DNA of 64,000 nucleotides from NCBI RefSeq assembly GCF_000293885.2, contig NZ_CP010945.1, positions 3,988,001 to 4,052,000 of the forward strand, in the 5' to 3' direction. This document shows positions 1 through 64,000 of this stretch, in pieces; the stretch's first letter is position 1; each line of letters begins with the position of its first letter. The notes beneath the pieces are model-generated. The model ran no database searches, was not told the origin of the DNA, and saw only the letters and a list, made by a program, of their open reading frames with translations. The stretch comes from Pseudomonas fluorescens NCIMB 11764. GTDB lineage: Bacteria > Pseudomonadota > Gammaproteobacteria > Pseudomonadales > Pseudomonadaceae. The position numbers and the translations under genes were made by a program.

Positions 1-518
1 GCATTCTGGCCCACGGCTTCGAACACGGAAATGATGTCGGTGTGGCCGGCGCCCGGGCGGATCGTACCGCCATAGACGAAGATGGAAGGGCGATTCAGCC
101 GCGCCATGCCGATCAGGCAGCCCGGCATGTTCTTGTCGCAACCGCCCACCGTCACCAGTCCGTCAAATCCTTCACAACCGGCCACCACTTCGATTGAATC
201 GGCAATGACCTCGCGTGACACCAGCGAATACTTCATGCCCTCCGTGCCGTTGGCGATGCCGTCGGAAATGGTGATGGTGTTGAAAATCACCCCCTTGGCC
301 CCGGCGGCATTCGCGCCTTTTTCAGCCTCGATCGCCAGTTTGTCGATGTGCATGTTGCACGGCGTCACCATCGCCCAGGTCGAGGCGATGCCGATCTGCG
401 GCTTCTTGAAGTCCTCGTCCGTGAAACCCACGGCGCGCAACATCGAGCGGCCGGGCGCGCGCTCCACGCCGTCGACCACTTGAGAGGAATATTTGCGCAG
501 GTTGTCTTTATCGCTCAT
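1..518 (-). CDS. ilvD: Dihydroxy-acid dehydratase, N-terminal part (gene runs off the left edge)
   Basis: IlvD dehydrates 2,3-dihydroxy-isovalerate and 2,3-dihydroxy-3-methylvalerate in cytosolic branched-chain amino acid synthesis, using an Fe-S cluster. About 172 N-terminal residues are visible, starting [20 protein letters not shown]. The family cysteine motifs can be read: TPCN near residue 52 and the [10 protein letters not shown] stretch that carries cluster and metal ligands. The start at 518 has GAGGAG about 8 nt upstream on the minus strand, and a TATACT-like -10 lies at 556-561. The 3' end is outside the window, so completeness cannot be judged. Identification is by motif recognition and is firm. 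Confidence 0.95.
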
Positions 519-902
519 GACTGCTCCTCACCGGCTCGCCGAGAAAATCACGATGAGTATAGTGGCCTCGGCGTCTATGCTCGGACTATCAGGTCGGGAA
601 CAGACGCGCGGGTTTGCGATGTCGTGATATTCTTCGCCCCAACTTGGTTTGACCTATTCAGTTTGCGCGTCCACAGACGCGCCAACAGAATCACTGTCGC
701 TCAAGTAGCTGAAGCCAATAAAGATAAAAAGTCAGTTCAGAAGGGACATATAAACTGAGGTCGATGGAACACGTCGGCCTTGTGTGCCCACCCTCTCAGT
801 CTTCATGTACGAGTACCCACGACATCCTGCCTGAATGCCGTAAAACAAGGGCTTGTGAGTGAAGATGGAAGGGCGGATGGCGTTTTATCAAAGGTGCTAC
901 AG
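519..902. other. Intergenic region between ilvD and mqo
   Basis: This 384-nt stretch separates two divergent genes, so it must hold both promoters. It contains a 7-bp GC-rich inverted repeat (gcgcgtc/gacgcgc, 665-682) with a 4-nt loop and an AT-rich patch around 715-755. Short open frames here lack family resemblance and convincing ribosome binding sites, so no gene is called. An in-frame upstream extension of mqo (from 780) is possible, but ATG 903 begins the recognisable protein. Confidence 0.5.
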
Positions 903-2549
903 ATGTTTAAGAAAATGAACACGGCCCTGCTGGGGCTGGCTTTGTCGATGGGGATCACGTCCGTTCACGCGGAAGAGGCAAAGAAAGTCGATGTATTGCT
1001 CATCGGCGGCGGCATCATGAGCGCGACCCTCGGTGTCTGGCTCAACGAGCTGGAACCTGGCACTTCGATGGAAATGATCGAGCGCCTCGACGGCGTCGCC
1101 CTGGAAAGCTCCAACGGCTGGAACAATGCCGGTACCGGTCACTCTGCCCTGGCCGAGTTGAACTACACACCGGAAGACGACAAAGGCAACGTCTCGATCC
1201 CGAAAGCCGTTGAAATCAACGAAGCGTTCCAGATTTCCCGTCAGTTCTGGGCCTGGCAGGTTCAGCAAGGCGTGCTGAAGAACCCGCGTTCGTTCATCAA
1301 CTCCACACCGCACATGAGCTTTGTGTGGGGCGATGACAACATCAAGTTCCTGAAAAAGCGCTACGAAGCCCTGCAAGCGAGCCCGCTGTTCGCCGGCATG
1401 CAGTATTCGGAAGACCCGGCGCAGATCGCCAAGTGGGTCCCGCTGATGATGGAAGGGCGCGACCCGAACCAGAAAATCGCGGCCACCTGGTCCCCGATCG
1501 GCACCGACGTGAACTTCGGCGAGATCACTCGCCAGTTCGTTGCGCACCTGCAAACGACCCCGAAATTCGACTTGAAACTGTCTAGCGAAGTGCAAGACAT
1601 CACCAAGAACGAAGACGGCACCTGGCGCGTCAGCTACAAGAACCTGAAAGACGGCACTAAATCCGAAACCGACGCCAAGTTCGTGTTCATCGGCGCGGGC
1701 GGCGGTGCCCTGCACCTGCTGCAGAAGTCCGGCATTCCTGAAGCCAAGGAATACGCAGGCTTCCCGGTCGGCGGCTCGTTCCTCGTGACCGAGAACCCGA
1801 CCATCGCCGAGCAACATCTGGCCAAGGCGTACGGCAAGGCCTCCGTTGGCGCTCCGCCAATGTCGGTTCCGCACCTGGACACCCGTGTCCTGGACGGCAA
1901 GCGCGTCATCCTGTTTGGCCCATTCGCGACCTTCAGCACCAAGTTCCTCAAGGAAGGCTCGTACCTGGACCTGCTGACCACGACCACCACGCACAACGTG
2001 TGGCCAATGACCAAGGTCGGCATCAAGGAATACCCGCTGGTCGAGTACCTCGCCGGCCAACTGATGCTGTCGGATGAAGACCGCCTCAACGCCCTGAAAG
2101 AATACTTCCCGAACGCCAAGGCTGAAGACTGGCGCCTGTGGCAAGCCGGCCAGCGCGTGCAAATCATCAAGCGTGATGAAGCGGCCGGTGGCGTGCTGAA
2201 ACTGGGCACCGAAATCGTGGCTTCCGCTGACGGCTCCATCGCCGGTCTGCTGGGCGCTTCGCCGGGTGCCTCGACTGCTGCGCCGATCATGCTGACCGTG
2301 CTGCAGAAAGTGTTCAAGGACAAGGTGGCTTCGCCTGCCTGGCAGGAAAAGCTGCACCAGATCGTGCCGAGCTACGGCACTCAGCTGAATGGCAGCCCTG
2401 AAAAAGTGGCTGAAGAGTGGGCCTACACCGCCAAGGTGTTGCAGCTGACTCCACCGCCTGCAATCGGTCAGGTGGCGGCTCCGGCTGCTGCTCCGGCCGA
2501 GGCGCCAAAGGCACCGAAAGCCAACGCTGCGAGCGATATGGCTCTGTAA
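903..2549 (+). CDS. mqo: Malate:quinone oxidoreductase with signal-like N-terminus
   Basis: Mqo oxidises malate to oxaloacetate and passes electrons to quinone; it is an FAD-dependent peripheral membrane enzyme replacing or supplementing NAD malate dehydrogenase. The 548-residue product has the dinucleotide-binding segment [14 protein letters not shown] at about residues 31-44, and family blocks such as [14 protein letters not shown] and [11 protein letters not shown]. Residues 1-23 are Lys-positive, then hydrophobic, ending VHA-EEA, which looks like a cleavable signal peptide. This is unusual for an enzyme acting on cytoplasmic malate. A Pro/Ala-rich tail of about 30 residues follows the catalytic part. 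ATG 903 was chosen because it starts the family-like sequence; the frame is open back to 780. Confidence 0.93.
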
Positions 2550-2564
2550 CCAGAGGCGTAATCG

Positions 2565-2603
2565 AAAAGCCCACTGAACCGATGACGGTCAGTGGGCTTT
2601 TTT
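2565..2603 (+). terminator. Rho-independent terminator after mqo
   Basis: A 10-bp perfect stem (agcccactga at 2568-2577, tcagtgggct at 2589-2598) with an 11-nt loop is followed by a run of Ts to 2603. It sits 16 nt after the mqo stop codon. Confidence 0.9.
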
Positions 2604-2795
2604 GTGAACGGGAGTTTCAAACGGAAAGACCGGCATGTCGCTTGCAAACCCTCTACCTTGATCTTTACTAGTACTGAATCTGCGAGCGTTGCCTTACAAA
2701 ATATGCCTTCAATATCAAGGTTTAAACACGCCTCTTGAAGTTCAGTCATGATCTTTTTCTGATCTGCACAGAAAACCCACAAGGATGACGAAGCA

Positions 2796-3941
2796 ATGAA
2801 AGAGAACGTGGCGGCCGTTATCCGAAAACTCATCTCGCCTTCAATGCGGTATGAGATACGGAACGCTGCAAACTGGTGGCAAGACATCCTTGGACGGGCG
2901 TGTGTCTGGCGCTGGGAGGTTGCCAGGTTCAGGCTGCAGAAGGACAGCCCTTACGAGATTCTCTATATCGGAAGGAAACAGCAGCGGGAGATGGCCAAGC
3001 TGCTCATCGGCGGGAAAAATATCCCTGTGACTGACGGCGAGCCGGTAGCCGCCGCGTCGAATCATGTGGTGGTGGTCAGTGAAGTGCGGACCCCGGGGGC
3101 TTTGTCTGTTCCCTTGTACCTGAGTGCTGTCGTTCCGTTGGGGCGATCGATCGAAGACATCACCGCAAAGTACGACAGTGAATTGCGCCGAAACATCCGC
3201 AAGAACCGACCGCTCTATCACATGAGGCCGGCGCTGCTGGATGAAGAAATTGCACAGGCCGACAGGGACATGCTGCGGCCTTATGCCCTGGCGAGGCAAG
3301 GCATCCACGCTGCGCAATTTCCGACCGAGGAAGTGTTCAGGATAGCCAGGACTGTCGGGCGGCTTGACCTTATCGAGCGGGAGGGCGAGGTGATTGGCTG
3401 TCACCTTGGCTGCGTCGTGACGCGTGGCGGAAAACGCTACTGGAGCACGCTGCGCTTCGGATACACCGAGGCGATTTTTTCAGATGCCAAACGGCTGGGC
3501 GAAGTCAACGCGATTACCACGTTCATGGCGCTTGAATCGGCGATCAATGAAGGCTTCGATTATTACGACATCGGTCTTTGCGTGGCCCGACCTGATGATG
3601 GACTGCTGAGATGGAAAAGAAGGCGCGGCGGTGACGTTGATTCCCTGGGTAACCACGCTTACATGTTTCTGCATCTGCCCAAGACCGGTGTCGCCAGATT
3701 CCTGTGGGACACGCCGCTTTTCGCTGCCGAAGGAAAGGAGTTGACCCTTCACCTTGGCTTGCCTGACGGGCCCAGCGATGAAGAAGCCGCCAGCCGCTAT
3801 CATGAAATGGTATTCGGCGGGCTGCACAAGATTTATCTCTACTGCGCCCAGAATTCGGGCGAACAGTTCCTCGAAACCTTGCGCAGTCGCTACGCTAACT
3901 TGCAGACCCCACCCGTTATGGAAAGGATTCCATCCAGCTGA
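2796..3941 (+). CDS. GNAT/FemAB-type acyltransferase
   Basis: The 381-residue protein resembles the large GNAT subgroup related to FemAB (Acetyltransf_6 type). The central part has a basic AKYDSELRRNIRKNRPLY stretch (about 125-143), then the two-lobed fold with RLDLIEREGEVIGCHLG (about 190-206) and the late motif EGFDYYDIGLC (about 250-260), typical of acyl transfer to amino groups of cell-surface or small-molecule acceptors. No signal peptide or membrane segment is seen, so it is probably cytosolic. AAGGA lies upstream of ATG 2796. The next gene, 40 nt away on the same strand, is a GT61-type glycosyltransferase, which suggests joint action on a surface glycan. The substrate is unknown. Confidence 0.6.
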   Translation: MKENVAAVIRKLISPSMRYEIRNAANWWQDILGRACVWRWEVARFRLQKDSPYEILYIGRKQQREMAKLLIGGKNIPVTDGEPVAAASNHVVVVSEVRTPGALSVPLYLSAVVPLGRSIEDITAKYDSELRRNIRKNRPLYHMRPALLDEEIAQADRDMLRPYALARQGIHAAQFPTEEVFRIARTVGRLDLIEREGEVIGCHLGCVVTRGGKRYWSTLRFGYTEAIFSDAKRLGEVNAITTFMALESAINEGFDYYDIGLCVARPDDGLLRWKRRRGGDVDSLGNHAYMFLHLPKTGVARFLWDTPLFAAEGKELTLHLGLPDGPSDEEAASRYHEMVFGGLHKIYLYCAQNSGEQFLETLRSRYANLQTPPVMERIPSS

Positions 3942-3981
3942 GTATTTTTCAGGACACTCTGTCCTGAAGGGAGGACTTTTC

Positions 3982-5100
3982 ATGGAAAGCGATGTCTCGC
4001 CAATCACTGCTTCGCCCGCAGGCAATCGAAGGAAATGGACCCTTGCTGCCTACAGGCACATGGCGAGGAAAAGACTTGCGCGCAAGGCAGAGATCAACCT
4101 GAAAAGCCTGGCGGTCAAACGCTGGGACGTTGCGCCGGGTGGCGTATCGTATTCTCCACCCGCTTTCTTCCTGCCCGGTCAAATGGAACGGGTGACGGGA
4201 TGGGAGGCAAAGCGCTTTTACCCGTTCGAGCATCCCGCGCGCACGATGGAAGGGCTGGGTGAAGTGGTCCAAGGCCCGACACGGGGTTACTTGCTCGAGA
4301 ATGTCTGGCTGATCGATGGGGCGCTCTACAAGGACAACGCAAGTTTCTGGTTGTCTCTGAAACCTGGCAGGTTTCCGCGCATTGTCGTGGAGAACGAGAT
4401 CGACCGCGGGGCCGTCTTCTGCACGCAAAATGGAAACACCTGGTTTGGCACGCGGTTGATGGAAGACTTCCCGACCTATCCATTGGCCTGCGACGAGGGC
4501 GTCCCGGTGACCACCGCGCCCTCCGCCCGGTTTCCTCTGTCTGCCCAGACCCTCGCGTACGAAGACTGGCTGGGCATGAAGCCCGTCCGCTTGAACGGCG
4601 CGTTTTTTCATGAGCTCGTGCTGTTCGACGATTTCAGCAACAACCAAAGCAGGCACCTGCGTTACCGGGCCATGGGTGAAAAACTGCTGTCGCACGTGAG
4701 CCACGAGGATCACCCTGGCGTGTTCATTCTTCGCGGTAGCGCCGGTGACTTGCGCCTTTTGCGCAACGAACTCGAGATCGCCGAACATCTGCGCAAGACT
4801 CGAGGGTTTCGCGTACTCGATCCTTTGAAAACCGACGTCCCGACCATCGTGGCCACCTGCGCCGGAGCGCGGACCGTGATCGGGGTCGAAGGCAGCCAGC
4901 TGGTACATGGCGTCAATGTGCTGCAGAAGGGAGGTTCGTTGCTGACGCTGCAGCCACCGAACCGCTTCGTCAGTTATTTCAAATACCTGACGGATCGTGA
5001 CCAGCAGAACTTTGGTTTTGTGGTCGGAACGCCTGAGGGCGATGGCTTCAAAATCGATATTGAAGAGGTGGAGCGCACACTCGACCTGTTTCCTTCATGA
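3982..5100 (+). CDS. GT61 (DUF563) family glycosyltransferase
   Basis: The 372-residue protein carries the DUF563/GT61 features: a C-terminal half with the FILRGSAGDLRLLRNE-like strand-helix, then the family hallmark VIGVEGSQLVHGVNVLQKGG (about 295-314), where the Glu-Gly-Ser and following His bind the nucleotide sugar in relatives. GT61 enzymes add xylose, GlcNAc or similar sugars to glycans. ATG 3982 is preceded by a strong GGGAGG, so it was preferred over the open frame reaching to 3754, which would overlap the acyltransferase gene. The two genes are likely one transcription unit for surface polysaccharide decoration. Acceptor and donor cannot be predicted. Confidence 0.78.
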   Translation: MESDVSPITASPAGNRRKWTLAAYRHMARKRLARKAEINLKSLAVKRWDVAPGGVSYSPPAFFLPGQMERVTGWEAKRFYPFEHPARTMEGLGEVVQGPTRGYLLENVWLIDGALYKDNASFWLSLKPGRFPRIVVENEIDRGAVFCTQNGNTWFGTRLMEDFPTYPLACDEGVPVTTAPSARFPLSAQTLAYEDWLGMKPVRLNGAFFHELVLFDDFSNNQSRHLRYRAMGEKLLSHVSHEDHPGVFILRGSAGDLRLLRNELEIAEHLRKTRGFRVLDPLKTDVPTIVATCAGARTVIGVEGSQLVHGVNVLQKGGSLLTLQPPNRFVSYFKYLTDRDQQNFGFVVGTPEGDGFKIDIEEVERTLDLFPS

Positions 5101-5206
5101 CGGCTGCCATGGCCTGCTGATCCGTATTTTTTTACCCGATCTGCCACTTTCGTAACGATGGGGGCAGATCTACAGTCGAGGACGCCTCTTCAGGGAACCT
5201 CTGGTC

Positions 5207-6106
5207 ATGTACAGCCTGCTTGCTCGCCCGGGCACCGCTCGCCACTTCCACGACCGTGTCTACGCCGGCGACATCCTGCTTGCCGCGGATTTACCGGCAA
5301 TGAACGCGCTGGTCGGGTTCACCCGTGCATTCGTCGAAGACGCGCTGCATCCCTGGCTGCCACAACATATCCATCGCCACTTGAACCACGAACAGCAGAC
5401 AGTTCTGTTCGCCAAATGCCAGAACGAATTCGCTCGCTCGGCCGAGATCCAGCGTCTATGGCGCGCCGTCATCGAACAGCTCGGGTTGACCCCGGATTCT
5501 CTGGCGTGTGATCGATTGCACCTGCGTTTCCAGCCCCATCGGGAACCCGAGCAGCTCACCCCACGCGCCCGCACCACGGCCACCATCGCCTTCCACCGCG
5601 ACACATGGGGCTCGAACCTGTACGCGCAGACCAACTGGTGGGCGCCGGTTTATCCGGTCACGGCCGGGCGGACGTTCGCGTTATACCCCGGCCTGTGGCA
5701 ACGGCCGCTGCTCAACTCGAGTGTCACCTTCGATATGCGCGCCATTCTGCAGCGCTCCCATCAGGATGGGCGCAATGCGGTGGACGCCGACGAGGCCATC
5801 CCGCACCTGCTGGAGGCGATTGATTCGGAGGAGGGGATTGCCGTCGAGATCGAGCCGGGCAGCCTCATCGCCTTTTCCGGGGCTCATGCCCATGCCGGCG
5901 TCGGCAACAGCACCGGCCTGACGCGGATCTCGTTCGAGACACGCTCGGTGCTGATCGCCGACGTGATGGCCGGGTTGGGCGCCCCCAACATCGACGGTTA
6001 CGCGCCGTGGCAGACGCCGGGGTTGTTTCGCCGGATGAGCGATGGGAAACGCCTGAGCGAAATTCTTGGCTGCGGGGTGATCGAGCGCTATTCGCGGCCA
6101 GCTTGA
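5207..6106 (+). CDS. Phytanoyl-CoA dioxygenase-like non-haem iron oxygenase
   Basis: The 299-residue protein looks like a 2-oxoglutarate/Fe(II) oxygenase of the PhyH-like group. An H-x-D pair (H130, D132 in AFHRDTWGSN), a distal His in GAHAHAG (H227 or H229) and Arg residues at 240 and 246 (TRISFETRSV) follow the iron- and 2-oxoglutarate-binding order of the fold. The WWAPVYPV block (about 144-151) also fits. ATG 5207 lies just downstream of a CAGGGAA-like ribosome site. The next gene, 58 nt on, is a DapF-type epimerase, so the pair may hydroxylate and epimerise an amino acid. That is inference from adjacency only; the substrate is unknown. Confidence 0.6.
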   Translation: MYSLLARPGTARHFHDRVYAGDILLAADLPAMNALVGFTRAFVEDALHPWLPQHIHRHLNHEQQTVLFAKCQNEFARSAEIQRLWRAVIEQLGLTPDSLACDRLHLRFQPHREPEQLTPRARTTATIAFHRDTWGSNLYAQTNWWAPVYPVTAGRTFALYPGLWQRPLLNSSVTFDMRAILQRSHQDGRNAVDADEAIPHLLEAIDSEEGIAVEIEPGSLIAFSGAHAHAGVGNSTGLTRISFETRSVLIADVMAGLGAPNIDGYAPWQTPGLFRRMSDGKRLSEILGCGVIERYSRPA

Positions 6107-6164
6107 AAAAGCGTTGCGAATGGGGCTAGATCCATCCCACTTGCCGCCTCGCCAGGATCTGTTT

Positions 6165-6980
6165 ATGCCGCTGAGTTTTCACAAGATGCACGCCAATGGC
6201 GATGACTTCGTGATTGTCGACGCACGAAACTCCGCCAACCCAGTGACCAGCGCCATCGCTCGGCGAATGGGCGATCGCAACCGAGGCATCGGATTCAATC
6301 AGCTCGCGGTGCTACTCGATTGCGATGACGCCGCCGCACGCCTGGAGTTCTGGAACGCCGATGGCTCGCCGCTGGATGTGTGCGGCAGCGCAACCCGCGG
6401 TGCCGCGGACAGGCTGATGCGTGAAGCCAATTCCACCTCGATAGCGCTCCGCACCAACCGTGGATTGCTGAGCTGTGAACGAACCTCCACCGGCGCCATT
6501 TCGGTCAGCATGGGAGTGCCGCTTTTTACCTGGTCGGATGTTCCTTTGGCTCAGGAAATGGACACGCTCGTGCTGCCTCTGGAAGGTGGCCCGACCGCAT
6601 GCAGCATGGGCAATCCGCATTGCACTTTTTTTGTGGATGATCTGACGGCGATTGATATCGCGGCAATTGGCCCCGTCATCGAAACCGATCCGTTGTTTCC
6701 ACTCAAAACGAACGTGCATTTCGTTCAGATCATTGACCGCCAACACATTCGATTGCGCATCTGGGAGCGCGGGGGCGGGATTCCGCTTGGTTCGGGTTCT
6801 TGCTGTTGTGGGGCTGTTGTTAATGGGATTCGTCGGGGCTTGTTGGATGAATCCGTTGAGGTTGAGTGTGATGGCGGGACTGTAATTGTTCAATGGGATG
6901 GCGCGGGGGCGGTGTTGCTCGTTGGGCCGGTGGAGGCGAGTTTTTCGGGCACAATTGCGGACGGCTTATTGAAAATTTGA
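6165..6980 (+). CDS. Divergent diaminopimelate-epimerase family protein
   Basis: At 271 residues the protein has the DapF two-lobe pattern: a first active-site cysteine in DVCGSATRG (C73, where DapF has CGNG..R), MGNPHCT (about 148-154), and the second lobe RIWERGGGIPLGSGSCCCGA with C215 at the position of the catalytic cysteine. DapF uses two cysteines to invert LL-diaminopimelate. Here the usual ACGTGACA is replaced by GSGSCCCGA, and the protein is clearly a paralogue rather than the housekeeping enzyme, so it may act on another amino acid such as a hydroxylated or proline-like substrate. ATG 6165 has AGGA 8 nt upstream; an earlier in-frame start at 6114 is less likely. Confidence 0.75.
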   Translation: MPLSFHKMHANGDDFVIVDARNSANPVTSAIARRMGDRNRGIGFNQLAVLLDCDDAAARLEFWNADGSPLDVCGSATRGAADRLMREANSTSIALRTNRGLLSCERTSTGAISVSMGVPLFTWSDVPLAQEMDTLVLPLEGGPTACSMGNPHCTFFVDDLTAIDIAAIGPVIETDPLFPLKTNVHFVQIIDRQHIRLRIWERGGGIPLGSGSCCCGAVVNGIRRGLLDESVEVECDGGTVIVQWDGAGAVLLVGPVEASFSGTIADGLLKI

Positions 6981-7048
6981 TTACTGCTTTTTCGTGATAA
7001 CCAGAGGAGCTCCCCGTTGGGCCTCGAAGCAGACCTGAATGGAATAAT

Positions 7049-7336
7049 TCATTCAACGTCATACATTAGGTCCAAGGCTTTGATCCACTCATCCGTTGCT
7101 TCAAATCTTGCGTAATACGCGAGTCTTTCTAAGTCACTCAGTTCAGTGAAAAAGGGATGGAAATAGTTGTCGTTGTAGTAAGCCTGGGCGGAGTTAGTTC
7201 CAGGGGGGAGCAGAAAACTATTACGGGGTAATGAAGCTTTAGCGAAAACTGATTTCAGTTCTGGTACTGAATATCCGACAAACTGCTCTTCTGGCTCTTG
7301 CTTTAGGAAGGTCTTGATACGACTGAAAATGTTCAT
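7049..7336 (-). CDS. Small hypothetical protein, probable immunity protein of a decayed effector
   Basis: This 95-residue, acidic, soluble protein (starts MNIFSRIKTFLKQEPEEQ, ends DLMYDVE) is not a family I recognise. GAGG 8 nt upstream supports ATG 7336; the open frame reaches 7372. It begins 9 nt after the stop of a truncated glycine-rich effector-like tail (7345-7476), the usual order of effector then immunity gene. Local sequence is AT-richer than neighbouring genes, as is common for such cargo. The immunity role is inferred from context only. Confidence 0.5.
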   Translation of the reverse strand: MNIFSRIKTFLKQEPEEQFVGYSVPELKSVFAKASLPRNSFLLPPGTNSAQAYYNDNYFHPFFTELSDLERLAYYARFEATDEWIKALDLMYDVE

Positions 7337-7344
7337 TATCGGCC

Positions 7345-7881
7345 TCAGTCCTGAAGAAATTCGGTGAGCCAACTAGCTCCAAAATAACCAGCGGTACCGA
7401 ATTTAATCCCTCCAACCGCACCACTGACGACTGCTCCAGGACCTGTTTCAATGCCAACCGCGGCGATTTTTGGCAATTAAGTGAGGGTTGTCTGGAGAGG
7501 CATAAATTCATCTCACCAGAAAGCCATCTTTACCGATCTCATCGACGACAACAAACATGTGAATGTTGGCAGGCATTGGGTAGCCAGAGACATTGCTCAC
7601 CGAGCCGGCTTGTTGATTTGTCGGAATTTTGCAGGAGAACTCAGTCATGCGTCACCCCACTTTTCCAGTGCCGCCACGCCGGTCGTAATCTCCAGTGTTT
7701 CCTGTTTTTTTGTTGCAATACGTGGCGTATGCCCTGATTCGTCGGAAAATCCGGTGTCAACCTGACCGGCCTCATCCCTGATGTAATAGGGCACAAAAGC
7801 GAGAGGCTGACCGTCGCTTCCGATAATACGGAATTGTTCATTGAACGGTTGCAACCATAGCGGCATTGGCCACCAGCGCAA
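7345..7881 (-). pseudogene. Degraded T6SS VgrG/PAAR-type tail plus effector remnant
   Basis: Three minus-strand pieces lie in order. At 7881-7645 a frame ends with PFNEQFRIIGSDGQPLAF and a TDESG-like repeat, resembling the beta-rich tails after VgrG or Rhs domains. Its stop overlaps (ATGA) the start of a 46-residue frame, MTEFSCKIPTNQQAGSV... (7648-7508), which stops early. A third piece, 7476-7345, encodes a Gly-rich end with GPGAVVSGAVGGIKFG. The preserved order carrier tail, effector start, effector end, immunity gene implies a former effector locus that lost its middle. Upstream, to about 8110, no frame is recognisable. Confidence 0.5.
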
Positions 7882-8238
7882 TCATCCGGGTTTGCAGGCT
7901 CAGGCCCGACTCGGCTGGAGTACGTGAATCGGGTGTGGCGGGTGACTTCACCGAGGTGATCCTTTTCGAGGCGCTTCAAACAAAGCGCTGCGCCATGAGT
8001 TTTTACCATCCGGCGTCCCTTCACAGAAGACGATCCCTCAGAAAATAAGGTCTGGGTGACCCCGCTCAAACCACAGTCTGTGAACGCCCACCCCACGTTT
8101 TGCACCTTGAAGGCACACCCCGTCGGCCTAGGATGACCACAGCGGTTGCACCCAGGCGTCGGCCCGCAAACCCGGGCTTACTCCCAGGCGCTCCCGATAA
8201 CAAGAAAGACACATCTTGACCGGACTGGAGAGAATCTG

Positions 8239-9243
8239 ATGAAACCCCTGATTGGACTTATGCTCGGCGATGTAACCGGCATTGGCCCTGAGTTGGTCGT
8301 CAAGCTGTTGTCGACACCTGAGGCACGTGAGCGGGCGGATGTGGTGATCATTGGTGACGAGCGGGTGCTCGAACTGGGCATGCGCGATGCTGATCGGCGC
8401 ATTCCCTACCGGAAAATCACCCACCTGAGCGAGGCCGACCACACCCAGGCGGCCGTGCCGCTGATCGATCTGCACAACGTTGACCCGGCCTTGTATGAAC
8501 GTGGTGTGGTCAACGCAGAATCGGGTCGGCTGACCGGCGAAACCCTGAAGATCATGACCGACATGGCCCTGGCCGGTGAGCTGGACGGCATCTGCTTCGC
8601 GCCGCTGAACAAGGCTGGCCTGCATCGCGGTGGCTGGCATTATCACGACGAGCACCAGATGTTTGCAGCCTGGACCGAACACGTCGGTTACTTCGGTGAG
8701 GTCAACATCATCCCGCAGTTCTCGACCTTCCGCGTGACCTCCCATGTGGCCCTGCGCAAGGCCGTCGACATGGTGCAGCCGGATCGCATCGAAGGCGCAT
8801 TGCAACTGGCCCACGACACCTTGCGCGCACTGGGCAACGACGCCCCGCGAATCGGTGTCGCCGCGCTCAATCCCCATGGCGGCGAGAACGGTCTGTTCGG
8901 TGACGAAGAGATCACGATCATTCGCCCGACCCTTGAAGCCTTGCGTTTGAAAGGCCTGGTCTGCGAAGGGCCGTTTCCTTCCGACACGGTATTCATCAAG
9001 GCGCGCAACGGCGATTTTGACGCGGTGGTGATCATGTATCACGACCAGGGCCAGATCGCGACCAAGCTGCTGGGCTTTTCGTCCGGCGTGACCCTGACCG
9101 GTGGCCTCAAGACCGTCTATGCCACCCCGGCCCATGGCGTGGCGTACGACATCGTCGGCAAAGGCATCGCCGACGTCGGTGCCATGGCTGCTGCGTTCCG
9201 CGTGGCCAGCGATAACGCTGCCGCGCGCAAGCTCAAACGCTGA
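8239..9243 (+). CDS. PdxA2-like NAD-dependent 4-hydroxythreonine/4-phospho-tetronate dehydrogenase family protein
   Basis: The 334-residue product is a PdxA-family metal-dependent oxidative decarboxylase. It starts MKPLIGLMLGDVTGIGPELV and has the conserved ALNPHGGENGLFGDEE (about 214-229) and MYHDQGQIATK (about 265-275) blocks, with metal-binding His residues. The neighbours (hydrolase, two MFS transporters, LysR) point to a catabolic PdxA2-type role rather than pyridoxal phosphate synthesis. Known relatives oxidise 4-phospho-D-threonate or erythronate; TphB of terephthalate degradation belongs to the same superfamily. No tetronate kinase is next to it. ATG 8239 follows GGAGAGAATCTG; the frame is open to 8146. 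Confidence 0.82.
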   Translation: MKPLIGLMLGDVTGIGPELVVKLLSTPEARERADVVIIGDERVLELGMRDADRRIPYRKITHLSEADHTQAAVPLIDLHNVDPALYERGVVNAESGRLTGETLKIMTDMALAGELDGICFAPLNKAGLHRGGWHYHDEHQMFAAWTEHVGYFGEVNIIPQFSTFRVTSHVALRKAVDMVQPDRIEGALQLAHDTLRALGNDAPRIGVAALNPHGGENGLFGDEEITIIRPTLEALRLKGLVCEGPFPSDTVFIKARNGDFDAVVIMYHDQGQIATKLLGFSSGVTLTGGLKTVYATPAHGVAYDIVGKGIADVGAMAAAFRVASDNAAARKLKR

Positions 9244-9309
9244 GCCCTCCACGAACAACAAGAGCAGGGCGTAACGCCCAGGCCAGGCATACCCATAGAG
9301 GCTGAGACC

Positions 9310-10188
9310 ATGTTCGAGAATTTCACCAAAACCATCACCAAAACCAGCGGCGCTGACATCGTTACTGTCGTGGGTGGCGAAGGCCCGCCCTTGCTGCTGA
9401 TGCACGGCAACCCGTTCAATCACCTGTCCTGGCACAAGATCGCACCACGCCTGGCCAGGGACTTCACCGTGGTCTGCACCGACTTGCGCGGCTATGGCGA
9501 CAGCTCCAAACCGGAGGGCGGCGGTGATCATTCGGCGTATTCGTTCCGTGCCATGGCCCAGGATCAGGTCGAAGTCATGCAGTCGCTGGGCTTCGAGCAG
9601 TTCTATGCCGCCGGCCATGACCGAGGTGCGCGGGTGCTGCATCGCATGTGCCTGGACCACGGCGACAAGGTGTTGAAAGCGGGTTTCGTCGACATGCTGC
9701 CGCAGCATTACTTGCTCAACAACGTCACGCGTCAGTGGGGCAAATTCTCCTGGCACTGGTTCTTCATGACCCAGGACGCGCCGACGCCGGAGCGCATGAT
9801 GAACGCCGATCCGGAGTTCTTCATCCTGCGCAAACTGTCGAAGACCGACCAGGGCACCAGCTTCTTCGGGCCCGAAGCACTGGCCGATTACATCCGCTGC
9901 ATCAAGAACCCGGCCACCACCCACGCCATGTGCGAAGACTATCGCGCCACGTTCGGCATCGACCTGGACATGGACACCGCTGACTTCGACGCCGGCCGGC
10001 GTATCGATAACCCGGCGCTGATCCTCTGGGGCGAGAAGGGCGGTGTTGGCCGCAACCACAACGCCGCGCAAATCTGGAGCCGCTACGCCACCAACATTGT
10101 GCAGACCGCCACGGTGCCTTCGGGGCACTACTTGCAGGAAGAGTGCCCGGACGAGACCTACGAGGTGCTCAGCGGCTTCTTCAAGTAA
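9310..10188 (+). CDS. Alpha/beta hydrolase, haloacetate (fluoroacetate) dehalogenase-like
   Basis: At 292 residues this is an alpha/beta-hydrolase whose nucleophile elbow is GHDRGAR, with Asp104 in place of Ser, as in haloacid-type dehalogenases. Residues defining fluoroacetate dehalogenases can be placed: D104 nucleophile, R105 and R108 for the carboxylate, D128 acid (FVDMLP), H149-W150 (HWFF) and Y211 (CEDYRA) for the halide, H273 base (SGHYLQ). The oxyanion segment is MHGNPFN. Such enzymes hydrolyse haloacetate to glycolate; some homologues act on other esters. It lies 66 nt after the pdxA2-like gene and before an ACS-family transporter, suggesting one operon. Confidence 0.75.
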   Translation: MFENFTKTITKTSGADIVTVVGGEGPPLLLMHGNPFNHLSWHKIAPRLARDFTVVCTDLRGYGDSSKPEGGGDHSAYSFRAMAQDQVEVMQSLGFEQFYAAGHDRGARVLHRMCLDHGDKVLKAGFVDMLPQHYLLNNVTRQWGKFSWHWFFMTQDAPTPERMMNADPEFFILRKLSKTDQGTSFFGPEALADYIRCIKNPATTHAMCEDYRATFGIDLDMDTADFDAGRRIDNPALILWGEKGGVGRNHNAAQIWSRYATNIVQTATVPSGHYLQEECPDETYEVLSGFFK

Positions 10189-10252
10189 CGCCATGACAGG
10201 CGGTCCGGGATGACCGCCTGCCCACTACAACTATAAAAAAAGGTGGAAAAAA

Positions 10253-11536
10253 ATGATTCCGACTACGCTTGCGCAAAAACGCAGGGCAACGCTGACCTTC
10301 GTGTTGCTGTGCGTCATGGCCTTCATCATGTACGTGGACCGCACCAACCTCGCGGTCGCCGCACCGACGATCAGTAAAGAGCTGGGTTTCAGCAACACTA
10401 ATCTGGGCATGATGTTTTCCGCGTTTGCCATCGCCTACAGCTGCTTCATGATTCCCGGCGGCTGGTTCAGCGACCGGATCGGTTCGCGCAAGGCGATGTT
10501 GCTCTACGGCATTATCTGGTCGGTCGCGACCATTGCCACGGGCCTGGTCAGCGGTCTGGTGGTGCTGGTGATTGCCCGTTTCGTGGTCGGCATCGGCGAA
10601 GCGCCGATCTACCCGACCGCGGCGCGCATGATCGCTCGCGCCATCCCCGTCACTCAGCGCGGCACGGCCCAGGGCATGATGCATGCGTCCGGACGCCTGG
10701 CCAACGCACTGGCACCGTTGATCGTGACGTTCATGATCATCCAGTTTTCCTGGCGCATGACCTTTGTCATCCTCGGCGTGGTGACACTGATCTACATGTT
10801 CGTGATGTATTTCAGCCTCAGCGAGTCGAAGAAACTGGTCGAGGCCACGGCCGCTGCACCGGTGGCGCCTGTGGTCGCCGCTCCGGTCAACTGGCCGCAG
10901 ATGCTGCGCAGGGTCTGGCCGGCGGCCGCCACCTGTTTTTGCCACGGCTGGGTGTTGTGGTTCTTCCTCAACTGGATTCCGTCGTTCTTCACCCAGCGCT
11001 ACGGCATGGACCTGACCCACACCGCCATGTTTTCGACCTTCGTGCTGCTCGGCGGAACGGTCGGCACCGCGGTCGGCGGCATGCTCTCGGACTGGCGTTT
11101 CAAGGTCACCGGCAACCGCCTGCGCTCACGTCGCGACCTGATCATCTTCGGCTTCCTGGCCTCGATCATTGGCCTGATTCCGCTGATGTTCACCCACGAC
11201 CTGATGATCTGCGCCTGCGGCCTGAGCTTCTCGTTCTTCTGCTCGGAACTGGCCGACTCGCCGCTCTGGGTGATTGGCACCGAGGTGTCCCACGCCCACT
11301 CCGCGACTTCCAGCGCCTGCACCTTCACCGGCATGGCCTTGGCCGGTGCGGTGTCGCCGGTGGTGATCGGCTGGTTGCTGGACATCACCGGCAATAACTG
11401 GTCAGTGGCATTCGGCGCGTCGATCGCCGTGGTGCTGATGGGGCCGATATTGGCCATGTTCATCAAGCTGGACGACGAGCCGGCGCCGGAGCCCGTTTCA
11501 TTGGTGCATTCGAGCGCGCCTGCGACCCAGAGCTGA
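10253..11536 (+). CDS. MFS transporter, anion:cation symporter (ACS) family
   Basis: A 427-residue inner-membrane protein with about 12 hydrophobic segments. The first loop has YVDRTNLAVAAPTISKEL and GGWFSDRIGSRKAM, the ACS (phthalate/glucarate/hexuronate permease) signatures, and the second half begins after a Pro/Ala-rich loop around residue 200. Relatives import organic anions with protons. It follows the dehalogenase-like gene by 64 nt, with an A-rich leader and GGTGGAA just before the ATG, so it probably imports the operon's substrate. The exact solute cannot be read from the sequence. Confidence 0.85.
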   Translation: MIPTTLAQKRRATLTFVLLCVMAFIMYVDRTNLAVAAPTISKELGFSNTNLGMMFSAFAIAYSCFMIPGGWFSDRIGSRKAMLLYGIIWSVATIATGLVSGLVVLVIARFVVGIGEAPIYPTAARMIARAIPVTQRGTAQGMMHASGRLANALAPLIVTFMIIQFSWRMTFVILGVVTLIYMFVMYFSLSESKKLVEATAAAPVAPVVAAPVNWPQMLRRVWPAAATCFCHGWVLWFFLNWIPSFFTQRYGMDLTHTAMFSTFVLLGGTVGTAVGGMLSDWRFKVTGNRLRSRRDLIIFGFLASIIGLIPLMFTHDLMICACGLSFSFFCSELADSPLWVIGTEVSHAHSATSSACTFTGMALAGAVSPVVIGWLLDITGNNWSVAFGASIAVVLMGPILAMFIKLDDEPAPEPVSLVHSSAPATQS

Positions 11537-11672
11537 AGTCCGGGCGTTTTCGGATGGTTATCTTTAATGGAGATAACCCTGATCGAATTAATTCGCTTCT
11601 TAAGATATCTGCGCCTGCGTAGGGTTTACCTGTCTTGAGAGCGACTTTCCATTCGATCAAAGCGGAACGCCA

Positions 11673-12953
11673 TTGCACGTGAATTATTCCGATCGTAACC
11701 AGAAGTACTGGCGCCGAAACCTGGCAGTGTGTGTTTTCGGCTCGTTCACTACGCTGGTCAGCCTGAGCATGTTGTTGCCCTTCTTGCCGCTGTACGTCCA
11801 GCAACTGGGCGTTACGGCGCAGGCTGACGTGGTGCAATGGTCGGCGGTGGCCTTCGGCGCGACGTTCCTGGGGACCGCTGTGACGGCCCCGATCTGGGGG
11901 CGCCTGGCTGACCGCTATGGCCGCAAACCCATGCTGGTCAGAGCGGCCATCGGCATGGCCGTTGTGATGTCGCTGATCGGGCTGGCGCACAACGTGACCG
12001 AACTGGTCGCACTGCGCCTCTTCGCTGGCCTCATCGGTGGCTACGCGTCCGCCTCGATTGTCATGATCGGCTCCCAGGTTCCACGGGAACGGGCCGGTTG
12101 GGCCTTGGGGGTTTTGTCCACGGGCGCCTTGTCCGGCAACCTGATCGGGCCGTTGGTGGGCGGTTTCCTGCCGGAGTTCGTGGGTATCCGCGGCACGTTT
12201 TTCGTCGGTGGCGGGATGATCGCGGTCGCTGCCTTTGCGACCATCCTGCTGGTGCGCGAGGACTTCGATCGTGTGGCGGATGCGAGACAGCGGGGCAAGA
12301 AAAACCAGCCTGAGGAGACGGGTTCGAAATGGCCGGTCATCGGCGCACTGCTCGTGACCGCAATGATGGTGCTCCTGGCCAATATGTCGATCGAGCCGAT
12401 CATCACCGTCTACATCGGCGACCTCGGCGTGCCGTTGGATCGTCAGGCCCGTGTCGCGGGTTTTGTCATGGCCGCTTCAGCGCTGGGCAGTATTTTGACC
12501 GCCGCCAAGCTGGGGGCGCTGGCAGACCGGGTCGGCAGCTGGAACGTGATCATCGGCTGTCTGCTGTTGACGGGGATGGTCATGGTGCCCCAGGCCTTCG
12601 TCACGCAATGGTGGCAACTGGCGGTTTTGCGCGGTGTCATGGGGATGACCCTTGCAGGCCTGCTGCCGGCGATTGCCAAGCTGATCCGGCATTCGGTCGA
12701 AGAGCACAACACCGGGAAAATCCTCGGTTATCTGCAATCGGCGCAGTTTTCCGGGCAGGTGATCGGGCCACTGATCGGTGGGCAGATTGGCGCTCACTTC
12801 GGCTTGCATCATGTGTTCCTGGTGACGGCCGCGCTGTTACTGATATGTGCCGGAATGAACGGCTGGATCAGCTATCGCTACATGGGCTCGAGCGCCGGCA
12901 CCCCGTCCAGTCGGGCGCTGTCCAGAAAGGTCGATAGCGCGCTGGAAAAATAG
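11673..12953 (+). CDS. MFS transporter, drug-efflux (DHA1) type
   Basis: A 426-residue, 12-segment MFS protein with the GRLADRYGRKPML motif (about 70-82) of proton-driven exporters and a central basic loop (RQRGKKNQ, about 205-212). It resembles DHA1 multidrug efflux pumps more than importers. The start is uncertain: TTG 11673 lies 6 nt after CGGA, while GTG 11679 is the alternative two codons later. The 3' end overlaps the convergent LysR gene by 76 nt. A pump beside a catabolic operon could export a toxic intermediate, but this is inference. Confidence 0.8.
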   Translation: MHVNYSDRNQKYWRRNLAVCVFGSFTTLVSLSMLLPFLPLYVQQLGVTAQADVVQWSAVAFGATFLGTAVTAPIWGRLADRYGRKPMLVRAAIGMAVVMSLIGLAHNVTELVALRLFAGLIGGYASASIVMIGSQVPRERAGWALGVLSTGALSGNLIGPLVGGFLPEFVGIRGTFFVGGGMIAVAAFATILLVREDFDRVADARQRGKKNQPEETGSKWPVIGALLVTAMMVLLANMSIEPIITVYIGDLGVPLDRQARVAGFVMAASALGSILTAAKLGALADRVGSWNVIIGCLLLTGMVMVPQAFVTQWWQLAVLRGVMGMTLAGLLPAIAKLIRHSVEEHNTGKILGYLQSAQFSGQVIGPLIGGQIGAHFGLHHVFLVTAALLLICAGMNGWISYRYMGSSAGTPSSRALSRKVDSALEK

Positions 12954-13774
12954 CCATCGATGCGCCGGACAAATACCGTCTCTACGTCGGCGATATCCGG
13001 TGTCAGCTTATGCACGTTGACCAACCCGTCGCGCAACGCACTGGCGACAACGCCTCTGGGTAACAATGTGACGCCGACGCCGGCGGAAACGCAGGCAACG
13101 ATGGCTTCGATCGATCCGAACTCAAGTGGCTCGGGCGCCGGGACGCCCAACCGGGTCAGCAGGGAATCCAGGCGTTGGCGATAGGAACAACCGATTCGAA
13201 AGACGACGGTCTTCAGGTTGTCGACGGAGGCGACTTCGTCCAGGCGATTGATCGCGGTAGACGTTACTAAAACCAGCTCTTCGCGGAAGGCTGGTTCACT
13301 CAGTAACTCCGGGTGATTGACCGGTCCCACCACAAACGCGCCTTCGAGCTTACAGTCGATGACCCCCTGGATCAGGCTGCACGTGGTGCCGGTGCGAATC
13401 AGCGGGCGAACGTCAGGGTAGGCCTTGGCGAACCTGGCGATCAGTCGTGGCAGACGCAGCGCCAGCGTCGTCTCCAGCGTACCGATCTCGAATACGCCCC
13501 TTGGGTGTCCATCGTCGCGCGCGGCGCTGGAGGCATCGAAGAGCAGCTTCGACAGGCGCGCGGCGAAGGGCAGGATCCGCCGCCCGGCCGGCGTGATCTG
13601 GACACCTCGGGCGCTGCGTTGAAACAGCGCCACCCCCAGCTCCTCTTCCAGCGCTCGAATCCTTGCCGACACGTTCGACTGCACGGTATTCAGTTCGCTG
13701 GCCGCCTTGTTCATGCTGCCGTGCCGCGCGACCGCGTCAACCACCTTGAGGTCCGTCATATCCATCAAATTCAC
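12878..13774 (-). CDS. LysR-family transcriptional regulator
   Basis: A 298-residue LysR regulator: N-terminal winged helix (DLKVVDAVARHGSMNKAASE, then VQSNVSARIRALEEELG, about residues 8-46) and a two-domain periplasmic-binding-like effector region. Its ligand domain is close in style to the second LysR of the window (17847-18734), with the shared TGTT motif near 130 and SAGVGVTLLPRG versus AAGMGVTLLPKA. It is divergent from DUF485-actP, and a 35-bp element (13877-13911) lies between them, so it most likely controls that operon and itself. Its 3' end overlaps the MFS gene in opposite orientation. Confidence 0.92.
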   Translation of the reverse strand: MNLMDMTDLKVVDAVARHGSMNKAASELNTVQSNVSARIRALEEELGVALFQRSARGVQITPAGRRILPFAARLSKLLFDASSAARDDGHPRGVFEIGTLETTLALRLPRLIARFAKAYPDVRPLIRTGTTCSLIQGVIDCKLEGAFVVGPVNHPELLSEPAFREELVLVTSTAINRLDEVASVDNLKTVVFRIGCSYRQRLDSLLTRLGVPAPEPLEFGSIEAIVACVSAGVGVTLLPRGVVASALRDGLVNVHKLTPDIADVETVFVRRIDGYFSSALSTFLDSARLDGVPALEPM

Positions 13775-13876
13775 CTATCTCTAAAAGCAATAACTGACTC
13801 GAATAATACACGTTGAGGAGATTGGGTTTCGCAAATCGCAATGGCAAGAATAGGCAATGGCTGGTTCATCAAAACA

Positions 13877-13911
13877 GATCACAAGCATCATTAATGATCG
13901 TTTTACATGAT
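13877..13911. promoter_or_regulatory. Candidate LysR operator, copy 1
   Basis: This 35-bp element begins GATCAC, contains the palindromic core ATCATTAATGAT and ends TTTTACATGAT. It lies between the divergent LysR gene and DUF485-actP, 115 nt before the DUF485 start. A second copy (19581-19615) before the mmsA-like gene is identical at 31 of 35 positions. The position and imperfect dyad are as expected for a LysR binding site. No binding has been shown. Confidence 0.65.
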
Positions 13912-14025
13912 TCGGTGCCAGGCATAGGTTGAGGGTGCAAATACCCCGCAGCCAGTGGCAAATCGAGTCTTCGAATTGAGGCTGTGGAACAACAATAAAC
14001 GCTTCCACTGCTACACGGAGTCAAC

Positions 14026-14340
14026 GTGAACCATGCAATCGAATCAGCCAGAATTCGCAACCATCCCCGGTATCAGGAATTGGTCTCAAGGCAGCGAAGG
14101 TTCGTCGCTTGTCTTGTCGCCGCCACCCTCGTTCCTTACTTCACGTTCATCCTCATCGCCGCGTTCGCGCCGCACCTGCTGGCGCAGAAGCTTTCTGCGA
14201 CCAGCGTCATCAACATAGGCTGGCCGCTTGGCGTTGCCTTCATCGTCGGGGCCTGGTTGTTTACGGGCCTGTACATCCTTCGGGCCAATGGTGAGTTCGA
14301 CGCCCTCACCACAGAAATTCGCGAAGGAGCCATCGTATGA
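14026..14340 (+). CDS. DUF485 membrane protein, partner of ActP-type permease
   Basis: A 104-residue protein with two hydrophobic segments (about 28-50 and 62-84) flanked by [16 protein letters not shown], the DUF485/YjcH pattern. YjcH-type proteins are encoded just ahead of acetate permease ActP and are thought to assist it in the inner membrane. The start is GTG 14026 with GGAG 5 nt upstream. The stop overlaps the next start (ATGA), indicating translational coupling to the permease gene. Confidence 0.88.
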
Positions 14341-16010
14341 AAACCCTTCTTCGCTACCTCATTGTTCCTGCTCTCCTGAGCGCGGCAGCCACGTGCGCCT
14401 CGGCGGCCGACACCTTGCAGGCGGTTGAAAAACAACCCCTCAACATCACCGCCATTGCGATGTTCCTCGTCTTCGTGCTGACGACGTTGGGCATTACTTA
14501 CTGGGCGGCCAACAAGACCAAGTCGATGGACGATTTCTACAACGCCGGCGGCGGCATCACAGGCTTCCAGAACGGCCTGGCGCTGGCCGGGGACTACATG
14601 TCGGCGGCTGCGTTACTGGGTGTCACCAGCATGATTTTCTTCAACGGCTTCGATGGGGTGCTGTACTCGATCAGCTTCTTCGTTGCCTGGCCATTGCTGT
14701 TGTTCCTGTTTGCCGAGCGCATCCGCAATCTGGGGCGTATTACGCTCTCGGACATTGCGTCTTTTCGACTCGATCAAAACCGGATTCGCACCCTGACAGC
14801 CTTCGGTTCGTTGACCGTGGTGTGCTTCTATCTGGTGGTGCAGATGGTGGGCGCAGGGCAGTTGATCCAGCTGCTGTTCGGTCTGCCCTACAACTATGCG
14901 GTGATCGCGGTCGGGTTGTTGATGGCGGTCTACGTCACGTTTGGCGGGATGGTCGCCACCACGTGGGTGCAGATCATCAAGGCCGGGCTGTTGCTGGTGG
15001 GCGGAACCTTGCTGGCGGTATTGGCGCTGAGCAAGTTCGGGTTTTCCTTCGAACAGTTGTTCACTCAGGCGGTGGCCGCTCATCACGATGGTGAACTGAT
15101 CCTGCTGCCCAGCAAACTGGTGGCCGATCCGTTGGCGCTGATCTCGCTGTCCCTGGGCCTGGTGTTCGGCACGGCCGGATTGCCGCATATCCTCATGCGT
15201 TTTTTCACCGTGCCGGATGCACGGCAAGCGCGTAAATCGGTGTTCATCGCGACGGGTTTCATCGGCTTCTTCTACCTGATCGTTGCGGTGCTCGGGCTGG
15301 CGGCGATCGTGATCGTCGGGCGCGATCCGGCGTTCTACGAGTCCGGCATTCTGGGTGGCAAGCTCATCGGCGGTGGCAACATGCCGGTGATGCACCTGGC
15401 CAAAGCGGTGGGGGGCGACCTGTTACTGGGCTTCATCTCCGCGGTTGCGTTTGCCACGATCCTGGCGGTGGTCTCCGGACTGACGATGGCGGGGACCTCG
15501 GCGATTTCCCATGACCTCTACGTCATGGTCTTCAAGAAAGGCCGGGCCGAAGCGAAAGACGAGCGCCGTGTTTCGCGGATCGCTTCGGTCGGCATCGGTA
15601 TCGTTGCGGTGGTGCTGGGCATCCTGTTCAAGGACCAGAACATCGCCTTCCTGGTGGCGCTGACGTTTGGCGTAGCGGCCTCGGTCAACTTCCCGATTCT
15701 CGCGCTTTCGATGTACTGGAAAGGGCTGACGACGCGAGGGGCATTGATCGGTGGCATCGCCGGACTGGTGAGCTCGGTCAGCCTGGTGATTCTCTCGCCG
15801 GCGGTGTGGGTCAAGGTGCTGGGCAACCCCGAGGCTATTTTCCCCTTCGACTACCCGGCGATCATTTCGATGAACGTGGCGTTCTTCTTTACCTGGCTTG
15901 GCTCGGTCACCGATCGCAGCAGCGAGGCCGTGCTGGAGCGGGAGCGTTTCGATGACCAACTCATCCGTGCCCAGACCGGCCTCGGGGCCTCGCAGGCTGT
16001 CAATCATTAA
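14337..16010 (+). CDS. actP: ActP-like sodium:solute symporter for short monocarboxylates
   Basis: A 557-residue SSS-family (SLC5-type) permease with a signal-like start and about 13 membrane segments. ActP hallmarks include [27 protein letters not shown] (read in parts, about 62-88), the [12 protein letters not shown] block and [16 protein letters not shown]. ActP imports acetate and related short monocarboxylates. In this context, with nitronate monooxygenases and malonate-semialdehyde enzymes downstream, the substrate may be 3-nitropropionate or another C2-C3 acid; that is inference. It is coupled to DUF485 upstream and followed 57 nt later by a cytochrome b561 gene on the same strand. Confidence 0.88.
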
Positions 16011-16067
16011 GACACAGCCCGTCATTTTCCTATCCTGATTTGCGCACTCTGCCAAAAGGAGTCTGCC

Positions 16068-16622
16068 ATGCAACTTCGAGACAATGGCTTAAGGTTTTCA
16101 CCCATCACCGTGGCGCTGCACTGGGTCGTGGCGCTGTCGCTGCTGGCGATCGTCGGCTTGCAGCTGATGATCGACCAGGCCTCCAGCGACGCCGCGCGGA
16201 TGCCGCTTGCCCACATGCAAAACCTGGTGGGGCTGATTCTGTTTCTGGTGTCGGTCTATCGATTCTGGGCCAGGATCACCTCTTACCATCCGCTGCCCGT
16301 GGGCACGCCGAATCCCATCGAGGTCATCATCAGCCGTTCGGTTGCGGTGGCGCTCGCCCTGGCGATGGTGCTGCTGCCGATAGCAGTCTGGGCTTCCCGT
16401 TCGGCGGGCGGCGAGGCCGTGGTTTTGCCTGGAGGATTCTCCATTCCAACGCTCTTGCCCACTCACGCCGGACTCAAACATGTCGTTGATGTGCTGTTCG
16501 ATATTGGCGCTTCGGCGTTTCTCGCGGGGCTGGCCTTGCATGTCTTCGGTGCGGTCAAGAATCACTTTCTCCTGAAGAACAACACGCTCAAGCGGATGCT
16601 TGGAAAACATGTGGAGCTGTGA
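16068..16622 (+). CDS. Cytochrome b561 family membrane protein
   Basis: A 184-residue protein with four hydrophobic segments and His residues at the usual haem-ligand positions (ALHWVVAL near 17, PLAHMQNLVGL near 48, THAGLKHVVD near 131-135, LALHVFGAVKNHF near 155-165). This fits the bacterial di-haem cytochrome b561 (CybB-type) group, which moves electrons with quinone in the inner membrane. AAAGGAG precedes ATG 16068. It ends 3 nt before the nitronate monooxygenase gene, so the two are probably co-translated. A role in electron supply or removal for that pathway is plausible but unproven. Confidence 0.85.
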   Translation: MQLRDNGLRFSPITVALHWVVALSLLAIVGLQLMIDQASSDAARMPLAHMQNLVGLILFLVSVYRFWARITSYHPLPVGTPNPIEVIISRSVAVALALAMVLLPIAVWASRSAGGEAVVLPGGFSIPTLLPTHAGLKHVVDVLFDIGASAFLAGLALHVFGAVKNHFLLKNNTLKRMLGKHVEL

Positions 16623-16625
16623 GTC

Positions 16626-17618
16626 ATGAACGAAGCCAGATCCGATTTTGCAGGAAACGCCATCACTCGACTGTGCGGCGTGAAGTACCCGATCTTTCTC
16701 GGTGGCATGGCAGCCATTTCCGGCCCGCAGCTCGTGGGGGCGGTGGCCAATGCCGGGGGGATGGGGGTGCTGGGCGGTTTGCGTCTGCCGCCGCTGACCT
16801 TGCGCCGGTGGATACAGGAAACCCGTGCACTGACCGATAAGCCTTTTGGTGTGAACCTTGTTCCACAGTTCGGCGGCCCGGACGTTTTCGAAGCGCAGTT
16901 TCAGGTGGTGCTGGAAGAAAAACCGCGACTGCTTTCACTGTTTTACGCCGAGGCCTATTCCGCCGACATGATTCCCCGAGCGAAGGACGCGGGGCTGACG
17001 GTCATGGTGCAGGTGGGGTCGGTTGAACTTGCCAGGATTGCCATTGCACAAGGCGCCGACATTCTCGTGGCGCAAGGCAGTGAAAGTGGCGGTCATTTGA
17101 ACCGGGGCACCATCGGCATCATGCCGCTGTTGTCCTCAATCCTGGGTGTTTCGGAGGGGCGACCGGTCCTGGCCGCGGGCGGTATCGTGGCGGGCGATGA
17201 TGTCCGGGCGCTGATGTCGCTCGGTGCGTCAGGTGTGGTGGTGGGCACGGCGTTTATCGCCACCGACGAGTCGAATGCGCACCCGCTCTACAAACAAAAG
17301 ATCGTGGAAGCGACGACGGATGACACCGAGTACCGGACCGGTTATTCGTTCGGCTGGACCTACGGTACGCCTCACCGGGTGATCCCCAATCGGGACAAGT
17401 GGAACCTGCTGCGCTTCATCGGCGGCGGCGCCCGGGCGATCGACAAACCGCGGATGGCGAAAAAGCTGTCGCTGTACGCGGGGCAGGGGGTGGGCAAGAT
17501 TCACAGTGTCGTCCCGGCGGCCGAGCGCGTGGTTGAGCTGGCCTCCGGGCTGCCGATGACAACAAGCCGGTTGCCAATGGAGGAGGGTGAAGCCGTCAAC
17601 TTTGCCGCTAAAGCCTAA
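16626..17618 (+). CDS. Nitronate monooxygenase (2-nitropropane dioxygenase family), first paralogue
   Basis: A 330-residue FMN-binding TIM-barrel enzyme. Conserved blocks are YPIFLGGMAAISGPQLVGAV (about 19-38), NAGGMGVLGG, KPFGVNLVPQ, the flavin-phosphate loop LVAQGSESGGH (about 145-155, with catalytic-type His) and VLAAGGIVAGDDV...GASGVVVGTAF. Enzymes of this family oxidise alkyl nitronates such as propionate-3-nitronate, giving semialdehyde plus nitrite or nitrate, although some members have other flavin roles. It differs from the second copy at 21816 in length and motif detail (SESGGHLNRG rather than YEAGGHRG). Its start is 3 nt after the cytochrome b561 stop. Confidence 0.85.
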   Translation: MNEARSDFAGNAITRLCGVKYPIFLGGMAAISGPQLVGAVANAGGMGVLGGLRLPPLTLRRWIQETRALTDKPFGVNLVPQFGGPDVFEAQFQVVLEEKPRLLSLFYAEAYSADMIPRAKDAGLTVMVQVGSVELARIAIAQGADILVAQGSESGGHLNRGTIGIMPLLSSILGVSEGRPVLAAGGIVAGDDVRALMSLGASGVVVGTAFIATDESNAHPLYKQKIVEATTDDTEYRTGYSFGWTYGTPHRVIPNRDKWNLLRFIGGGARAIDKPRMAKKLSLYAGQGVGKIHSVVPAAERVVELASGLPMTTSRLPMEEGEAVNFAAKA

Positions 17619-17650
17619 TACTGATCACTTAAGTGCGGGCTCCACACAAT

Positions 17651-17786
17651 TGTGGCGAGGGGATTTATCCCCGTTCGGCTGCGAAGCAGTCGCCAATCCG
17701 GACAATTCAATCTAATTGGCCGGACGCTGGGGCCGCTTCGCGACCCAACGGGGCGGTGCGACGTTTCGCTAAATCCCTTCACCACA
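17651..17786. repeat. REPIN-like inverted repeat pair
   Basis: Two imperfect, inverted REP-type arms flank a short spacer: tgtggcgaggggatttatcc at the left and its counterpart ending ggatttagcg-like, aaatcccttcaccaca at the right. Inner arms (ctgcgaagcagtc and gccgcttcgcgac) also pair imperfectly. Such palindromic doublets in intergenic gaps are common in fluorescent pseudomonads and are moved by RAYT transposases, none of which is encoded here. Confidence 0.7.
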
Positions 17787-17846
17787 GATTTCTTGCCTGC
17801 CTGAAGATTTTCTTAAGTGAACAACATTCTGGTCATTGCCGGCTAT

Positions 17847-18734
17847 TCACGCCACCGCCGGCCGGGCGATCTGGTTTTGTGCCAGGCCGATGAACGCGCT
17901 CATGGCCGAGGTGATCATCGTGTCGTTTCGGCGGATGAAGACGGTCGAGACGTTGGCGAATTCCGGCGGGAGCGTGTGGCAACGAATGGCATGCCGTACG
18001 CTGCAATTTTCCGCGATGGCCTTGGGCAGCAAGGTCACGCCCATGCCGGCGGCGACGCACGACAGGATACCGTCGAGGGTGCCCAGTTCCATGATCTGGT
18101 TGGGCACCAGCCCGACCTGATAAAACCAGTTTTCCAGGGTGGAGCGGTAGAAGCAGCCGGTGCGGAAGACCAGTACGGTTTGCTGCGGGATTTTCTCGAT
18201 CAGCGCCGGCAGTGACGGGAACTGATTGCTGCTGACCAGCACCAGTTCTTCCTGGAAAACCTCTTCCTGGGTCAGCGCCGAATTCTGGTGGAATCCGCCG
18301 ACGAATGCGCCGTCGAGTCGATGCGCTTCAATCGCCTTGATCAGTTCGGAAGTGGTCCCGGTCAACAGCGACAACTGAACCTCGGGGTATTTCTCGCGGT
18401 ACTTCGTCAGCACTTGCGGCAAGCGGATGGCGGCGGTGGTTTCCATTGAGCCCAACCGCAGCAGGCCCGCCGGAATGCCGGTATCCATCAGGGCGTTGCG
18501 ACTCTCTTCTGTCAGTTGCAGGATGCGCCGCGCATACCCGAGGAAGGTCTGGCCCGCCGAGGTGAGCACCACCCCGGACTTTTTGCGGATGAACAGTTCC
18601 CGGTTCAGTTCGGCTTCCAGCTCCTTCACCCGCATGGTGACATTGGACTGCACCGTATTCACATTGACGGCGGCCGCAGTGAAGCTGCCAAGCTCGGCAA
18701 CCGCGCAGAAAATCTTCAGTTGGCGCATTTCCAT
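17847..18734 (-). CDS. LysR-family transcriptional regulator (NmoR-like by context)
   Basis: A 295-residue LysR protein, starting MEMRQLKIFCAVAELGSFTA with the helix-turn-helix at about 15-45 and the effector domain from about 90. ATG 18734 is preceded by AGGTGG at 7 nt, so it is preferred to the frame start at 18752. It lies between two nitronate monooxygenase genes and is divergent from the MOSC gene. In P. aeruginosa a LysR (NmoR) next to nitronate monooxygenase responds to 3-nitropropionate; a similar role is inferred here. The element TCATCATTTTAC upstream (18778-18789) also occurs in operator copy 2. Confidence 0.92.
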   Translation of the reverse strand: MEMRQLKIFCAVAELGSFTAAAVNVNTVQSNVTMRVKELEAELNRELFIRKKSGVVLTSAGQTFLGYARRILQLTEESRNALMDTGIPAGLLRLGSMETTAAIRLPQVLTKYREKYPEVQLSLLTGTTSELIKAIEAHRLDGAFVGGFHQNSALTQEEVFQEELVLVSSNQFPSLPALIEKIPQQTVLVFRTGCFYRSTLENWFYQVGLVPNQIMELGTLDGILSCVAAGMGVTLLPKAIAENCSVRHAIRCHTLPPEFANVSTVFIRRNDTMITSAMSAFIGLAQNQIARPAVA

Positions 18735-18777
18735 GATCTTGCCACCTATCATAAAAAGTGATGAATAGCATCACGAG

Positions 18778-18789
18778 TCATCATTTTAC
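18778..18789. promoter_or_regulatory. Partial operator-like element between LysR and MOSC genes
   Basis: The 12-mer TCATCATTTTAC, followed by GATCAT, matches the right half of operator copy 2 (19599-19610) exactly. It lies 44 nt upstream of the LysR start and 58 nt before the MOSC gene, a normal place for LysR autoregulation. The left half of the 35-bp element is not conserved, so this is a weak call. Confidence 0.4.
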
Positions 18790-18846
18790 GATCATTGTCG
18801 ACGGTTAGTAAAGTCAACAAAACAGACGAATGAGCGCTGCCGGACG

Positions 18847-19521
18847 ATGAACCTGACTTCAAGAATTGACCATGTCTTTGCCGGCGGCATGGGCGTCCTG
18901 ATGCCTGAAGGGCAACGTTCAGGCATCTTCAAACAGCGACGTGCCGGCCCCGCTCGCGTGGAGGTCCAGGGGATTGTCGGAGATGAGCACGCCGATCGCC
19001 GGGTTCACGGCGGTCCGGAAAAAGCAGTTCATCACTATGCGGCAGAAAACTATCAGCGCCTGGCGCAGGCCTTTGCACAGTGCGCCCCGGAACTGATCCC
19101 GGGCAGCCTCGGGGAAAACCTCTCAGCGCTCGGGCTCTCTGAGCGAAACGTGCACATCGGCGACGTGTTCCAGATGGGCAGTGCGGTGTTGCAAGTCTCT
19201 CAGCCACGCAGCCCGTGCTGGAAAATCAACCATCGTTTTGACGCCGAACGCATGTCGATGCATGTCGCCAAAGAGCGCATCACCGGTTGGTATTACCGGG
19301 TGCTTCAACCGGGATTTATCGAGGCCGGGGACACGATTGAACTGCTGGAACGGCAGACGCAGCGCTTTTCCATCGATGAGTTCTGGCAGGTGCAGCTGTC
19401 GCACCGGCCAGTGATCGACGACCTGCTCGCGCTGGCCGCCATCCGTGGCCTGGCCGAGGACTGGAAGCGACGCCTGTCGGAGCGGGCGAAATGGCTGCAA
19501 AAAGCTGTTCAAGACAAATAA
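18847..19521 (+). CDS. YiiM-like MOSC domain protein
   Basis: A 224-residue cytosolic MOSC protein. The molybdenum-cofactor-binding core includes GDEHADRRVHGGPEKAVHHY (about 45-64), GSLGENLSALGL (about 87-98) and the invariant-type cysteine in QPRSPCWKIN (about 118-127), followed by the YiiM C-terminal helical region. YiiM and YcbX detoxify N-hydroxylated bases and hydroxylamines by reduction. In a locus with nitronate enzymes it might reduce an N-oxygenated by-product; this is inference. ATG 18847 lacks a strong ribosome site. The gene is divergent from the LysR gene at 18734. Confidence 0.82.
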   Translation: MNLTSRIDHVFAGGMGVLMPEGQRSGIFKQRRAGPARVEVQGIVGDEHADRRVHGGPEKAVHHYAAENYQRLAQAFAQCAPELIPGSLGENLSALGLSERNVHIGDVFQMGSAVLQVSQPRSPCWKINHRFDAERMSMHVAKERITGWYYRVLQPGFIEAGDTIELLERQTQRFSIDEFWQVQLSHRPVIDDLLALAAIRGLAEDWKRRLSERAKWLQKAVQDK

Positions 19522-19580
19522 CTGTCCGCCCGTAGCGAGGGCGCTTGCTCCATCGCCATCAAAACAGCTTCACCATTTGT

Positions 19581-19615
19581 GATCACCAGAATCATTAATC
19601 ATCATTTTACATGAT
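19581..19615. promoter_or_regulatory. Candidate LysR operator, copy 2
   Basis: The element begins GATCACCAGAATCATTAATC and ends ATTTTACATGAT, and matches 31 of 35 positions of copy 1 (13877-13911). It lies 106 nt upstream of the semialdehyde dehydrogenase start, and the phrase catcaaaacag occurs just before both copies. The conservation, much higher than in neighbouring intergenic DNA, indicates one regulator acting on both operons. Confidence 0.65.
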
Positions 19616-19720
19616 CCAAAGGCTGGCCTACTTTGACCCTGAGGCGCGCCGACAGGACCGCCTGGCAATCCCGAACAACAAAAAGAGATGGTCCTTATCC
19701 ACCACCAGGGGACACCCGCC

Positions 19721-21238
19721 ATGAGCACCCAGCCAGCAGACATCGCACATTACATTCACGGCCGCGTGACGCACGGTTCTTCGGGCCGCACGCAGAACGT
19801 CACCAACCCCGCCCTCGGCTCCGTCATCGGCAAAGTTGCGCTCGCCAATGCCGCTGAAGTCGACGCAGCGGTGAAGTCGGCGGCACAGGCTTTTCCGGCC
19901 TGGTCGGCGCTGCCGCCACTGCGTCGGGCACGCATCATGTTCAAGTTCCTGGCGCTGCTCAACGAGCACCGCGACACCCTGGCGCGCATGATCACCGCCG
20001 AGCATGGCAAGGTCTTCACCGATGCCCAGGGTGAAGTGACACGCGGCATCGAGGTCGTCGAGTTCGCCTGCGGCATCCCGCAATTGCTCAAGGGTGACTA
20101 CACCGAGCAGGTCTCGACCAACATCGACAACTGGACCATGCGCCAGCCGCTGGGCGTGGTGGCCGGCATCACCCCGTTCAACTTCCCGGTAATGGTGCCG
20201 ATGTGGATGTTCCCGGTGGCCATCGCCTGCGGCAACACCTTCGTGCTCAAGCCAAGCCCGATCGACCCGTCGCCCTCGTTGCTGATCGCCGAACTGTTCA
20301 AGGAAGCCGGGCTTCCCGACGGCGTGTTTAACGTCGTGCAGGGCGACAAGGAAGCGGTGGATGCGCTGATCGATCACCCGGACGTCAAAGCCGTGAGTTT
20401 TGTCGGCTCAACGCCGATTGCCAATTACATCTATGAAACGGGCGCCCGCCACGGCAAGCGTGTGCAGGCGCTCGGGGGCGCGAAGAACCACATGGTAGTG
20501 ATGCCGGACGCCGACATCGATCAAGTGGTGGACGCGCTGATCGGCGCGGCATTCGGCTCTGCCGGCGAGCGTTGCATGGCGATCTCGGTGGCGGTTTTTG
20601 TCGGGGATGTCGCGGACAAGGTGATGCCCAAACTGGTGGAACGCACCCGCGCGCTCAAAGTCCTCGAGGGCATGAACCTGGCCGCGGAGATGGGCCCGAT
20701 CGTGTCGCAAGTCGCGTTGCAGCGCATCACCGGGTACATCGAACAAGGCATTGAAGAAGGCGCAGAACTGCTGGTCGACGGCCGTGGTTTTGACGGTGCT
20801 CAGGCTGGCGCGAACTGTGCCGAAGGGTTCTGGCTCGGTGGCACGGTGTTCGACCATGTCACGCCCGAGATGAAAATCTACAAAGAGGAGATCTTCGGCC
20901 CGGTGCTCGCGTGCATGCGCGTCAAGGATTTTGCCGAGGCGGTCAATCTGGTCAACGCCCACGAGTTCGGCAATGGCACCGCCTGCTACACCCGTGACGG
21001 CCACATCGCCCGTGAATTCGCCAGCCGCATTCAGGTCGGCATGGTTGGCATCAACGTGCCGATTCCAGTGCCGATGGCGTGGCATGGCTTCGGCGGCTGG
21101 AAGCGTTCGCTGTTCGGTGACACACACGCCTATGGCGAAGAGGGCGTGCGCTTCTACACCAAGCAGAAGTCGATCATGCAACGCTGGCCGAACAGCATCG
21201 CCAAGGGCGCTGAGTTCGCCATGCCGACGTCCAAGTAA
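19721..21238 (+). CDS. mmsA: CoA-acylating (methyl)malonate-semialdehyde dehydrogenase
   Basis: A 505-residue aldehyde dehydrogenase of the MmsA type: NAD-fold region with [20 protein letters not shown] (about 155-174), KPSP, the [14 protein letters not shown] block (about 250-263) and catalytic cysteine in [11 protein letters not shown] (near 284). MmsA converts methylmalonate or malonate semialdehyde with CoA and NAD to propionyl- or acetyl-CoA plus CO2. ATG 19721 follows CAGGGGA, so it was chosen over the frame start at 19688. Between a MOSC gene and a malonate-semialdehyde decarboxylase gene, its likely substrate is malonate semialdehyde. No valine-pathway mmsB is adjacent. Confidence 0.92.
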
Positions 21239-21312
21239 TACGGTTTCTGCTCCACAGGTTTGGGGTTGGGTGACGTGTTGGCACGGGCTGGCACGGCATC
21301 TTTTTTCCCAGG

Positions 21313-21341
21313 GGGGGCGAATTTCTCGCCCCCGGTTTTTT
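21313..21341 (+). terminator. Intrinsic terminator between mmsA and the decarboxylase gene
   Basis: An 8-bp GC stem (gggggcga at 21313-21320, tcgccccc at 21326-21333) with a 5-nt loop is followed by ggtttttt. It lies only 18 nt ahead of the next start codon, so it may cut expression of the downstream genes relative to mmsA. Confidence 0.75.
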
Positions 21342-21358
21342 CGCACAGGTGAATCGCT

Positions 21359-21748
21359 ATGCCGTTGCTCAAGTTCGACATCCTCCAGGGGCGCAATGAC
21401 GAGCAGCTCAAGACGCTTCTGGACGCGACCCATCAGGCGATGGTCGAGGCCTTTGAAGTGCCCGCCAGTGATCGCTATCAATGCGTCACCCAACACCGTC
21501 CCGGTGAGTTGGTGCTGCACGACACGGGATTGGGCTACACGCGCTCGGCCAATGTGGTGTTGCTGACGGTGATTTCGCGACCGCGCTCACAAGCGCAGAA
21601 GGCCGCGTTTTACCGCTTGCTGGCCGAGAGACTACGTGCCGATTGCGGCTTGTCGCCCGATGACCTGATTGTTTCGCTGGTGGAAAATGCCGATTCGGAC
21701 TGGTCCTTCGGCCGGGGACGGGCGCAATTCCTGACCGGCGAACTGTAG
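21359..21748 (+). CDS. Malonate-semialdehyde decarboxylase (tautomerase superfamily)
   Basis: A 129-residue protein, the same size as characterised malonate-semialdehyde decarboxylase (MSAD). After Met removal it has the catalytic Pro1 (PLLKFD), and the MSAD residues fall at the right numbers: Asp37, Arg73, Arg75, Trp114, Phe116, Phe123 and Leu128. MSAD converts malonate semialdehyde to acetaldehyde and CO2 in the cytosol. AGGTGA lies 7 nt before ATG 21359. It sits between mmsA and a class I nitronate monooxygenase gene, which fits a shared malonate-semialdehyde intermediate. A different tautomerase activity cannot be excluded, but residue agreement is complete. Confidence 0.85.
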
Positions 21749-21815
21749 CGCCGGGCAGCGCCGAGTGCTCAGGCACCATCGGTTTTACTCACACTCATCA
21801 CGTACAGGTGCTGTC

Positions 21816-22865
21816 ATGTCCAGTCCACTGCTGTCCCTTTTGAACATTCAACTGCCGATCCTTCAATCCCCCATGGTGGGCGTTTCCACACCCAGGCTCG
21901 CGGCAGCGGTGTCGAGTGCCGGCGGTCTGGGCTCCATCGGCATCGGGGCGAGCAGCGTCGAGCAGGCGCGGGCCATGATTCGAGAGACGGCGGCACTGAC
22001 GGATAAACCCTTCAATGTGAACCTGTTCTGCCACCAGCCTGCCGTGCATGACAGCGCCCGAGAGGCTCAATGGCTGAGTTTCCTGACACCGTTTTTTGCC
22101 GAGTTCGGCGCCGCTGCGCCGTCGTCGCTGCGCGAGATCTACACCTCGTTCGTCGAAGACCCGGACATGCTGCAGATGCTGCTGGAAGAAAAACCGGCGG
22201 TGGTCAGCTTCCATTTTGGATTGCCCCCACAATCCGCCGTCGATGCGCTCAAGGACGCCGGCATCGTGCTCTTGTGCTCCGTAACGAGCCTGGCCGAAGC
22301 GCAGTTGGCGGAGCACGCCGGCGTGCATGCGCTGGTGGCTCAAGGTTACGAAGCCGGGGGCCATCGCGGTGTATTCGACCCGCAGCAGGACACGGAAATG
22401 GGCACGTTTGCGCTGGTGCGTGTGTTGACCCGCGCTTGCAGACTGCCGGTGATCGCGGCGGGTGGCATCATGGACGGCGCAGGCATCAAGGCGGTCATGC
22501 AACTGGGCGCCAGTGCAGCGCAGCTGGGCACGGCATTTATCCTCTGTCCTGAATCCTCCGCCAACAGCGCTTACCGTGAGGCCTTGAAGGGGCCGCGCGC
22601 ACACCAAACCAAAGTCACCAGTGTGATTTCCGGCCGTCCTGCCCGTGGCATGGTCAATCGCAACTTCACCCTCCTTGCGACGGCTGCCACGGCACTGCCC
22701 GACTATCCGCTGACCTATGACGCCAACAAGGCGCTCAACGCTGCCGCGACCGCGCAGGCAAACACTGATTTTGCCGTGCAGTGGGCCGGGCAGGGCGCAC
22801 CGCTGGCGCGTGAATTGCCGGCCGCAGCGCTGGTGAATCTGCTGGCGGCGGAAATGAAAGCCTGA
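21816..22865 (+). CDS. Class I nitronate monooxygenase, second paralogue
   Basis: A 349-residue FMN barrel with class I signatures: [20 protein letters not shown] (about 12-31), [24 protein letters not shown] (about 67-78), [12 protein letters not shown] (about 170-181, active-site His) and [20 protein letters not shown]. Class I enzymes, such as P. aeruginosa PA4202, oxidise propionate-3-nitronate to malonate semialdehyde with release of nitrogen oxides. ATG 21816 is preceded by ACAGGTG; the frame is open to 21765. It begins 68 nt after the MSAD gene, so product and consumer are co-located. Confidence 0.88.
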
Positions 22866-22979
22866 CTTGAGACATTGCTGCCTGCAGCGATTCAGAGGAT
22901 CCGTCCGATCACCGAGTGAGTAGCCCTAAGCAATGTGCCACAATCGCATTCGTCGCAGCATCACGATCAGGCGGATGAA

Positions 22980-24107
22980 ATGGATGGCCTTGGATTGCGG
23001 TTCGAAACGGAAGATTTAATCGTCAGTCAGGTGCGCACGGACCGATTGCACCAGCTGTTCCGCCAGTCGGTCTCGGCGGTTTTCGGCAGCTTTCTCGCGG
23101 TGTTGATGCTGTGCTGGCTGTGCTGGGAGCGTTTTGATCACACGGTCATCGCGTGGTGGATCGCGATACTGGCAGCGTCGTCGCTGTTGCGGATCTCGAT
23201 GTTCATCGCCTATTTGCGCAGCCCCCCCAGTGAGCGCACCCCTGAGCGCTGGGAGCGCACGTATTGGGTCACGCTCGTATTGTCCGCCGGTATCTGGGGC
23301 GGGGGCGCGCTGATGGTCATGCCAGCCGATGACCTGTTGGCCCAGGCGCTGGTCATGCTGTTTTGCGTCGGGATGTCGGTCAGTGCGGTGTCCTGTTACT
23401 CGGCCTATCGCTACATGACGATCGTGTCCATTTCCCTGGTGTTGCTTCCTTGTACGATCTGGCTGTTGTTTCAAGCCTCGTCCTTGCAGGTCGGCATGGG
23501 AGTGGCGGTGCTGGTGTTCGCCTCCTTTGTATTCAGCGCGACGCGCAACCTGTCCGACGCACTGGAAACCGCCTTCCGTCTAACCCGTGAAATGGAGCAG
23601 GCACACAGTGTTTCCACGCGTGCCGCCCAGACCGATGAACTCACGGGCCTGATGAATCGCCGGGCTTTTTTCGAGCACGCGCAGCATCTATATGGCCACT
23701 GCAAGAACAACCAGTTGCCGCTGTGTGCCGTCATGCTGGACATGGATCACTTCAAGCACATCAATGACACCTACGGGCATCAGGTCGGGGATCAGGTGCT
23801 GCGGCAAATGGGGGCCGTCATCAGCCGTTCGTTTCGCGAAACCGACGTGTACGGGCGGTTGGGCGGGGAGGAGTTTGCCGTTTTGCTGCCGGACACGTCG
23901 ATTGAAGTCGCACAGCACATTGCCGAGGAGCTCATCCAGTCGATCGCCGGCCTGATGACCGGGCCGGTCCATCGTATCTCGGCCAGCGGCGGTGTCGCCT
24001 CGATGAATGCCGACGATAACGATCTGCACAGTTTGATCAACAACGCGGACAAGGCGCTGTATCGAGCCAAGGCGCGCGGGCGCAATCAGGTCGCAGTGTC
24101 TGAATAG
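22980..24107 (+). CDS. Membrane diguanylate cyclase (GGDEF)
   Basis: A 375-residue protein with about six N-terminal hydrophobic segments (roughly residues 30-190) resembling a MASE-type sensor, then a GGDEF domain. The domain starts at TDELTGLMNRRAFF, carries DMDHFKHINDTYGHQVGD, and has an intact active site GGEEF with an inhibitory RETD site five residues before it. It should make c-di-GMP and show product inhibition. ATG 22980 follows AGGCGG by 5 nt and is preferred to GTG 22935. An AraC regulator and an EAL protein gene follow. The signal sensed is unknown. Confidence 0.9.
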   Translation: MDGLGLRFETEDLIVSQVRTDRLHQLFRQSVSAVFGSFLAVLMLCWLCWERFDHTVIAWWIAILAASSLLRISMFIAYLRSPPSERTPERWERTYWVTLVLSAGIWGGGALMVMPADDLLAQALVMLFCVGMSVSAVSCYSAYRYMTIVSISLVLLPCTIWLLFQASSLQVGMGVAVLVFASFVFSATRNLSDALETAFRLTREMEQAHSVSTRAAQTDELTGLMNRRAFFEHAQHLYGHCKNNQLPLCAVMLDMDHFKHINDTYGHQVGDQVLRQMGAVISRSFRETDVYGRLGGEEFAVLLPDTSIEVAQHIAEELIQSIAGLMTGPVHRISASGGVASMNADDNDLHSLINNADKALYRAKARGRNQVAVSE

Positions 24108-24119
24108 GCCGGCAGGTGG

Positions 24120-25124
24120 TCAGGACACTTCCCTGTAGCGTCCAGGCGTCATGCCGAACCAGCGTATGCAGGCTTTATGAAAGCTGCTCTGATCGCGAAA
24201 ACCCAGCAGCGCGCCGATGTACTTCACACTGCGCGCTGAATTGCGCAGGAAGTTATGCGCGAGCATCAGTCGCGCTTCATCCTGCAGTGCCGAGAAGTGC
24301 ATGTCTTCATTGCTCAAGCGCCGTTGCAGGCTGCGTGCACTCACGCCGACCGCCTGGGCGATCCGGTTCAGGTCGCTGGGCACGCCTTGGGCCAGCCGCT
24401 CGGAAAGCACCTGTCGAACACGTTCGGTCATTGAGCCGTTGAGCAGCAGGTTCAAGCGTGTGCGGGCGTATTCGACATGCAGGACATCCAGTGCAGGATC
24501 GGCCGTCGGCAATGCAATCGAGCAGTCGTCGAGGCTGAACGTCAGGCTGTTGTAAGACGCGCCGAATGACAGGTTGCTCCCGAGCAAGTGTTCCAGCCGG
24601 GTGGTATCCGCTGGTTTGGGGTAAGTAAAGGTCGCCGCCACGGGTTGCGGCTTGCGCTTGGGCAACAGCCAGTGCACCAGTCCCACGGTTTGCGCGGCAC
24701 CGGCATCGATGAAGGCCCGGGGTGTCAGCGACGGCTGGGCGCTGATGTCGAAGCCGATCAGCTTCAGCGCTGTCGGTTCCTGGTCCAGGCACATATAGAA
24801 GCCATTGCAGATCAGCGATTGATAATCCACCAGCCGATGCAGCGCGGAGCCCAGCGTGGCGCAAGACATCACGGCGTAGCCCAGCACCTCCAGGTTCGCC
24901 GGATGCGCGCGGGCATAAGCCAGCAAACCAATGTCCGGGTTACCGGTACGTTTTTCCGCTTCAGCCATCACCTTATAGACCAGCTCCAGCCTGACGCCGT
25001 TGGGGTTTGCCCAGACCTCCTCGTTGCTGCTGCCGAACTCTTCGAGCAAGGTTTCCACGTTGGCGCCGGCGTCGGTCAAGACGTCGGCGAGCACCCGAAA
25101 ACCGGTGCTGGTCATTCTGTGCAT
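24120..25124 (-). CDS. AraC-family transcriptional regulator with arabinose-binding-like N-domain
   Basis: A 334-residue regulator of the OruR/ArgR-like subgroup: a large N-terminal domain of the Arabinose_bd type (VLTDAGANVETLLEEFG..., AYARAHPANLEVLGYAVMSC) and a C-terminal double helix-turn-helix ending with LLGFRDQSSFHKACIRWFGM (read in part) and TPGRYRE. ATG 25124 is preceded by GGGAAG at 5 nt; the frame is open to 25217. It is convergent with the GGDEF gene and divergent from the EAL gene, which it may control. The effector is unknown. Confidence 0.9.
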   Translation of the reverse strand: MHRMTSTGFRVLADVLTDAGANVETLLEEFGSSNEEVWANPNGVRLELVYKVMAEAEKRTGNPDIGLLAYARAHPANLEVLGYAVMSCATLGSALHRLVDYQSLICNGFYMCLDQEPTALKLIGFDISAQPSLTPRAFIDAGAAQTVGLVHWLLPKRKPQPVAATFTYPKPADTTRLEHLLGSNLSFGASYNSLTFSLDDCSIALPTADPALDVLHVEYARTRLNLLLNGSMTERVRQVLSERLAQGVPSDLNRIAQAVGVSARSLQRRLSNEDMHFSALQDEARLMLAHNFLRNSARSVKYIGALLGFRDQSSFHKACIRWFGMTPGRYREVS

Positions 25125-25372
25125 GATTCTTCCCGGCGTAATGGCTAATTGATGTCGCGCAAGCCGGCGCATGATCGCAATAAACAAATGGTCACAGTCG
25201 ATTAACACAACCGACACGTTTCCAAGGACAAGCGAAAGGTATCCGGGAACACTTCCTGACCGGTCGGCGAGCGTCGATTATGGCCGGCAGTCAACGCTGC
25301 AGTTGCAGGAGCGCCGCGTGGCGTCGCCATATTCACCCGGCGGCAGGACGCCGCTTTGTCTACGGATGTGAC

Positions 25373-26119
25373 ATGCACAGAGTGAAGAATTTTTACAATG
25401 AACTGGCACAGGGCAAGTTGGTGTTGGCGTTTCAGCCGGTCGTCTGGTTGCCCGACAGTCGCCGGGTGCTGTACCAGGAAGGGCTGTTGCGGCATATCGA
25501 TGCACAGGGCGAGGGGGTTTATCCTTTCGCCATGCTGGAAAAGCATCAGTTGATGCGTGAGCTTGACCGCAGCGTGGTGAGCTGCGTGATTGAACGTCTG
25601 CTGCAAAACGAACACCTGCGGCTGGGCTGCAACATCTCCGCGCAAAGCGCCATCGTTGACCACTACTGGCAACCGATTCTCATGCAATTGCGCGACACCC
25701 CTTCGGTGGCCGCGCGACTGGTGATTGAAGTGACCGAAAGCGCCACGCCGCCAAGCACCTCGGCGGCGATCGAATTCGTGTTGTGCCTGCGGGAGATGGG
25801 TTGCCGGGTGGCCATCGATGATTTTGGCTCGGGCCTGGGTACGCTGGAATTCATCCGGCAGACCCGGCCGGATATCGTCAAGATCGATCAGGGCTACCTC
25901 CAGCGCGCACGCCTGGAGACCAACAGCGCCCAGACCCTCGGTCATCTGGTGCAGCTGTGCAAGACGCTGGCGCCGTGCGTGATCATCGAGGGGATTGAAT
26001 CCGAAGCCGATCGCGCCCTTGCCACTGCCTGCGGTAGCGAGTGGGGTCAGGGTTATCTCTTCGGCCGTCCGCAGATCGATGCGCTGGGAGCTTGGTGCCA
26101 ACTGCAACCCGGAGCGTGA
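25373..26119 (+). CDS. EAL-domain c-di-GMP phosphodiesterase
   Basis: A 248-residue single-domain EAL protein. The signature is EGLLR instead of EALLR (about residue 36), followed by the metal and catalytic residues in CNISAQS (N), IEVTES (E), AIDDFGSGLGTL (DD), VKIDQGYL (K), IIEGIESE (E) and GQGYLFGRP (Q). All residues needed for hydrolysis appear present, so it is probably active and cytosolic. ATG 25373 is the first in-frame ATG with family-like sequence; the frame is open back to 25280. The GGDEF gene nearby suggests local control of c-di-GMP around the AraC gene. Confidence 0.87.
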   Translation: MHRVKNFYNELAQGKLVLAFQPVVWLPDSRRVLYQEGLLRHIDAQGEGVYPFAMLEKHQLMRELDRSVVSCVIERLLQNEHLRLGCNISAQSAIVDHYWQPILMQLRDTPSVAARLVIEVTESATPPSTSAAIEFVLCLREMGCRVAIDDFGSGLGTLEFIRQTRPDIVKIDQGYLQRARLETNSAQTLGHLVQLCKTLAPCVIIEGIESEADRALATACGSEWGQGYLFGRPQIDALGAWCQLQPGA

Positions 26120-26231
26120 TCACGCAGCACGATGCAACGAATGCCACGTCATGGCCTCATATGAAAACGAGCAGTGCCTTTGGTGCAGAAGGGCGGATGC
26201 CATTTTTTCATGACGAGAGGTGATTGTTTCC

Positions 26232-28298
26232 ATGACGGCAGCTGAGAAAAACCATGTGGACTGGCTGGTCGAACAATCGATGCTGCATGCCGCAAGACAA
26301 CGGGCCAGGCTCTACTCGGGGCAAGGCCGATTGTGGCAACAGCCCTATGCGCATACCCGGCCCCGTGACGCCTCGGCCCTCGCTTCGGTGTGGTTCACCG
26401 CGTACCCGGCGTCGATTGTCACCCGGGAAAACGGTACGGTGCTCGAAGCCCTGGGGGACGAAACCTTATGGCACGCCTTGTCGAGAATCGGTATCCAGGG
26501 CATTCACAACGGCCCGCTGAAAAGGTCTGGCGGCCTCTCGGGCACCCAACACACGCCCACCATTGACGGCAACTTCGACCGCATCAGTTTCGACATCGAT
26601 CCACAGTTGGGCACCGAGGCGCAGCTGCAAGCGTTGGTGCGCATGGCTGCTGCGCACAATGCGGTGATCATCGACGACGTCATCCCGTCGCACACCGGCA
26701 AAGGCGCGGACTTTCGCCTGGCCGAGATGGCGTATGAAGACTATCCGGGGCTCTACCACATGGTGGAAATCCGCGAGGAAGACTGGCCGCTGCTGCCCGA
26801 TGTTCTCGAGGGCCGCGACGCGCAGAACCTCAGTCCGCAGCAGGTCGATGTGCTGCGCGACAAGCATTACATCGTCGGCCAGTTGCAGCGGGTGATTTTC
26901 TTCGAGCCCGGAGTCAAGGAAACCGACTGGAGTGCGACACCGGTCGTGATCGGGGTCGATGGCAAACCGCGACGCTGGGTTTACCTGCATTACTTCAAGG
27001 AAGGGCAACCGTCGCTGAACTGGCTGGACCCGACCTTCGCCGCGCAGCAGATGATCATCGGCGACGCGCTGCACGCCATCGACGTGATGGGGGCGAAAAT
27101 CCTGCGTCTGGACGCCAACGGTTTTCTCGGCGTTGAACGCAAGCTCGATGGCACCGCCTGGTCGGAAAGTCATCCCTTGTCGATCACCGGCAACCAGTTG
27201 CTGGCCGGGGCAATTCGCAAGGCGGGCGGTTTCAGTTTTCAGGAACTGAACCTGACCGTTGACGATATCGCCGCCATGTCCCACGGCGGGGCCGATCTTT
27301 CCTATGACTTCATCACCCGACCCGCTTACCAGCATGCGTTGCTGATGGGCGATACCGAATTCCTGCGCTTGATGCTGCGCCAGATGCACACCCTGGGCAT
27401 CGACCCGGGCTCGCTGATCCACGCCTTGCAGAACCATGACGAACTGACCCTCGAACTGGTGCATTTCTGGACGCTGCACGCCCATGACACTTTCCTCTAT
27501 CAGGGCCAGACCTTCCCCGGCAACATCTTGCGCGAGCACATTCGCGAGCAGATGTACGAACGCCTGGCCGGCGAACACGCACCGTATAACCTGAAATTCG
27601 TCACCAACGGCGTGTCCTGCACCACCGCCAGCATCATCACGGCAGCGCTGGGGATTCGTGACCTCGATGCCATTACCGCAGCGGATATCCAGCAGATCCG
27701 CCAGATTCATGTGCTGCTGGTGATGTACAACGCGATGCAGCCCGGCGTGTTCGCGTTGTCGGGTTGGGACCTCGTCGGCGCACTGCCGTTGCCGGCAGAG
27801 CAGGTCGCACATTTGATGCTCGACGGCGACACACGCTGGATTCATCGCGGCGCCTACGATCTGGTTGATCTCAATCCGGAAGCGGAGCTGTCGGAAGGTC
27901 AGATGCCGCGCCCGAAAACGCTTTACGGCAGCCTGACCAGTCAACTGAAAGACCATGACTCCTTTGCCTCGCAGCTGAAGCGAATCCTGGCGGCGCGCCG
28001 TTCCTATGATATTGCCGCGAGCCGTCAGATCCTGATCCCGGATGTCGAGCATCCGGGGTTGCTGATCATGGTCCACGAGCTGCCGGCCGGCAAAGGCACC
28101 CAGATCACCGCGCTGAACTTCGGTTCCACAGCGATCACCGAGACCCTGCACCTGCCCAATATTGCGCCGGGGCCGGTGGTCGACATCATCAATGAACGGG
28201 TCGAGGGTGATCTGACGCCTGAAGGGGAGTTCACGATTACGCTGGATGCTTATAAAGGGTTGGCACTGCGTGTGGTCAGCAGTTCGCCGATGATTTAG
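26232..28298 (+). CDS. GH13 alpha-amylase family protein, trehalose-synthase-like
   Basis: A 688-residue glycoside hydrolase family 13 protein. The barrel motifs are [12 protein letters not shown] (region I), [12 protein letters not shown] (nucleophile Asp, about residue 298), FQELNLT (acid/base Glu, about 336) and [11 protein letters not shown] (region IV with His-Asp, about 396). The C-terminal part is beta-rich. The [15 protein letters not shown] stretch resembles the C domain of maltose alpha-D-glucosyltransferases (TreS), which isomerise maltose and trehalose; a hydrolase or another transglycosylase is possible. ATG 26232 is 9 nt after GAGAGGTG. It stands alone, with no glgE or treZ partner adjacent. 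Confidence 0.78.
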
Positions 28299-28324
28299 CC
28301 CTCCCAAGGCGATGTGGCGCGGGA

Positions 28325-29485
28325 ATGATCGACGCGCCATATCGACGGTTTTGCTCTGATCCGCTTCACCTTTCGCTTCGAAACGGTAAACCCTCTTATG
28401 GGGAGAACAGCGAAGAAGCGCTGCACAAGCTTGCCGATTTGTTCCGTGTCGGGAGAGCATTGGGTAGCGGAACCGATACCGAAAAAGTGCGAGGTCAGCA
28501 GCTTGATCGCGAGCTGATGCGTCGGCTGGGCAACCGCAACGAACAAACCCGCGCCAACACCGTCAAGGCACTTCTTGGCGTAGTCGCACCGGGCGGGCAA
28601 GACAAGAATGTCGAGCTTGTCGCCCAGCGTTTGACGGATATGGCGGGGCAGGATCCCGACAAGGCAATGCAGGTTCTTGCGGTGATGTACCGGATGAATT
28701 TGCTACAACAGACCCAGCAAAACTTCGTACCGGTGGTGGTGGCGGGTACTGTGCTGTTGGGGGCGTTGGCTACTTCGCTCGCGGCCACGCAACTGCCTCC
28801 TGAACGGCAAGCAGAGATGCAGGCGGCAGTGTCGAGCGCGATAGACTCTATTGAGACGAACGTGCGCGATGTCAATCAGCGTGCTGAGATGGTCAAGCTG
28901 ATCGTAGATGTCGCGCTTACCAACCTTGGGCTTCCGATTCATGTGCTTGACCCGAGGTTGAAGAAGTACGAAGGTCTGTTGGTTGAGGCGGGCAAGCAAA
29001 ACCCGAGTAGCGGCGGTTATGCGGAGGGCGGGCAGGCCTCCACAACGCCCCATACCGGTGGAAGCCAATTGGATGGTCAGCAAGGCGGTAATGTTTATGT
29101 GACGCCGGGGCATCAGCTGAATCCGGGGGCGGTCTATAACGAAAGTACCAATGCTGACGGTGCAAAAGAGGCCGCTTCGGAAGGATTAGAAGCCACAAAG
29201 ACGGGCAAAATTACTATTGACGGCAAAATTGGCGGTCAACTTGAAGCTCGAGGGTGGACTCAGCAAGAGGTCCAGGACGTCATTGATGAAGGGCCAGTGG
29301 GAACTACTGCTGACAACCGATCTGCGTCGAAGACGCCAGATGGATTGGCGAGAAGTGATCCGGCATCCGTGTATGGCTCAAAGAACGGGTATGTTGTAGT
29401 TAACGACCGGACTGGCGAAGTCGTGCAGATAAGCGGCAAAAATGACCCAGGGTGGATTCCGGATAGTCGAATTAAGTGGAAGTGA
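28325..29485 (+). CDS. Orphan polymorphic toxin with C-terminal colicin E5-type tRNase domain
   Basis: A 386-residue protein. Residues 1-200 are helical with one strongly hydrophobic stretch (VPVVVAGTVLLGALATSLAA, about 135-154). A Gly/Ser-rich linker (about 230-270) leads to NVYVTPGHQLNPGAVYNE and the variable boundary Gly-Ala-Lys (about 280). The last 95 residues match colicin E5: KIGGQLEARGWTQQEVQDVI, DEGPVGTT, then GYVVVNDRTGEVVQISGKND and DSRIKWK at the end. ColE5 nucleases cut anticodons of queuine-type tRNAs (Tyr, His, Asn, Asp). No haemagglutinin repeats, signal or cdiB are nearby, so this is an orphan or 5'-truncated module. The ATG lacks a clear ribosome site. Confidence 0.82.
   Translation: MIDAPYRRFCSDPLHLSLRNGKPSYGENSEEALHKLADLFRVGRALGSGTDTEKVRGQQLDRELMRRLGNRNEQTRANTVKALLGVVAPGGQDKNVELVAQRLTDMAGQDPDKAMQVLAVMYRMNLLQQTQQNFVPVVVAGTVLLGALATSLAATQLPPERQAEMQAAVSSAIDSIETNVRDVNQRAEMVKLIVDVALTNLGLPIHVLDPRLKKYEGLLVEAGKQNPSSGGYAEGGQASTTPHTGGSQLDGQQGGNVYVTPGHQLNPGAVYNESTNADGAKEAASEGLEATKTGKITIDGKIGGQLEARGWTQQEVQDVIDEGPVGTTADNRSASKTPDGLARSDPASVYGSKNGYVVVNDRTGEVVQISGKNDPGWIPDSRIKWK
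29159..29168 (+). repeat. Cassette-boundary decamer GGTGCAAAAG, first copy (inside toxin gene)
   Basis: This decamer encodes Gly-Ala-Lys at the point where the conserved pre-toxin part gives way to the ColE5 module. Identical copies start cassette 2 (29871-29880) and cassette 4 (31235-31244); cassette 3 has GGTGTAAAAG (30655-30664). In each case the frame of the following toxin fragment matches the frame used here. Confidence 0.7.
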
Positions 29486-29487
29486 AA

Positions 29488-29817
29488 ATGATCATTGATC
29501 TTCAGCAGCGCTACGACTCATCCGATGACTTCTTCAATCTTGGTGGAAGCGTTGTGATGAAGGTCTCAGCCGATGCAGCAGTTGCTATTTGTGAACGCGC
29601 TGCACAGCGCGGGTTAGTGGTCGCTCGAATCGAAGGAGGCATTTGGCATGCCCCTGGATTTGAGGCGCGGTTGGATTGTATTTGGGACGGAGTTGATCCC
29701 CCAGTCGATCAGAGAACGGCCGAACAAAACAATCGAGTAGCGGCTGAATTCGTGCGCACGGAACAGGCCGTGCATGATGTCTACGTGATTACGGCGCCTC
29801 GTATGTTGGGATGGTAA
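29488..29817 (+). CDS. Immunity protein to the colicin E5-type toxin
   Basis: A 109-residue acidic protein with the ColE5 immunity pattern: ADAAVAICERAAQRGLVV, then RIEGGIWHAPGFEARLD, a Trp-Asp-Gly segment, NNRVAAEF and VHDVYVIT near the end. Such proteins block the nuclease by mimicking the tRNA anticodon. ATG 29488 starts 2 nt after the toxin stop and has GGAAG upstream. The adjacency and matching family make the toxin-antidote pairing convincing. Confidence 0.85.
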   Translation: MIIDLQQRYDSSDDFFNLGGSVVMKVSADAAVAICERAAQRGLVVARIEGGIWHAPGFEARLDCIWDGVDPPVDQRTAEQNNRVAAEFVRTEQAVHDVYVITAPRMLGW

Positions 29818-29870
29818 GCACGTCGCGTTTGCTGGCAGCAAGGAACACTTGAAGGTCCGGTAGTAGTGTT

Positions 29871-30042
29871 GGTGCAAAAGCGACAGGTGGTGCAGTAGAG
29901 CTAACATTTGACAAAGCTACCCGGACTTGGACAACCCCAGCAGGTCTAGACTATGGACAAGGATCGGTTCAAGGAAACAGAGTTTTGCATGTTTTAGAGC
30001 ATGCGGAGCCGAATCCGGCCAAGACAACGCATAGCGTCTTTA
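29871..30042 (+). repeat. 172-bp direct repeat, copy 1 (start of orphan cassette 2)
   Basis: This stretch is identical to 30655-30826 except for one base (C/T in the boundary decamer). Read in the cassette frame it encodes GAKATGGAVELTFDKATRTW and continues to HVLEHAEPNPAKTTHSVF, the beginning of the toxin found complete in cassette 3. After position 30042 the two copies diverge at once, and here the sequence runs into an unrelated toxin end in another frame. Confidence 0.9.
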
Positions 30043-30043
30043 A

Positions 30044-30355
30044 GTTGGCCCTGGGAACTCGTTTGTGTTTCCGAAAAGCTATTTGGATGAGCTTTACAAG
30101 TCGACAGGTGGGAATATTCGCGCCGTGGAAACGAAACTTAGCTTGCCTGCTGGTTATCTGGATAAGGCTCAGGCAGAGGTAATTGCTAAGCCAAATGTTC
30201 GCATGCCGTCAGGGAATGAAGTTGGTGCATTTCCTGGTTATTGGGTTCCTGGGGGGTATACTTCTGGTGGCGTACCAGAGGCTGTCATTCCCGGGCAGTT
30301 GCGAATTGATCAAGTCGCTGTAAAGGCTGTGAGGGAGTTGTTCAATGGAAATTGA
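30044..30355 (+). pseudogene. Fragment of a second orphan toxin (C-terminal domain only)
   Basis: The frame opens right after a TAA at 30041 and encodes about 103 residues with FVFPKSYLDELYKSTGGNIR, NVRMPSGNEVGAF and PGGYTSGGVPEAVIPG, a style I associate with C-terminal domains of bacterial polymorphic toxins. It has no ribosome site and is out of frame with the 172-bp leader before it, so it cannot be expressed as a fusion as it stands. GTG 30065 is the first possible start. The activity is not known to me. A likely immunity gene overlaps its end. Confidence 0.55.
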
Positions 30356-30616
30356 TTTGCCACTTGGTTATTGGTTGAAGAACACTAGTGAAGGGCATTT
30401 TTGCATCGGCTTTCAATATGGAGGGCACATGGGGGGGAATGTGAAATATTTCTTCCAAGGTCCAAGTTGCAAAAGTTTTGCTCTGATGACGAATGGCGTA
30501 ATCAGACTATAAATCGATTTTACAAAATTGTTTTTCTAGCCATCCCAGAACTGAATGTGCCGATCCCTGAGACTGAAGCAAAAAAGGACGGCGTAGTTCC
30601 TGATGACTGGGCTTGA
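30345..30616 (+). pseudogene. Immunity gene of cassette 2, frameshifted
   Basis: ATG 30345 overlaps the end of the toxin fragment and opens a frame reading MEIDLPLGYWLKNTSEGHF and on to VKYFFQGPSCK, which stops at 30512. The neighbouring frame continues the protein as KFCSDDEWRNQTINRFYKIV to PDDWA, stopping at 30616. One extra A in the run at 30471-30474 would join both into a protein of about 90 residues. This is either a real inactivating single-base loss or a sequencing error in a homopolymer. Confidence 0.55.
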
Positions 30617-30654
30617 AATAAAAGTCGCAATAGAGTCGCAATAGAAAACAATAG

Positions 30655-30826
30655 GGTGTAAAAGCGACAGGTGGTGCAGTAGAGCTAACATTTGACAAAG
30701 CTACCCGGACTTGGACAACCCCAGCAGGTCTAGACTATGGACAAGGATCGGTTCAAGGAAACAGAGTTTTGCATGTTTTAGAGCATGCGGAGCCGAATCC
30801 GGCCAAGACAACGCATAGCGTCTTTA
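30655..30826 (+). repeat. 172-bp direct repeat, copy 2 (start of orphan cassette 3)
   Basis: Matches 29871-30042 at 171 of 172 positions. Here the frame continues without interruption into the rest of the toxin (to 31017), so this is probably the parental copy and 29871-30042 the duplicated piece. A TAG lies immediately before the boundary decamer. Confidence 0.9.
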
Positions 30827-31017
30827 GTATGGACAGAAAAGAAATTTTAGGAACTGTCGATGAGGCATGGCTCAAGAAAGGTAGTCCCGTGGTAGGTGAT
30901 CCGGGTGCATATGTTGTCCCGATGGGCCGAGCGATTGGTACTTCGGGAGAAACGAGTATTAAAAGTATTGTTCGGCCTGGGACCAATCAGGTCATTATCG
31001 CCTATCCTGTTAAATAG
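30655..31017 (+). CDS. Orphan toxin module of cassette 3 (no own start region)
   Basis: The open frame begins straight after TAG at 30652 and encodes about 120 residues. It has VELTFDKATRTWTTPAG, HVLEHAEPNPAKTTHSVF, then ILGTVDEAWLKKGSPVVGDP, GAYVVPMGRAIGTSGET and VRPGTNQVIIAYPVK. The spaced His, Thr and Arg residues recall compact RNase-type toxins of the barnase/EndoU/colicin group found at CdiA C-termini, but I cannot assign the family with certainty. The only start in frame is TTG 30769, so it is a silent cassette that would need to recombine onto a toxin stem. An immunity gene follows 11 nt later. Confidence 0.6.
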   Translation, partial: GVKATGGAVELTFDKATRTWTTPAGLDYGQGSVQGNRVLHVLEHAEPNPAKTTHSVFSMDRKEILGTVDEAWLKKGSPVVGDPGAYVVPMGRAIGTSGETSIKSIVRPGTNQVIIAYPVK

Positions 31018-31028
31018 AGAAGTTTTAT

Positions 31029-31235
31029 ATGCTGTGTCCAAGGTGTGAGCAGGGAGATGTTGTCAAGGCTAGAATTGTAGCTAACGACACTTGCTTGTTC
31101 GTATGTCAAGAGTGCGAGGCCTCATGGTTTTTATACGAAAACATTGGGGTTAAGGCCTTTGTCGACTATGGGACTTATATGGAAAGTCTAGGACTGAAAC
31201 CACTATGGAGTGAGTTGCAAATCATTCCTGAGTAG
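31029..31235 (+). CDS. Zinc-ribbon-like immunity protein of cassette 3
   Basis: A 68-residue protein with two Cys-x-x-Cys pairs (LCPRCEQ at residues 2-8 and FVCQECEASW at about 25-34), followed by an acidic tail with YMESLGLKPLWSELQIIPE. It starts 11 nt after the cassette 3 toxin stop with an A-rich AGAAG upstream. Size, position and composition fit a cognate immunity protein; the zinc ribbon is inferred from the cysteine spacing. Confidence 0.7.
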   Translation: MLCPRCEQGDVVKARIVANDTCLFVCQECEASWFLYENIGVKAFVDYGTYMESLGLKPLWSELQIIPE

Positions 31236-31364
31236 GTGCAAAAGGGTCGATCAAGAATAAAGTCATAGTAGGTAATAATGATCTGGCACCACTTCGAGTG
31301 GTGTGCGGGTCGAAGGGTATTTGACTCCCAATAAAATTGGCCATCCAAAGCGTTATGGGGCTTA
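31235..31364 (+). pseudogene. Remnant of a fourth toxin cassette
   Basis: Right at the immunity stop codon the boundary decamer GGTGCAAAAG recurs (31235-31244) and opens a frame GAKGSIKNKVIVGNNDLAP that stops at 31324. The overlapping frame continues to PNKIGHPKRYGA and stops at 31364. The toxin has therefore been shortened and shifted; no function can be assigned. Confidence 0.45.
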
Positions 31365-31517
31365 GTGAAAATATGTTTCTCATGGGAAGACTCAGGTGGT
31401 GGGCTTTCCCCATATTGCAGGTCTAGCATCCTCAATGAAGATGGAGTCAGCCCGCTCGCTTGCTTGTTAAATGATGATGGCGGAATTTATTTTCTGGATA
31501 CCAACGTATTTCCGTGA
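31365..31517 (+). CDS. Small ORF after cassette 4, possible immunity remnant
   Basis: GTG 31365 overlaps the TAG of the preceding toxin remnant and opens a 50-codon frame: MKICFSWEDSGGGLSPYCRS, then EDGVSPLACLL and NDDGGIYFLDTNVFP. Composition is protein-like and acidic, as in immunity proteins, but there is no clear ribosome site and it may be truncated. From 31518 to 31786 I see no further gene. Confidence 0.35.
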   Translation: MKICFSWEDSGGGLSPYCRSSILNEDGVSPLACLLNDDGGIYFLDTNVFP

Positions 31518-31786
31518 CGAGCGTACCTGCGGTGTGAAAGGGATTCATCTATTTCTCCCGCGACAAAATGGGCTACCCAAAAGGTCGCCCGTTTTCATTC
31601 GCTCCACAGCCTGCGCCCGCAATACAGGTGTCGTGGGCCGCATTGCGAAAAAAACAAGAACTCCTGCGCCCAAATGCAGCCATAGCCTTAAGAACGCTAA
31701 TTCTTGAATCCGGCAATGGCGCAGTTCTTCACCTCTCGCCCAATCACGGATTCACGACCGCAAGGCAGACCCCGTGAGGGCATTTG

Positions 31787-32977
31787 ATGAACCCACACCT
31801 GAACTTCGGCATTGAAGAGGAATACTTCATCACTGACCTGCGCACCCGCCGCATGTCGGAGGATCCGCCCGGCGCAGCAATTGAGGCGTGCAAGGCTGCG
31901 TTAGGCCCGTGCTTTGCCTATGAGATGTTTAAAGGGCAGGTCGAAGTCGCGTCACCAATATTTACCGATGTTGCGCAAGCAGCCGAATACCTGGCTAACG
32001 TTCGCCAAACCTTGGGAAATGCGCTGGATCCTTATGGCCTGGGACTACTCAGTGTCGGCAGCCATCCGTTGGCGGACTGGCGTCTGCAACAGGCCACGGA
32101 GCAGGATCATTTTCTTCAACTGTTCGAAGACTTCCAGCGCGTCGCACGGCGCAGCCTGCTGTCCGGTCTGCACGTGCATGTTGAGGTGCCAAGGCATCTG
32201 GACCGTATCCACGTGATGAACGAAGTCTTGCCGTGGCTGCCGTTTTTGCTGGCCTTGAGCAGTTCATCACCGTTTTGGGACGGCGCCGACAGCGGCTTTG
32301 CGAGCTACCGGCAAACGGCTTGTGATGAATGGCCGCGGATGGGCGTTCCGGAGTTTCTTGAGGATCAAACTGCCTATGACGCTTACGTTGCACTGCTGAT
32401 CCGTACCGGGACGATTCGGCAGGCTGGCGATGTCTGGTGGGGTTTGCGGCCGGCGGCGAAGTATCCGACCCTGGAGTTGCGGATGACGGATGCCTGTCCA
32501 CGTCTGGATGATGCGTTGTGCATCGCCTCGTTTTTTCGGCTGGTGGTGGCGTATGCCATGGATCAACCGCGTCCCGGTTCTGCGTATTCGCAAACATCCC
32601 AATGGATTCTCAAGGAAAACCGCTGGCGGGCGAAACGCTACGGAACTCGGGCGTCGTTCATTATTGAAGGCTACGACCGGCCGTTCTCCATGGAGCAGTG
32701 GCTGTTCATGGCTGAACAGATATTGGGCGATGCGGCGCGAACACTGGGCGCAGAGTCGGTTTTTGCTCACATCAGGCAGATGCTTCGTGAAGGCACCAGT
32801 GCGCAACGACAACTGGGTGTTTACCAGCGAGCCTTGGGCAGTGGGGACGATGTTCAGGCTGCACTTTCGCAAGTGGTGGACCAACTGCTGACGGAAACGT
32901 CGCAAGCGCCATCTTTCGATCAAAGGATCCCCGGCAGCGGCAATCCCGGCAGGGCGTTGACAGGACAGGTGATCTGA
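31787..32977 (+). CDS. YbdK-type carboxylate-amine ligase (glutamate-cysteine ligase-like)
   Basis: A 396-residue GCS2-family protein. It starts MNPHLNFGIEEEYFITD, the ATP/metal-binding start of the fold; other blocks are KGQVEVASPIF (about 49-59), LLSGLHVHVEVP (about 125-136) and WWGLRPAAKYPTLELRMTDA (read in part, about 222-242). YbdK homologues have weak gamma-glutamyl-cysteine ligase activity and unclear physiological substrates. ATG 31787 has GAGGG 8 nt upstream. It borders the toxin array but shows normal high-GC coding, so it is probably core genome. Confidence 0.88.
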   Translation: MNPHLNFGIEEEYFITDLRTRRMSEDPPGAAIEACKAALGPCFAYEMFKGQVEVASPIFTDVAQAAEYLANVRQTLGNALDPYGLGLLSVGSHPLADWRLQQATEQDHFLQLFEDFQRVARRSLLSGLHVHVEVPRHLDRIHVMNEVLPWLPFLLALSSSSPFWDGADSGFASYRQTACDEWPRMGVPEFLEDQTAYDAYVALLIRTGTIRQAGDVWWGLRPAAKYPTLELRMTDACPRLDDALCIASFFRLVVAYAMDQPRPGSAYSQTSQWILKENRWRAKRYGTRASFIIEGYDRPFSMEQWLFMAEQILGDAARTLGAESVFAHIRQMLREGTSAQRQLGVYQRALGSGDDVQAALSQVVDQLLTETSQAPSFDQRIPGSGNPGRALTGQVI

Positions 32978-33094
32978 TCCGTATTTTTCTGCGTGATCTG
33001 CATCTGTTACGCATCAGGCCTGCGCCTCACAATGACAGCACGGTCCGCATTCGCAGTAGCCCTTGCACCGCATTCTCATTCCGTAGGAGGCTCC

Positions 33095-33178
33095 ATGGCC
33101 AAGATGTCCCTTTTCCTGGGTGGTTTTCTGCTGTTAACCCTTTTGATCGGTGCCCTGGCGACGATCTCTCCCACTTAG
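33095..33178 (+). CDS. 27-residue single-span membrane protein
   Basis: A tiny gene with a strong TAGGAGG 4 nt before ATG 33095. The product reads MAKMSLFLGGFLLLTLLIGA and ends LATISPT, a Lys near the start then one hydrophobic helix. The perfect ribosome site, codon-like composition and terminator just downstream argue that it is real. It was too short for ordinary gene calling. The function is unknown; a small inner-membrane regulator is possible. Confidence 0.65.
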   Translation: MAKMSLFLGGFLLLTLLIGALATISPT

Positions 33179-33204
33179 TCCGTTTTGCCAGTCGGCAAAA
33201 AGCA

Positions 33205-33237
33205 CAACGCCTCCACTTGGGAGGCGTTGCAGTTTTT
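33205..33237. terminator. Bidirectional terminator between the small membrane protein gene and katG
   Basis: A 10-bp perfect stem (caacgcctcc at 33205-33214, ggaggcgttg at 33220-33229) is followed by a T-run on the plus strand (33233-33237) and preceded by AAAAA (33197-33201), which is a T-run for the convergent katG transcript. Confidence 0.88.
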
Positions 33238-33245
33238 CAGCCGTG

Positions 33246-35950
<2,705 letters not shown>

Positions 35951-37258
35951 TCAAAGCAGTGGAATGCTGTAGCTGACGATCAGGCGGTTCTGGTCCTGGT
36001 TTCGGCTCGCTTCACTGTTGGACTTTCCGTTGCGCCAGCCAAACCCGACGCCTTTGAACGCGCCGGACTGAATCGCGTAATCCAGGCCGATATCCCGTTC
36101 CCATTCCTTTTGCGTGTCGCCAGTGACGGTCTTGATGTTGTCGCCGCTGAGGTAGATGACCGACGCCTTCAAACCGGGCACGCCCAACCCCGCAAAGTCA
36201 TACGCATACTGGCCGAAAGCGGTGCGTTCACCTGCGCGGGTGAAGGTCTGGATCAGGCGGTCGGTGTACAGGTAAAGACTGGCGCCACCGGCACCTTTGT
36301 CCGGCAGGTTGCCTTGGCTGAGCTGGGTGAAGTTGCTGCCGCTGGAAACGCTTTGGTAGCCGGCGGTGATGGCATGGGCGCCGGCGGTGTAAATCAGTGC
36401 GGCGCTCCAGGTCCGGTTGTCGATTTCGCCATCGGCGCCTTCGGTGTAGCCGCTGATCCGGTAGCCTGAAGTGCCCGAGCTGTTTTTGCCGGACGAATCG
36501 GTCTTGAAGTAACGCAGGTCGGTTTTCAGCGATTGATTGTCCGAGATCGTCAGCGTGTGCATCAGGCCGAAAAACTGCTGGGTGTAGTAGTCGTCGAGGT
36601 TGGCATAGTAATACTGAGCGGTCAGGTCCTTGGTGATTTTCCAGTCGCCACCGGCGAAGTCGAACGCGTTGCTTTCACGGGTGCCACCCGTTACCGCGAG
36701 CCCGGTCTGATCGCTTGAACCCCGGCCAGTCGCGTGTTCGATGCGGCCACCGGTGAGGGTCAGGTCTTTGAACTCGCCCGAGGTGATCTGCCCGCCTTCG
36801 AAGGTCTGCGGCAGCAGGCGGCCGTCGTTGGCCACCAGGATCGGCAGCTTTGGCATCAGCGTGCCCAGGCGCAGTTCGGTTTTCGAGACTTTGACCTTGC
36901 CGGTCAACCCCAACCGGCTCCACTCGTCGACCGCGCTGTTGTCGCTGTCCGAAGGAATCATGCTGCTGCCGACGTGGCGTCCTTTGCCGCTGTCCAGGGT
37001 AATCCCCATCAGGCCCAGTGCGTCGACACCGAAACCGACGGCGCCGTCGGTGTAGCCCGACTTGTAGTCGAGCATGAAACCCTGCGCCCATTCTTCGGTT
37101 TTCGACGGGGCGGCCGGGCCATCGCGGTTGTCGTTGTTGAAGTAGAAATTCCTCATCCCCAACGTCGCTTTGCTGTCACTCAGGAAGTCGGCGTGCGCCT
37201 GGGTGCTGAGTGCAATGGCGCCCAGCGCCAGGGTTACAACCGTGTTCTTGTTGCTCAT
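35951..37258 (-). CDS. OprD-family outer membrane porin
   Basis: A 435-residue porin with a signal peptide (residues 1-23, ending AHA-DFL) and the OprD features: GFMLDYKSGYTDGAVGFGVD (about 60-79), the DEWSRLGLTGKVK-type strand, GGRIEHATGR and a C-terminal beta strand ending in hydrophobic SIPLL. OprD/Occ channels admit small carboxylates and amino acids. It is the downstream end of a 12-kb minus-strand catabolic block, so it probably admits the pathway's substrate. The solute specificity cannot be read. Confidence 0.93.
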   Translation of the reverse strand: MSNKNTVVTLALGAIALSTQAHADFLSDSKATLGMRNFYFNNDNRDGPAAPSKTEEWAQGFMLDYKSGYTDGAVGFGVDALGLMGITLDSGKGRHVGSSMIPSDSDNSAVDEWSRLGLTGKVKVSKTELRLGTLMPKLPILVANDGRLLPQTFEGGQITSGEFKDLTLTGGRIEHATGRGSSDQTGLAVTGGTRESNAFDFAGGDWKITKDLTAQYYYANLDDYYTQQFFGLMHTLTISDNQSLKTDLRYFKTDSSGKNSSGTSGYRISGYTEGADGEIDNRTWSAALIYTAGAHAITAGYQSVSSGSNFTQLSQGNLPDKGAGGASLYLYTDRLIQTFTRAGERTAFGQYAYDFAGLGVPGLKASVIYLSGDNIKTVTGDTQKEWERDIGLDYAIQSGAFKGVGFGWRNGKSNSEASRNQDQNRLIVSYSIPLL

Positions 37259-37338
37259 GTAAGACGCCCCTAATTATTTTTGTAATATGAATCGGGAGGG
37301 TGGCTCCCGCCGTGGCAGGCGGGAGCGTGAGGCTTGAT

Positions 37339-37911
37339 TCAGATACCCAGCACGTTGGCGCCGATGCAGGGATCGATTCCGCGTTCCAGGCGACGCTGAT
37401 GGACGATCACGGTGATTTCCATCGAGCCGGTGGTGACCTCGAAATCGAGGATGTGGCCGCCATAGGCCTGGAAGGTGGCATCACCAGCAACGCCGTGCAT
37501 ATGGATCGAAGGCTGACCGTTCTTCCACGCCACCGAGCCGGTGATGCTGGCCATCTCGACGCTGTTCAGGATCTTGGCGTCGAAGTCCTTCTTGTCCTTG
37601 TTCCAGAAACCGAACTTGACGTTGCCGAAGCCGATACCCGTGATGGACGCGCTGGGAATCTTCTCGGCGATGGCCAGTTTGGTCAGTTCCTTGAACGCGT
37701 TGTCGCCCATGCGCAGCACCATGAGGTAACCGGTGGGGGTTTTGGTGTAGCGCGGTGTGGCTTCAGTGGCACATTGCATGGGGGCTGTCGTCGCGGCGGG
37801 CGTGGTTTCGGCAATGGCCAGTTGAGTGCCTGCGGTGGTGATCATCACGGCAGCGGCCACGGCCAGCATCAATTTGCACAAGCGGTGTTTCGGGTGACGT
37901 TGAGCTTGCAT
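37339..37911 (-). CDS. Secreted PPC (DUF296) domain protein
   Basis: A 190-residue protein with a signal peptide (basic start, hydrophobic LMLAVAAAVMITTAGTQLAIA, cleavage after about residue 33) and a PPC/DUF296 domain: GYLMVLRMGDNAFKELTKLA, then ASITGIGFGNVKFGFW, WKNGQPSIHMHGVAGD (metal-type His pair) and GGHILDFEVTTGSMEI. PPC domains form trimers and are mostly described as cytosolic or nuclear DNA-associated proteins; an exported one next to a porin suggests a periplasmic binding or enzymatic role. The gene lies between the OprD and aldehyde dehydrogenase genes on the same strand. Confidence 0.8.
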   Translation of the reverse strand: MQAQRHPKHRLCKLMLAVAAAVMITTAGTQLAIAETTPAATTAPMQCATEATPRYTKTPTGYLMVLRMGDNAFKELTKLAIAEKIPSASITGIGFGNVKFGFWNKDKKDFDAKILNSVEMASITGSVAWKNGQPSIHMHGVAGDATFQAYGGHILDFEVTTGSMEITVIVHQRRLERGIDPCIGANVLGI

Positions 37912-38035
37912 GAGACTTCCTCTGTTTTTGTTGTTGTGTGGGTACAGCGGTTTTCGGGACGAGCGAATCCGACGCCTGTGTTCAACAGGCGCGGAAGGTG
38001 TGACTGTCAGTGGGTGTCAGTTGAAGCGCGTTGAC

Positions 38036-39613
38036 CTACAGCGCATCGCGGTGGCTGATGCCGTCCACCAGTCGGGCGATGCTCAACGGGTTGCTGTTTT
38101 TCAGGGCGTCCGGCAGCAGGCTGTCGGGGCAGTTCTGGAAACACACCGGCCGCAGGAAACGATCGATCGCCAACGTCCCGACCGAGGTGCCGCGCGCATC
38201 CGATGTCGCCGGGTACGGCCCGCCGTGCACCATGGCGTCGCAGACTTCCACGCCGGTGGGGTAACCGTTGAAAAGGACGCGTCCGACTTTCTGTTCCAGC
38301 AGGGCCAGAACGTCGCCCTGGGTAGCGACTTCCGAATCTTCGACCATCAGCGTGGCGGTCAACTGACCGCGCAAACCGTGCAATGCCTGGATCAATTCGG
38401 CGCGGTCAGCGACTTCCACCACGAGGGTGGTCGGGCCGAACACTTCTTCCTGAAGCAACTCATCGCCATTGATCAACAGGCTGGCGTCGGCCTTGAACAG
38501 TTGCGGCCGTGCCTGGTTACCCTGTTGCTCGGTGCCGGCCAGGTGCGTGATGCCGGGGTGGGCGCGCAGGTGATCCAGACCCTGGCAGTAGCTTTTCAGT
38601 GCGCCGGCGTTGAGCATGGTTTGCGCTGGTTGCTCGTTCATCAAACCGGCGAAGCGCTCCAAGAAAGCCGTGAACTCCGGCGAGCGAATGCCCAGCACCA
38701 AACCGGGATTGGTGCAGAACTGGCCCGCGCCCAACACCACGGAAGCGCTCAGGTCAGCGGCGATCTTTTCGCCCCGTGCCTTGAGGGCTTCGGGCATCAG
38801 CAACACCGGGTTGATGCTGCTCATCTCGGCGAACACCGGGATCGGCTGAGGACGCGCCGCGGCCATGTCACACAAGGCGCGGCCGCCGCGCAGCGAACCG
38901 GTGAAGCCGACCGCCTGAATGGCCGGGTGTTTGACCAGCGCTTCACCGACGCTGCCGTAAAGCAGGCTGAACACACCCTCGGGCATGCCGGTTTTCCGGG
39001 CAGCGCGGGTGATCGCATCCGCAACGTAATCGGCGGTCGCCATGTGGCCGCTGTGGGCCTTGAACACCACCGGGCATCCGGCGGCGAGGGCGGACGCGGT
39101 GTCGCCGCCGGCGGTGGAGAAGGCCAGCGGAAAGTTGCTGGCGCCGAACACCGCGACCGGACCGAGCCCGGTGCGGTACTGGCGCAGGTCGGGACGGGGC
39201 AACGGTTGGCGGTCCGGCAGCGCACGGTCGATGCGTGCGCCATAGAAATCACCCCGGCGCAGCATCGTGGCGAACAGGCGCATCTGGCCGCTGGTGCGTG
39301 CCCGCTCACCTTGGATGCGCCCGGCGGGCAGGGCGGTTTCCCGGCACACGAGGGCGATGAATGATTCATCCAGCGCGTCGAGCTCGGTGGCGATGGCATC
39401 GAGAAACCCGGCGCGGCGGGCGGCCGACAGGTTGCGAAAGGTCGGGTACGCCGTGGCTGCCGCTTGTGCCGCTGCATTTACTTCCTCGGCGGTCGCCTGA
39501 TGGAAGCGATACGGCAGCGCTTCGCCAGTGCTGGCGTCGTGGCTTTGCAGGGTGGTCGTACCTTTTGCCGAACGTGCGCCGGCGATGTAGTTGTGGCCTG
39601 AAACTTCAAACAT
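38036..39613 (-). CDS. Aldehyde dehydrogenase, 2-oxoglutarate-semialdehyde dehydrogenase type
   Basis: A 525-residue NADP-type aldehyde dehydrogenase of the group that oxidises 2-oxoglutarate semialdehyde in sugar-acid and hydroxyproline pathways. Motifs: VAVFGASNFPLAFSTAGGDT (about 151-170), FKAHSGH, VGFTGSLRGG, FAEMSSINPV (catalytic Glu) and GAGQFCTNPG (catalytic Cys, about 303). GAGTCC-like ribosome site before ATG 39613. As the only aldehyde dehydrogenase in this block it probably performs the final oxidation, giving 2-oxoglutarate or a related dicarboxylate. Confidence 0.9.
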   Translation of the reverse strand: MFEVSGHNYIAGARSAKGTTTLQSHDASTGEALPYRFHQATAEEVNAAAQAAATAYPTFRNLSAARRAGFLDAIATELDALDESFIALVCRETALPAGRIQGERARTSGQMRLFATMLRRGDFYGARIDRALPDRQPLPRPDLRQYRTGLGPVAVFGASNFPLAFSTAGGDTASALAAGCPVVFKAHSGHMATADYVADAITRAARKTGMPEGVFSLLYGSVGEALVKHPAIQAVGFTGSLRGGRALCDMAAARPQPIPVFAEMSSINPVLLMPEALKARGEKIAADLSASVVLGAGQFCTNPGLVLGIRSPEFTAFLERFAGLMNEQPAQTMLNAGALKSYCQGLDHLRAHPGITHLAGTEQQGNQARPQLFKADASLLINGDELLQEEVFGPTTLVVEVADRAELIQALHGLRGQLTATLMVEDSEVATQGDVLALLEQKVGRVLFNGYPTGVEVCDAMVHGGPYPATSDARGTSVGTLAIDRFLRPVCFQNCPDSLLPDALKNSNPLSIARLVDGISHRDAL

Positions 39614-39644
39614 GTTGGACTCCTGATGAGCAGTTCAAATCGGG

Positions 39645-40604
39645 TCAAGCGAGGCGGTAGAGACGCCGGGCGTTGTCATGAAACAGGGCCAGCCGATCAG
39701 CAGGGGAACGCTCCCTGACGATGGTTTTGAAACCGTCGAACACTTCGCTGAGGCTGTTCACCACGCCATCGACCGGGTAATTGCTGGCAAACGCGCAGCG
39801 ACTGATGTCGAAGATCGAAATCGCGTCGTTCACCACCCCACGGTTCGCCTCGACCGGCCATGCCTCGCCCGGAATGCAGATGCCGGAAATCTTCAGCGCG
39901 ACGTTAGGTTCCTGTGCCAGAAGCGCGAGGTTTTTACGCCAACCGGCCAAGCCTTCTTCCGAACGATCTGCGGGCAGTGCGGTGTGATTGACCACGATGG
40001 TTACGTCGGGGAAATCCCGGGCCAGTTCGGCGGCTTCCGGCAGATGCCACCACGGCGCCTGCAACTCGAAGTGCAGGCCGTTTTCGGCCAGTCGGGCATA
40101 ACCGTCGCGCCAGCGCGGATCGCGCATGGAGCCGGGTTCGGCGAAATCTTCACTCCAGGCCTCGAGACTGGTCACCGTTGGCTTGTGGCGTATGCCGCGC
40201 ACCAGCGGGTGATCGCCGTACAGGCGCAGCAGATCAAAAGCGTCTTCGCGATCCAGCCAGGCCTGCGCAACCATGGCGCCCAGGGTGGATTCGGTTTTCG
40301 CCAGCGACTCGACAAACCTCACTTCTTCAAACGGCGTCTCCGGGTCCCATTCACCCTCGATCACGACCGTCTGCACGACATGATGGCTGCCGGTGAGCCG
40401 GTGATAGTCTGCCGGCAGGAAATTGCGGCAGATGGACGAATAATCGCCATATCGAAACGGTCGCAACGGGCGGTCGTTCAACCACGGGTAGTAATGGGTT
40501 TCGATGTCGAAATAGTGTTGATGCGCATCGACGATGGGCAAGTCCGCGTCATCGCCGCTGGCGAGAAAGCGCGCGCGCCAATCGATGGCGGACAAGTTAT
40601 CCAT
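39645..40604 (-). CDS. COG3618-type amidohydrolase / lactonase, copy A
   Basis: A 319-residue TIM-barrel metal hydrolase (amidohydrolase_2). The metal motif is IVDAHQHYFD (about 24-33) with the PWL segment after it; later markers are GIRHKPTVTS, VNHTALPADRS and CAFASNYPVDG (Asp at the end is often replaced in this subgroup). Relatives open lactones such as fucono- or rhamnonolactone or 4-sulfomuconolactone. ATG 40604 has GGAGGAG upstream and overlaps the preceding paralogue by 8 nt, so the pair is co-translated. The two products share about a third of their residues by eye. Confidence 0.82.
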   Translation of the reverse strand: MDNLSAIDWRARFLASGDDADLPIVDAHQHYFDIETHYYPWLNDRPLRPFRYGDYSSICRNFLPADYHRLTGSHHVVQTVVIEGEWDPETPFEEVRFVESLAKTESTLGAMVAQAWLDREDAFDLLRLYGDHPLVRGIRHKPTVTSLEAWSEDFAEPGSMRDPRWRDGYARLAENGLHFELQAPWWHLPEAAELARDFPDVTIVVNHTALPADRSEEGLAGWRKNLALLAQEPNVALKISGICIPGEAWPVEANRGVVNDAISIFDISRCAFASNYPVDGVVNSLSEVFDGFKTIVRERSPADRLALFHDNARRLYRLA

Positions 40605-41556
40605 GCGGCTCCTCCAGACGATAAAAGCGCCGAGCGTTGCCGGCGAACACCGCTTCCTGCAAGGCTCGCCCCATAGGCGCGAGCATTGCGGCCATGCCAT
40701 CGGCAATCGTGTCGAAGGAGGCGCGCAGACCGGCAACCGGAAAGTTGCTGGCGAACATGCAGCGCTCGGGGCCGAAGATCTCCAGGGCGGTCAGGACCAC
40801 CACCCGGTTATCGTCGTAGTTCCAGGGCGAATCCTTGAGGCCGAACTCCGACAGCTTTATGTGCACGTTGGGCTGCAAGGCCAGCGCTTCCAGGCCTTTG
40901 CGCCAGCGCGTCATGCCGGCCGGGCTGCGATCCCAGGCGAAACCGGTGTGATTGAGCGCGATGCGGATCTGCGGAAACATCGCCGCCACCTCGGCCGCCT
41001 CGACCAGGTGCCACGGCGGTACCCGCAGGTCCCACGACAGATCGTGAGCGGCCAGCCGGGAAAATCCTTCCAGCCATTTCGGGTCCTGCATCGTGCCCTT
41101 GGCACCGGCAATCGATACGTCCGGTGAAGCCGAGGTCACCGGTTTCGAGCGAATGCCTTTCACCAGTGGCCGGGCGGCTTGTTCCGCAAGAATCTGCGCG
41201 CTGTCTTCGCGATCGAACCAGGCGTGGGCGACGATGGCATTCGGGAAGCCGTAGCGTGCGTTCACCTGTTCCAGCCAGCGTGTCTCGGCGACTTGCTCGT
41301 CACGCGCACGTTCGGCCTCGACATGCACGGTCCCCACCAACCGTTGTTTGGCGGTCAGGGCCAGGAACTGTTCCGGCAGGAAATCACGGCACAGGCTGTG
41401 ATAGTCGCCGAGGAAAAAGTCCTCGTGGTATTCGTCCTGCAGCCACGGATAGCGACCGTTGCCGAGGTCCCACAGATGATGGTGAGCATCGACAACCGGC
41501 AGCGCATCCTCGGCGGCAAGGTTCCGCAGACCGTTGCGTTCGTGCAGCGTGATCAT
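40597..41556 (-). CDS. COG3618-type amidohydrolase / lactonase, copy B
   Basis: Also 319 residues, with VVDAHHHLWDLGNGRYPWLQ (about 21-40), GIRSKPVTSASPD, LNHTGFAWDRSPAG and CMFASNFPVAG. The fold and length match copy A, indicating tandem duplication followed by divergence, perhaps to handle two lactones or two isomers, or to form a heteromer. It is 13 nt upstream-adjacent to the thioesterase gene. No signal peptide, so cytosolic. Confidence 0.82.
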   Translation of the reverse strand: MITLHERNGLRNLAAEDALPVVDAHHHLWDLGNGRYPWLQDEYHEDFFLGDYHSLCRDFLPEQFLALTAKQRLVGTVHVEAERARDEQVAETRWLEQVNARYGFPNAIVAHAWFDREDSAQILAEQAARPLVKGIRSKPVTSASPDVSIAGAKGTMQDPKWLEGFSRLAAHDLSWDLRVPPWHLVEAAEVAAMFPQIRIALNHTGFAWDRSPAGMTRWRKGLEALALQPNVHIKLSEFGLKDSPWNYDDNRVVVLTALEIFGPERCMFASNFPVAGLRASFDTIADGMAAMLAPMGRALQEAVFAGNARRFYRLEEPHG

Positions 41557-41569
41557 GACTCGACCCTTT

Positions 41570-42028
41570 TCAGCGTGACGCAGAGAATTGGGAAGGGCTG
41601 AGCACGCCGTCTTCGACTTCGCCAGCGGCGGCGGCCTCGGCTTTGGCCTGCACGCGGCTGCGCAGTTTGGCGACGTTCACCACCACGCGGGTATGCGCGG
41701 CCGTGGCGACCAGCTCGACGTCATCGCGCACTTCGACGTTGAAGGTGACACTGCGACCTTCGATGCGGGTCACCGTGGCGACGATGCTGACCGACATGCC
41801 CAGCAGCGTGGCGCCGACGTGGCGGATATCCACCGCCGCGCCGACCGTGTTTTCGCCGTCATCGAGGAAGGTCAGCAGGTAATCGAGGCACGTCTGTTCT
41901 ATGTCGTCGACCAAGCGTGGCGTGGCATAGATGCGCAGGTCCTCGCCGAGAAACGAGATGGTGCGTGGCTGGTCGACGATCAGTCGGCGTTCGGTTGCGG
42001 TACCGGCTTCGAGCGTGGAGAAATTCAT
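41570..42028 (-). CDS. FlK-like hotdog-fold thioesterase
   Basis: A 152-residue hotdog protein resembling fluoroacetyl-CoA thioesterase FlK. Aligning by eye places the FlK catalytic residues in YATPRLVDDIEQTCL (Thr and Glu, eight residues apart), DIRHVGATLLG (His) and HTRVVVNVAK (Arg). This subgroup hydrolyses small acyl-CoAs, and most members are not fluorine-specific. ATG 42028 has GAGG 8 nt upstream; the frame is open to 42112. In the block it probably frees an acid from the CoA ester made by the CoA-transferase. Confidence 0.78.
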   Translation of the reverse strand: MNFSTLEAGTATERRLIVDQPRTISFLGEDLRIYATPRLVDDIEQTCLDYLLTFLDDGENTVGAAVDIRHVGATLLGMSVSIVATVTRIEGRSVTFNVEVRDDVELVATAAHTRVVVNVAKLRSRVQAKAEAAAAGEVEDGVLSPSQFSASR

Positions 42029-42068
42029 GGGAAACCTCATGTTTGAGTGCTGACAGTCAAAAAGTGAT

Positions 42069-43967
42069 TCAGGCGTTGGGCAGGAAACCGATGGAAATCC
42101 ACGGCACGGCAATCAGCACCCCAAGCGCTACGACCAGCGCGCCGAGATACGGCCAGACCCGACGCATGGCGCCGCTGGGGTCGACCTTGGCGATGGCGCA
42201 CGCGGCGTAGAAACCCACGCCAAACGGCGGGGCGAACAAGCCCAGGCCCATGGCGAAGATCGCGACCATGGCGTAATGCACGTCGTTGATGCCCATGGCC
42301 TTGGCAATCGGGAACAGCAGCGGCCCGAACAGCACGATGGCCGGGATGCCTTCCAGGAAACTGCCGAGCAGGATGAACGCCACGGCGGAGATGATCAGGA
42401 AACCCATCGCACCACCCGGCACAGTCGACATCACCTGCGCCAACTGATGGGAGAAGCCCGACTGGGTCAGCGCCCAGGCCATGGCGGTGGCGCTGCCGAT
42501 GATGATCAGGATCGCGCCGGACAACGAGGCGGTGCTGACCAGAATCGGATACAGGCGCCGCCAGTCAAAGCAGCGATAGCACAGCAAACCGACGATGAAG
42601 GTGTAGGCCACGCCAATGGCGGCGACTTCGGTCGCGGTGGCGACCCCTTCAACTACGGCGGTGCGGATCACGAAGGGCAGGGCCAGCGCAGGGATCGCGA
42701 GCAACAATGAGTGGCCGATTTCCTTGCCCGAGGCGCGTTTACCGGTGGAAGCCTCGCCTTTGCGGTTCTTCCACCAGATCACGGCGGCCATGGCAATCGC
42801 TCCCACCACCGCCGGCATGAAGCCGCCGGTGAACAGTGCGGAAATCGACACGCCGGTCACCGAGCCGATGGTAATCAGCACCAGGCTGGGCGGAATGGTT
42901 TCCGACATCGCCCCGGAGGCATTGAGCATTGCCACCAGTTCGTTTTCATCCTCGCCGCGTTTCTTCATTTCCGGAAACAGCGCGGGTGCGATGGCGGCCA
43001 TGTCGGCTGCCTTGGAACCGGAAATGCCGGAGATCAGGTAGATCGCGCCGATCAGCACATACGACAAACCGCCGCGCACATGACCGATCAACGAGCACAG
43101 GAAGCGAATCATCGCCCGCGCCATGCCCATGGCCTCGATCAGCGCCCCCAAAAACACGAACAGCGGGATGGCCAGCAGGATCAGGCTCGCCATGCCTTCG
43201 TCCATCCGCCCGATCACCAGGGTCAGTGGAGTGCTGGTCATGGTCGACAGATACGCCACCGTCGCCAGGCCGAACGCGACCATGATTGGTACGCCGATGA
43301 CGATCATCGCCATCACGCCGATCATGAAGAAGATCACCAGGTTCCAGTTGCCCATCAACAGCATCCAGCCTTCGGCCACCCACAACAATGCGCCGAGGGA
43401 CGCGAGCATCGCCACCGACACCGAGAAGTCGATCAACCGTGCGCTGGTCAGCAACCGTGCGACGCAGGTCATCAGCATCAGGCTCAGGCCGACGGCGATG
43501 GCGGACACGCGAAAGGCGTTGGGAATTTCCAGGGCGGCGGTGGTGATGATCCACTCGTCGCTGACGTACTCCCAGGCCGGGGTGAACAGCAGGCCGATAA
43601 AGGTGATAACGATCACCGCGCCCAGGGTGTCGACGAAGGCGCGTTTTTCCACGGGCAGCCGCCCGATGAACGAGGTGAGGCGCATGTGCTCGCCGCGCCG
43701 CATCGCCACCACCGAGCCGAGCATCGCCAGCCACAGGAACAGCAGCGAAGCCAGTTCATCGCCCCAGACGATCGGCTGGTTGAGCACGTAGCGAGAGAAC
43801 ACATTGCAGAACAGCAGTGTGACTTCGATCACCACCAGCAACGCCGCGCTGCCCTCGGTCAGCCAGCGCAGGCCGGTGTCCAGCGCACGACCGAGACGAA
43901 ACGTGGTTTGGCGCGGGCTGACTCCTTCAGCGGGGGACACTTCCGTCATTGGTATTTCAGTTTTCAT
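42069..43967 (-). CDS. TRAP transporter permease, fused DctQ-DctM
   Basis: A 632-residue inner-membrane protein. Residues about 30-190 form the four-helix small subunit (DctQ type, with the VLNQPIVWGDELASLLFLW motif), and about 200-632 the large subunit (DctM) with GVPIMVAFGLA, AIPLFVFLGALIEAMG and SGISGSKAADMAAIAPALFP. Fusions of this kind are known in SiaQM. Together with the binding protein gene directly upstream it imports a carboxylate using the sodium gradient. ATG 43967 has AAGG close by; ATG 43949 is an alternative. Confidence 0.93.
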   Translation of the reverse strand: MKTEIPMTEVSPAEGVSPRQTTFRLGRALDTGLRWLTEGSAALLVVIEVTLLFCNVFSRYVLNQPIVWGDELASLLFLWLAMLGSVVAMRRGEHMRLTSFIGRLPVEKRAFVDTLGAVIVITFIGLLFTPAWEYVSDEWIITTAALEIPNAFRVSAIAVGLSLMLMTCVARLLTSARLIDFSVSVAMLASLGALLWVAEGWMLLMGNWNLVIFFMIGVMAMIVIGVPIMVAFGLATVAYLSTMTSTPLTLVIGRMDEGMASLILLAIPLFVFLGALIEAMGMARAMIRFLCSLIGHVRGGLSYVLIGAIYLISGISGSKAADMAAIAPALFPEMKKRGEDENELVAMLNASGAMSETIPPSLVLITIGSVTGVSISALFTGGFMPAVVGAIAMAAVIWWKNRKGEASTGKRASGKEIGHSLLLAIPALALPFVIRTAVVEGVATATEVAAIGVAYTFIVGLLCYRCFDWRRLYPILVSTASLSGAILIIIGSATAMAWALTQSGFSHQLAQVMSTVPGGAMGFLIISAVAFILLGSFLEGIPAIVLFGPLLFPIAKAMGINDVHYAMVAIFAMGLGLFAPPFGVGFYAACAIAKVDPSGAMRRVWPYLGALVVALGVLIAVPWISIGFLPNA

Positions 43968-43982
43968 GACCTTGTCTCCGGC

Positions 43983-45026
43983 TTAGGACAGTTGACCCGC
44001 GTATTGCTCAAGCAAGCTCCAGGCTTCCGGGCCGTACTTTTCCTTCCATTGGGTGTAGAAGCCCTTCGACTGCAGGTCAGTCCTGAACAATGAACGGTCG
44101 ACTTTGTTGAAGGTGATGCCGTGGGCGGTCAGCGAGGGTTCCAGGCTGGCGTTGAGGTCGATCACCTGTTGGCGCTGGACCAGCGCGGCGGCGTTGATCT
44201 GCCGGGAAACGATTTCCTGCACATCGGCGGGCAGTTTTGGAAAGGTCTTGCCCGAGGCGACGATCCAGAAACCGCCCCAGATGTGGTCGGTCATGGAGCA
44301 GTATTTCTGCACTTCATAAAAGCGTGCGGACTCGACCACCACCAACGGGTTTTCCTGGCCGTCGACCACTTTGGTCTGCAAGGCCGAGTAGGTTTCGTTG
44401 ATGCTGATGCCGGTCGGCGAGGCGCCGAGGGCGCTGAACATCGAGGTCCATAACGGGCTGACCAACACGCGCAGCTTGAAGCCGGCGAGGTCTTGCGGGG
44501 TGTTGATCGGCCGTGTCGAACTGGTGATCTGGCGGAAGCCGTTGTTCCAGACTTTCTCCATCGGGATCAGGCCGACTTTCTCGGTTTTGGCCCGTACGTG
44601 CTCGCCCAGTTTGCCGTCCAGCGCGGCCCAGACACTGTCGTAATCCTTGAACGCGAACGGCATGCTTTCAATCGACATGGCCGGTACCAGCGTCGAGAGA
44701 ATCGCACCGGGCAGCGGAATGAAATCGATCGCCCCGGCACGCACCTGGGACAGCATGTCGGTGTCGCCACCCATGGCGCCGTTGGCGTACACCTGCAAGT
44801 CCACTGCGCCGTTGGTTTCGGCCTTGATCGCGAGCGAGGCTGCTTTCATCTGGATGTTCAGCGGGTGGGTGTCGGGCAGGCTGCTGGTGTAGCGCAGTAC
44901 GATGGGTTTGGTCGCGGCGAAGACGCCGGAGGGCAGCAGGTTGGCGGCAAATGCACCACCCACGGTGACGCCGGCAGACACTAGAAATGATCGGCGGCTG
45001 ACAGACTCGGTCAAGATACGGCTCAT
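43983..45026 (-). CDS. TRAP transporter substrate-binding protein
   Basis: A 347-residue DctP-type periplasmic protein. The N-terminus SVSRRSFLVSAGVTVGGAFA is a twin-arginine signal. Binding-domain markers are LRYTSSLPDTHPLNIQMKAA, GGDTDMLSQVRAGAIDF and the carboxylate-binding Arg in LAGFKLRVLVSP (about 190). That Arg indicates an organic acid ligand. ATG 45026 is preceded by AAGGTG; GTG 45035 is also open. It is the first transport gene of the operon after the CoA-transferase. Confidence 0.92.
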   Translation of the reverse strand: MSRILTESVSRRSFLVSAGVTVGGAFAANLLPSGVFAATKPIVLRYTSSLPDTHPLNIQMKAASLAIKAETNGAVDLQVYANGAMGGDTDMLSQVRAGAIDFIPLPGAILSTLVPAMSIESMPFAFKDYDSVWAALDGKLGEHVRAKTEKVGLIPMEKVWNNGFRQITSSTRPINTPQDLAGFKLRVLVSPLWTSMFSALGASPTGISINETYSALQTKVVDGQENPLVVVESARFYEVQKYCSMTDHIWGGFWIVASGKTFPKLPADVQEIVSRQINAAALVQRQQVIDLNASLEPSLTAHGITFNKVDRSLFRTDLQSKGFYTQWKEKYGPEAWSLLEQYAGQLS

Positions 45027-45097
45027 GATGTTCACCTTCTTGTTTTTGTTGTAGTTGTTCTAAAAAAACAGCAGATCAATGATGCGAACGCTGTTCC

Positions 45098-45189
45098 CTG
45101 CGGGAGCGGGCTTGCTCGCGAAGGGGCCATCAGTCTCGATATCTGTATTGACTGAACCACCGCATTCGCGAGCAAGCCCGCTCCCACAG
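45098..45189. repeat. REPIN-like inverted repeat pair
   Basis: Nearly perfect 25-bp inverted arms, ctgcgggagcgggcttgctc (continuing gcgaa) at 45098-45122 and ttcgcgagcaagcccgctcc (continuing cacag) at 45165-45189, flank a 42-nt spacer. This is the GGGAGCGGGCTTGCTCGCG repeat type found in fluorescent pseudomonads. It separates the CoA-transferase end from the TRAP start and could limit read-through. Confidence 0.8.
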
Positions 45190-45198
45190 GTTTTTGCG

Positions 45199-46404
45199 TT
45201 ATGCCAGGGCCACCACTGCTTGGCTCCGGATCAGCTCATCGATTTCATTCTCCGCATACCCGCTTTCCTTCAGCACTTCGCGGGTGTGTTCGCCGAGCAG
45301 CGGCGCAGGGCGGCTGGTGGTTGGCGGGGCGTTGTCCATGTCGGAGAAGTGGATCGGCAGGCCCATGCCGCGCACCCGGCCTTCGGTGGGGTGTTCGGTC
45401 TCGACGACCATGCCGCGAGCCTTGGTTTGTGGATGGGCGAGGGCGGCGGCGATGTCGAGGACCGGCCCGGCAGGCAGGCCGAGGCTGTCGAACAACACCA
45501 TCCATTCATCCGTGGTGCGCGCGACCAGGACTTCGTTGAGAATTTCCACCAGGGCCAGACGATGCTCCATGCGCAACGCGTTGCTGGCGAAGCGCGGATC
45601 GGCCTTGAGTTGCGGCAATGCCAGCGCTTCGACCAGCCGTTCGTAGTTGGCCTGGTTGGCGGCGCCGATGTTGATCCAGCCGTCCGCCGTGCGGAACACC
45701 TGGTACGGCGCGCTGGTTGAGTTGGCCGAGCCCATTTTCGGCAGGATGGTGCCATCGGCGAAATACGCCGCTGCCGGCCAGTACATCTGTTGCAGGCCGG
45801 CTTCGAACAGCGACGTGTCGACCATCTGCCCGAGCCCGGTTTTCTGTTTGGCGGCATAGGCGGCGCAGATGCCGAGGGCGGCAAGGATGCCGGAGTTGAT
45901 GTCGGCCACCGGCGAGCCGGCCTTGACCGGCTCACGCCCGGCTTCACCGGTCATGCTCATCATGCCGCTCATGCCCTGGGCGATCAGGTCGAAACCGCCT
46001 TTCTCGCCGAACGGCCCGCTGCGCCCGTAACCGGAAATCGCGCAGTAGATCAGGCCAGGGTTGAGGGTTTTCAGGGTGTCGTACCCCAGGCCGAATTTCT
46101 CCATGGTGCCGGCACGGTAGTTTTCCGTGACCACGTCGGCGTCCATCAGCAGGCGGCGCAGTACGTCGCGTCCGCCCTCGGTTTTCAGGTTCAGGCCGAT
46201 GCCGCGCTTGTTGCGGTTGACCACCATGAACGAAGCGGATTCGCCGCTGGCCATGATCGGCGAGAAGCGGCGCGAATCATCACCGTCCGGGACTTTCTCG
46301 ACCTTCACCACGTCAGCGCCCATGTCGGCCAGCATCATGCCGCACACCGGGCCGGACATGATGTGAGCCAGTTCTACCACGCGCATTCCTGTCAGCGGTC
46401 CCAT
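45199..46404 (-). CDS. Class III CoA-transferase (CaiB/BaiF family)
   Basis: A 401-residue formyl-CoA-transferase-like protein. Features: MRVVELAHIMSGPVCGMMLADM (read in part, residues 7-28), GADVVKVEKVPDGDDSR, NRNKRGIGLNLKTEGG and the catalytic aspartate in SPVADINSGILAA (about residue 168). The enzyme moves CoA between acids, activating the imported carboxylate. It is separated by 1 nt from the enoyl-CoA hydratase gene, so both are translated together. Confidence 0.92.
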   Translation of the reverse strand: MGPLTGMRVVELAHIMSGPVCGMMLADMGADVVKVEKVPDGDDSRRFSPIMASGESASFMVVNRNKRGIGLNLKTEGGRDVLRRLLMDADVVTENYRAGTMEKFGLGYDTLKTLNPGLIYCAISGYGRSGPFGEKGGFDLIAQGMSGMMSMTGEAGREPVKAGSPVADINSGILAALGICAAYAAKQKTGLGQMVDTSLFEAGLQQMYWPAAAYFADGTILPKMGSANSTSAPYQVFRTADGWINIGAANQANYERLVEALALPQLKADPRFASNALRMEHRLALVEILNEVLVARTTDEWMVLFDSLGLPAGPVLDIAAALAHPQTKARGMVVETEHPTEGRVRGMGLPIHFSDMDNAPPTTSRPAPLLGEHTREVLKESGYAENEIDELIRSQAVVALA

Positions 46405-46405
46405 G

Positions 46406-47185
46406 TTATTTACCCTCGAATTGTGGTTTGGCTTTCGCGATGAACGCGTTCAGGCCAGTCTGAAAATCGTCGGTGTCGTAGCAGGAGTAACTGCTGTCGA
46501 TCTGTTCGACGGTGGGGGCAACGCCCGCTTCCAGTTGTCGCGCTGCCTGGCGATGCCAGCGAGCAACGAGGGGCGCGCCGTGGGTGATGCGTTTGGCGGT
46601 GGCGAGGGTCTCTGACTCGACCTCTGCATCGGGCACGACGCGGGTCACGATGTTTTTCACGTAGGCGTCGTGGGCGTCGAGAATGCGGCCTTCCAGAAGA
46701 ATTTCCAGGGTCGTCGAGCGTCCGGCGAGGGCTACCAGCCCAGACATTTCGTCATAGGACATGACCAGCCCGAGCTTGCCGACCGGCGCACCGAAGCGGC
46801 TGGATGTGCCACAGATACGCAGGTCACAGAGCGCGGCGATTTCCAGGCCGCCACCGACGCACACGCCATGGATCATCGCGATCACCGGGTGCGGGCAATC
46901 GACAACCGCGCGCATCGCCTTCGAGGTGACATCGGCATAGACCCTGGCTTGCGCCTGGTTGGCACGCACGGCCGGAAACTCGCCGACATCGGCGCCAGCG
47001 GCAAAGGCCTGTTCGCCGGCACCGCGCAACACCACGCAGCGCACGCTGAGGTCGGCGGACAATTCGGTCATGACGTCACCCAGGTCCTGCCACATGGACA
47101 GGGTCAGGGCGTTCATTTTCCCCGGATGACTGAGGGTGACGATGGCAATGGCGTCTTGCCGTTCGATAAGGACGGTGGGCTTCAT
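46406..47185 (-). CDS. Enoyl-CoA hydratase/isomerase family protein
   Basis: A 259-residue crotonase-fold protein. Oxyanion-hole segments are AFAAGADVGEFPA (about 61-73) and MIHGVCVGGGLEIAALCDLR (about 104-123); a Glu lies at the usual catalytic region (KLGLVMSYDEMSG). It probably hydrates a CoA-bound unsaturated acid in this block. ATG 47185 is the first family-like start; the frame is open to 47362, but that part is not protein-like. The C-terminus is normal. Confidence 0.88.
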   Translation of the reverse strand: MKPTVLIERQDAIAIVTLSHPGKMNALTLSMWQDLGDVMTELSADLSVRCVVLRGAGEQAFAAGADVGEFPAVRANQAQARVYADVTSKAMRAVVDCPHPVIAMIHGVCVGGGLEIAALCDLRICGTSSRFGAPVGKLGLVMSYDEMSGLVALAGRSTTLEILLEGRILDAHDAYVKNIVTRVVPDAEVESETLATAKRITHGAPLVARWHRQAARQLEAGVAPTVEQIDSSYSCYDTDDFQTGLNAFIAKAKPQFEGK

Positions 47186-47258
47186 GATTGTTCCGCTGGC
47201 GTTGGCTTGGCCGACGACGCGGATGCCTCCTGATTTATTGTTGTTGGATAGCGGCTGC

Positions 47259-48395
47259 TTACAGCGATTGTTCGAGCATCGACAGGTAGTCTGCAGACGA
47301 GGCTTCGCGCGGGTTCGTCTTGTGGCTGTGATCGTGCAACGCGCCCTCGACGATGCCGGCAAACAGGCTCGGATCGACGCCGATTTCGCTCAGGCGGGTG
47401 GGCAGGCCCAGGCGTCGGGTCATGTCTTCGATGGCCGCACCGATGTTCGCGCCGGCTTCAAGGCCCATCGCGTGGCGCAGACGTTCGAGTTTGCGCTCGT
47501 CACGGACGGTCGGAGCATTGGCATTGAAGTGCACGACCGCCGGTAAAAAAATCGCGTTCAACGTGCCGTGGTGGAGTTTCGGGTTGATGCCGCCCAGGGC
47601 GTGGGAGAGGCTGTGCACGCAGCCCAGACCTTTTTGAAAGGCGAGTGCGCCCTGCATCGAAGCGCTCATCATGTTCATCCGCGCTTCACGATCGCCAGGC
47701 TCGGCGGTGGCACGTTCGATGTGTTCCCAGGCGCGCCACAGGCCATCGAGGGCGATGCCGTCAGCGGCGGGGTTGAAGGCCGGCGCCATGAAGGTTTCGA
47801 TGCAGTGGGCGATCGCGTCCATGCCGGTGGCGGCGGTGAGCATGGGCGGCAGGCCCAGGGTCAGTTCCGGATCGCAGATGGCCACGCGAGGCACCACGTA
47901 AGGCGAGATGACGCCGACTTTGCGACCATCGTCGAGGATCAGGATGGCGCCTCGTCCGACTTCACTGCCGGTGCCCGCCGTGGTCGGAATCGCGATCAGC
48001 GGCGCGGTGGCCGACGTGATGCGGTCCAGCCCGCCTTCGATCACCGCAAAGCTGTGCAGAGGACCGTCGTGGGTGGCGCAGACCGCGACGCCCTTGGCCA
48101 GATCGATCGAGGAACCGCCGCCCACCGCGATGATGCCGTTGCACTCGCCGAGGTGGTAGTGCGCCACGGCTTCACGCACGGCGTGTTCGTTCGGGTTGGG
48201 CGGGGTGGCGTCGAAAATCGCCGGAGTGAGGCCGCCGAGGGCAGCGATTACTTTGTCGACGATGCCGGCATTGCGCACGCCGACGTCGGTGACGATCAGC
48301 GGCCGGGTGATGCCGGCGCGCTCGGCTTCGGCCGCCAGGTGCTGGAGGCTGTCATAGCCGAACTGGATTTTGGTGACGTAATTGATGAGTGACAT
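47259..48395 (-). CDS. Iron-containing alcohol dehydrogenase
   Basis: A 378-residue group III alcohol dehydrogenase. NAD-binding: GIIAVGGGSSIDLAKGVAV (about 87-105), then IPTTAGTGSEVGRGAI. Metal site residues are in CDPELT (Asp), MDAIAHCIE (His), HSLSHALGG (His) and DHSHKTNPR (His). Family members reduce or oxidise small hydroxy acids, for example 4-hydroxybutyrate or maleylacetate. It is the first gene of the minus-strand block, divergent from a LysR gene 175 nt away, so it probably oxidises a hydroxy acid to the semialdehyde used by the aldehyde dehydrogenase. Confidence 0.9.
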   Translation of the reverse strand: MSLINYVTKIQFGYDSLQHLAAEAERAGITRPLIVTDVGVRNAGIVDKVIAALGGLTPAIFDATPPNPNEHAVREAVAHYHLGECNGIIAVGGGSSIDLAKGVAVCATHDGPLHSFAVIEGGLDRITSATAPLIAIPTTAGTGSEVGRGAILILDDGRKVGVISPYVVPRVAICDPELTLGLPPMLTAATGMDAIAHCIETFMAPAFNPAADGIALDGLWRAWEHIERATAEPGDREARMNMMSASMQGALAFQKGLGCVHSLSHALGGINPKLHHGTLNAIFLPAVVHFNANAPTVRDERKLERLRHAMGLEAGANIGAAIEDMTRRLGLPTRLSEIGVDPSLFAGIVEGALHDHSHKTNPREASSADYLSMLEQSL

Positions 48396-48570
48396 GATTC
48401 ACCACAAGTTATACAGGATTGTTATTGTTGCAACCGGTCTTGGGCAGGAGGGCGTTAGCGCTCTGGTCAAACCCGTTGCATTGCCTGGTTGTGGGGTGGA
48501 CTATAGGGCCGTCGTGGCCAGCCTCGATACTGACAACTTTCGATACCTCTATAACTTTTAGTTAACCCTG

Positions 48571-49494
48571 ATGACGCCCTCACTGAACTCGATCATGTCC
48601 CGCCTGCACATCAAGCAGCTTCGTTTGCTGATCGCCCTGGATGAGCACGGCTCCTTGCTGGGCGCGGCCAAGCAGGTCGCGCTGACCCAGCCCGGCGCGA
48701 GCAAGGCACTGCAGGAAATTGAAACCACCTTTGGCACGTCCCTGTTCACCCGCACTAACCGCGGGCTTGAACCGAACGATGCCGGACGCTCGGTCATCCG
48801 GTACGCGCGGTTGATCCAGACCGACCTCGCGCACCTGCGCGAAGAGATCATCGGCATCATGAGCGGCGAGGGCGGGCGCGTGTCGGTCGGCACCATCATG
48901 GGCGCCGTTCCGCTGTTGACCACGGCGATCAGCCGGGTGATAGCCGACCACCCGAAGCTGTCCATCGAGATCGTCGAGGACACCAGCGCCGCGCTGCTCA
49001 GCCAGCTCGACGCCGGACGCCTGGACCTGGCGATCTGCCGTACTACCATCAGCACCACTCCCTACTTGTACGAGAGCTCGACCTTCGTCGAGGAAACCCT
49101 CGCGGTGATCGCCAGCACCCAACACCCGTTCGCCTATGCCCGGCAGCTATCGCTGAAGGACCTGGTGGATTACCGCTGGGTCGTCTATCGCGCCAACATG
49201 CCGATGCGGTTATTGCTGGAGCGGGAATTTCACGAGGCCGACCTGCGTTTTCCAGTGCACCTGCTGGAAACCACCTCGGCCTTCGCCACCTTGTCGCTGC
49301 TTCAGGAAAACCCGACCCTTGTCGCGCTGGTGTCGACCGACGTGGCGAAGTTCTGCTCCGGCTACGGCTTCACCACCACGCTTCCGCTGCCTATCACCTC
49401 GCGCAGCGAACCCTATGAACTGGTATCACGCAAAGGCGTGCCGGACTCGCCGGCGGCCAGGCTGTTGCGCGAGGCGTTGTTGAATCCCGCGTAG
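48571..49494 (+). CDS. LysR-family regulator of the divergent catabolic block
   Basis: A 307-residue LysR protein of the GbpR/CbbR-like kind, helix-turn-helix at about 12-50 (LIALDEHGSLLGAAKQVALT) with EIETTFGTSLFTRTNRG, and an effector domain starting at GRVSVGTIMGAVPLL. It is divergent from the alcohol dehydrogenase gene, the normal place for a regulator of the 36-48 kb operon. The ATG at 48571 lies after TTTTAGTTAACCCTG with a weak ribosome site; ATG 48595 is an alternative. Confidence 0.92.
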   Translation: MTPSLNSIMSRLHIKQLRLLIALDEHGSLLGAAKQVALTQPGASKALQEIETTFGTSLFTRTNRGLEPNDAGRSVIRYARLIQTDLAHLREEIIGIMSGEGGRVSVGTIMGAVPLLTTAISRVIADHPKLSIEIVEDTSAALLSQLDAGRLDLAICRTTISTTPYLYESSTFVEETLAVIASTQHPFAYARQLSLKDLVDYRWVVYRANMPMRLLLEREFHEADLRFPVHLLETTSAFATLSLLQENPTLVALVSTDVAKFCSGYGFTTTLPLPITSRSEPYELVSRKGVPDSPAARLLREALLNPA

Positions 49495-49540
49495 AACCGT
49501 AATGCTGTTCACACCCGGAGAGTCTTGAACCAGAGAAACC

Positions 49541-49653
49541 TGTGGCGAGGGAGCTTGCTCGCGCTTGAGTGCGTAGCACTCACAAAAATCGCATTGGTTG
49601 TCAGCTTTTTGGGGCCGCTACGCAGCCCAGCGCGAGCAAGCTCGCTCGCCACA
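49541..49653. repeat. REPIN-like inverted repeat pair
   Basis: Inverted arms tgtggcgagggagcttgctc (continuing gcgct, from 49541) and agcgcgagcaagctcgctcg (continuing ccaca, to 49653) flank a spacer of about 60 nt. It occupies the gap between the LysR gene and the sorbosone-dehydrogenase-type gene. The rest of the 347-nt gap (49495-49841) shows nothing else recognisable beyond promoter space. Confidence 0.8.
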
Positions 49654-49841
49654 AGTGACCAGCCTTAGCCTGGAACCAGTGGTTGGGATAGTGCCCGGCA
49701 TTGAGGGCGTGCATTCGTGCGATTCAGGCAAAACTGATTTGTGACTGGCGCGGTGTTTGTGACGGATCAACGCCGCGATACTCGACGGGATTTTGCCTTC
49801 CCCTAAATTGGCCCACGGATGGCCATTGCGAGGTTCGAACC

Positions 49842-51188
49842 ATGACTGTTTCCCGCCGACTGGCGCTCTTGATGACCGCTGCCGCGTTGCTCACCGCGTG
49901 TGGTGAATCGTCCAAACTGCCGCCCCAGGCCAGCGTCGGCCCCTCGCCGCAGTTGCCTGAACCCACCACTTCGTTGATCCCCACGTTGAAGGTGTCCAAG
50001 GCAGTCGGCTGGTCAGGCAGTGACATGCCCAAGGCGCCTGCCGGATTCAAGGTGACCGCGCTGGCGGACGATCTCGACCATCCGCGCTGGATCTACCTGC
50101 TGCCCAACGGCGATGTGCTGGTCGCCGAAAGCAATCACCCGCCGATGCCCGAAGGCGCCACGGACGGCGGCAGCGGGCCGCTGGCCTGGGCGAAGCGCAC
50201 GGCGATGGGCATTGTGATGGGACGGGTCGGTGCCGATGTGCCCAGCGCCAATCGCATCACCTTATTGCGCGATGCCGATGGCGACGGTCACGCTGAAACC
50301 CGCACGGTGTTCATGAGCGGGCTGACTTCGCCATTCGGCATGGCGTTGGTGGGTGACGAGCTGTTCATTGCCAACGCCGATGCCGTGGTCAAGGTGCCTT
50401 ACACCACGGGGCAAACCGAAATCAGCGCGACGCCGGTAAAAGTCACCGACTTGCCCGCCGGCATCAACCACCACTGGACCAAAAACGTCCTCGCCAATCC
50501 CGAGGGCACCAAGCTTTACGTCACCGTCGGCTCCAACAGCAACGTCGGTGAAAACGGCCTTGAGGCCGAAGAAGGTCGCGCGGCGATTTGGGAAGTCGAC
50601 GTTAAAAGCGCAGAAAAGCGCCTGTTCGCCAGCGGTCTGCGCAACCCCAACGGCCTGGCCTGGAAGCCGGGCTCGAACGAGTTGTGGACCGTGGTCAACG
50701 AGCGTGACGAAATCGGCAGCGACCTGGTGCCGGATTACCTGACCTCGGTGAAAGACGGGGCGTTCTACGGCTGGCCGTGGAGTTACTACGGCAACCACGT
50801 CGACACCCGTGTAGAGCCGCCGCGCCCGGACAAGGTGGCTCAGGCCATCTCCCCGGATTACGCGCTGGGCACCCACGTCGCACCGCTGGGCCTGGCGTTC
50901 TCCGACGCCCGCGCAATGCCGGCCGGTTTCGCCAATGGCGTGTTTATCGGCGAGCACGGCTCGTGGAACCGCAATCCGCAGGCGGGCTATAAAGTGGTGT
51001 TCATCCCGTTCAGCGACGGCAAGCCGTCAGGCGTGCCGGTGGATTTTCTCACCGGTTTCCTCAATGCCGACGGCGAAGCGCAAGGGCGTCCGGTGGGTGT
51101 GGCGCTTGATCAGGGTGGTGCGTTGCTGGTGGCCGATGATGTCGGTAACAAGGTGTGGCGTGTGGTGGCGGCCAAACAGGGGCAATGA
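49842..51188 (+). CDS. Lipoprotein PQQ-type sugar dehydrogenase (sorbosone dehydrogenase family)
   Basis: A 448-residue six-bladed beta-propeller. The signal ends in the lipobox LLTAC-GES (Cys about 20), so it is anchored in a membrane facing the periplasm. Blades include HPRWIYLLPNGDVLVAES, RITLLRDADGDG, INHHWTKNVLANPEGTKLYV, FASGLRNPNGLAWKPGSNEL and FIGEHGSWNR, as in L-sorbosone and soluble glucose dehydrogenases that use PQQ. It probably oxidises an aldose. ATG 49842 follows GAGG by 9 nt; the frame is open to 49701. Confidence 0.88.
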   Translation: MTVSRRLALLMTAAALLTACGESSKLPPQASVGPSPQLPEPTTSLIPTLKVSKAVGWSGSDMPKAPAGFKVTALADDLDHPRWIYLLPNGDVLVAESNHPPMPEGATDGGSGPLAWAKRTAMGIVMGRVGADVPSANRITLLRDADGDGHAETRTVFMSGLTSPFGMALVGDELFIANADAVVKVPYTTGQTEISATPVKVTDLPAGINHHWTKNVLANPEGTKLYVTVGSNSNVGENGLEAEEGRAAIWEVDVKSAEKRLFASGLRNPNGLAWKPGSNELWTVVNERDEIGSDLVPDYLTSVKDGAFYGWPWSYYGNHVDTRVEPPRPDKVAQAISPDYALGTHVAPLGLAFSDARAMPAGFANGVFIGEHGSWNRNPQAGYKVVFIPFSDGKPSGVPVDFLTGFLNADGEAQGRPVGVALDQGGALLVADDVGNKVWRVVAAKQGQ

Positions 51189-51233
51189 AAACCTGGGCTT
51201 GACTCAGTGTTGCAAAACTCACGCAGATGATAG

Positions 51234-51267
51234 AAGGCGCGCGCCGCGAGGTACGCGCCTTTTTTTG
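51234..51267 (+). terminator. Intrinsic terminator after the sugar dehydrogenase gene
   Basis: Stem aaggcgcg (51234-51241) pairs with cgcgcctt (51254-51261) and is followed by a long T-run. It lies 46 nt after the stop codon. Confidence 0.8.
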
Positions 51268-51507
51268 TTCGACGAGGGCATCTTGTGGATTTTGTGCACT
51301 GGCCGGTCCGTGACGTTCTAAAAGAAGTTTGATCTATCCACGAGGGAGAAAAATCGAGGAACGAGGCATTTCCGAGAAAGGTGAAGGACGTCTCCGAGAC
51401 GCATAAACCGGGTTTTTCTTCGCTTAAGGCTCGCCTATAGTTCGCCCGTCGCCGACGAATCGGTGATCGACTTTAGCCGGTCGTATCAGATGATGCACAA
51501 GCGCCCG

Positions 51508-51513
51508 TATAAT
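51508..51513 (+). promoter_or_regulatory. -10 element (TATAAT) ahead of the structured leader
   Basis: A perfect TATAAT occurs in CCCGTATAATCGCGGCG, about 40 nt before the folded leader RNA. No convincing -35 hexamer is present at 17 nt, but the region upstream ends with a plausible start near 51520. It would produce a leader of about 165 nt before the DUF6124 start codon. Confidence 0.55.
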
Positions 51514-51550
51514 CGCGGCGTTTTTTGCTGCCTAGAATCTACATGTCTAT

Positions 51551-51623
51551 GGTGGCTGTGCGTGGGACACCTTCGGGTGTGCCGGGTTCATCTGTCCGGT
51601 CGGCTAACCCGCGCATAGCTACC
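51551..51623 (+). ncRNA. Structured leader RNA upstream of the DUF6124 gene
   Basis: A closing stem of 16 pairs joins 51551-51566 (ggtggctgtgcgtggg) and 51608-51623 (cccgcgcatagctacc), with G-U pairs at three places. Inside are a hairpin acacc-ttcg-ggtgt (51567-51580), with the very stable UUCG loop, and a second hairpin ccgg-10 nt-ccgg (51582-51599), followed by tcggctaa. This is a three-way junction. It ends 60 nt before the start codon, as a regulatory leader would. I do not know a named RNA family for it. Confidence 0.7.
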
Positions 51624-51683
51624 ACCCAAATTCGTTTAGCCGCGAAAGGGTGGGAGCTTCACTTATCAGATGAGATTCACGCC

Positions 51684-51953
51684 ATGCCTAAATTCCACCC
51701 GCTCCAAGGCAACTTCAGCGTCGGCCCGACGCTGTACATCGACACCGAAGCCCGCGCTTCCGATCTTCTTGAAACCGCCGTCCACCGACTAAAAGCTGCG
51801 CGTAATCTGCTCAACAGTGTTTCCTGCCTTTGCGTCAGAGAAGCCGAGGGTCATGACCTGGAGCATTTCGCCAACGCCGCACACATGCTCGTCCAGGACG
51901 GCTGTGATGCCTTGGATGTGCTGGGCTGGACGCTGGAAAAAGCTTCACGCTGA
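51684..51953 (+). CDS. DUF6124 family protein
   Basis: An 89-residue protein, starting MPKFHPLQGNFSVGPTLYID and with the helical repeat LLETAVHRLKAARNLLNSVS, then HDLEHFANAAHMLVQDGCDA. This is the DUF6124 pattern, a pseudomonad-specific small protein of unknown function often present in several copies. ATG 51684 has only a weak GAG upstream; the long structured leader may control it. An intrinsic terminator follows at 51961. Confidence 0.78.
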   Translation: MPKFHPLQGNFSVGPTLYIDTEARASDLLETAVHRLKAARNLLNSVSCLCVREAEGHDLEHFANAAHMLVQDGCDALDVLGWTLEKASR

Positions 51954-51960
51954 GAACGAG

Positions 51961-51986
51961 AAAGCCGCGATATTCGCGGCTTTTTT
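51961..51986 (+). terminator. Terminator after the DUF6124 gene
   Basis: A 9-bp stem (aagccgcga at 51962-51970, tcgcggctt at 51974-51982) with a 3-nt loop is followed by TTTT. The A-run before it could also serve the convergent hydrolase transcript. Confidence 0.88.
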
Positions 51987-52005
51987 GTGCGTCAAAGTGG
52001 CCTGC

Positions 52006-52836
52006 TCAAACCCCGTTCCTGGTGTTTTGCGGCCCATGAGACTGCTGGGTTGCATCCGTCACTTCCGCAGTCTTGTCCTGAGTCTCGTGCACCGCCTGGA
52101 TGATGACCTTGGCCACGTCGGCCGGACGCGACTGCTGCGGCACATGACTGGCCTGGACTTCGGTGACCTGCGCTTTCAATTTCTTGGCAAACGCACGCTG
52201 CAGATCCGGTTGGATCATGCGGTCGTCGCGAGCAACGACGTACCAGGTCGGTTTGCCTTTCCAGGCAGCGACGCTGGTTTTGTCGTCGAATGCCGAGGCA
52301 CGAATCGGTCCCTGCGTGGCGGCCATGACGGCGGTCTGTGCAGCGGGAAGATCCTGGGCGAAGCCGGTGGCCATGCCTTGGGGGGTCATGTAGAGAAAAC
52401 CGTTTTTATCAGCGGCGATGTCTTTCACGCCGGGCGGCGCCGGGAAGTCTTTGCCCAGATCCTTACTGGCCTGGCCCGCATCCGGGGCGAACGCAGCGAC
52501 GTACACCAGGCCACGGACTTTCTGGTCAGTACCGGCCTGACTGATGACTGTACCGCCCCAGGAGTGCCCGACCAGCACAACGCCATTGTCCTGATTGTTC
52601 AACACGCGCTGCGTGGCCGCAACGTCATCGGCCAGGGAAGTCAGCGGGTTTTGCACCACGGTAACCTTGATGCCTTCGGCCTGTAGCAGCGGAACAACCT
52701 TGCCCCAGTCGGAGCCGTCGGCGAAAGCACCGTGTACGATCACCACCGACGGTTGCGGGGCGGCGGCCTGGCTGCCGACGGCGAACAATGAAGTGGTCAT
52801 GGCGAGTGCGAGGGCGATAGCCTTGGGTTTGAACAT
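52006..52836 (-). CDS. Exported alpha/beta hydrolase
   Basis: A 276-residue hydrolase with a signal peptide (LALAMTTSLFAVGSQAAA, cleavage about residue 25). The oxyanion region is IVHGAFADGSDW, the nucleophile elbow GHSWGG (Ser near 93), acid in VVARDDRMI and base His in QASHVPQQS. This is the salicylate-esterase/EstC-like group common in bacteria and acts in the periplasm or outside the cell. The C-terminal 25 residues are polar and low-complexity. Substrate unknown. Confidence 0.87.
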   Translation of the reverse strand: MFKPKAIALALAMTTSLFAVGSQAAAPQPSVVIVHGAFADGSDWGKVVPLLQAEGIKVTVVQNPLTSLADDVAATQRVLNNQDNGVVLVGHSWGGTVISQAGTDQKVRGLVYVAAFAPDAGQASKDLGKDFPAPPGVKDIAADKNGFLYMTPQGMATGFAQDLPAAQTAVMAATQGPIRASAFDDKTSVAAWKGKPTWYVVARDDRMIQPDLQRAFAKKLKAQVTEVQASHVPQQSRPADVAKVIIQAVHETQDKTAEVTDATQQSHGPQNTRNGV

Positions 52837-52946
52837 GGTTGGAACTCCTGTGGTTGGTGTGACGCAGTTTCAGGAATACGGGGGCGGTCCGGTATCGGTC
52901 GTTTATCCGAGGCAGGCCAAACATCATTCGAAGAAAGGGGAGAGTC

Positions 52947-54383
52947 ATGCGCGAGAGTGACGGCATCGAGCTGGAGAGTGCGATCCTGGCGTTGTCCATG
53001 GTCGGCGATTTGAGTATGGGCCAGCCCTTCGACCAGTCACGCCGTACGGCTCGCCTGGTGCAGTTGCTCGCGCAGTCGTGCCACGGTGCCGGTGAACACA
53101 CTGAGGTTGCACGGCAAGTGGCCTTGCTGCGTTGGTCAGGGTGTACGGCCAATGCCGAGGGTTTTACCCGTTTGCTGGGCGATGACGTCGAAGGCCGCAA
53201 CGCCATGCTCAGCCAGACACTGGGCGCGGCAGGCCTGCGCGCGATGCGCAAATCGGCGCCGTTGGCCGTGGTGCATTGCGAGGTGTCGGGCGATATCGCA
53301 CACACGCTGGGCCTGAGCGCACCGGTCGAACATGGGCTGCGACATGTGTTCGAGCAGTTCGACGGTGAAGGCAAACCCTTTGGCTTGCGCCATCCCGAGG
53401 TGCCTGAGGTGGTCTATCAAGTGTTGCTGGCCGGTGATCTGGAAATCCTCTCCCGGGTTCACGGACTGGAGGCGGCACTGGAGTGGATCGCGACCAAGGG
53501 CGATCGTCGCTACCCGGCATCGCTGGCCGCCGAACTCGCGCTCAATGCCAAAGACTGGCTGGAATCGTTGCGCGTGCCGCAAGACGTTCGTTCGCAACCG
53601 CATCGAAGCGAGGGGCAGGTTGCGCTGACGCTGGTCGGGGATGTGATCGACCTCAAGCTGCCTTGGTTGGCGGGCTACTCACGCCGGTCGGCCGAACTGG
53701 TCAGGGAGGCCGCGAGGTTGTGGGGCTTGTCGGACCAGTCGGCTGACCAGGCCGCGAAAGCCGCGCTGATTCATGGCGTCGGCCGGGCGGCGGTGCCCAA
53801 CCGAATCTGGAACACGCCGGGCGTATTGCTGGACGGTGATCTCGAACAGGTCCGGCTGGTGCCTTACTGGACGTCGCGCACTTGCGGCCAGATTCCCGAA
53901 CTGACGGCGCCGGGTCGGCTGGCGGCGAATGCCTATGAACGACTGGATGGCAGTGGCTACTTCCGTGGCCTTGAGGGCGATGCCTTGCCCGCCGAACAGC
54001 GTTTGCTGGCGGCCACGCTGGTCTGGCAGGCATTACGTGGCGACCGGCCGTGGCGTGCGGCCTTCAGCGACAGTGACGCCGAGCGTCTCTTGCTCGACGA
54101 AGCCGCGCGGGGGCGTTTCGACCCCCAGGCCTGTCAGGCGGTCATCGCGGCGGCTCGCGGCGAGAGCGTCGTCGCACCCAGGGGAAATGCCAGCCTGCTG
54201 AGCGACCGCGAGACGCAAATCCTGCAACGCATCAGCATGGGCGGCAGCAACAAGGAGGTGGCGCGCCAACTCGGCATCAGCCCGAGCACGGTGCGCACCC
54301 ATGTCGAGAGTGTGTTCCGCAAATTGCAGTGCACGACCCGTGCGGCCGCGACACTGAAGGCGCTGACGCTCGGATTGATATGA
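52947..54383 (+). CDS. LuxR-type regulator with degenerate HD-GYP domain
   Basis: A 478-residue regulator. Residues about 1-220 are helical; about 230-400 resemble an HD-GYP phosphodiesterase (ALIHGVGRAAVPNRIWNTPG, ANAYERLDGSGYFRG, EQRLLAATLVWQALRGDRPW), but the HD pair reads His-Gly, the following His ligands are missing and GYP is GYF. It is therefore unlikely to hydrolyse c-di-GMP. The last 65 residues are a LuxR helix-turn-helix (LLSDRETQILQRISMGGSNK, then STVRTHVESVFRKL). GAAAGGGGAGAG precedes ATG 52947. It is divergent from the hydrolase gene. Confidence 0.85.
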   Translation: MRESDGIELESAILALSMVGDLSMGQPFDQSRRTARLVQLLAQSCHGAGEHTEVARQVALLRWSGCTANAEGFTRLLGDDVEGRNAMLSQTLGAAGLRAMRKSAPLAVVHCEVSGDIAHTLGLSAPVEHGLRHVFEQFDGEGKPFGLRHPEVPEVVYQVLLAGDLEILSRVHGLEAALEWIATKGDRRYPASLAAELALNAKDWLESLRVPQDVRSQPHRSEGQVALTLVGDVIDLKLPWLAGYSRRSAELVREAARLWGLSDQSADQAAKAALIHGVGRAAVPNRIWNTPGVLLDGDLEQVRLVPYWTSRTCGQIPELTAPGRLAANAYERLDGSGYFRGLEGDALPAEQRLLAATLVWQALRGDRPWRAAFSDSDAERLLLDEAARGRFDPQACQAVIAAARGESVVAPRGNASLLSDRETQILQRISMGGSNKEVARQLGISPSTVRTHVESVFRKLQCTTRAAATLKALTLGLI

Positions 54384-54386
54384 CCC

Positions 54387-54896
54387 TCAAATGGGGATGT
54401 GTGTGGTCGACAACACCTGGCGCAGCCCCATGAAAGAGCGAATCTGCCGAACCCCCGGCAGGTAAAGCAACTGCTCGGCGTGCAGCCGGTTGAAGCTGTT
54501 GCTGTCCTTGGTGCGGATCAACATGAAGTAGTCGAATTCCCCCGTCACCACATGGCACTCCATACACCCGGACACTTTCTGTGCCGCGGCTTCGAAGGCG
54601 GCGAAGGATTCCGGCGTCGAGCGGTCCAGCACCACGCCGATCAACACCACCATCCCCGCGTCCAGCGCGTCGTTGTCCAGCAGCGCGACAATGCCCTTGA
54701 TCAGGCCCGCCTGCTTGAGGCGTTCGACTCGCCGCAGGCAGGCGGGGGCGCTCAGTTTCACCTTCTCGGCGAGCGCCACATTGGAGATGGAGGCGTCTCG
54801 CTGCAGGGTCTTGAGAATGGCGCGGTCGGTCCGGTCCAGCGTGAGCGGCTCCGCACCTGGAGTGCCGGGCTTCTTGTGATTATTTGTTGCGCTCAT
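54387..54896 (-). CDS. acdR: Lrp/AsnC-family regulator, AcdR-like
   Basis: A 169-residue regulator: helix-turn-helix at about 20-65 (LDRTDRAILKTLQRDASISN, ALAEKVKLSAPACLRRVERL) and an effector-binding RAM domain with VVTGEFDYFMLIRTKDSNSF (about 115-134). It is divergent from acdS, the arrangement of AcdR, which activates ACC deaminase genes in pseudomonads. The start is ATG 54896 in the GCGCTCATAGTCAT context; an earlier in-frame start (54902) exists. The name is inferred from position. Confidence 0.88.
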   Translation of the reverse strand: MSATNNHKKPGTPGAEPLTLDRTDRAILKTLQRDASISNVALAEKVKLSAPACLRRVERLKQAGLIKGIVALLDNDALDAGMVVLIGVVLDRSTPESFAAFEAAAQKVSGCMECHVVTGEFDYFMLIRTKDSNSFNRLHAEQLLYLPGVRQIRSFMGLRQVLSTTHIPI

Positions 54897-55096
54897 AGTC
54901 ATTTCCGCACAATAAAAGTCTGTTTGAAGTAATAAATATTGATTGATGTTTCTTTAATGGATTGAAACTTGCAACACATATTTTTCGCTTTGTTCTTAAT
55001 ATTGAACTCATCGAAGTCGCCTGAAACAGCCTGGAAATGCCGTTTTTTTGTCTTTCGGTCTGGCGCTTGGATATCCAATAATCAAGGAGCAAAGTC
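54897..55096. promoter_or_regulatory. Control region between the Lrp gene and acdS
   Basis: A 200-nt AT-rich gap, with tracts aataaatattgattgatg and catatttttcgctttg, between divergent genes. AT-rich direct and inverted tracts fit Lrp-type binding. AAGGAG (55084-55089) just before ATG 55097 is the acdS ribosome site. No exact operator is claimed. Confidence 0.5.
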
Positions 55097-56113
55097 ATGA
55101 ACCTGAATCGCTTCAAACGTTATCCGCTGACCTTCGGTCCTTCTCCCATCACGCCCTTGAAACGCCTCAGCGAACACCTGGGCGGCAAGGTCGAGCTGTA
55201 TGCCAAACGCGAAGACTGCAACAGTGGCCTGGCCTTTGGCGGCAACAAGACGCGCAAGCTCGAATACCTGATTCCTGAAGCCATCGAGCAGGGCTGCGAC
55301 ACCCTGGTGTCCATCGGCGGGATCCAGTCGAACCAGACCCGCCAAGTCGCTGCCGTCGCCGCCCACCTGGGCATGAAGTGTGTGCTGGTCCAGGAAAACT
55401 GGGTGAACTACTCCGACGCCGTGTATGACCGGGTCGGCAATATCGAAATGTCTCGCATCATGGGCGCCGACGTACGACTGGACGCCGCCGGGTTCGACAT
55501 CGGCATTCGGCCCAGCTGGGAGAAGGCCATGAGCGACGTGGTGGAGCGGGGCGGCAAGCCGTTCCCGATTCCGGCGGGTTGTTCCGAGCATCCTTATGGC
55601 GGCCTCGGCTTCGTCGGTTTCGCCGAGGAAGTCCGGCAGCAGGAACAGGCACTGGGCTTCAAATTCGACTACATCGTCGTGTGCTCCGTGACCGGCAGTA
55701 CCCAGGCGGGCATGGTTGTCGGTTTCGCCGCCGACGGCCGTTCGAAAAACGTCATCGGTATCGACGCTTCGGCCAAACCGGAAAAAACCAAGGCGCAGAT
55801 CCTGCGTATCGCCCGGCACACCGCTGAACTGGTGGAGCTGGGTCGCGAAATCACCGAAGAGGATGTGGTGCTCGACACGCGCTTCGCCTATCCGGAATAC
55901 GGTTTGCCGAACGATGGCACGCTGGAAGCCATTCGTCTGTGCGGGCGTCTTGAAGGCGTGCTGACTGACCCGGTGTATGAGGGCAAATCCATGCACGGGA
56001 TGATTGAAATGGTCCGCCGTGGCGAATTCCCTGAAGGCTCGAAAGTGCTGTACGCGCACCTGGGCGGGGTACCGGCGCTGAATGCCTACAGTTTCCTGTT
56101 CCGCAACGGCTGA
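55097..56113 (+). CDS. acdS: 1-aminocyclopropane-1-carboxylate (ACC) deaminase
   Basis: A 338-residue PLP enzyme. All positions that separate true ACC deaminases from D-cysteine desulfhydrases are present: Lys51 (PLP Schiff base), Ser78, Tyr268, Glu295 and Leu322, with [11 protein letters not shown] at 48-58 and [12 protein letters not shown] at 72-83. It converts ACC, the plant ethylene precursor, to 2-oxobutyrate and ammonia in the cytosol, typical for plant-growth-promoting bacteria. Strong AAGGAG before the ATG. Divergent Lrp regulator upstream; two unknown genes and an E1/E2 pair follow. Confidence 0.97.
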
Positions 56114-56156
56114 AAAAACTGTGGGAAGGGACCGTTCAACCGCTGGGAGTAACGCC

Positions 56157-56621
56157 ATGCATGCGACATCGCAATCCGCAGTCTGGATCAAGGAACCGTC
56201 GGCGGAGGCCGGGGTGGTCATCGTCACCAGCGCCGCTTTGCCCAAATACATGATCGACAAGCTGCACATGGCGATCGATGACTGGGATCAGGTGGCTTAT
56301 CTGGCCGTCAAGCAATCCCGGGAATTGATGCTCGACTGGTTGCGGGTCGGGTTCAACCCCGGGCAATCGACGCGAGTCGACGCGTGTGACGCCAGTCAAT
56401 TGCTGCGCTACGTTTCCAAAGGCAGCTTTTTACTGGACGTCGAAGTCGGCGCGGCCCCTGGCCTGGCCTGGCTGGGCTCTGTCTGTGGTCACCCGTTGCG
56501 CGTCGTCGAACTGGGAGAAGTAGCGTCCTCCAGCGCGGCGATGGACCGACAGGTGGAAGCGGTTCTATCGGCCACCCGGAGCCTGGCGAAAAGCGTGCTG
56601 CAGGAACGCTGCGGCATTTAG
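56157..56621 (+). CDS. Hypothetical protein of the acdS operon
   Basis: A 154-residue soluble protein, starting MHATSQSAVWIKEPSAEAGV, with DWDQVAYLAVKQSRELMLDW and a cysteine-bearing VDACDASQLLRYV. I do not recognise a family. It starts 43 nt after acdS with GGGAG at 7 nt and has normal local codon use. Its place between acdS and the E1 gene suggests a role in ACC or 2-oxobutyrate use, without direct support. Confidence 0.65.
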   Translation: MHATSQSAVWIKEPSAEAGVVIVTSAALPKYMIDKLHMAIDDWDQVAYLAVKQSRELMLDWLRVGFNPGQSTRVDACDASQLLRYVSKGSFLLDVEVGAAPGLAWLGSVCGHPLRVVELGEVASSSAAMDRQVEAVLSATRSLAKSVLQERCGI

Positions 56622-56656
56622 CAATCAGCCACCCCCAAACAAGAAAGGCGAAGCCT

Positions 56657-56944
56657 ATGAGCCAAACTGCCGACTGTCGCAAAGCCATGAAATGGATGCG
56701 CGAGCCTTCAAGTTGCACGCGTATTGTCGTCATCGCGTCCGGACTTGAAAGCGATCATATTGACTTGATCCACCAGGGCTTCAGCTGTTTTGACAATGTT
56801 GCGATGATCCATGTCGAGACGGCGAATGTCGTCTCGGCGGAGCGTTCCATCCTCGAGGCGATGGAGCACGTCAAAAGCCTCGCCCGAGCCAGCCATTCGC
56901 GCCACCTTGAAGTGTTTCCCGACACCTGCAGGAGTTGCCCATGA
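56657..56944 (+). CDS. Hypothetical protein coupled to the E1 gene
   Basis: A 95-residue protein, starting MSQTADCRKAMKWMREPSSC, with IVVIASGLESDHIDLIHQGF and a Cys-rich end DTCRSCP. Its stop overlaps the start of the E1 gene (ATGA at 56941), so both are translated together. AAAGGCGAAG precedes ATG 56657. No family recognised. Confidence 0.65.
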   Translation: MSQTADCRKAMKWMREPSSCTRIVVIASGLESDHIDLIHQGFSCFDNVAMIHVETANVVSAERSILEAMEHVKSLARASHSRHLEVFPDTCRSCP

Positions 56945-59640
56945 ACCCGTCCGACATTCATGCCCAATTGCCGGGCCAGACCGCTGAAGATGCCCAGGAA
57001 ATCGCTGAATGGCGGGATGCCTTGCTCTCGGTCATCGCCCATGGCGGTGCCGGGCAAGCCGCGCAGATCATGGACATGCTGGTGGCGCTGGCCAGCACTG
57101 CCGAGATGAACTGGCGGCCACGCCACGGCACGCCCTACGTCAATACCATCAGCGTTGAGCAGCAGCCGGTGTTTCCGGGCGATCTGGCGATGGAAGAACG
57201 CCTGGCCTCGATCATGCGCTGGAATGCGCTGGTCATGGTAGCCCGGGCCAACCAGGCCTATGGGGAACTCGGTGGCCACATCGCCAGTTATGCCAGTGCT
57301 GCGGACTTGTTCGAGGTGGGCTTCAACCACTTCTTCAAGGCGCGTACCGAAAGCAGCGGCGGAGATCTGGTGTTTTATCAGCCGCACTCCGCGCCGGGCG
57401 TTTATGCACGGGCCTTTCTGGAAGGTCGCCTCGAGGAAAAGGACCTGCAGCATTATCGACAAGAGATCGGCGCGCGCGCCCAGGGTGCCCGAGGCCTCTC
57501 GAGTTACCCGCACCCGTGGTTGATGCCGGACTTCTGGCAGTTCCCGACCGGCTCGATGGGCATCGGCCCGATCAGCTCGATCTACCAGGCGCGCTTCATG
57601 CGATACCTGGAGCACCGCGGCTTGCAAGACACCGCCGGGCGCACCGTCTGGGGCGTGTTTGGCGACGGTGAAATGGATGAGCCGGAAAGCATGTCGGCCC
57701 TGACGCTGGCGGCGCGTGAAGGGCTGGATAATCTGGTGTGGGTGGTCAACTGCAACCTTCAGCGGCTGGACGGTCCGGTGCGGGGCAACGGTCGCATCAT
57801 CGATGAATTGGAGGCGCTGTTCGGTGGGGCTGGCTGGAACGTCATCAAACTGGTCTGGGGTTCCGACTGGGACGGCCTGTTTGCCCGGGATCACGACGGT
57901 GCGTTGGTCAAGGCCTTGTCCGCCACGGTCGACGGCCAGTTCCAGACCTTTGCCGCCAAAGACGGGCGCTTCAACCGCGATCAGTTCTTTGGCCAGAATG
58001 AAGCCCTGACGCATCTCGCCCAGGGCCTGACCGATGAACAGATCGACCGCCTCAAGCGCGGTGGCCACGACGTGGTGAAGATTTTTGCCGCCTACCACAG
58101 CGCGATGCGTGAGGGCAGAAAGCCCACGGTGATTCTGGCGCAGACCAAGAAAGGCTTCGGCATGGGCGACGCCGGGCAGGGCAAGATGACCGTGCACCAG
58201 CAGAAGAAACTCGACAAGGAGGCCTTGATCGCCTTCCGTAACCGTTTCAATTTGCCGCTGACCGATGAACAGGCCACCTCGCTGAGCTTCTTCAAGCCCG
58301 CCGACGACAGCGCCGAAATGCGTTACCTGCATGAACGTCGCCGGGCATTGGGCGGGTACATGCCGTCGCGACCGACAACGTCGGCGTCATTGGCGGTGCC
58401 CGATATCAACAGCTACGCCGGGTTCGCCATTGCCGCGGAAGGCAAGGAAATGTCCACCACCATGGCGTTCGTGCGGATGCTCAGCGGTTTGCTCCGGGAC
58501 AAGCAACTGGGGCCGCGCATCGTGCCGATCGTGGCGGATGAGGCGCGCACGTTCGGCATGGCCAGCCTGTTCAAACAGATCGGCATCTACTCCAGCGTGG
58601 GCCAGCGTTACGAACCGGAGGACATCGGTTCGATCCTGAGTTATCGGGAAGCCCTGGATGGCCAGATTCTCGAAGAAGGCATCAGTGAAGCTGGCGCGAT
58701 CAGTTCCTGGGTCGCCGCGGCGACCAGCTATTCGGTGCATGGCCTGCCCATGCTGCCGTTCTACATTTACTACTCGATGTTCGGCTTCCAGCGCGTCGGC
58801 GACCTGATCTGGGCGGCGGCTGACCAACGGGCACGCGGGTTCCTGCTTGGCGCCACGGCGGGCCGCACCACGCTGGGTGGCGAAGGCCTGCAGCACCAGG
58901 ACGGTAACAGCCACCTGATGGCAGCGATGGTGCCCAACTGCCGTGCCTACGATCCGGCGTTCGCCGGTGAGTTTGCGGTGATCCTCGATCACGGCATGCG
59001 CCAGATGCTGGAGCGCCAGGTCGATGAGTTCTATTACGTCACGCTGATGAACGAAAACTACCCGCAGCCCAACCTTCCCGACGGTGTCGAACAGGCGATT
59101 ATCAAAGGCATGTACCTGTTCGCCCGACACGAAGTCGAGGATGCACGCGGCAGCGTCCAGTTGCTGGGCTCCGGCGCGATCCTGCTTGAAGTGATCGCGG
59201 CAGCCGAGTTGCTGGCCAGCGACTGGAACATCGACAGCGAGGTGTGGAGCGTCACCAGTTTCGCCGAACTGGCCCGCGAGGCCCGCGAAGTGGAGCGCTG
59301 GAATCGCCTGCATCCCGGACAACCGGCGCGGCGCAGCCACGTTCAGGAATCGCTCAACGACGCGGCGCCGATCATCGCCTCTACCGATTACGTCCGCGCC
59401 TTGCCCCAACTGATCGCCAGTTATGTGCCGGCGCGTTACACGGTGCTTGGCACCGACGGTTTCGGCCGCAGTGACACCCGCGGCAGGCTGCGCGCGTTTT
59501 TCGAGGTGGATCGCCATCAGATCGTCTTGAGCGCGCTGACGTCACTGGTTCAGGAAGGACTCCTCGATGTTGGCGTGTGCGCCGAAGCGATTGCGCGCTA
59601 CGCGATTGATGTGGACGCCATCGCGCCTTGGGAAGCTTGA
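56941..59640 (+). CDS. aceE: Pyruvate-dehydrogenase-type E1 component (homodimeric), second copy
   Basis: An 899-residue thiamine-diphosphate enzyme of the AceE type. The ThDP motif runs VFGDGEMDEPESMSALTLAA to VNCNLQRLDG (about 240-280). Other blocks are HGGAGQAAQIMDMLVALA, MGIGPISSIYQARFMRYLEH and GRTTLGGEGLQHQDGNSH. It decarboxylates a 2-oxo acid and acylates the lipoyl domain of E2. ATG 56941 follows CAGGAG by 6 nt. Located in the acdS operon, it may prefer 2-oxobutyrate from ACC; pyruvate remains possible. No E3 gene is nearby. Confidence 0.93.
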   Translation: MNPSDIHAQLPGQTAEDAQEIAEWRDALLSVIAHGGAGQAAQIMDMLVALASTAEMNWRPRHGTPYVNTISVEQQPVFPGDLAMEERLASIMRWNALVMVARANQAYGELGGHIASYASAADLFEVGFNHFFKARTESSGGDLVFYQPHSAPGVYARAFLEGRLEEKDLQHYRQEIGARAQGARGLSSYPHPWLMPDFWQFPTGSMGIGPISSIYQARFMRYLEHRGLQDTAGRTVWGVFGDGEMDEPESMSALTLAAREGLDNLVWVVNCNLQRLDGPVRGNGRIIDELEALFGGAGWNVIKLVWGSDWDGLFARDHDGALVKALSATVDGQFQTFAAKDGRFNRDQFFGQNEALTHLAQGLTDEQIDRLKRGGHDVVKIFAAYHSAMREGRKPTVILAQTKKGFGMGDAGQGKMTVHQQKKLDKEALIAFRNRFNLPLTDEQATSLSFFKPADDSAEMRYLHERRRALGGYMPSRPTTSASLAVPDINSYAGFAIAAEGKEMSTTMAFVRMLSGLLRDKQLGPRIVPIVADEARTFGMASLFKQIGIYSSVGQRYEPEDIGSILSYREALDGQILEEGISEAGAISSWVAAATSYSVHGLPMLPFYIYYSMFGFQRVGDLIWAAADQRARGFLLGATAGRTTLGGEGLQHQDGNSHLMAAMVPNCRAYDPAFAGEFAVILDHGMRQMLERQVDEFYYVTLMNENYPQPNLPDGVEQAIIKGMYLFARHEVEDARGSVQLLGSGAILLEVIAAAELLASDWNIDSEVWSVTSFAELAREAREVERWNRLHPGQPARRSHVQESLNDAAPIIASTDYVRALPQLIASYVPARYTVLGTDGFGRSDTRGRLRAFFEVDRHQIVLSALTSLVQEGLLDVGVCAEAIARYAIDVDAIAPWEA

Positions 59641-59680
59641 AGCCGGGCTTCAGGTCGAGTCGAATTATCAGGAAATGGTC

Positions 59681-60925
59681 ATGAAGAATGTGCATGAAGT
59701 GCGAATGCCCGACATTGGCGATGCCAAAGATGTCGGTGTCATAGAAATACCGGTCAAGGTGGGCGATGCGGTGGTCGAAGGGCAGACCCTGATCATCGTC
59801 GAGACCGACAAGGCGTCCATGGAAATTCCATCGCCGCAGACGGGTGTGTTGCAATCGTTGGTGGTCAGGCTGGATGACAAAGTCAGCGAGGGATCGCCGA
59901 TTGCCTTTATCGAAAATGAAGGGCGATTGGCGACGTCTGCGCCCAGCATAGAGCCCGTTGCAACGGTCGCGGCGCCTCTGTCGGTGGCTGCGCCAGCGTT
60001 GCTCATCGAAGCGTTTGATCCGCCAACGGACTTGCCGCTGGCATCGCCGTCGGTTCGCAAGTTCTCTCGTGAGTTGGGTGTTTCGCTCAAGGCCATTCAG
60101 GGCACGGGTCTACGTCGTCGCATCACCAAAGCCGACGTGTCGGCCCATGTGAAAGGCGTACTGACAGTAACTGAAACCGGTGTTCAGCCATTAGGCGGAT
60201 TGCTGCCCTGGCCGGTGGTGAATTTTGCCAAATACGGGCCGGTGGAAACCCGGACACTGTCGAGAATCCGCAAAATCAGCGGGGCGAACCTGCATCGCAA
60301 TTGGCTCATGATTCCCCACGTGACCAATCATGACGACGCCGATATCACGCAGCTCGAACAATTCCGCGTGCAGGTGAACAAGGAAAAGGCCGGCAGCGGG
60401 GTCAAGTTGACGTTGCTGGCGTTGTTGATGAAAGCCTGTGCCGGCGCGTTGAAAAAATTCCCGGAGTTCAATGCCAGTCTCAAAGGCGACGACCTGGTGT
60501 TAAAGCGCTATTGCCACATCGGTTTCGCCGCCGATACGCCTGAAGGGTTGGTCGTCCCCGTCATCAAGGACGTCGATCAGAAAGGCGTGCTGGCGATTGC
60601 CCGGGAAATGTCGGTGCTGGCTGAAAAGGCGCGGGGGGGCAAATTGAGCGTTGCCGAGATGAGTGGCGGCTGCTTTTCGATCTCGTCGTTGGGCGGTATT
60701 GGCGGGACGTATTTCACGCCGATCATCAATGCGCCGGAAGTCGCCATTCTCGGGGTGGGCAAAAGCACGGAACGACTCGCGCTGGAGGGCGGGCAGGTTG
60801 TCGCGCGCAATATTCTGCCGTTGAGCCTGAGTTGGGACCATCGAGTGATCGATGGCGCGGCGGCGGGGCGTTTCAACGCGTATCTGAGCAGTGTGCTGGC
60901 GGATTACCGCCGGTTGGTTCTGTGA
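59681..60925 (+). CDS. aceF: Dihydrolipoyl acyltransferase E2, single lipoyl domain
   Basis: A 414-residue E2. One lipoyl domain (about 1-80, lipoyl Lys in VETDKASMEIPS), an Ala/Pro linker, a peripheral-subunit-binding domain (SPSVRKFSRELGVSLKAIQG, about 122-141) and the catalytic domain with SLSWDHRVIDGAAAGRFNAY (His-Asp pair, about 382-401). AceF of the main complex usually has two or three lipoyl domains, so this is a reduced version. ATG 59681 follows AGGA by 7 nt; it begins 40 nt after the E1 stop. Confidence 0.9.
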   Translation: MKNVHEVRMPDIGDAKDVGVIEIPVKVGDAVVEGQTLIIVETDKASMEIPSPQTGVLQSLVVRLDDKVSEGSPIAFIENEGRLATSAPSIEPVATVAAPLSVAAPALLIEAFDPPTDLPLASPSVRKFSRELGVSLKAIQGTGLRRRITKADVSAHVKGVLTVTETGVQPLGGLLPWPVVNFAKYGPVETRTLSRIRKISGANLHRNWLMIPHVTNHDDADITQLEQFRVQVNKEKAGSGVKLTLLALLMKACAGALKKFPEFNASLKGDDLVLKRYCHIGFAADTPEGLVVPVIKDVDQKGVLAIAREMSVLAEKARGGKLSVAEMSGGCFSISSLGGIGGTYFTPIINAPEVAILGVGKSTERLALEGGQVVARNILPLSLSWDHRVIDGAAAGRFNAYLSSVLADYRRLVL

Positions 60926-61048
60926 CCCGGTTGCCGGTTTACCGGGTTCGTTCAGTCACTTAACTGACAACTTCCCCGGTCGCGGACACAATTCAGATAC
61001 ATAAGTGCGGTTTCATGGGACCGTCCAACCCTCAAAGAGGCTTTTGCC

Positions 61049-61249
61049 ATGTTCCGCAAACTGCAGCTTGCCGCCAGGTTCCTCAGCCAGAGCACGCGCC
61101 TGATGGTGGGCGTTCCGGATTATGACAACTACGTCGCGCAGATGAAGCGCAATCATCCGGACGAATCGGTCATGAGCTATTCAGCTTTTTTTCGTGAACG
61201 TCAGGAAGCACGCTACGGCAAACGCAGTTGCACGACGCGGTGCTGCTGA
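61049..61249 (+). CDS. YbdD/YjiX family small protein
   Basis: A 66-residue protein, starting MFRKLQLAARFLSQSTRLMV, with PDYDNYVAQMKRNHPDE, SYSAFFRERQEARYGKRS and a Cys-containing tail, the YbdD pattern. These genes usually follow carbon-starvation permease cstA, which is absent here. AAAGAGGC precedes ATG 61049. A terminator follows. Function unknown. Confidence 0.85.
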   Translation: MFRKLQLAARFLSQSTRLMVGVPDYDNYVAQMKRNHPDESVMSYSAFFRERQEARYGKRSCTTRCC

Positions 61250-61276
61250 ACGCCGGTTGATCGGTGGTCACCGAAA

Positions 61277-61309
61277 GGCCTCGTCCTCTCTGAGAGGGCG
61301 AGGCTTTTT
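61277..61309 (+). terminator. Terminator after ybdD-like gene
   Basis: Stem gcctcg (61278-61283) and cgaggc (61299-61304), extended inward by cctctc/gagagg, followed by TTTTT. It lies 28 nt after the stop. Confidence 0.85.
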
Positions 61310-61405
61310 GCGTTTCATGGTTAGCAAACTGTCCGCATGCAGCCACTTTAATTCGGAGCCTGCAATCAGTAATGTGTCACACCGACATTTGGATGGAGCC
61401 GAATC

Positions 61406-61888
61406 ATGCCCCTCACTCACCGCCCTGTACGCGCTGAAGATGTTCTGGCGATCTGCAATTTCCCGCAAACCCCTGAAGAACTGTTTTTCATGTTTCCGAA
61501 GGGGCAGTACCCGCTGACGGACGCCCAATTACTTGCATCGATTGCCCAACGTTCTGACTCAACGGTGGTTGAAGAGGATGGCTCTGTGATTGGTTTTGCG
61601 AACTTTTACAGGTTTGAGCGAGAAGGCGTGTGCGCGATCGGCAATGTGATCGTGGCACCCAGGGCCCGGGGAAAGGGCGTGGCGAAATTTCTGGTGGAGA
61701 CGATGGTGGGGCTGGCGATCGATCGTCACCAGGCCAGTGAAGTGCAGATTTCATGCTTCAACGAAAACACGGCGGGACTGCTGCTGTATCCGCAGCTCGG
61801 ATTTATGCCGTTCGGTATTGAGGAACGGCTCTCGCCGGATGGTCGTCGGGTCGCACTGTTGAACATGCGGTTGCTGACCCACGCCTGA
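61406..61888 (+). CDS. GNAT-family N-acetyltransferase
   Basis: A 160-residue acetyltransferase with the acetyl-CoA loop VIVAPRARGKGVAKFLVETM (about 79-98), SVIGFANFYRF before it and SCFNENTAGLLLYPQLGFMP (about 117-136) after it. It transfers acetyl from acetyl-CoA to an amine; the acceptor is not evident. ATG 61406 lies after GAGCCGAATC. Single gene between a terminator and the regulator gene. Confidence 0.88.
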   Translation: MPLTHRPVRAEDVLAICNFPQTPEELFFMFPKGQYPLTDAQLLASIAQRSDSTVVEEDGSVIGFANFYRFEREGVCAIGNVIVAPRARGKGVAKFLVETMVGLAIDRHQASEVQISCFNENTAGLLLYPQLGFMPFGIEERLSPDGRRVALLNMRLLTHA

Positions 61889-61988
61889 CCCTCGGACATC
61901 CCCTTACAAGCGCAAACAATCCCGCCCCGTGCTCATCCTGTCGCGTGACTAGACTAACCAAGGTTATCGAACGACAGGAGCGACAACC

Positions 61989-62015
61989 GTGGCGCTACTC
62001 CTATGGACTCATTGA
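61989..62015 (+). other. Possible 8-codon leader ORF overlapping the regulator start
   Basis: GTG 61989 has a good ribosome site (CAGGAG 61975-61980) and opens MALLLWTH before TGA at 62013. It overlaps in another frame the start codon of the regulator (62003), which itself lacks a ribosome site. This could couple translation of the regulator. Confidence 0.35.
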
Positions 62016-63223
62016 TCACAGCTGCCGCGCGGGCACTGGCGGCGGGCGACCCGCTCGGAGCGCTGGACCGGGTGGCGTTGCGTGACGATGCGCCCGCGCT
62101 CGCGTTGCGCGGTATCGCCATGGCGCAACTCGGCGATCTGGTTCGGGCGAAAGCGCTGGTGAAAAGCGCCGCACGTGCATACGGGCCGAAAGAGGCATTG
62201 GCGCGGGCGCGGTGCGTGGTGGCCGAGGCCGAAATTGCGCTGGCTTCGCGCGACCTGGGCTGGCCAGTGAAGGCGCTCGAAGCCGCACGGGTGACGCTGG
62301 AGGCGCACGGGGATCGAGTGAACGCCGCTCACGCGCGGTATCTGCAGATTCGGCGACTGTTGCTGATAGGGCGCCTCGACGAGGCTGACGCTCTGCTCGC
62401 TGCGCTGGACCCTGCAACGCTGCCACCGGTTTTACGCGCCGCCCATGAATTGGTGGCGGCGGGTATTGCGATCCGTCGCCTGCAATCGCAAACGGCCCGG
62501 CATGCCCTGACGAGGGCCGAGCATGCCGCGCGCGAGGCGGGTATCCCGGCGCTCACTGCCGAGGTCGAAAACGCCTTTCTCGTCCTGAATTCCCCGACAG
62601 CGCGTCTGATCGCCCATGGCGAAGAGCGACCGTTGTTACTGGATGAAGTTGAAGCGGTGCTCGGGTCGACCGCGTTGGTGGTGGACGCCTGCCGTTATGC
62701 CGTGCGCGGCGCCGGCATGTCGGTTTCCCTGGCCAGGCGCCCGGTGCTGTTCACCCTCGCGCGGGCGTTGGCCGAAACCTGGCCGGCGGACGTATCGAGG
62801 GAGACACTGATTCGCCGGGCGTTTCGCCTGAAGCTATCGGACGAGTCCCATCGAGCGCGCTTGCGTGTTGAAGTCGGGCGCCTGCGCGCGGCGCTGAAAC
62901 CCTTGGCGGGTGTCGTCGCCACCCAACACGGGTTTGCGCTGGTGGCGCTGGTTTCATCCGACGTGGTGGTGCTGGCGCACCCGATCGAAGAACGATACGC
63001 GGCGCTGTTTGCGTTGCTCGCCGACGGCGAATCCTGGTCAAGTTCAGCGTTGGCGTTGGCCCTCGGCACCAGTCAGCGCACGGTGCAGCGCGCACTCGAC
63101 GCGCTGGCGGCGGCCGGAAAAGTGCAGCCATTCGGACGTGGCCGGGCCCGGCGCTGGATGACCCCGCCGATGCCGGGTTTCGCGACGACCTTGTTACTCC
63201 CGGCGCCCCTGCCGAGTGACTAG
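62003..63223 (+). CDS. Winged-helix regulator with helical N-terminal region
   Basis: A 406-residue protein, alanine- and arginine-rich and mainly helical in the first 200 residues, resembling TPR-like repeats (AARALAAGDPLGALDRVALR, ALRGIAMAQLGDLVRAKALV). From about 255 to 305 a transcriptional-regulator winged helix appears (VSRETLIRRAFRLKLSDESH, RLRVEVGRLRAALK), and a second helix-turn-helix near 350 (LALGTSQRTVQRALDALAAA). It is probably a DNA-binding regulator of the following beta-propeller gene. The ATG lacks a Shine-Dalgarno sequence. Confidence 0.75.
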   Translation: MDSLITAAARALAAGDPLGALDRVALRDDAPALALRGIAMAQLGDLVRAKALVKSAARAYGPKEALARARCVVAEAEIALASRDLGWPVKALEAARVTLEAHGDRVNAAHARYLQIRRLLLIGRLDEADALLAALDPATLPPVLRAAHELVAAGIAIRRLQSQTARHALTRAEHAAREAGIPALTAEVENAFLVLNSPTARLIAHGEERPLLLDEVEAVLGSTALVVDACRYAVRGAGMSVSLARRPVLFTLARALAETWPADVSRETLIRRAFRLKLSDESHRARLRVEVGRLRAALKPLAGVVATQHGFALVALVSSDVVVLAHPIEERYAALFALLADGESWSSSALALALGTSQRTVQRALDALAAAGKVQPFGRGRARRWMTPPMPGFATTLLLPAPLPSD

Positions 63224-63258
63224 GATGGACCTCACGAACCCCTGATGAGGAAACCGAA

Positions 63259-63891
63259 ATGAAACACTCAAGCGCAGAAATCCTCCGCGAGTATGGCCCG
63301 TTCACCGGCGTCGACAGCGTGCATGGCGTGACCTGGGACGGTGAGCGCGTCTGGTTTGCCAGTGGCGAAAAACTCATCGCCCTCGACCCGCAAAGCGGCA
63401 AGACCTTGCGTTCAATCGATGTCACCGCGGATGCGGGTACGGCGTTCGATGGCCAGCACCTGTTCCAGATCGCCGCCGACCGCATCCAGAAAATCGACCC
63501 GCAGTCCGGCAAGGTGCTCAATACCATTCCCGCACCGGGCGGCGGCAATGATTCCGGGCTGACGTGGGCTGAAGGCACACTGTGGGTGGGGCGGTATCGC
63601 GACCGGAAAATTCACCAGCTCGATCCCGAGACCGGCGCGATTTTGCGCACGATCGAGTCCAACCGCTTCGTTACCGGGGTGACCTGGGTGGAGGGGCAGC
63701 TTTGGCATGGGACGTGGGAAGGCGACGAGAGCGAACTGCGTCGCGTCGATCCGAAAACCGGGGAGGTGCTGCAGAGCGTCAAGATGCCGACCGGAGTCGG
63801 CGTATCGGGACTTGAGTCAGATGGCGGCGATCAGTTTTTCTGCGGCGGCGGTGGCAGCGGGAAGGTGAGGACGGTACGCCGGCCTGCATGA
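63259..63891 (+). CDS. Beta-propeller protein (Vgb/SMP-30-like)
   Basis: A 210-residue protein with five related repeats, for example VHGVTWDGERVWFASGEKLI, LIALDPQSGKTLRSIDV, RIQKIDPQSGKVLNTI and KIHQLDPETGAILRTIESNR, forming beta-propeller blades. No signal peptide is seen. It resembles small glutamine-cyclotransferase or Vgb-like propellers. GAGGAAACC precedes ATG 63259. Function unknown; it lies 36 nt after the regulator gene. Confidence 0.75.
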   Translation: MKHSSAEILREYGPFTGVDSVHGVTWDGERVWFASGEKLIALDPQSGKTLRSIDVTADAGTAFDGQHLFQIAADRIQKIDPQSGKVLNTIPAPGGGNDSGLTWAEGTLWVGRYRDRKIHQLDPETGAILRTIESNRFVTGVTWVEGQLWHGTWEGDESELRRVDPKTGEVLQSVKMPTGVGVSGLESDGGDQFFCGGGGSGKVRTVRRPA

Positions 63892-63911
63892 CGCTCACTG
63901 CGTTACCGGCC

Positions 63912-64000
63912 TCAAGGCGCTCCAAACAGCATCGTCCAGTAAACCCCTTCGTCACTGCGCGAATCCGTCGCGTAGGCGGCTCCCACTTGAGTGAACAGCG
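63912..64000 (-). CDS. CAP-domain protein, C-terminal end (continues beyond the window)
   Basis: Only the last 29 codons are present: LFTQVGAAYATDSRSDEGVY, ending WTMLFGAP. The pattern vGvay....gvyWt..fg.p is the last strand of the SCP/CAP (YkwD-like) fold of secreted proteins. The call rests on this short match. Confidence 0.55.
   Translation of the reverse strand, partial: LFTQVGAAYATDSRSDEGVYWTMLFGAP

Follow-up and report, generated by a model that had tools for sequence, protein, structure and literature searches.

A predicted LysR-controlled locus for 3-nitropropionate uptake and catabolism in Pseudomonas fluorescens NCIMB 11764

Organisation of the locus

The window analysed is a 64,000-nucleotide stretch of the P. 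fluorescens NCIMB 11764 genome. An earlier note had listed a permease, DUF485, cytochrome b561, a pair of NMO-family proteins, a LysR, a MOSC protein, MmsA and a malonate semialdehyde decarboxylase, and an open reading frame and Pfam check found open frames for all of them in their places. The left half-operon begins with the DUF485 symporter partner (14026..14340, forward strand; PF04341), which overlaps by four bases with an ActP-type sodium:monocarboxylate symporter of the SSF family (14337..16010, forward; PF00474). A cytochrome b561-type membrane protein (16068..16622, forward; PF01292) follows, separated by three bases from NMO1 (16626..17618, forward; PF03060). The candidate regulator LysR2 (17847..18752, reverse; assigned by Pfam) is divergent from the right half, comprising a YiiM-like MOSC-domain protein (18847..19521, forward), the CoA-acylating (methyl)malonate semialdehyde dehydrogenase MmsA (19688..21238, forward), the malonate semialdehyde decarboxylase MSAD (21359..21748, forward) and NMO2 (21810..22865, forward). 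The start of NMO2 is most likely the ATG at 21810 rather than the GTG at 21765, as PnoA begins there. To this list we add a second LysR-type regulator, LysR1 (12878..13774, reverse; Pfam LysR_substrate and HTH_1), lying divergently in front of the left half.

The gene order is found again in Pseudomonas relatives, and both halves have a common operator core that occurs twice genome-wide, so the locus is more than a chance arrangement. Neighbouring genes in the relatives were predicted with a home-made gene caller and named only after a family scan.

NMO2, a probable PnoA-type nitronate monooxygenase

NMO2 is 86% identical across 349 residues to P0168 (UniProt NMO_PSESP), which we take to be PnoA of the 3-nitropropionate-grown Pseudomonas strain JS189, and matches PDB 4Q4K with an E value of 5.9e-132. 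All six residues of what we presume to be the class I active-site set (Tyr109, His133, His183, Tyr299, Tyr303 and Lys307, in a numbering that agrees with the NMO2–4Q4K alignment) are retained. By these sequence measures, NMO2 is a class I nitronate monooxygenase and an orthologue of PnoA. Two related loci encode NMO2 proteins 93% and 90% identical to NMO_PSESP, with MOSC, MSAD and NMO2 consecutive in both. One genome (G044) retains the left operon, LysR2, MOSC and mmsA but lacks orthologues of NMO2 and MSAD (best matches 41% and 43%), so the unit can exist without PnoA. Around NMO2 relatives of 59–69% identity, 11 Pseudomonas loci contain no MmsA and no MSAD of the locus kind, with a single 42% MSAD paralogue among them.

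Proposed uptake and exits for malonate semialdehyde

The symporter passes the subfamily model NF006903 (846.9 bits, cut-off 750) and scores 748.7 bits against the acetate permease ActP equivalog TIGR02711, under its curated 1099.25; together with DUF485, it is the proposed 3-nitropropionate importer. MmsA, the predicted exit to acetyl-CoA and CO2, passes TIGR01722 (693.6 bits, curated cut-off 448.5) and is one of three genes of this type in the genome. MSAD, the predicted exit to acetaldehyde and CO2, is identical to PDB 2AAG at 92 of 128 residues and retains all eight positions checked, including Pro1 and the residues Asp37, Arg73 and Arg75, which we take to be catalytic. A role for Pro1 is described in PMC5818174.

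Across 15 Pseudomonas genomes, mmsA is present at the locus in 11 and MSAD in 13; mmsA is missing from four, MSAD from two and both from none, such that at least one exit is always there. This alternating loss is weaker proof than it seems that either exit suffices, because further MmsA genes lie elsewhere, as in G002, where mmsA is absent at the locus and a 79% copy sits on a different contig. The locus had been called complete, which is too strong, since the nitrite reductase and flavohaemoprotein genes lie not within it but elsewhere in the genome. Elsewhere in Pseudomonas, two genomes have an NMO2 relative and MSAD preceded by a flavohaemoprotein-like gene, an arrangement that would fit the release of NO.

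NMO1, cytochrome b561 and the MOSC protein

The two NMO-family proteins are merely distant relatives, and PnoA is only 31% identical to NMO1. NMO1 has one of the six class I residues, the histidine of the GGH motif, and the same holds in eight aligned relatives. By sequence, NMO1 is therefore a flavoprotein of the NMO/FabK superfamily outside the class I enzymes, and the description of the locus as having two distinct nitronate monooxygenases is supported for NMO2 and not for NMO1. The adjacency of NMO1 and cytochrome b561 is retained in Alcaligenes, Paraburkholderia and Tistrella.

It is expected that 3-nitropropionate exists in its neutral nitro form at neutral pH, and we know of no class I NMO that accepts this form as a substrate. 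We tentatively propose that NMO1 and cytochrome b561 are a new enzyme pair acting on neutral 3-nitropropionate, by deprotonation or oxidation, with NMO1 and PnoA dividing the tautomers between them, although this is rather doubtful. The GGH histidine would be a plausible base; NMO1 has none of the five remaining residues of the class I set.

The cytochrome scores 28.5 bits against NF008566 (curated cut-off 170) and aligns weakly with the E. coli enzyme (E value 0.006), with no histidine, by eye, at the positions of His87 and His158. In E. coli cytochrome b561, a membrane superoxide oxidase, these are the quinone-site histidines, and superoxide is collected on the periplasmic side (PMC11869295). 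A role in scavenging superoxide from NMO by-products was dropped as a main claim, owing to this periplasmic side of action and the unmatched histidines.

The YiiM-like protein contains the MOSC domain itself (PF03473) and its closest solved structures are YiiM, while its score against the 6-hydroxyaminopurine reductase YiiM model NF008577 (154.2 bits) is below the curated 294. The step against N-oxygenated by-products proposed in the earlier note is a possible role.

A predicted shared operator and its candidate regulator

The palindrome AAANNGAT-N17-ATCNNTTT stands before each half-operon. Predicted operator A (13869..13908, forward; core 13872-13904) is at the left-operon promoter, and predicted operator B (18752..18791, forward; core 18755-18787) is in the divergent LysR2/MOSC promoter. 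A third predicted site, operator C (19573..19612, forward), lies between MOSC and mmsA with three mismatches to the core. We found the core exactly twice in the 6,998,154-base genome, both times at the locus. It likewise occurs exactly twice in G002, G088, G128 and G131 and once in G044, always at the locus. Among 22 genomes of the same genus without NMO1, four have one core site each and 18 have none; a control pattern, read backwards, matched in two of 30 genomes, and 100 first-order Markov-shuffled windows gave no core match.

The core was derived from alignments of sites A and B, and the match of these sites in the aligned loci is therefore by construction; independent evidence comes from the count over the whole genome, from site C and from the sites in Alcaligenes and Paraburkholderia. 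A scoring matrix trained solely on 11 copies of site A recovered site C, at 27.2 to 48.9 bits, in all 15 Pseudomonas genomes that have the locus. It also recovered site B in all 13 loci holding the LysR2/MOSC gap (11.9 to 30.3 bits), although the score is low in several. Alcaligenes has two sites (43.0 and 28.8 bits), and each of five Paraburkholderia megaplasmid loci has one before DUF485-ActP (28.6 to 31.3 bits) and none before NMO2. The top score in 38 control loci was 7.4 bits, and one Pseudomonas locus (L008) has a match of 14.5 bits outside the three sites. No such operator was found at the genes of the NMO–MSAD units of five further loci (L015, L017, L021, L070 and L071).

Both LysR proteins are candidates for binding these sites. 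A LysR1 orthologue stands in front of DUF485 in several Pseudomonas relatives and is absent from L008, L063 (G128) and L069 (G044), while site A persists. LysR2 occurs in the window, and 12 further Pseudomonas genomes with loci extending to its position have it too; orthologues of 66–79% identity adjoin NMO1 in Alcaligenes, P. phymatum and Tistrella. LysR2 is most likely the regulator that binds the three operators, and by its predicted sites the locus behaves as a single LysR regulon.

Co-occurrence across genomes

NMO1 of at least 79% identity occurs in six of 149 genomes, five of which are the only five with NMO2 of at least 84% (Fisher 1e-8, a value that ignores kinship). In Paraburkholderia, NMO2-MOSC and DUF485-ActP-cytochrome b561-NMO1 lie inside 10 kb in all five loci opened, and both MSAD and MmsA are missing from these five stretches. 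In Tistrella and three distant genomes, relatives of NMO1, cytochrome b561 and LysR2 are grouped with neither NMO2 nor MSAD alongside.

Conservation of MmsA/MSAD without the NMOs in most relatives had been named as evidence against the pathway, and the picture for MSAD is mixed. Within Pseudomonas, MSAD of at least 80% identity is next to NMO2 in all 13 genomes where it was encountered. Outside the genus, most of the MSAD genes examined have no NMO neighbour: for relatives of 70–79%, an NMO relative is in the fetched flank at four of 11 loci; 13 loci with MSAD of 43–60%, drawn from a phylum-wide sample, have none nearby; and the Rahnella and MPC6 plasmid genes have none inside the fetched 7 kb on either side. 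Because of these loci, MSAD was rejected as a general marker for NMO.

Proposed pathway and alternatives

We consider it likely that these genes form a regulon under LysR control that serves to catabolise and detoxify 3-nitropropionate and propionate-3-nitronate. The DUF485-ActP symporter would import the 3-nitropropionate monocarboxylate, which would ionise to propionate-3-nitronate; NMO2 would convert this with O2 to malonate semialdehyde and nitrite or nitrate. Malonate semialdehyde would then pass to acetyl-CoA through MmsA or to acetaldehyde through MSAD, one exit being enough, and nitrite and NO would be dealt with by enzymes encoded outside the locus. One regulator, most likely LysR2, would act on the three operators and switch both half-operons together, with NMO1-cytochrome b561 and MOSC as auxiliary steps. 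Gene families, PnoA orthology, conserved residues, shared operators and gene-loss patterns are the sequence-based part of this reading; we infer the substrate, transport specificity, induction and the identity of the LysR that binds. The earlier proposal of a single pathway that combines uptake with two malonate semialdehyde exits is supported by the PnoA orthologue, the MSAD and MmsA comparisons, the shared operators and the alternative loss of mmsA and MSAD.

The locus could instead be two unrelated neighbours, a PnoA-type unit (MOSC-MmsA-MSAD-NMO2) and an ActP-cytochrome b561-NMO1 unit for another carboxylate. The Tistrella-type groupings and G044, with NMO1 and no NMO2, fit such a division. 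However, the halves share a core of equal spacing at two sites genome-wide, Paraburkholderia holds both parts close together, NMO1 and NMO2 co-occur among the 149 genomes, and G002 retains both halves with their operators even though they are on separate contigs amid other genes, which makes independent systems improbable.

Mainly detoxifying use, on nitronates from plants, fungi or insects or on another nitro acid or alcohol yielding malonate semialdehyde, rather than growth on 3-nitropropionate, would suit the 11 Pseudomonas loci and the Paraburkholderia stretches that lack both exits. We regard it as unlikely, as the symporter, an MmsA in addition to two others in the genome, and MSAD point to carbon use, and the orthologous enzyme comes from JS189, which Nishino's 2010 work is said to have isolated by growth on 3-nitropropionate. 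MSAD was first described in the setting of 3-chloroacrylate and 1,3-dichloropropene degradation, and its match to the crystallised decarboxylase would agree with a pathway of that type in which the NMOs are accidental. This is very improbable: the genome has just one further Tautomerase_2 match, ~1.1 Mb away; Pfam showed no other tautomerase or dehalogenase family among the ten genes of the locus; and MSAD of this kind adjoins NMO2 in all 13 Pseudomonas genomes that have it.

Significance and comparison with known systems

3-Nitropropionate is a widespread respiratory poison from plants and fungi, and the locus very probably lets this soil-type Pseudomonas import and consume it. Alcaligenes and Paraburkholderia also carry portions of this gene set under the matching predicted operator, and the source fields of the Paraburkholderia megaplasmids suggest that some bacteria of bugs and Mimosa carry a related regulon. 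If the 3-nitropropionate reading is right, the combination of uptake genes, both exits and a defined operator is a genetic marker that predicts 3-nitropropionate removers better than a lone NMO gene, and it names auxiliary parts with testable chemistry in NMO1-cytochrome b561 and MOSC.

The locus had also been called an undescribed unit. At the level of titles and abstract openings, no paper on this gene set was found; the pathway itself is already known, and the novelty lies in the operator and in the pairing of cytochrome b561 with NMO1. For Pseudomonas sp. Nvir (PNMR), the first enzyme proposed comes from another flavoprotein family, in a pathway including a malonate-semialdehyde dehydrogenase and a flavohaemoprotein; pnoA is present there yet not expressed, which we counted against the regulon reading (PMC9552603). 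The window's unit resembles the JS189 pathway in NMO2, and the malonate semialdehyde product suits both exits. MSAD resembles the 2AAG enzyme, which presumably receives malonate semialdehyde from chloroacrylate, whereas the proposed source here is a nitronate. With P. aeruginosa NmoR/NmoA (PA4203/PA4202; PDB 4Q4K), in which we take NmoA to be controlled by the LysR-type NmoR, the locus shares a class I NMO and a LysR-type regulator; it differs in also having uptake genes, two exits for malonate semialdehyde, MOSC and another flavoprotein.

Organisation of the locus and its key enzyme

The predicted 3-nitropropionate (NPA) / propionate-3-nitronate (P3N) locus (12878–22865) lies in a 64-kb window on a Pseudomonas chromosome of 6,998,154 bases and is made up of two divergent halves. 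The left half pairs LysR1 (12878–13774, minus strand) with DUF485-ActP-cytochrome b561-NMO1, where the DUF485 and ActP frames share 4 bases and NMO1 (16626–17618), an NMO/FabK-superfamily flavoprotein, follows cytochrome b561 after 3 bases. The right half pairs LysR2 (17847–18752, minus strand) with MOSC-MmsA-MSAD-NMO2, with intergenic gaps of 166, 120 and 61 bases; MSAD is malonate semialdehyde decarboxylase, and NMO2 occupies 21810–22865. From comparison of genomes, the locus is real, conserved and predicted to be jointly regulated, a candidate 3-nitropropionate / nitronate system built around a known enzyme. Upstream (9310–12953) are an alpha/beta hydrolase and two MFS transporters assigned by Pfam, the second of which keeps its place next to LysR1 or DUF485 in a number of related Pseudomonas. 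A 751-residue frame at 33246–35501 (minus strand) resembles catalase-peroxidase, as judged by eye.

The key enzyme of the locus is identified by homology as NMO2, a putative PnoA-type nitronate monooxygenase. NMO2 is 86% identical to the UniProt entry NMO_PSESP (nitronate monooxygenase, Pseudomonas sp.), which we take to be PnoA of strain JS189, a strain that reportedly grows on 3-nitropropionate. The NMO2 proteins of two relatives (L009 and L067) are 93% and 90% identical to the same entry, and in both MOSC, MSAD and NMO2 are consecutive. The earlier note had claimed two nitronate monooxygenases, and the sequence supports this for NMO2, which has all six of what we take to be the class I active-site residues, but not for NMO1, which has one of the six. 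Among solved structures, those of a putative nitroalkane dioxygenase and of FabK reductases come closest to NMO1; its predicted regulation and its linkage place it in the same candidate pathway. The MOSC protein resembles YiiM, yet scores under the curated cut-off. A flavohaemoprotein-like gene (60% to the protein of L070, another Pseudomonas) and NirB are found elsewhere in the genome, outside the locus.

Proposed alternative exits for malonate semialdehyde

The proposal of two exits for malonate semialdehyde is supported. Of 128 positions, 92 are the same in MSAD and in the solved enzyme, among them Pro1, Asp37, Arg73 and Arg75, and MSAD is 97% identical to its counterpart in P. migulae (L001). 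MmsA scores over the TIGR01722 cut-off; two further MmsA-like genes in the genome are 59% and 49% identical to it. Fifteen distinct Pseudomonas genomes carry the locus (the window genome, L001–L011, G002, G128 and G044, with L004 equal to G088 and L011 to G131), the left half being covered in all except L006, L009 and L010, where contigs end. At the locus, mmsA is present in 11/15 and MSAD in 13/15, and none lacks both. The gene mmsA is missing from L005, L007, L009 and G002, a pattern to be read with caution as G002 has a 79% mmsA copy on another contig; MSAD is missing from G128, and MSAD with NMO2 from G044. Remnants of mmsA precede MSAD in L005 and L007, so the loss is secondary in these two. 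Between MOSC and the remnant in L005 (L005:6000–8994) is a lower-GC stretch with four minus-strand frames, which by eye resemble, among others, genes for HAD hydrolase, deaminase/reductase and alcohol dehydrogenase.

A predicted operator

Promoter alignment across relatives revealed a palindrome, AAANNGAT-N17-ATCNNTTT, at both divergent promoters: site A before DUF485 (13869–13908) and site B at LysR2/MOSC (18752–18791), where the core matches by construction, having been derived from these alignments; genome-wide counts and matrix matches are independent. We searched 30 genomes for the exact core. It occurs twice in the whole window genome, both times at the locus, exactly twice in each of G002, G088, G128 and G131, always at the locus, and once in G044, also at the locus. 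Of the genomes searched, 22 are of the same genus and have no NMO1; the core is absent from 18 of these and occurs once in each of the other four. G115 has one core, away from its NMO-MSAD unit, and G094 has no exact match in its genome.

A weight matrix trained on 11 site A sequences locates a third operator, site C (19573–19612 in the window), which lies between MOSC and the next gene, mmsA or MSAD, in 15/15 genomes at 27.2 to 48.9 bits. The top score of the matrix in 38 control loci was 7.4. Site B was found in all 13 loci containing that gap at 11.9 to 30.3 bits, the lowest of which mean little alone, since one match in L008 outside sites A, B and C scores 14.5. Outside the genus, Alcaligenes faecalis has two sites between cytochrome b561 and MSAD (43.0 and 28.8 bits), and Paraburkholderia has one before DUF485 in 5/5 opened loci (28.6 to 31.3 bits). 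Weaker sites precede cytochrome b561 in Tistrella (17.8) and NMO1 in the distant genome L097 (17.5); none was found in L098 or L099. No such site lies at the NMO or MSAD genes of L015, L017, L021, L070 and L071 (best 13.6 anywhere), and these units are therefore probably under other control.

Of the two LysR proteins, LysR2 more probably controls the predicted regulon, because its orthologue is kept in the window and 12 other Pseudomonas genomes whose loci extend there, and in Alcaligenes (79%), P. phymatum (68%) and Tistrella (66%) it is a neighbour of NMO1, whereas LysR1 is absent from L008, G128 and G044, though site A stays.

Distribution

In a sample of 149 Pseudomonas genomes, NMO1 (at least 79%) occurs in six, NMO2 (at least 84%) in five, all within those six, and MSAD (at least 80%) in four, all within the five. 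In G002, the two halves lie on separate contigs, each flanked by other genes. G115 and G094 carry a flavohaemoprotein-like gene followed by an NMO2 relative (58%) and MSAD; a 63% relative of this first gene in L017 has globin, FAD and NAD domains. The order flavohaemoprotein-like, class I NMO, MSAD, without the locus operator, is seen in two Pseudomonas genomes other than that of the window (L070:5415–8246 and L071:4432–8380).

NMO1 relatives of 74.5–79.3% were found in nine plasmid records (eight Paraburkholderia and one Tistrella), of which five and one, respectively, were examined. All five Paraburkholderia loci, on megaplasmids (L122, L123, L124, L126 and L127), hold NMO2 (61–63%)-MOSC and DUF485-ActP-cytochrome b561-NMO1 within 10 kb, and neither MSAD nor MmsA lies in the ∼21 kb retrieved; two of the five records come from the bug Physopelta gutta and one from Mimosa. 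In L122, the two groups are separated by genes for a small tautomerase, an SDR and a luciferase-like oxidoreductase. The Tistrella locus comprises cytochrome b561-NMO1-LysR2 only. In three distant genomes (L097, L098 and L099), relatives of NMO1 (57–58%), LysR2 and cytochrome b561 are clustered, with neither MSAD nor NMO2 nearby.

Whether MmsA and MSAD occur without the NMOs in relatives, the check that the earlier note attached to its pathway, came out differently by group: in the sample of 149 genomes every Pseudomonas MSAD of at least 80% accompanies NMO2 (4/4), but among 11 non-Pseudomonas MSAD loci of 70–79% (L012–L021, up to 10 kb each side, and L120, 7 kb), only L012, L015, L017 and L021 have an NMO relative, that of L017 being 32% identical and more than 8 kb from MSAD. 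The Cupriavidus locus (L021:9027–12320) has another NMO-family gene, which shares 13 bases with MSAD; a 66-aa frame and then an ActP relative come next, and a relative of LysR1 (47%) stands upstream. No NMO relative was found at 13 MSAD loci of 43–60% (a phylum-wide sample of 398 genomes, ∼6 kb each side), nor at three Bacillus loci (L022, L023, L025) and one plasmid locus (L121). Among 27 loci with paralogues of lower identity (33–46%), 1 has an NMO relative, ∼5 kb away. This distribution speaks against a simple rule that MSAD would imply NMO.

Comparison with described systems

The view that the unit had not been described holds in part. In the literature collection searched, no paper names malonate semialdehyde decarboxylase together with nitronate monooxygenase. 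PMC9552603 calls JS189 NPA-degrading, describes its pnoA as encoding P3N monooxygenase, and states that in NPA-degrading Pseudomonas the genes belonged to an operon close to a transcriptional regulator; Nishino 2010 or Vercammen 2015 may therefore have covered part of the unit. What goes beyond the known system is the predicted operator, the putative alternative exits and the candidate cytochrome b561-NMO1 pair.
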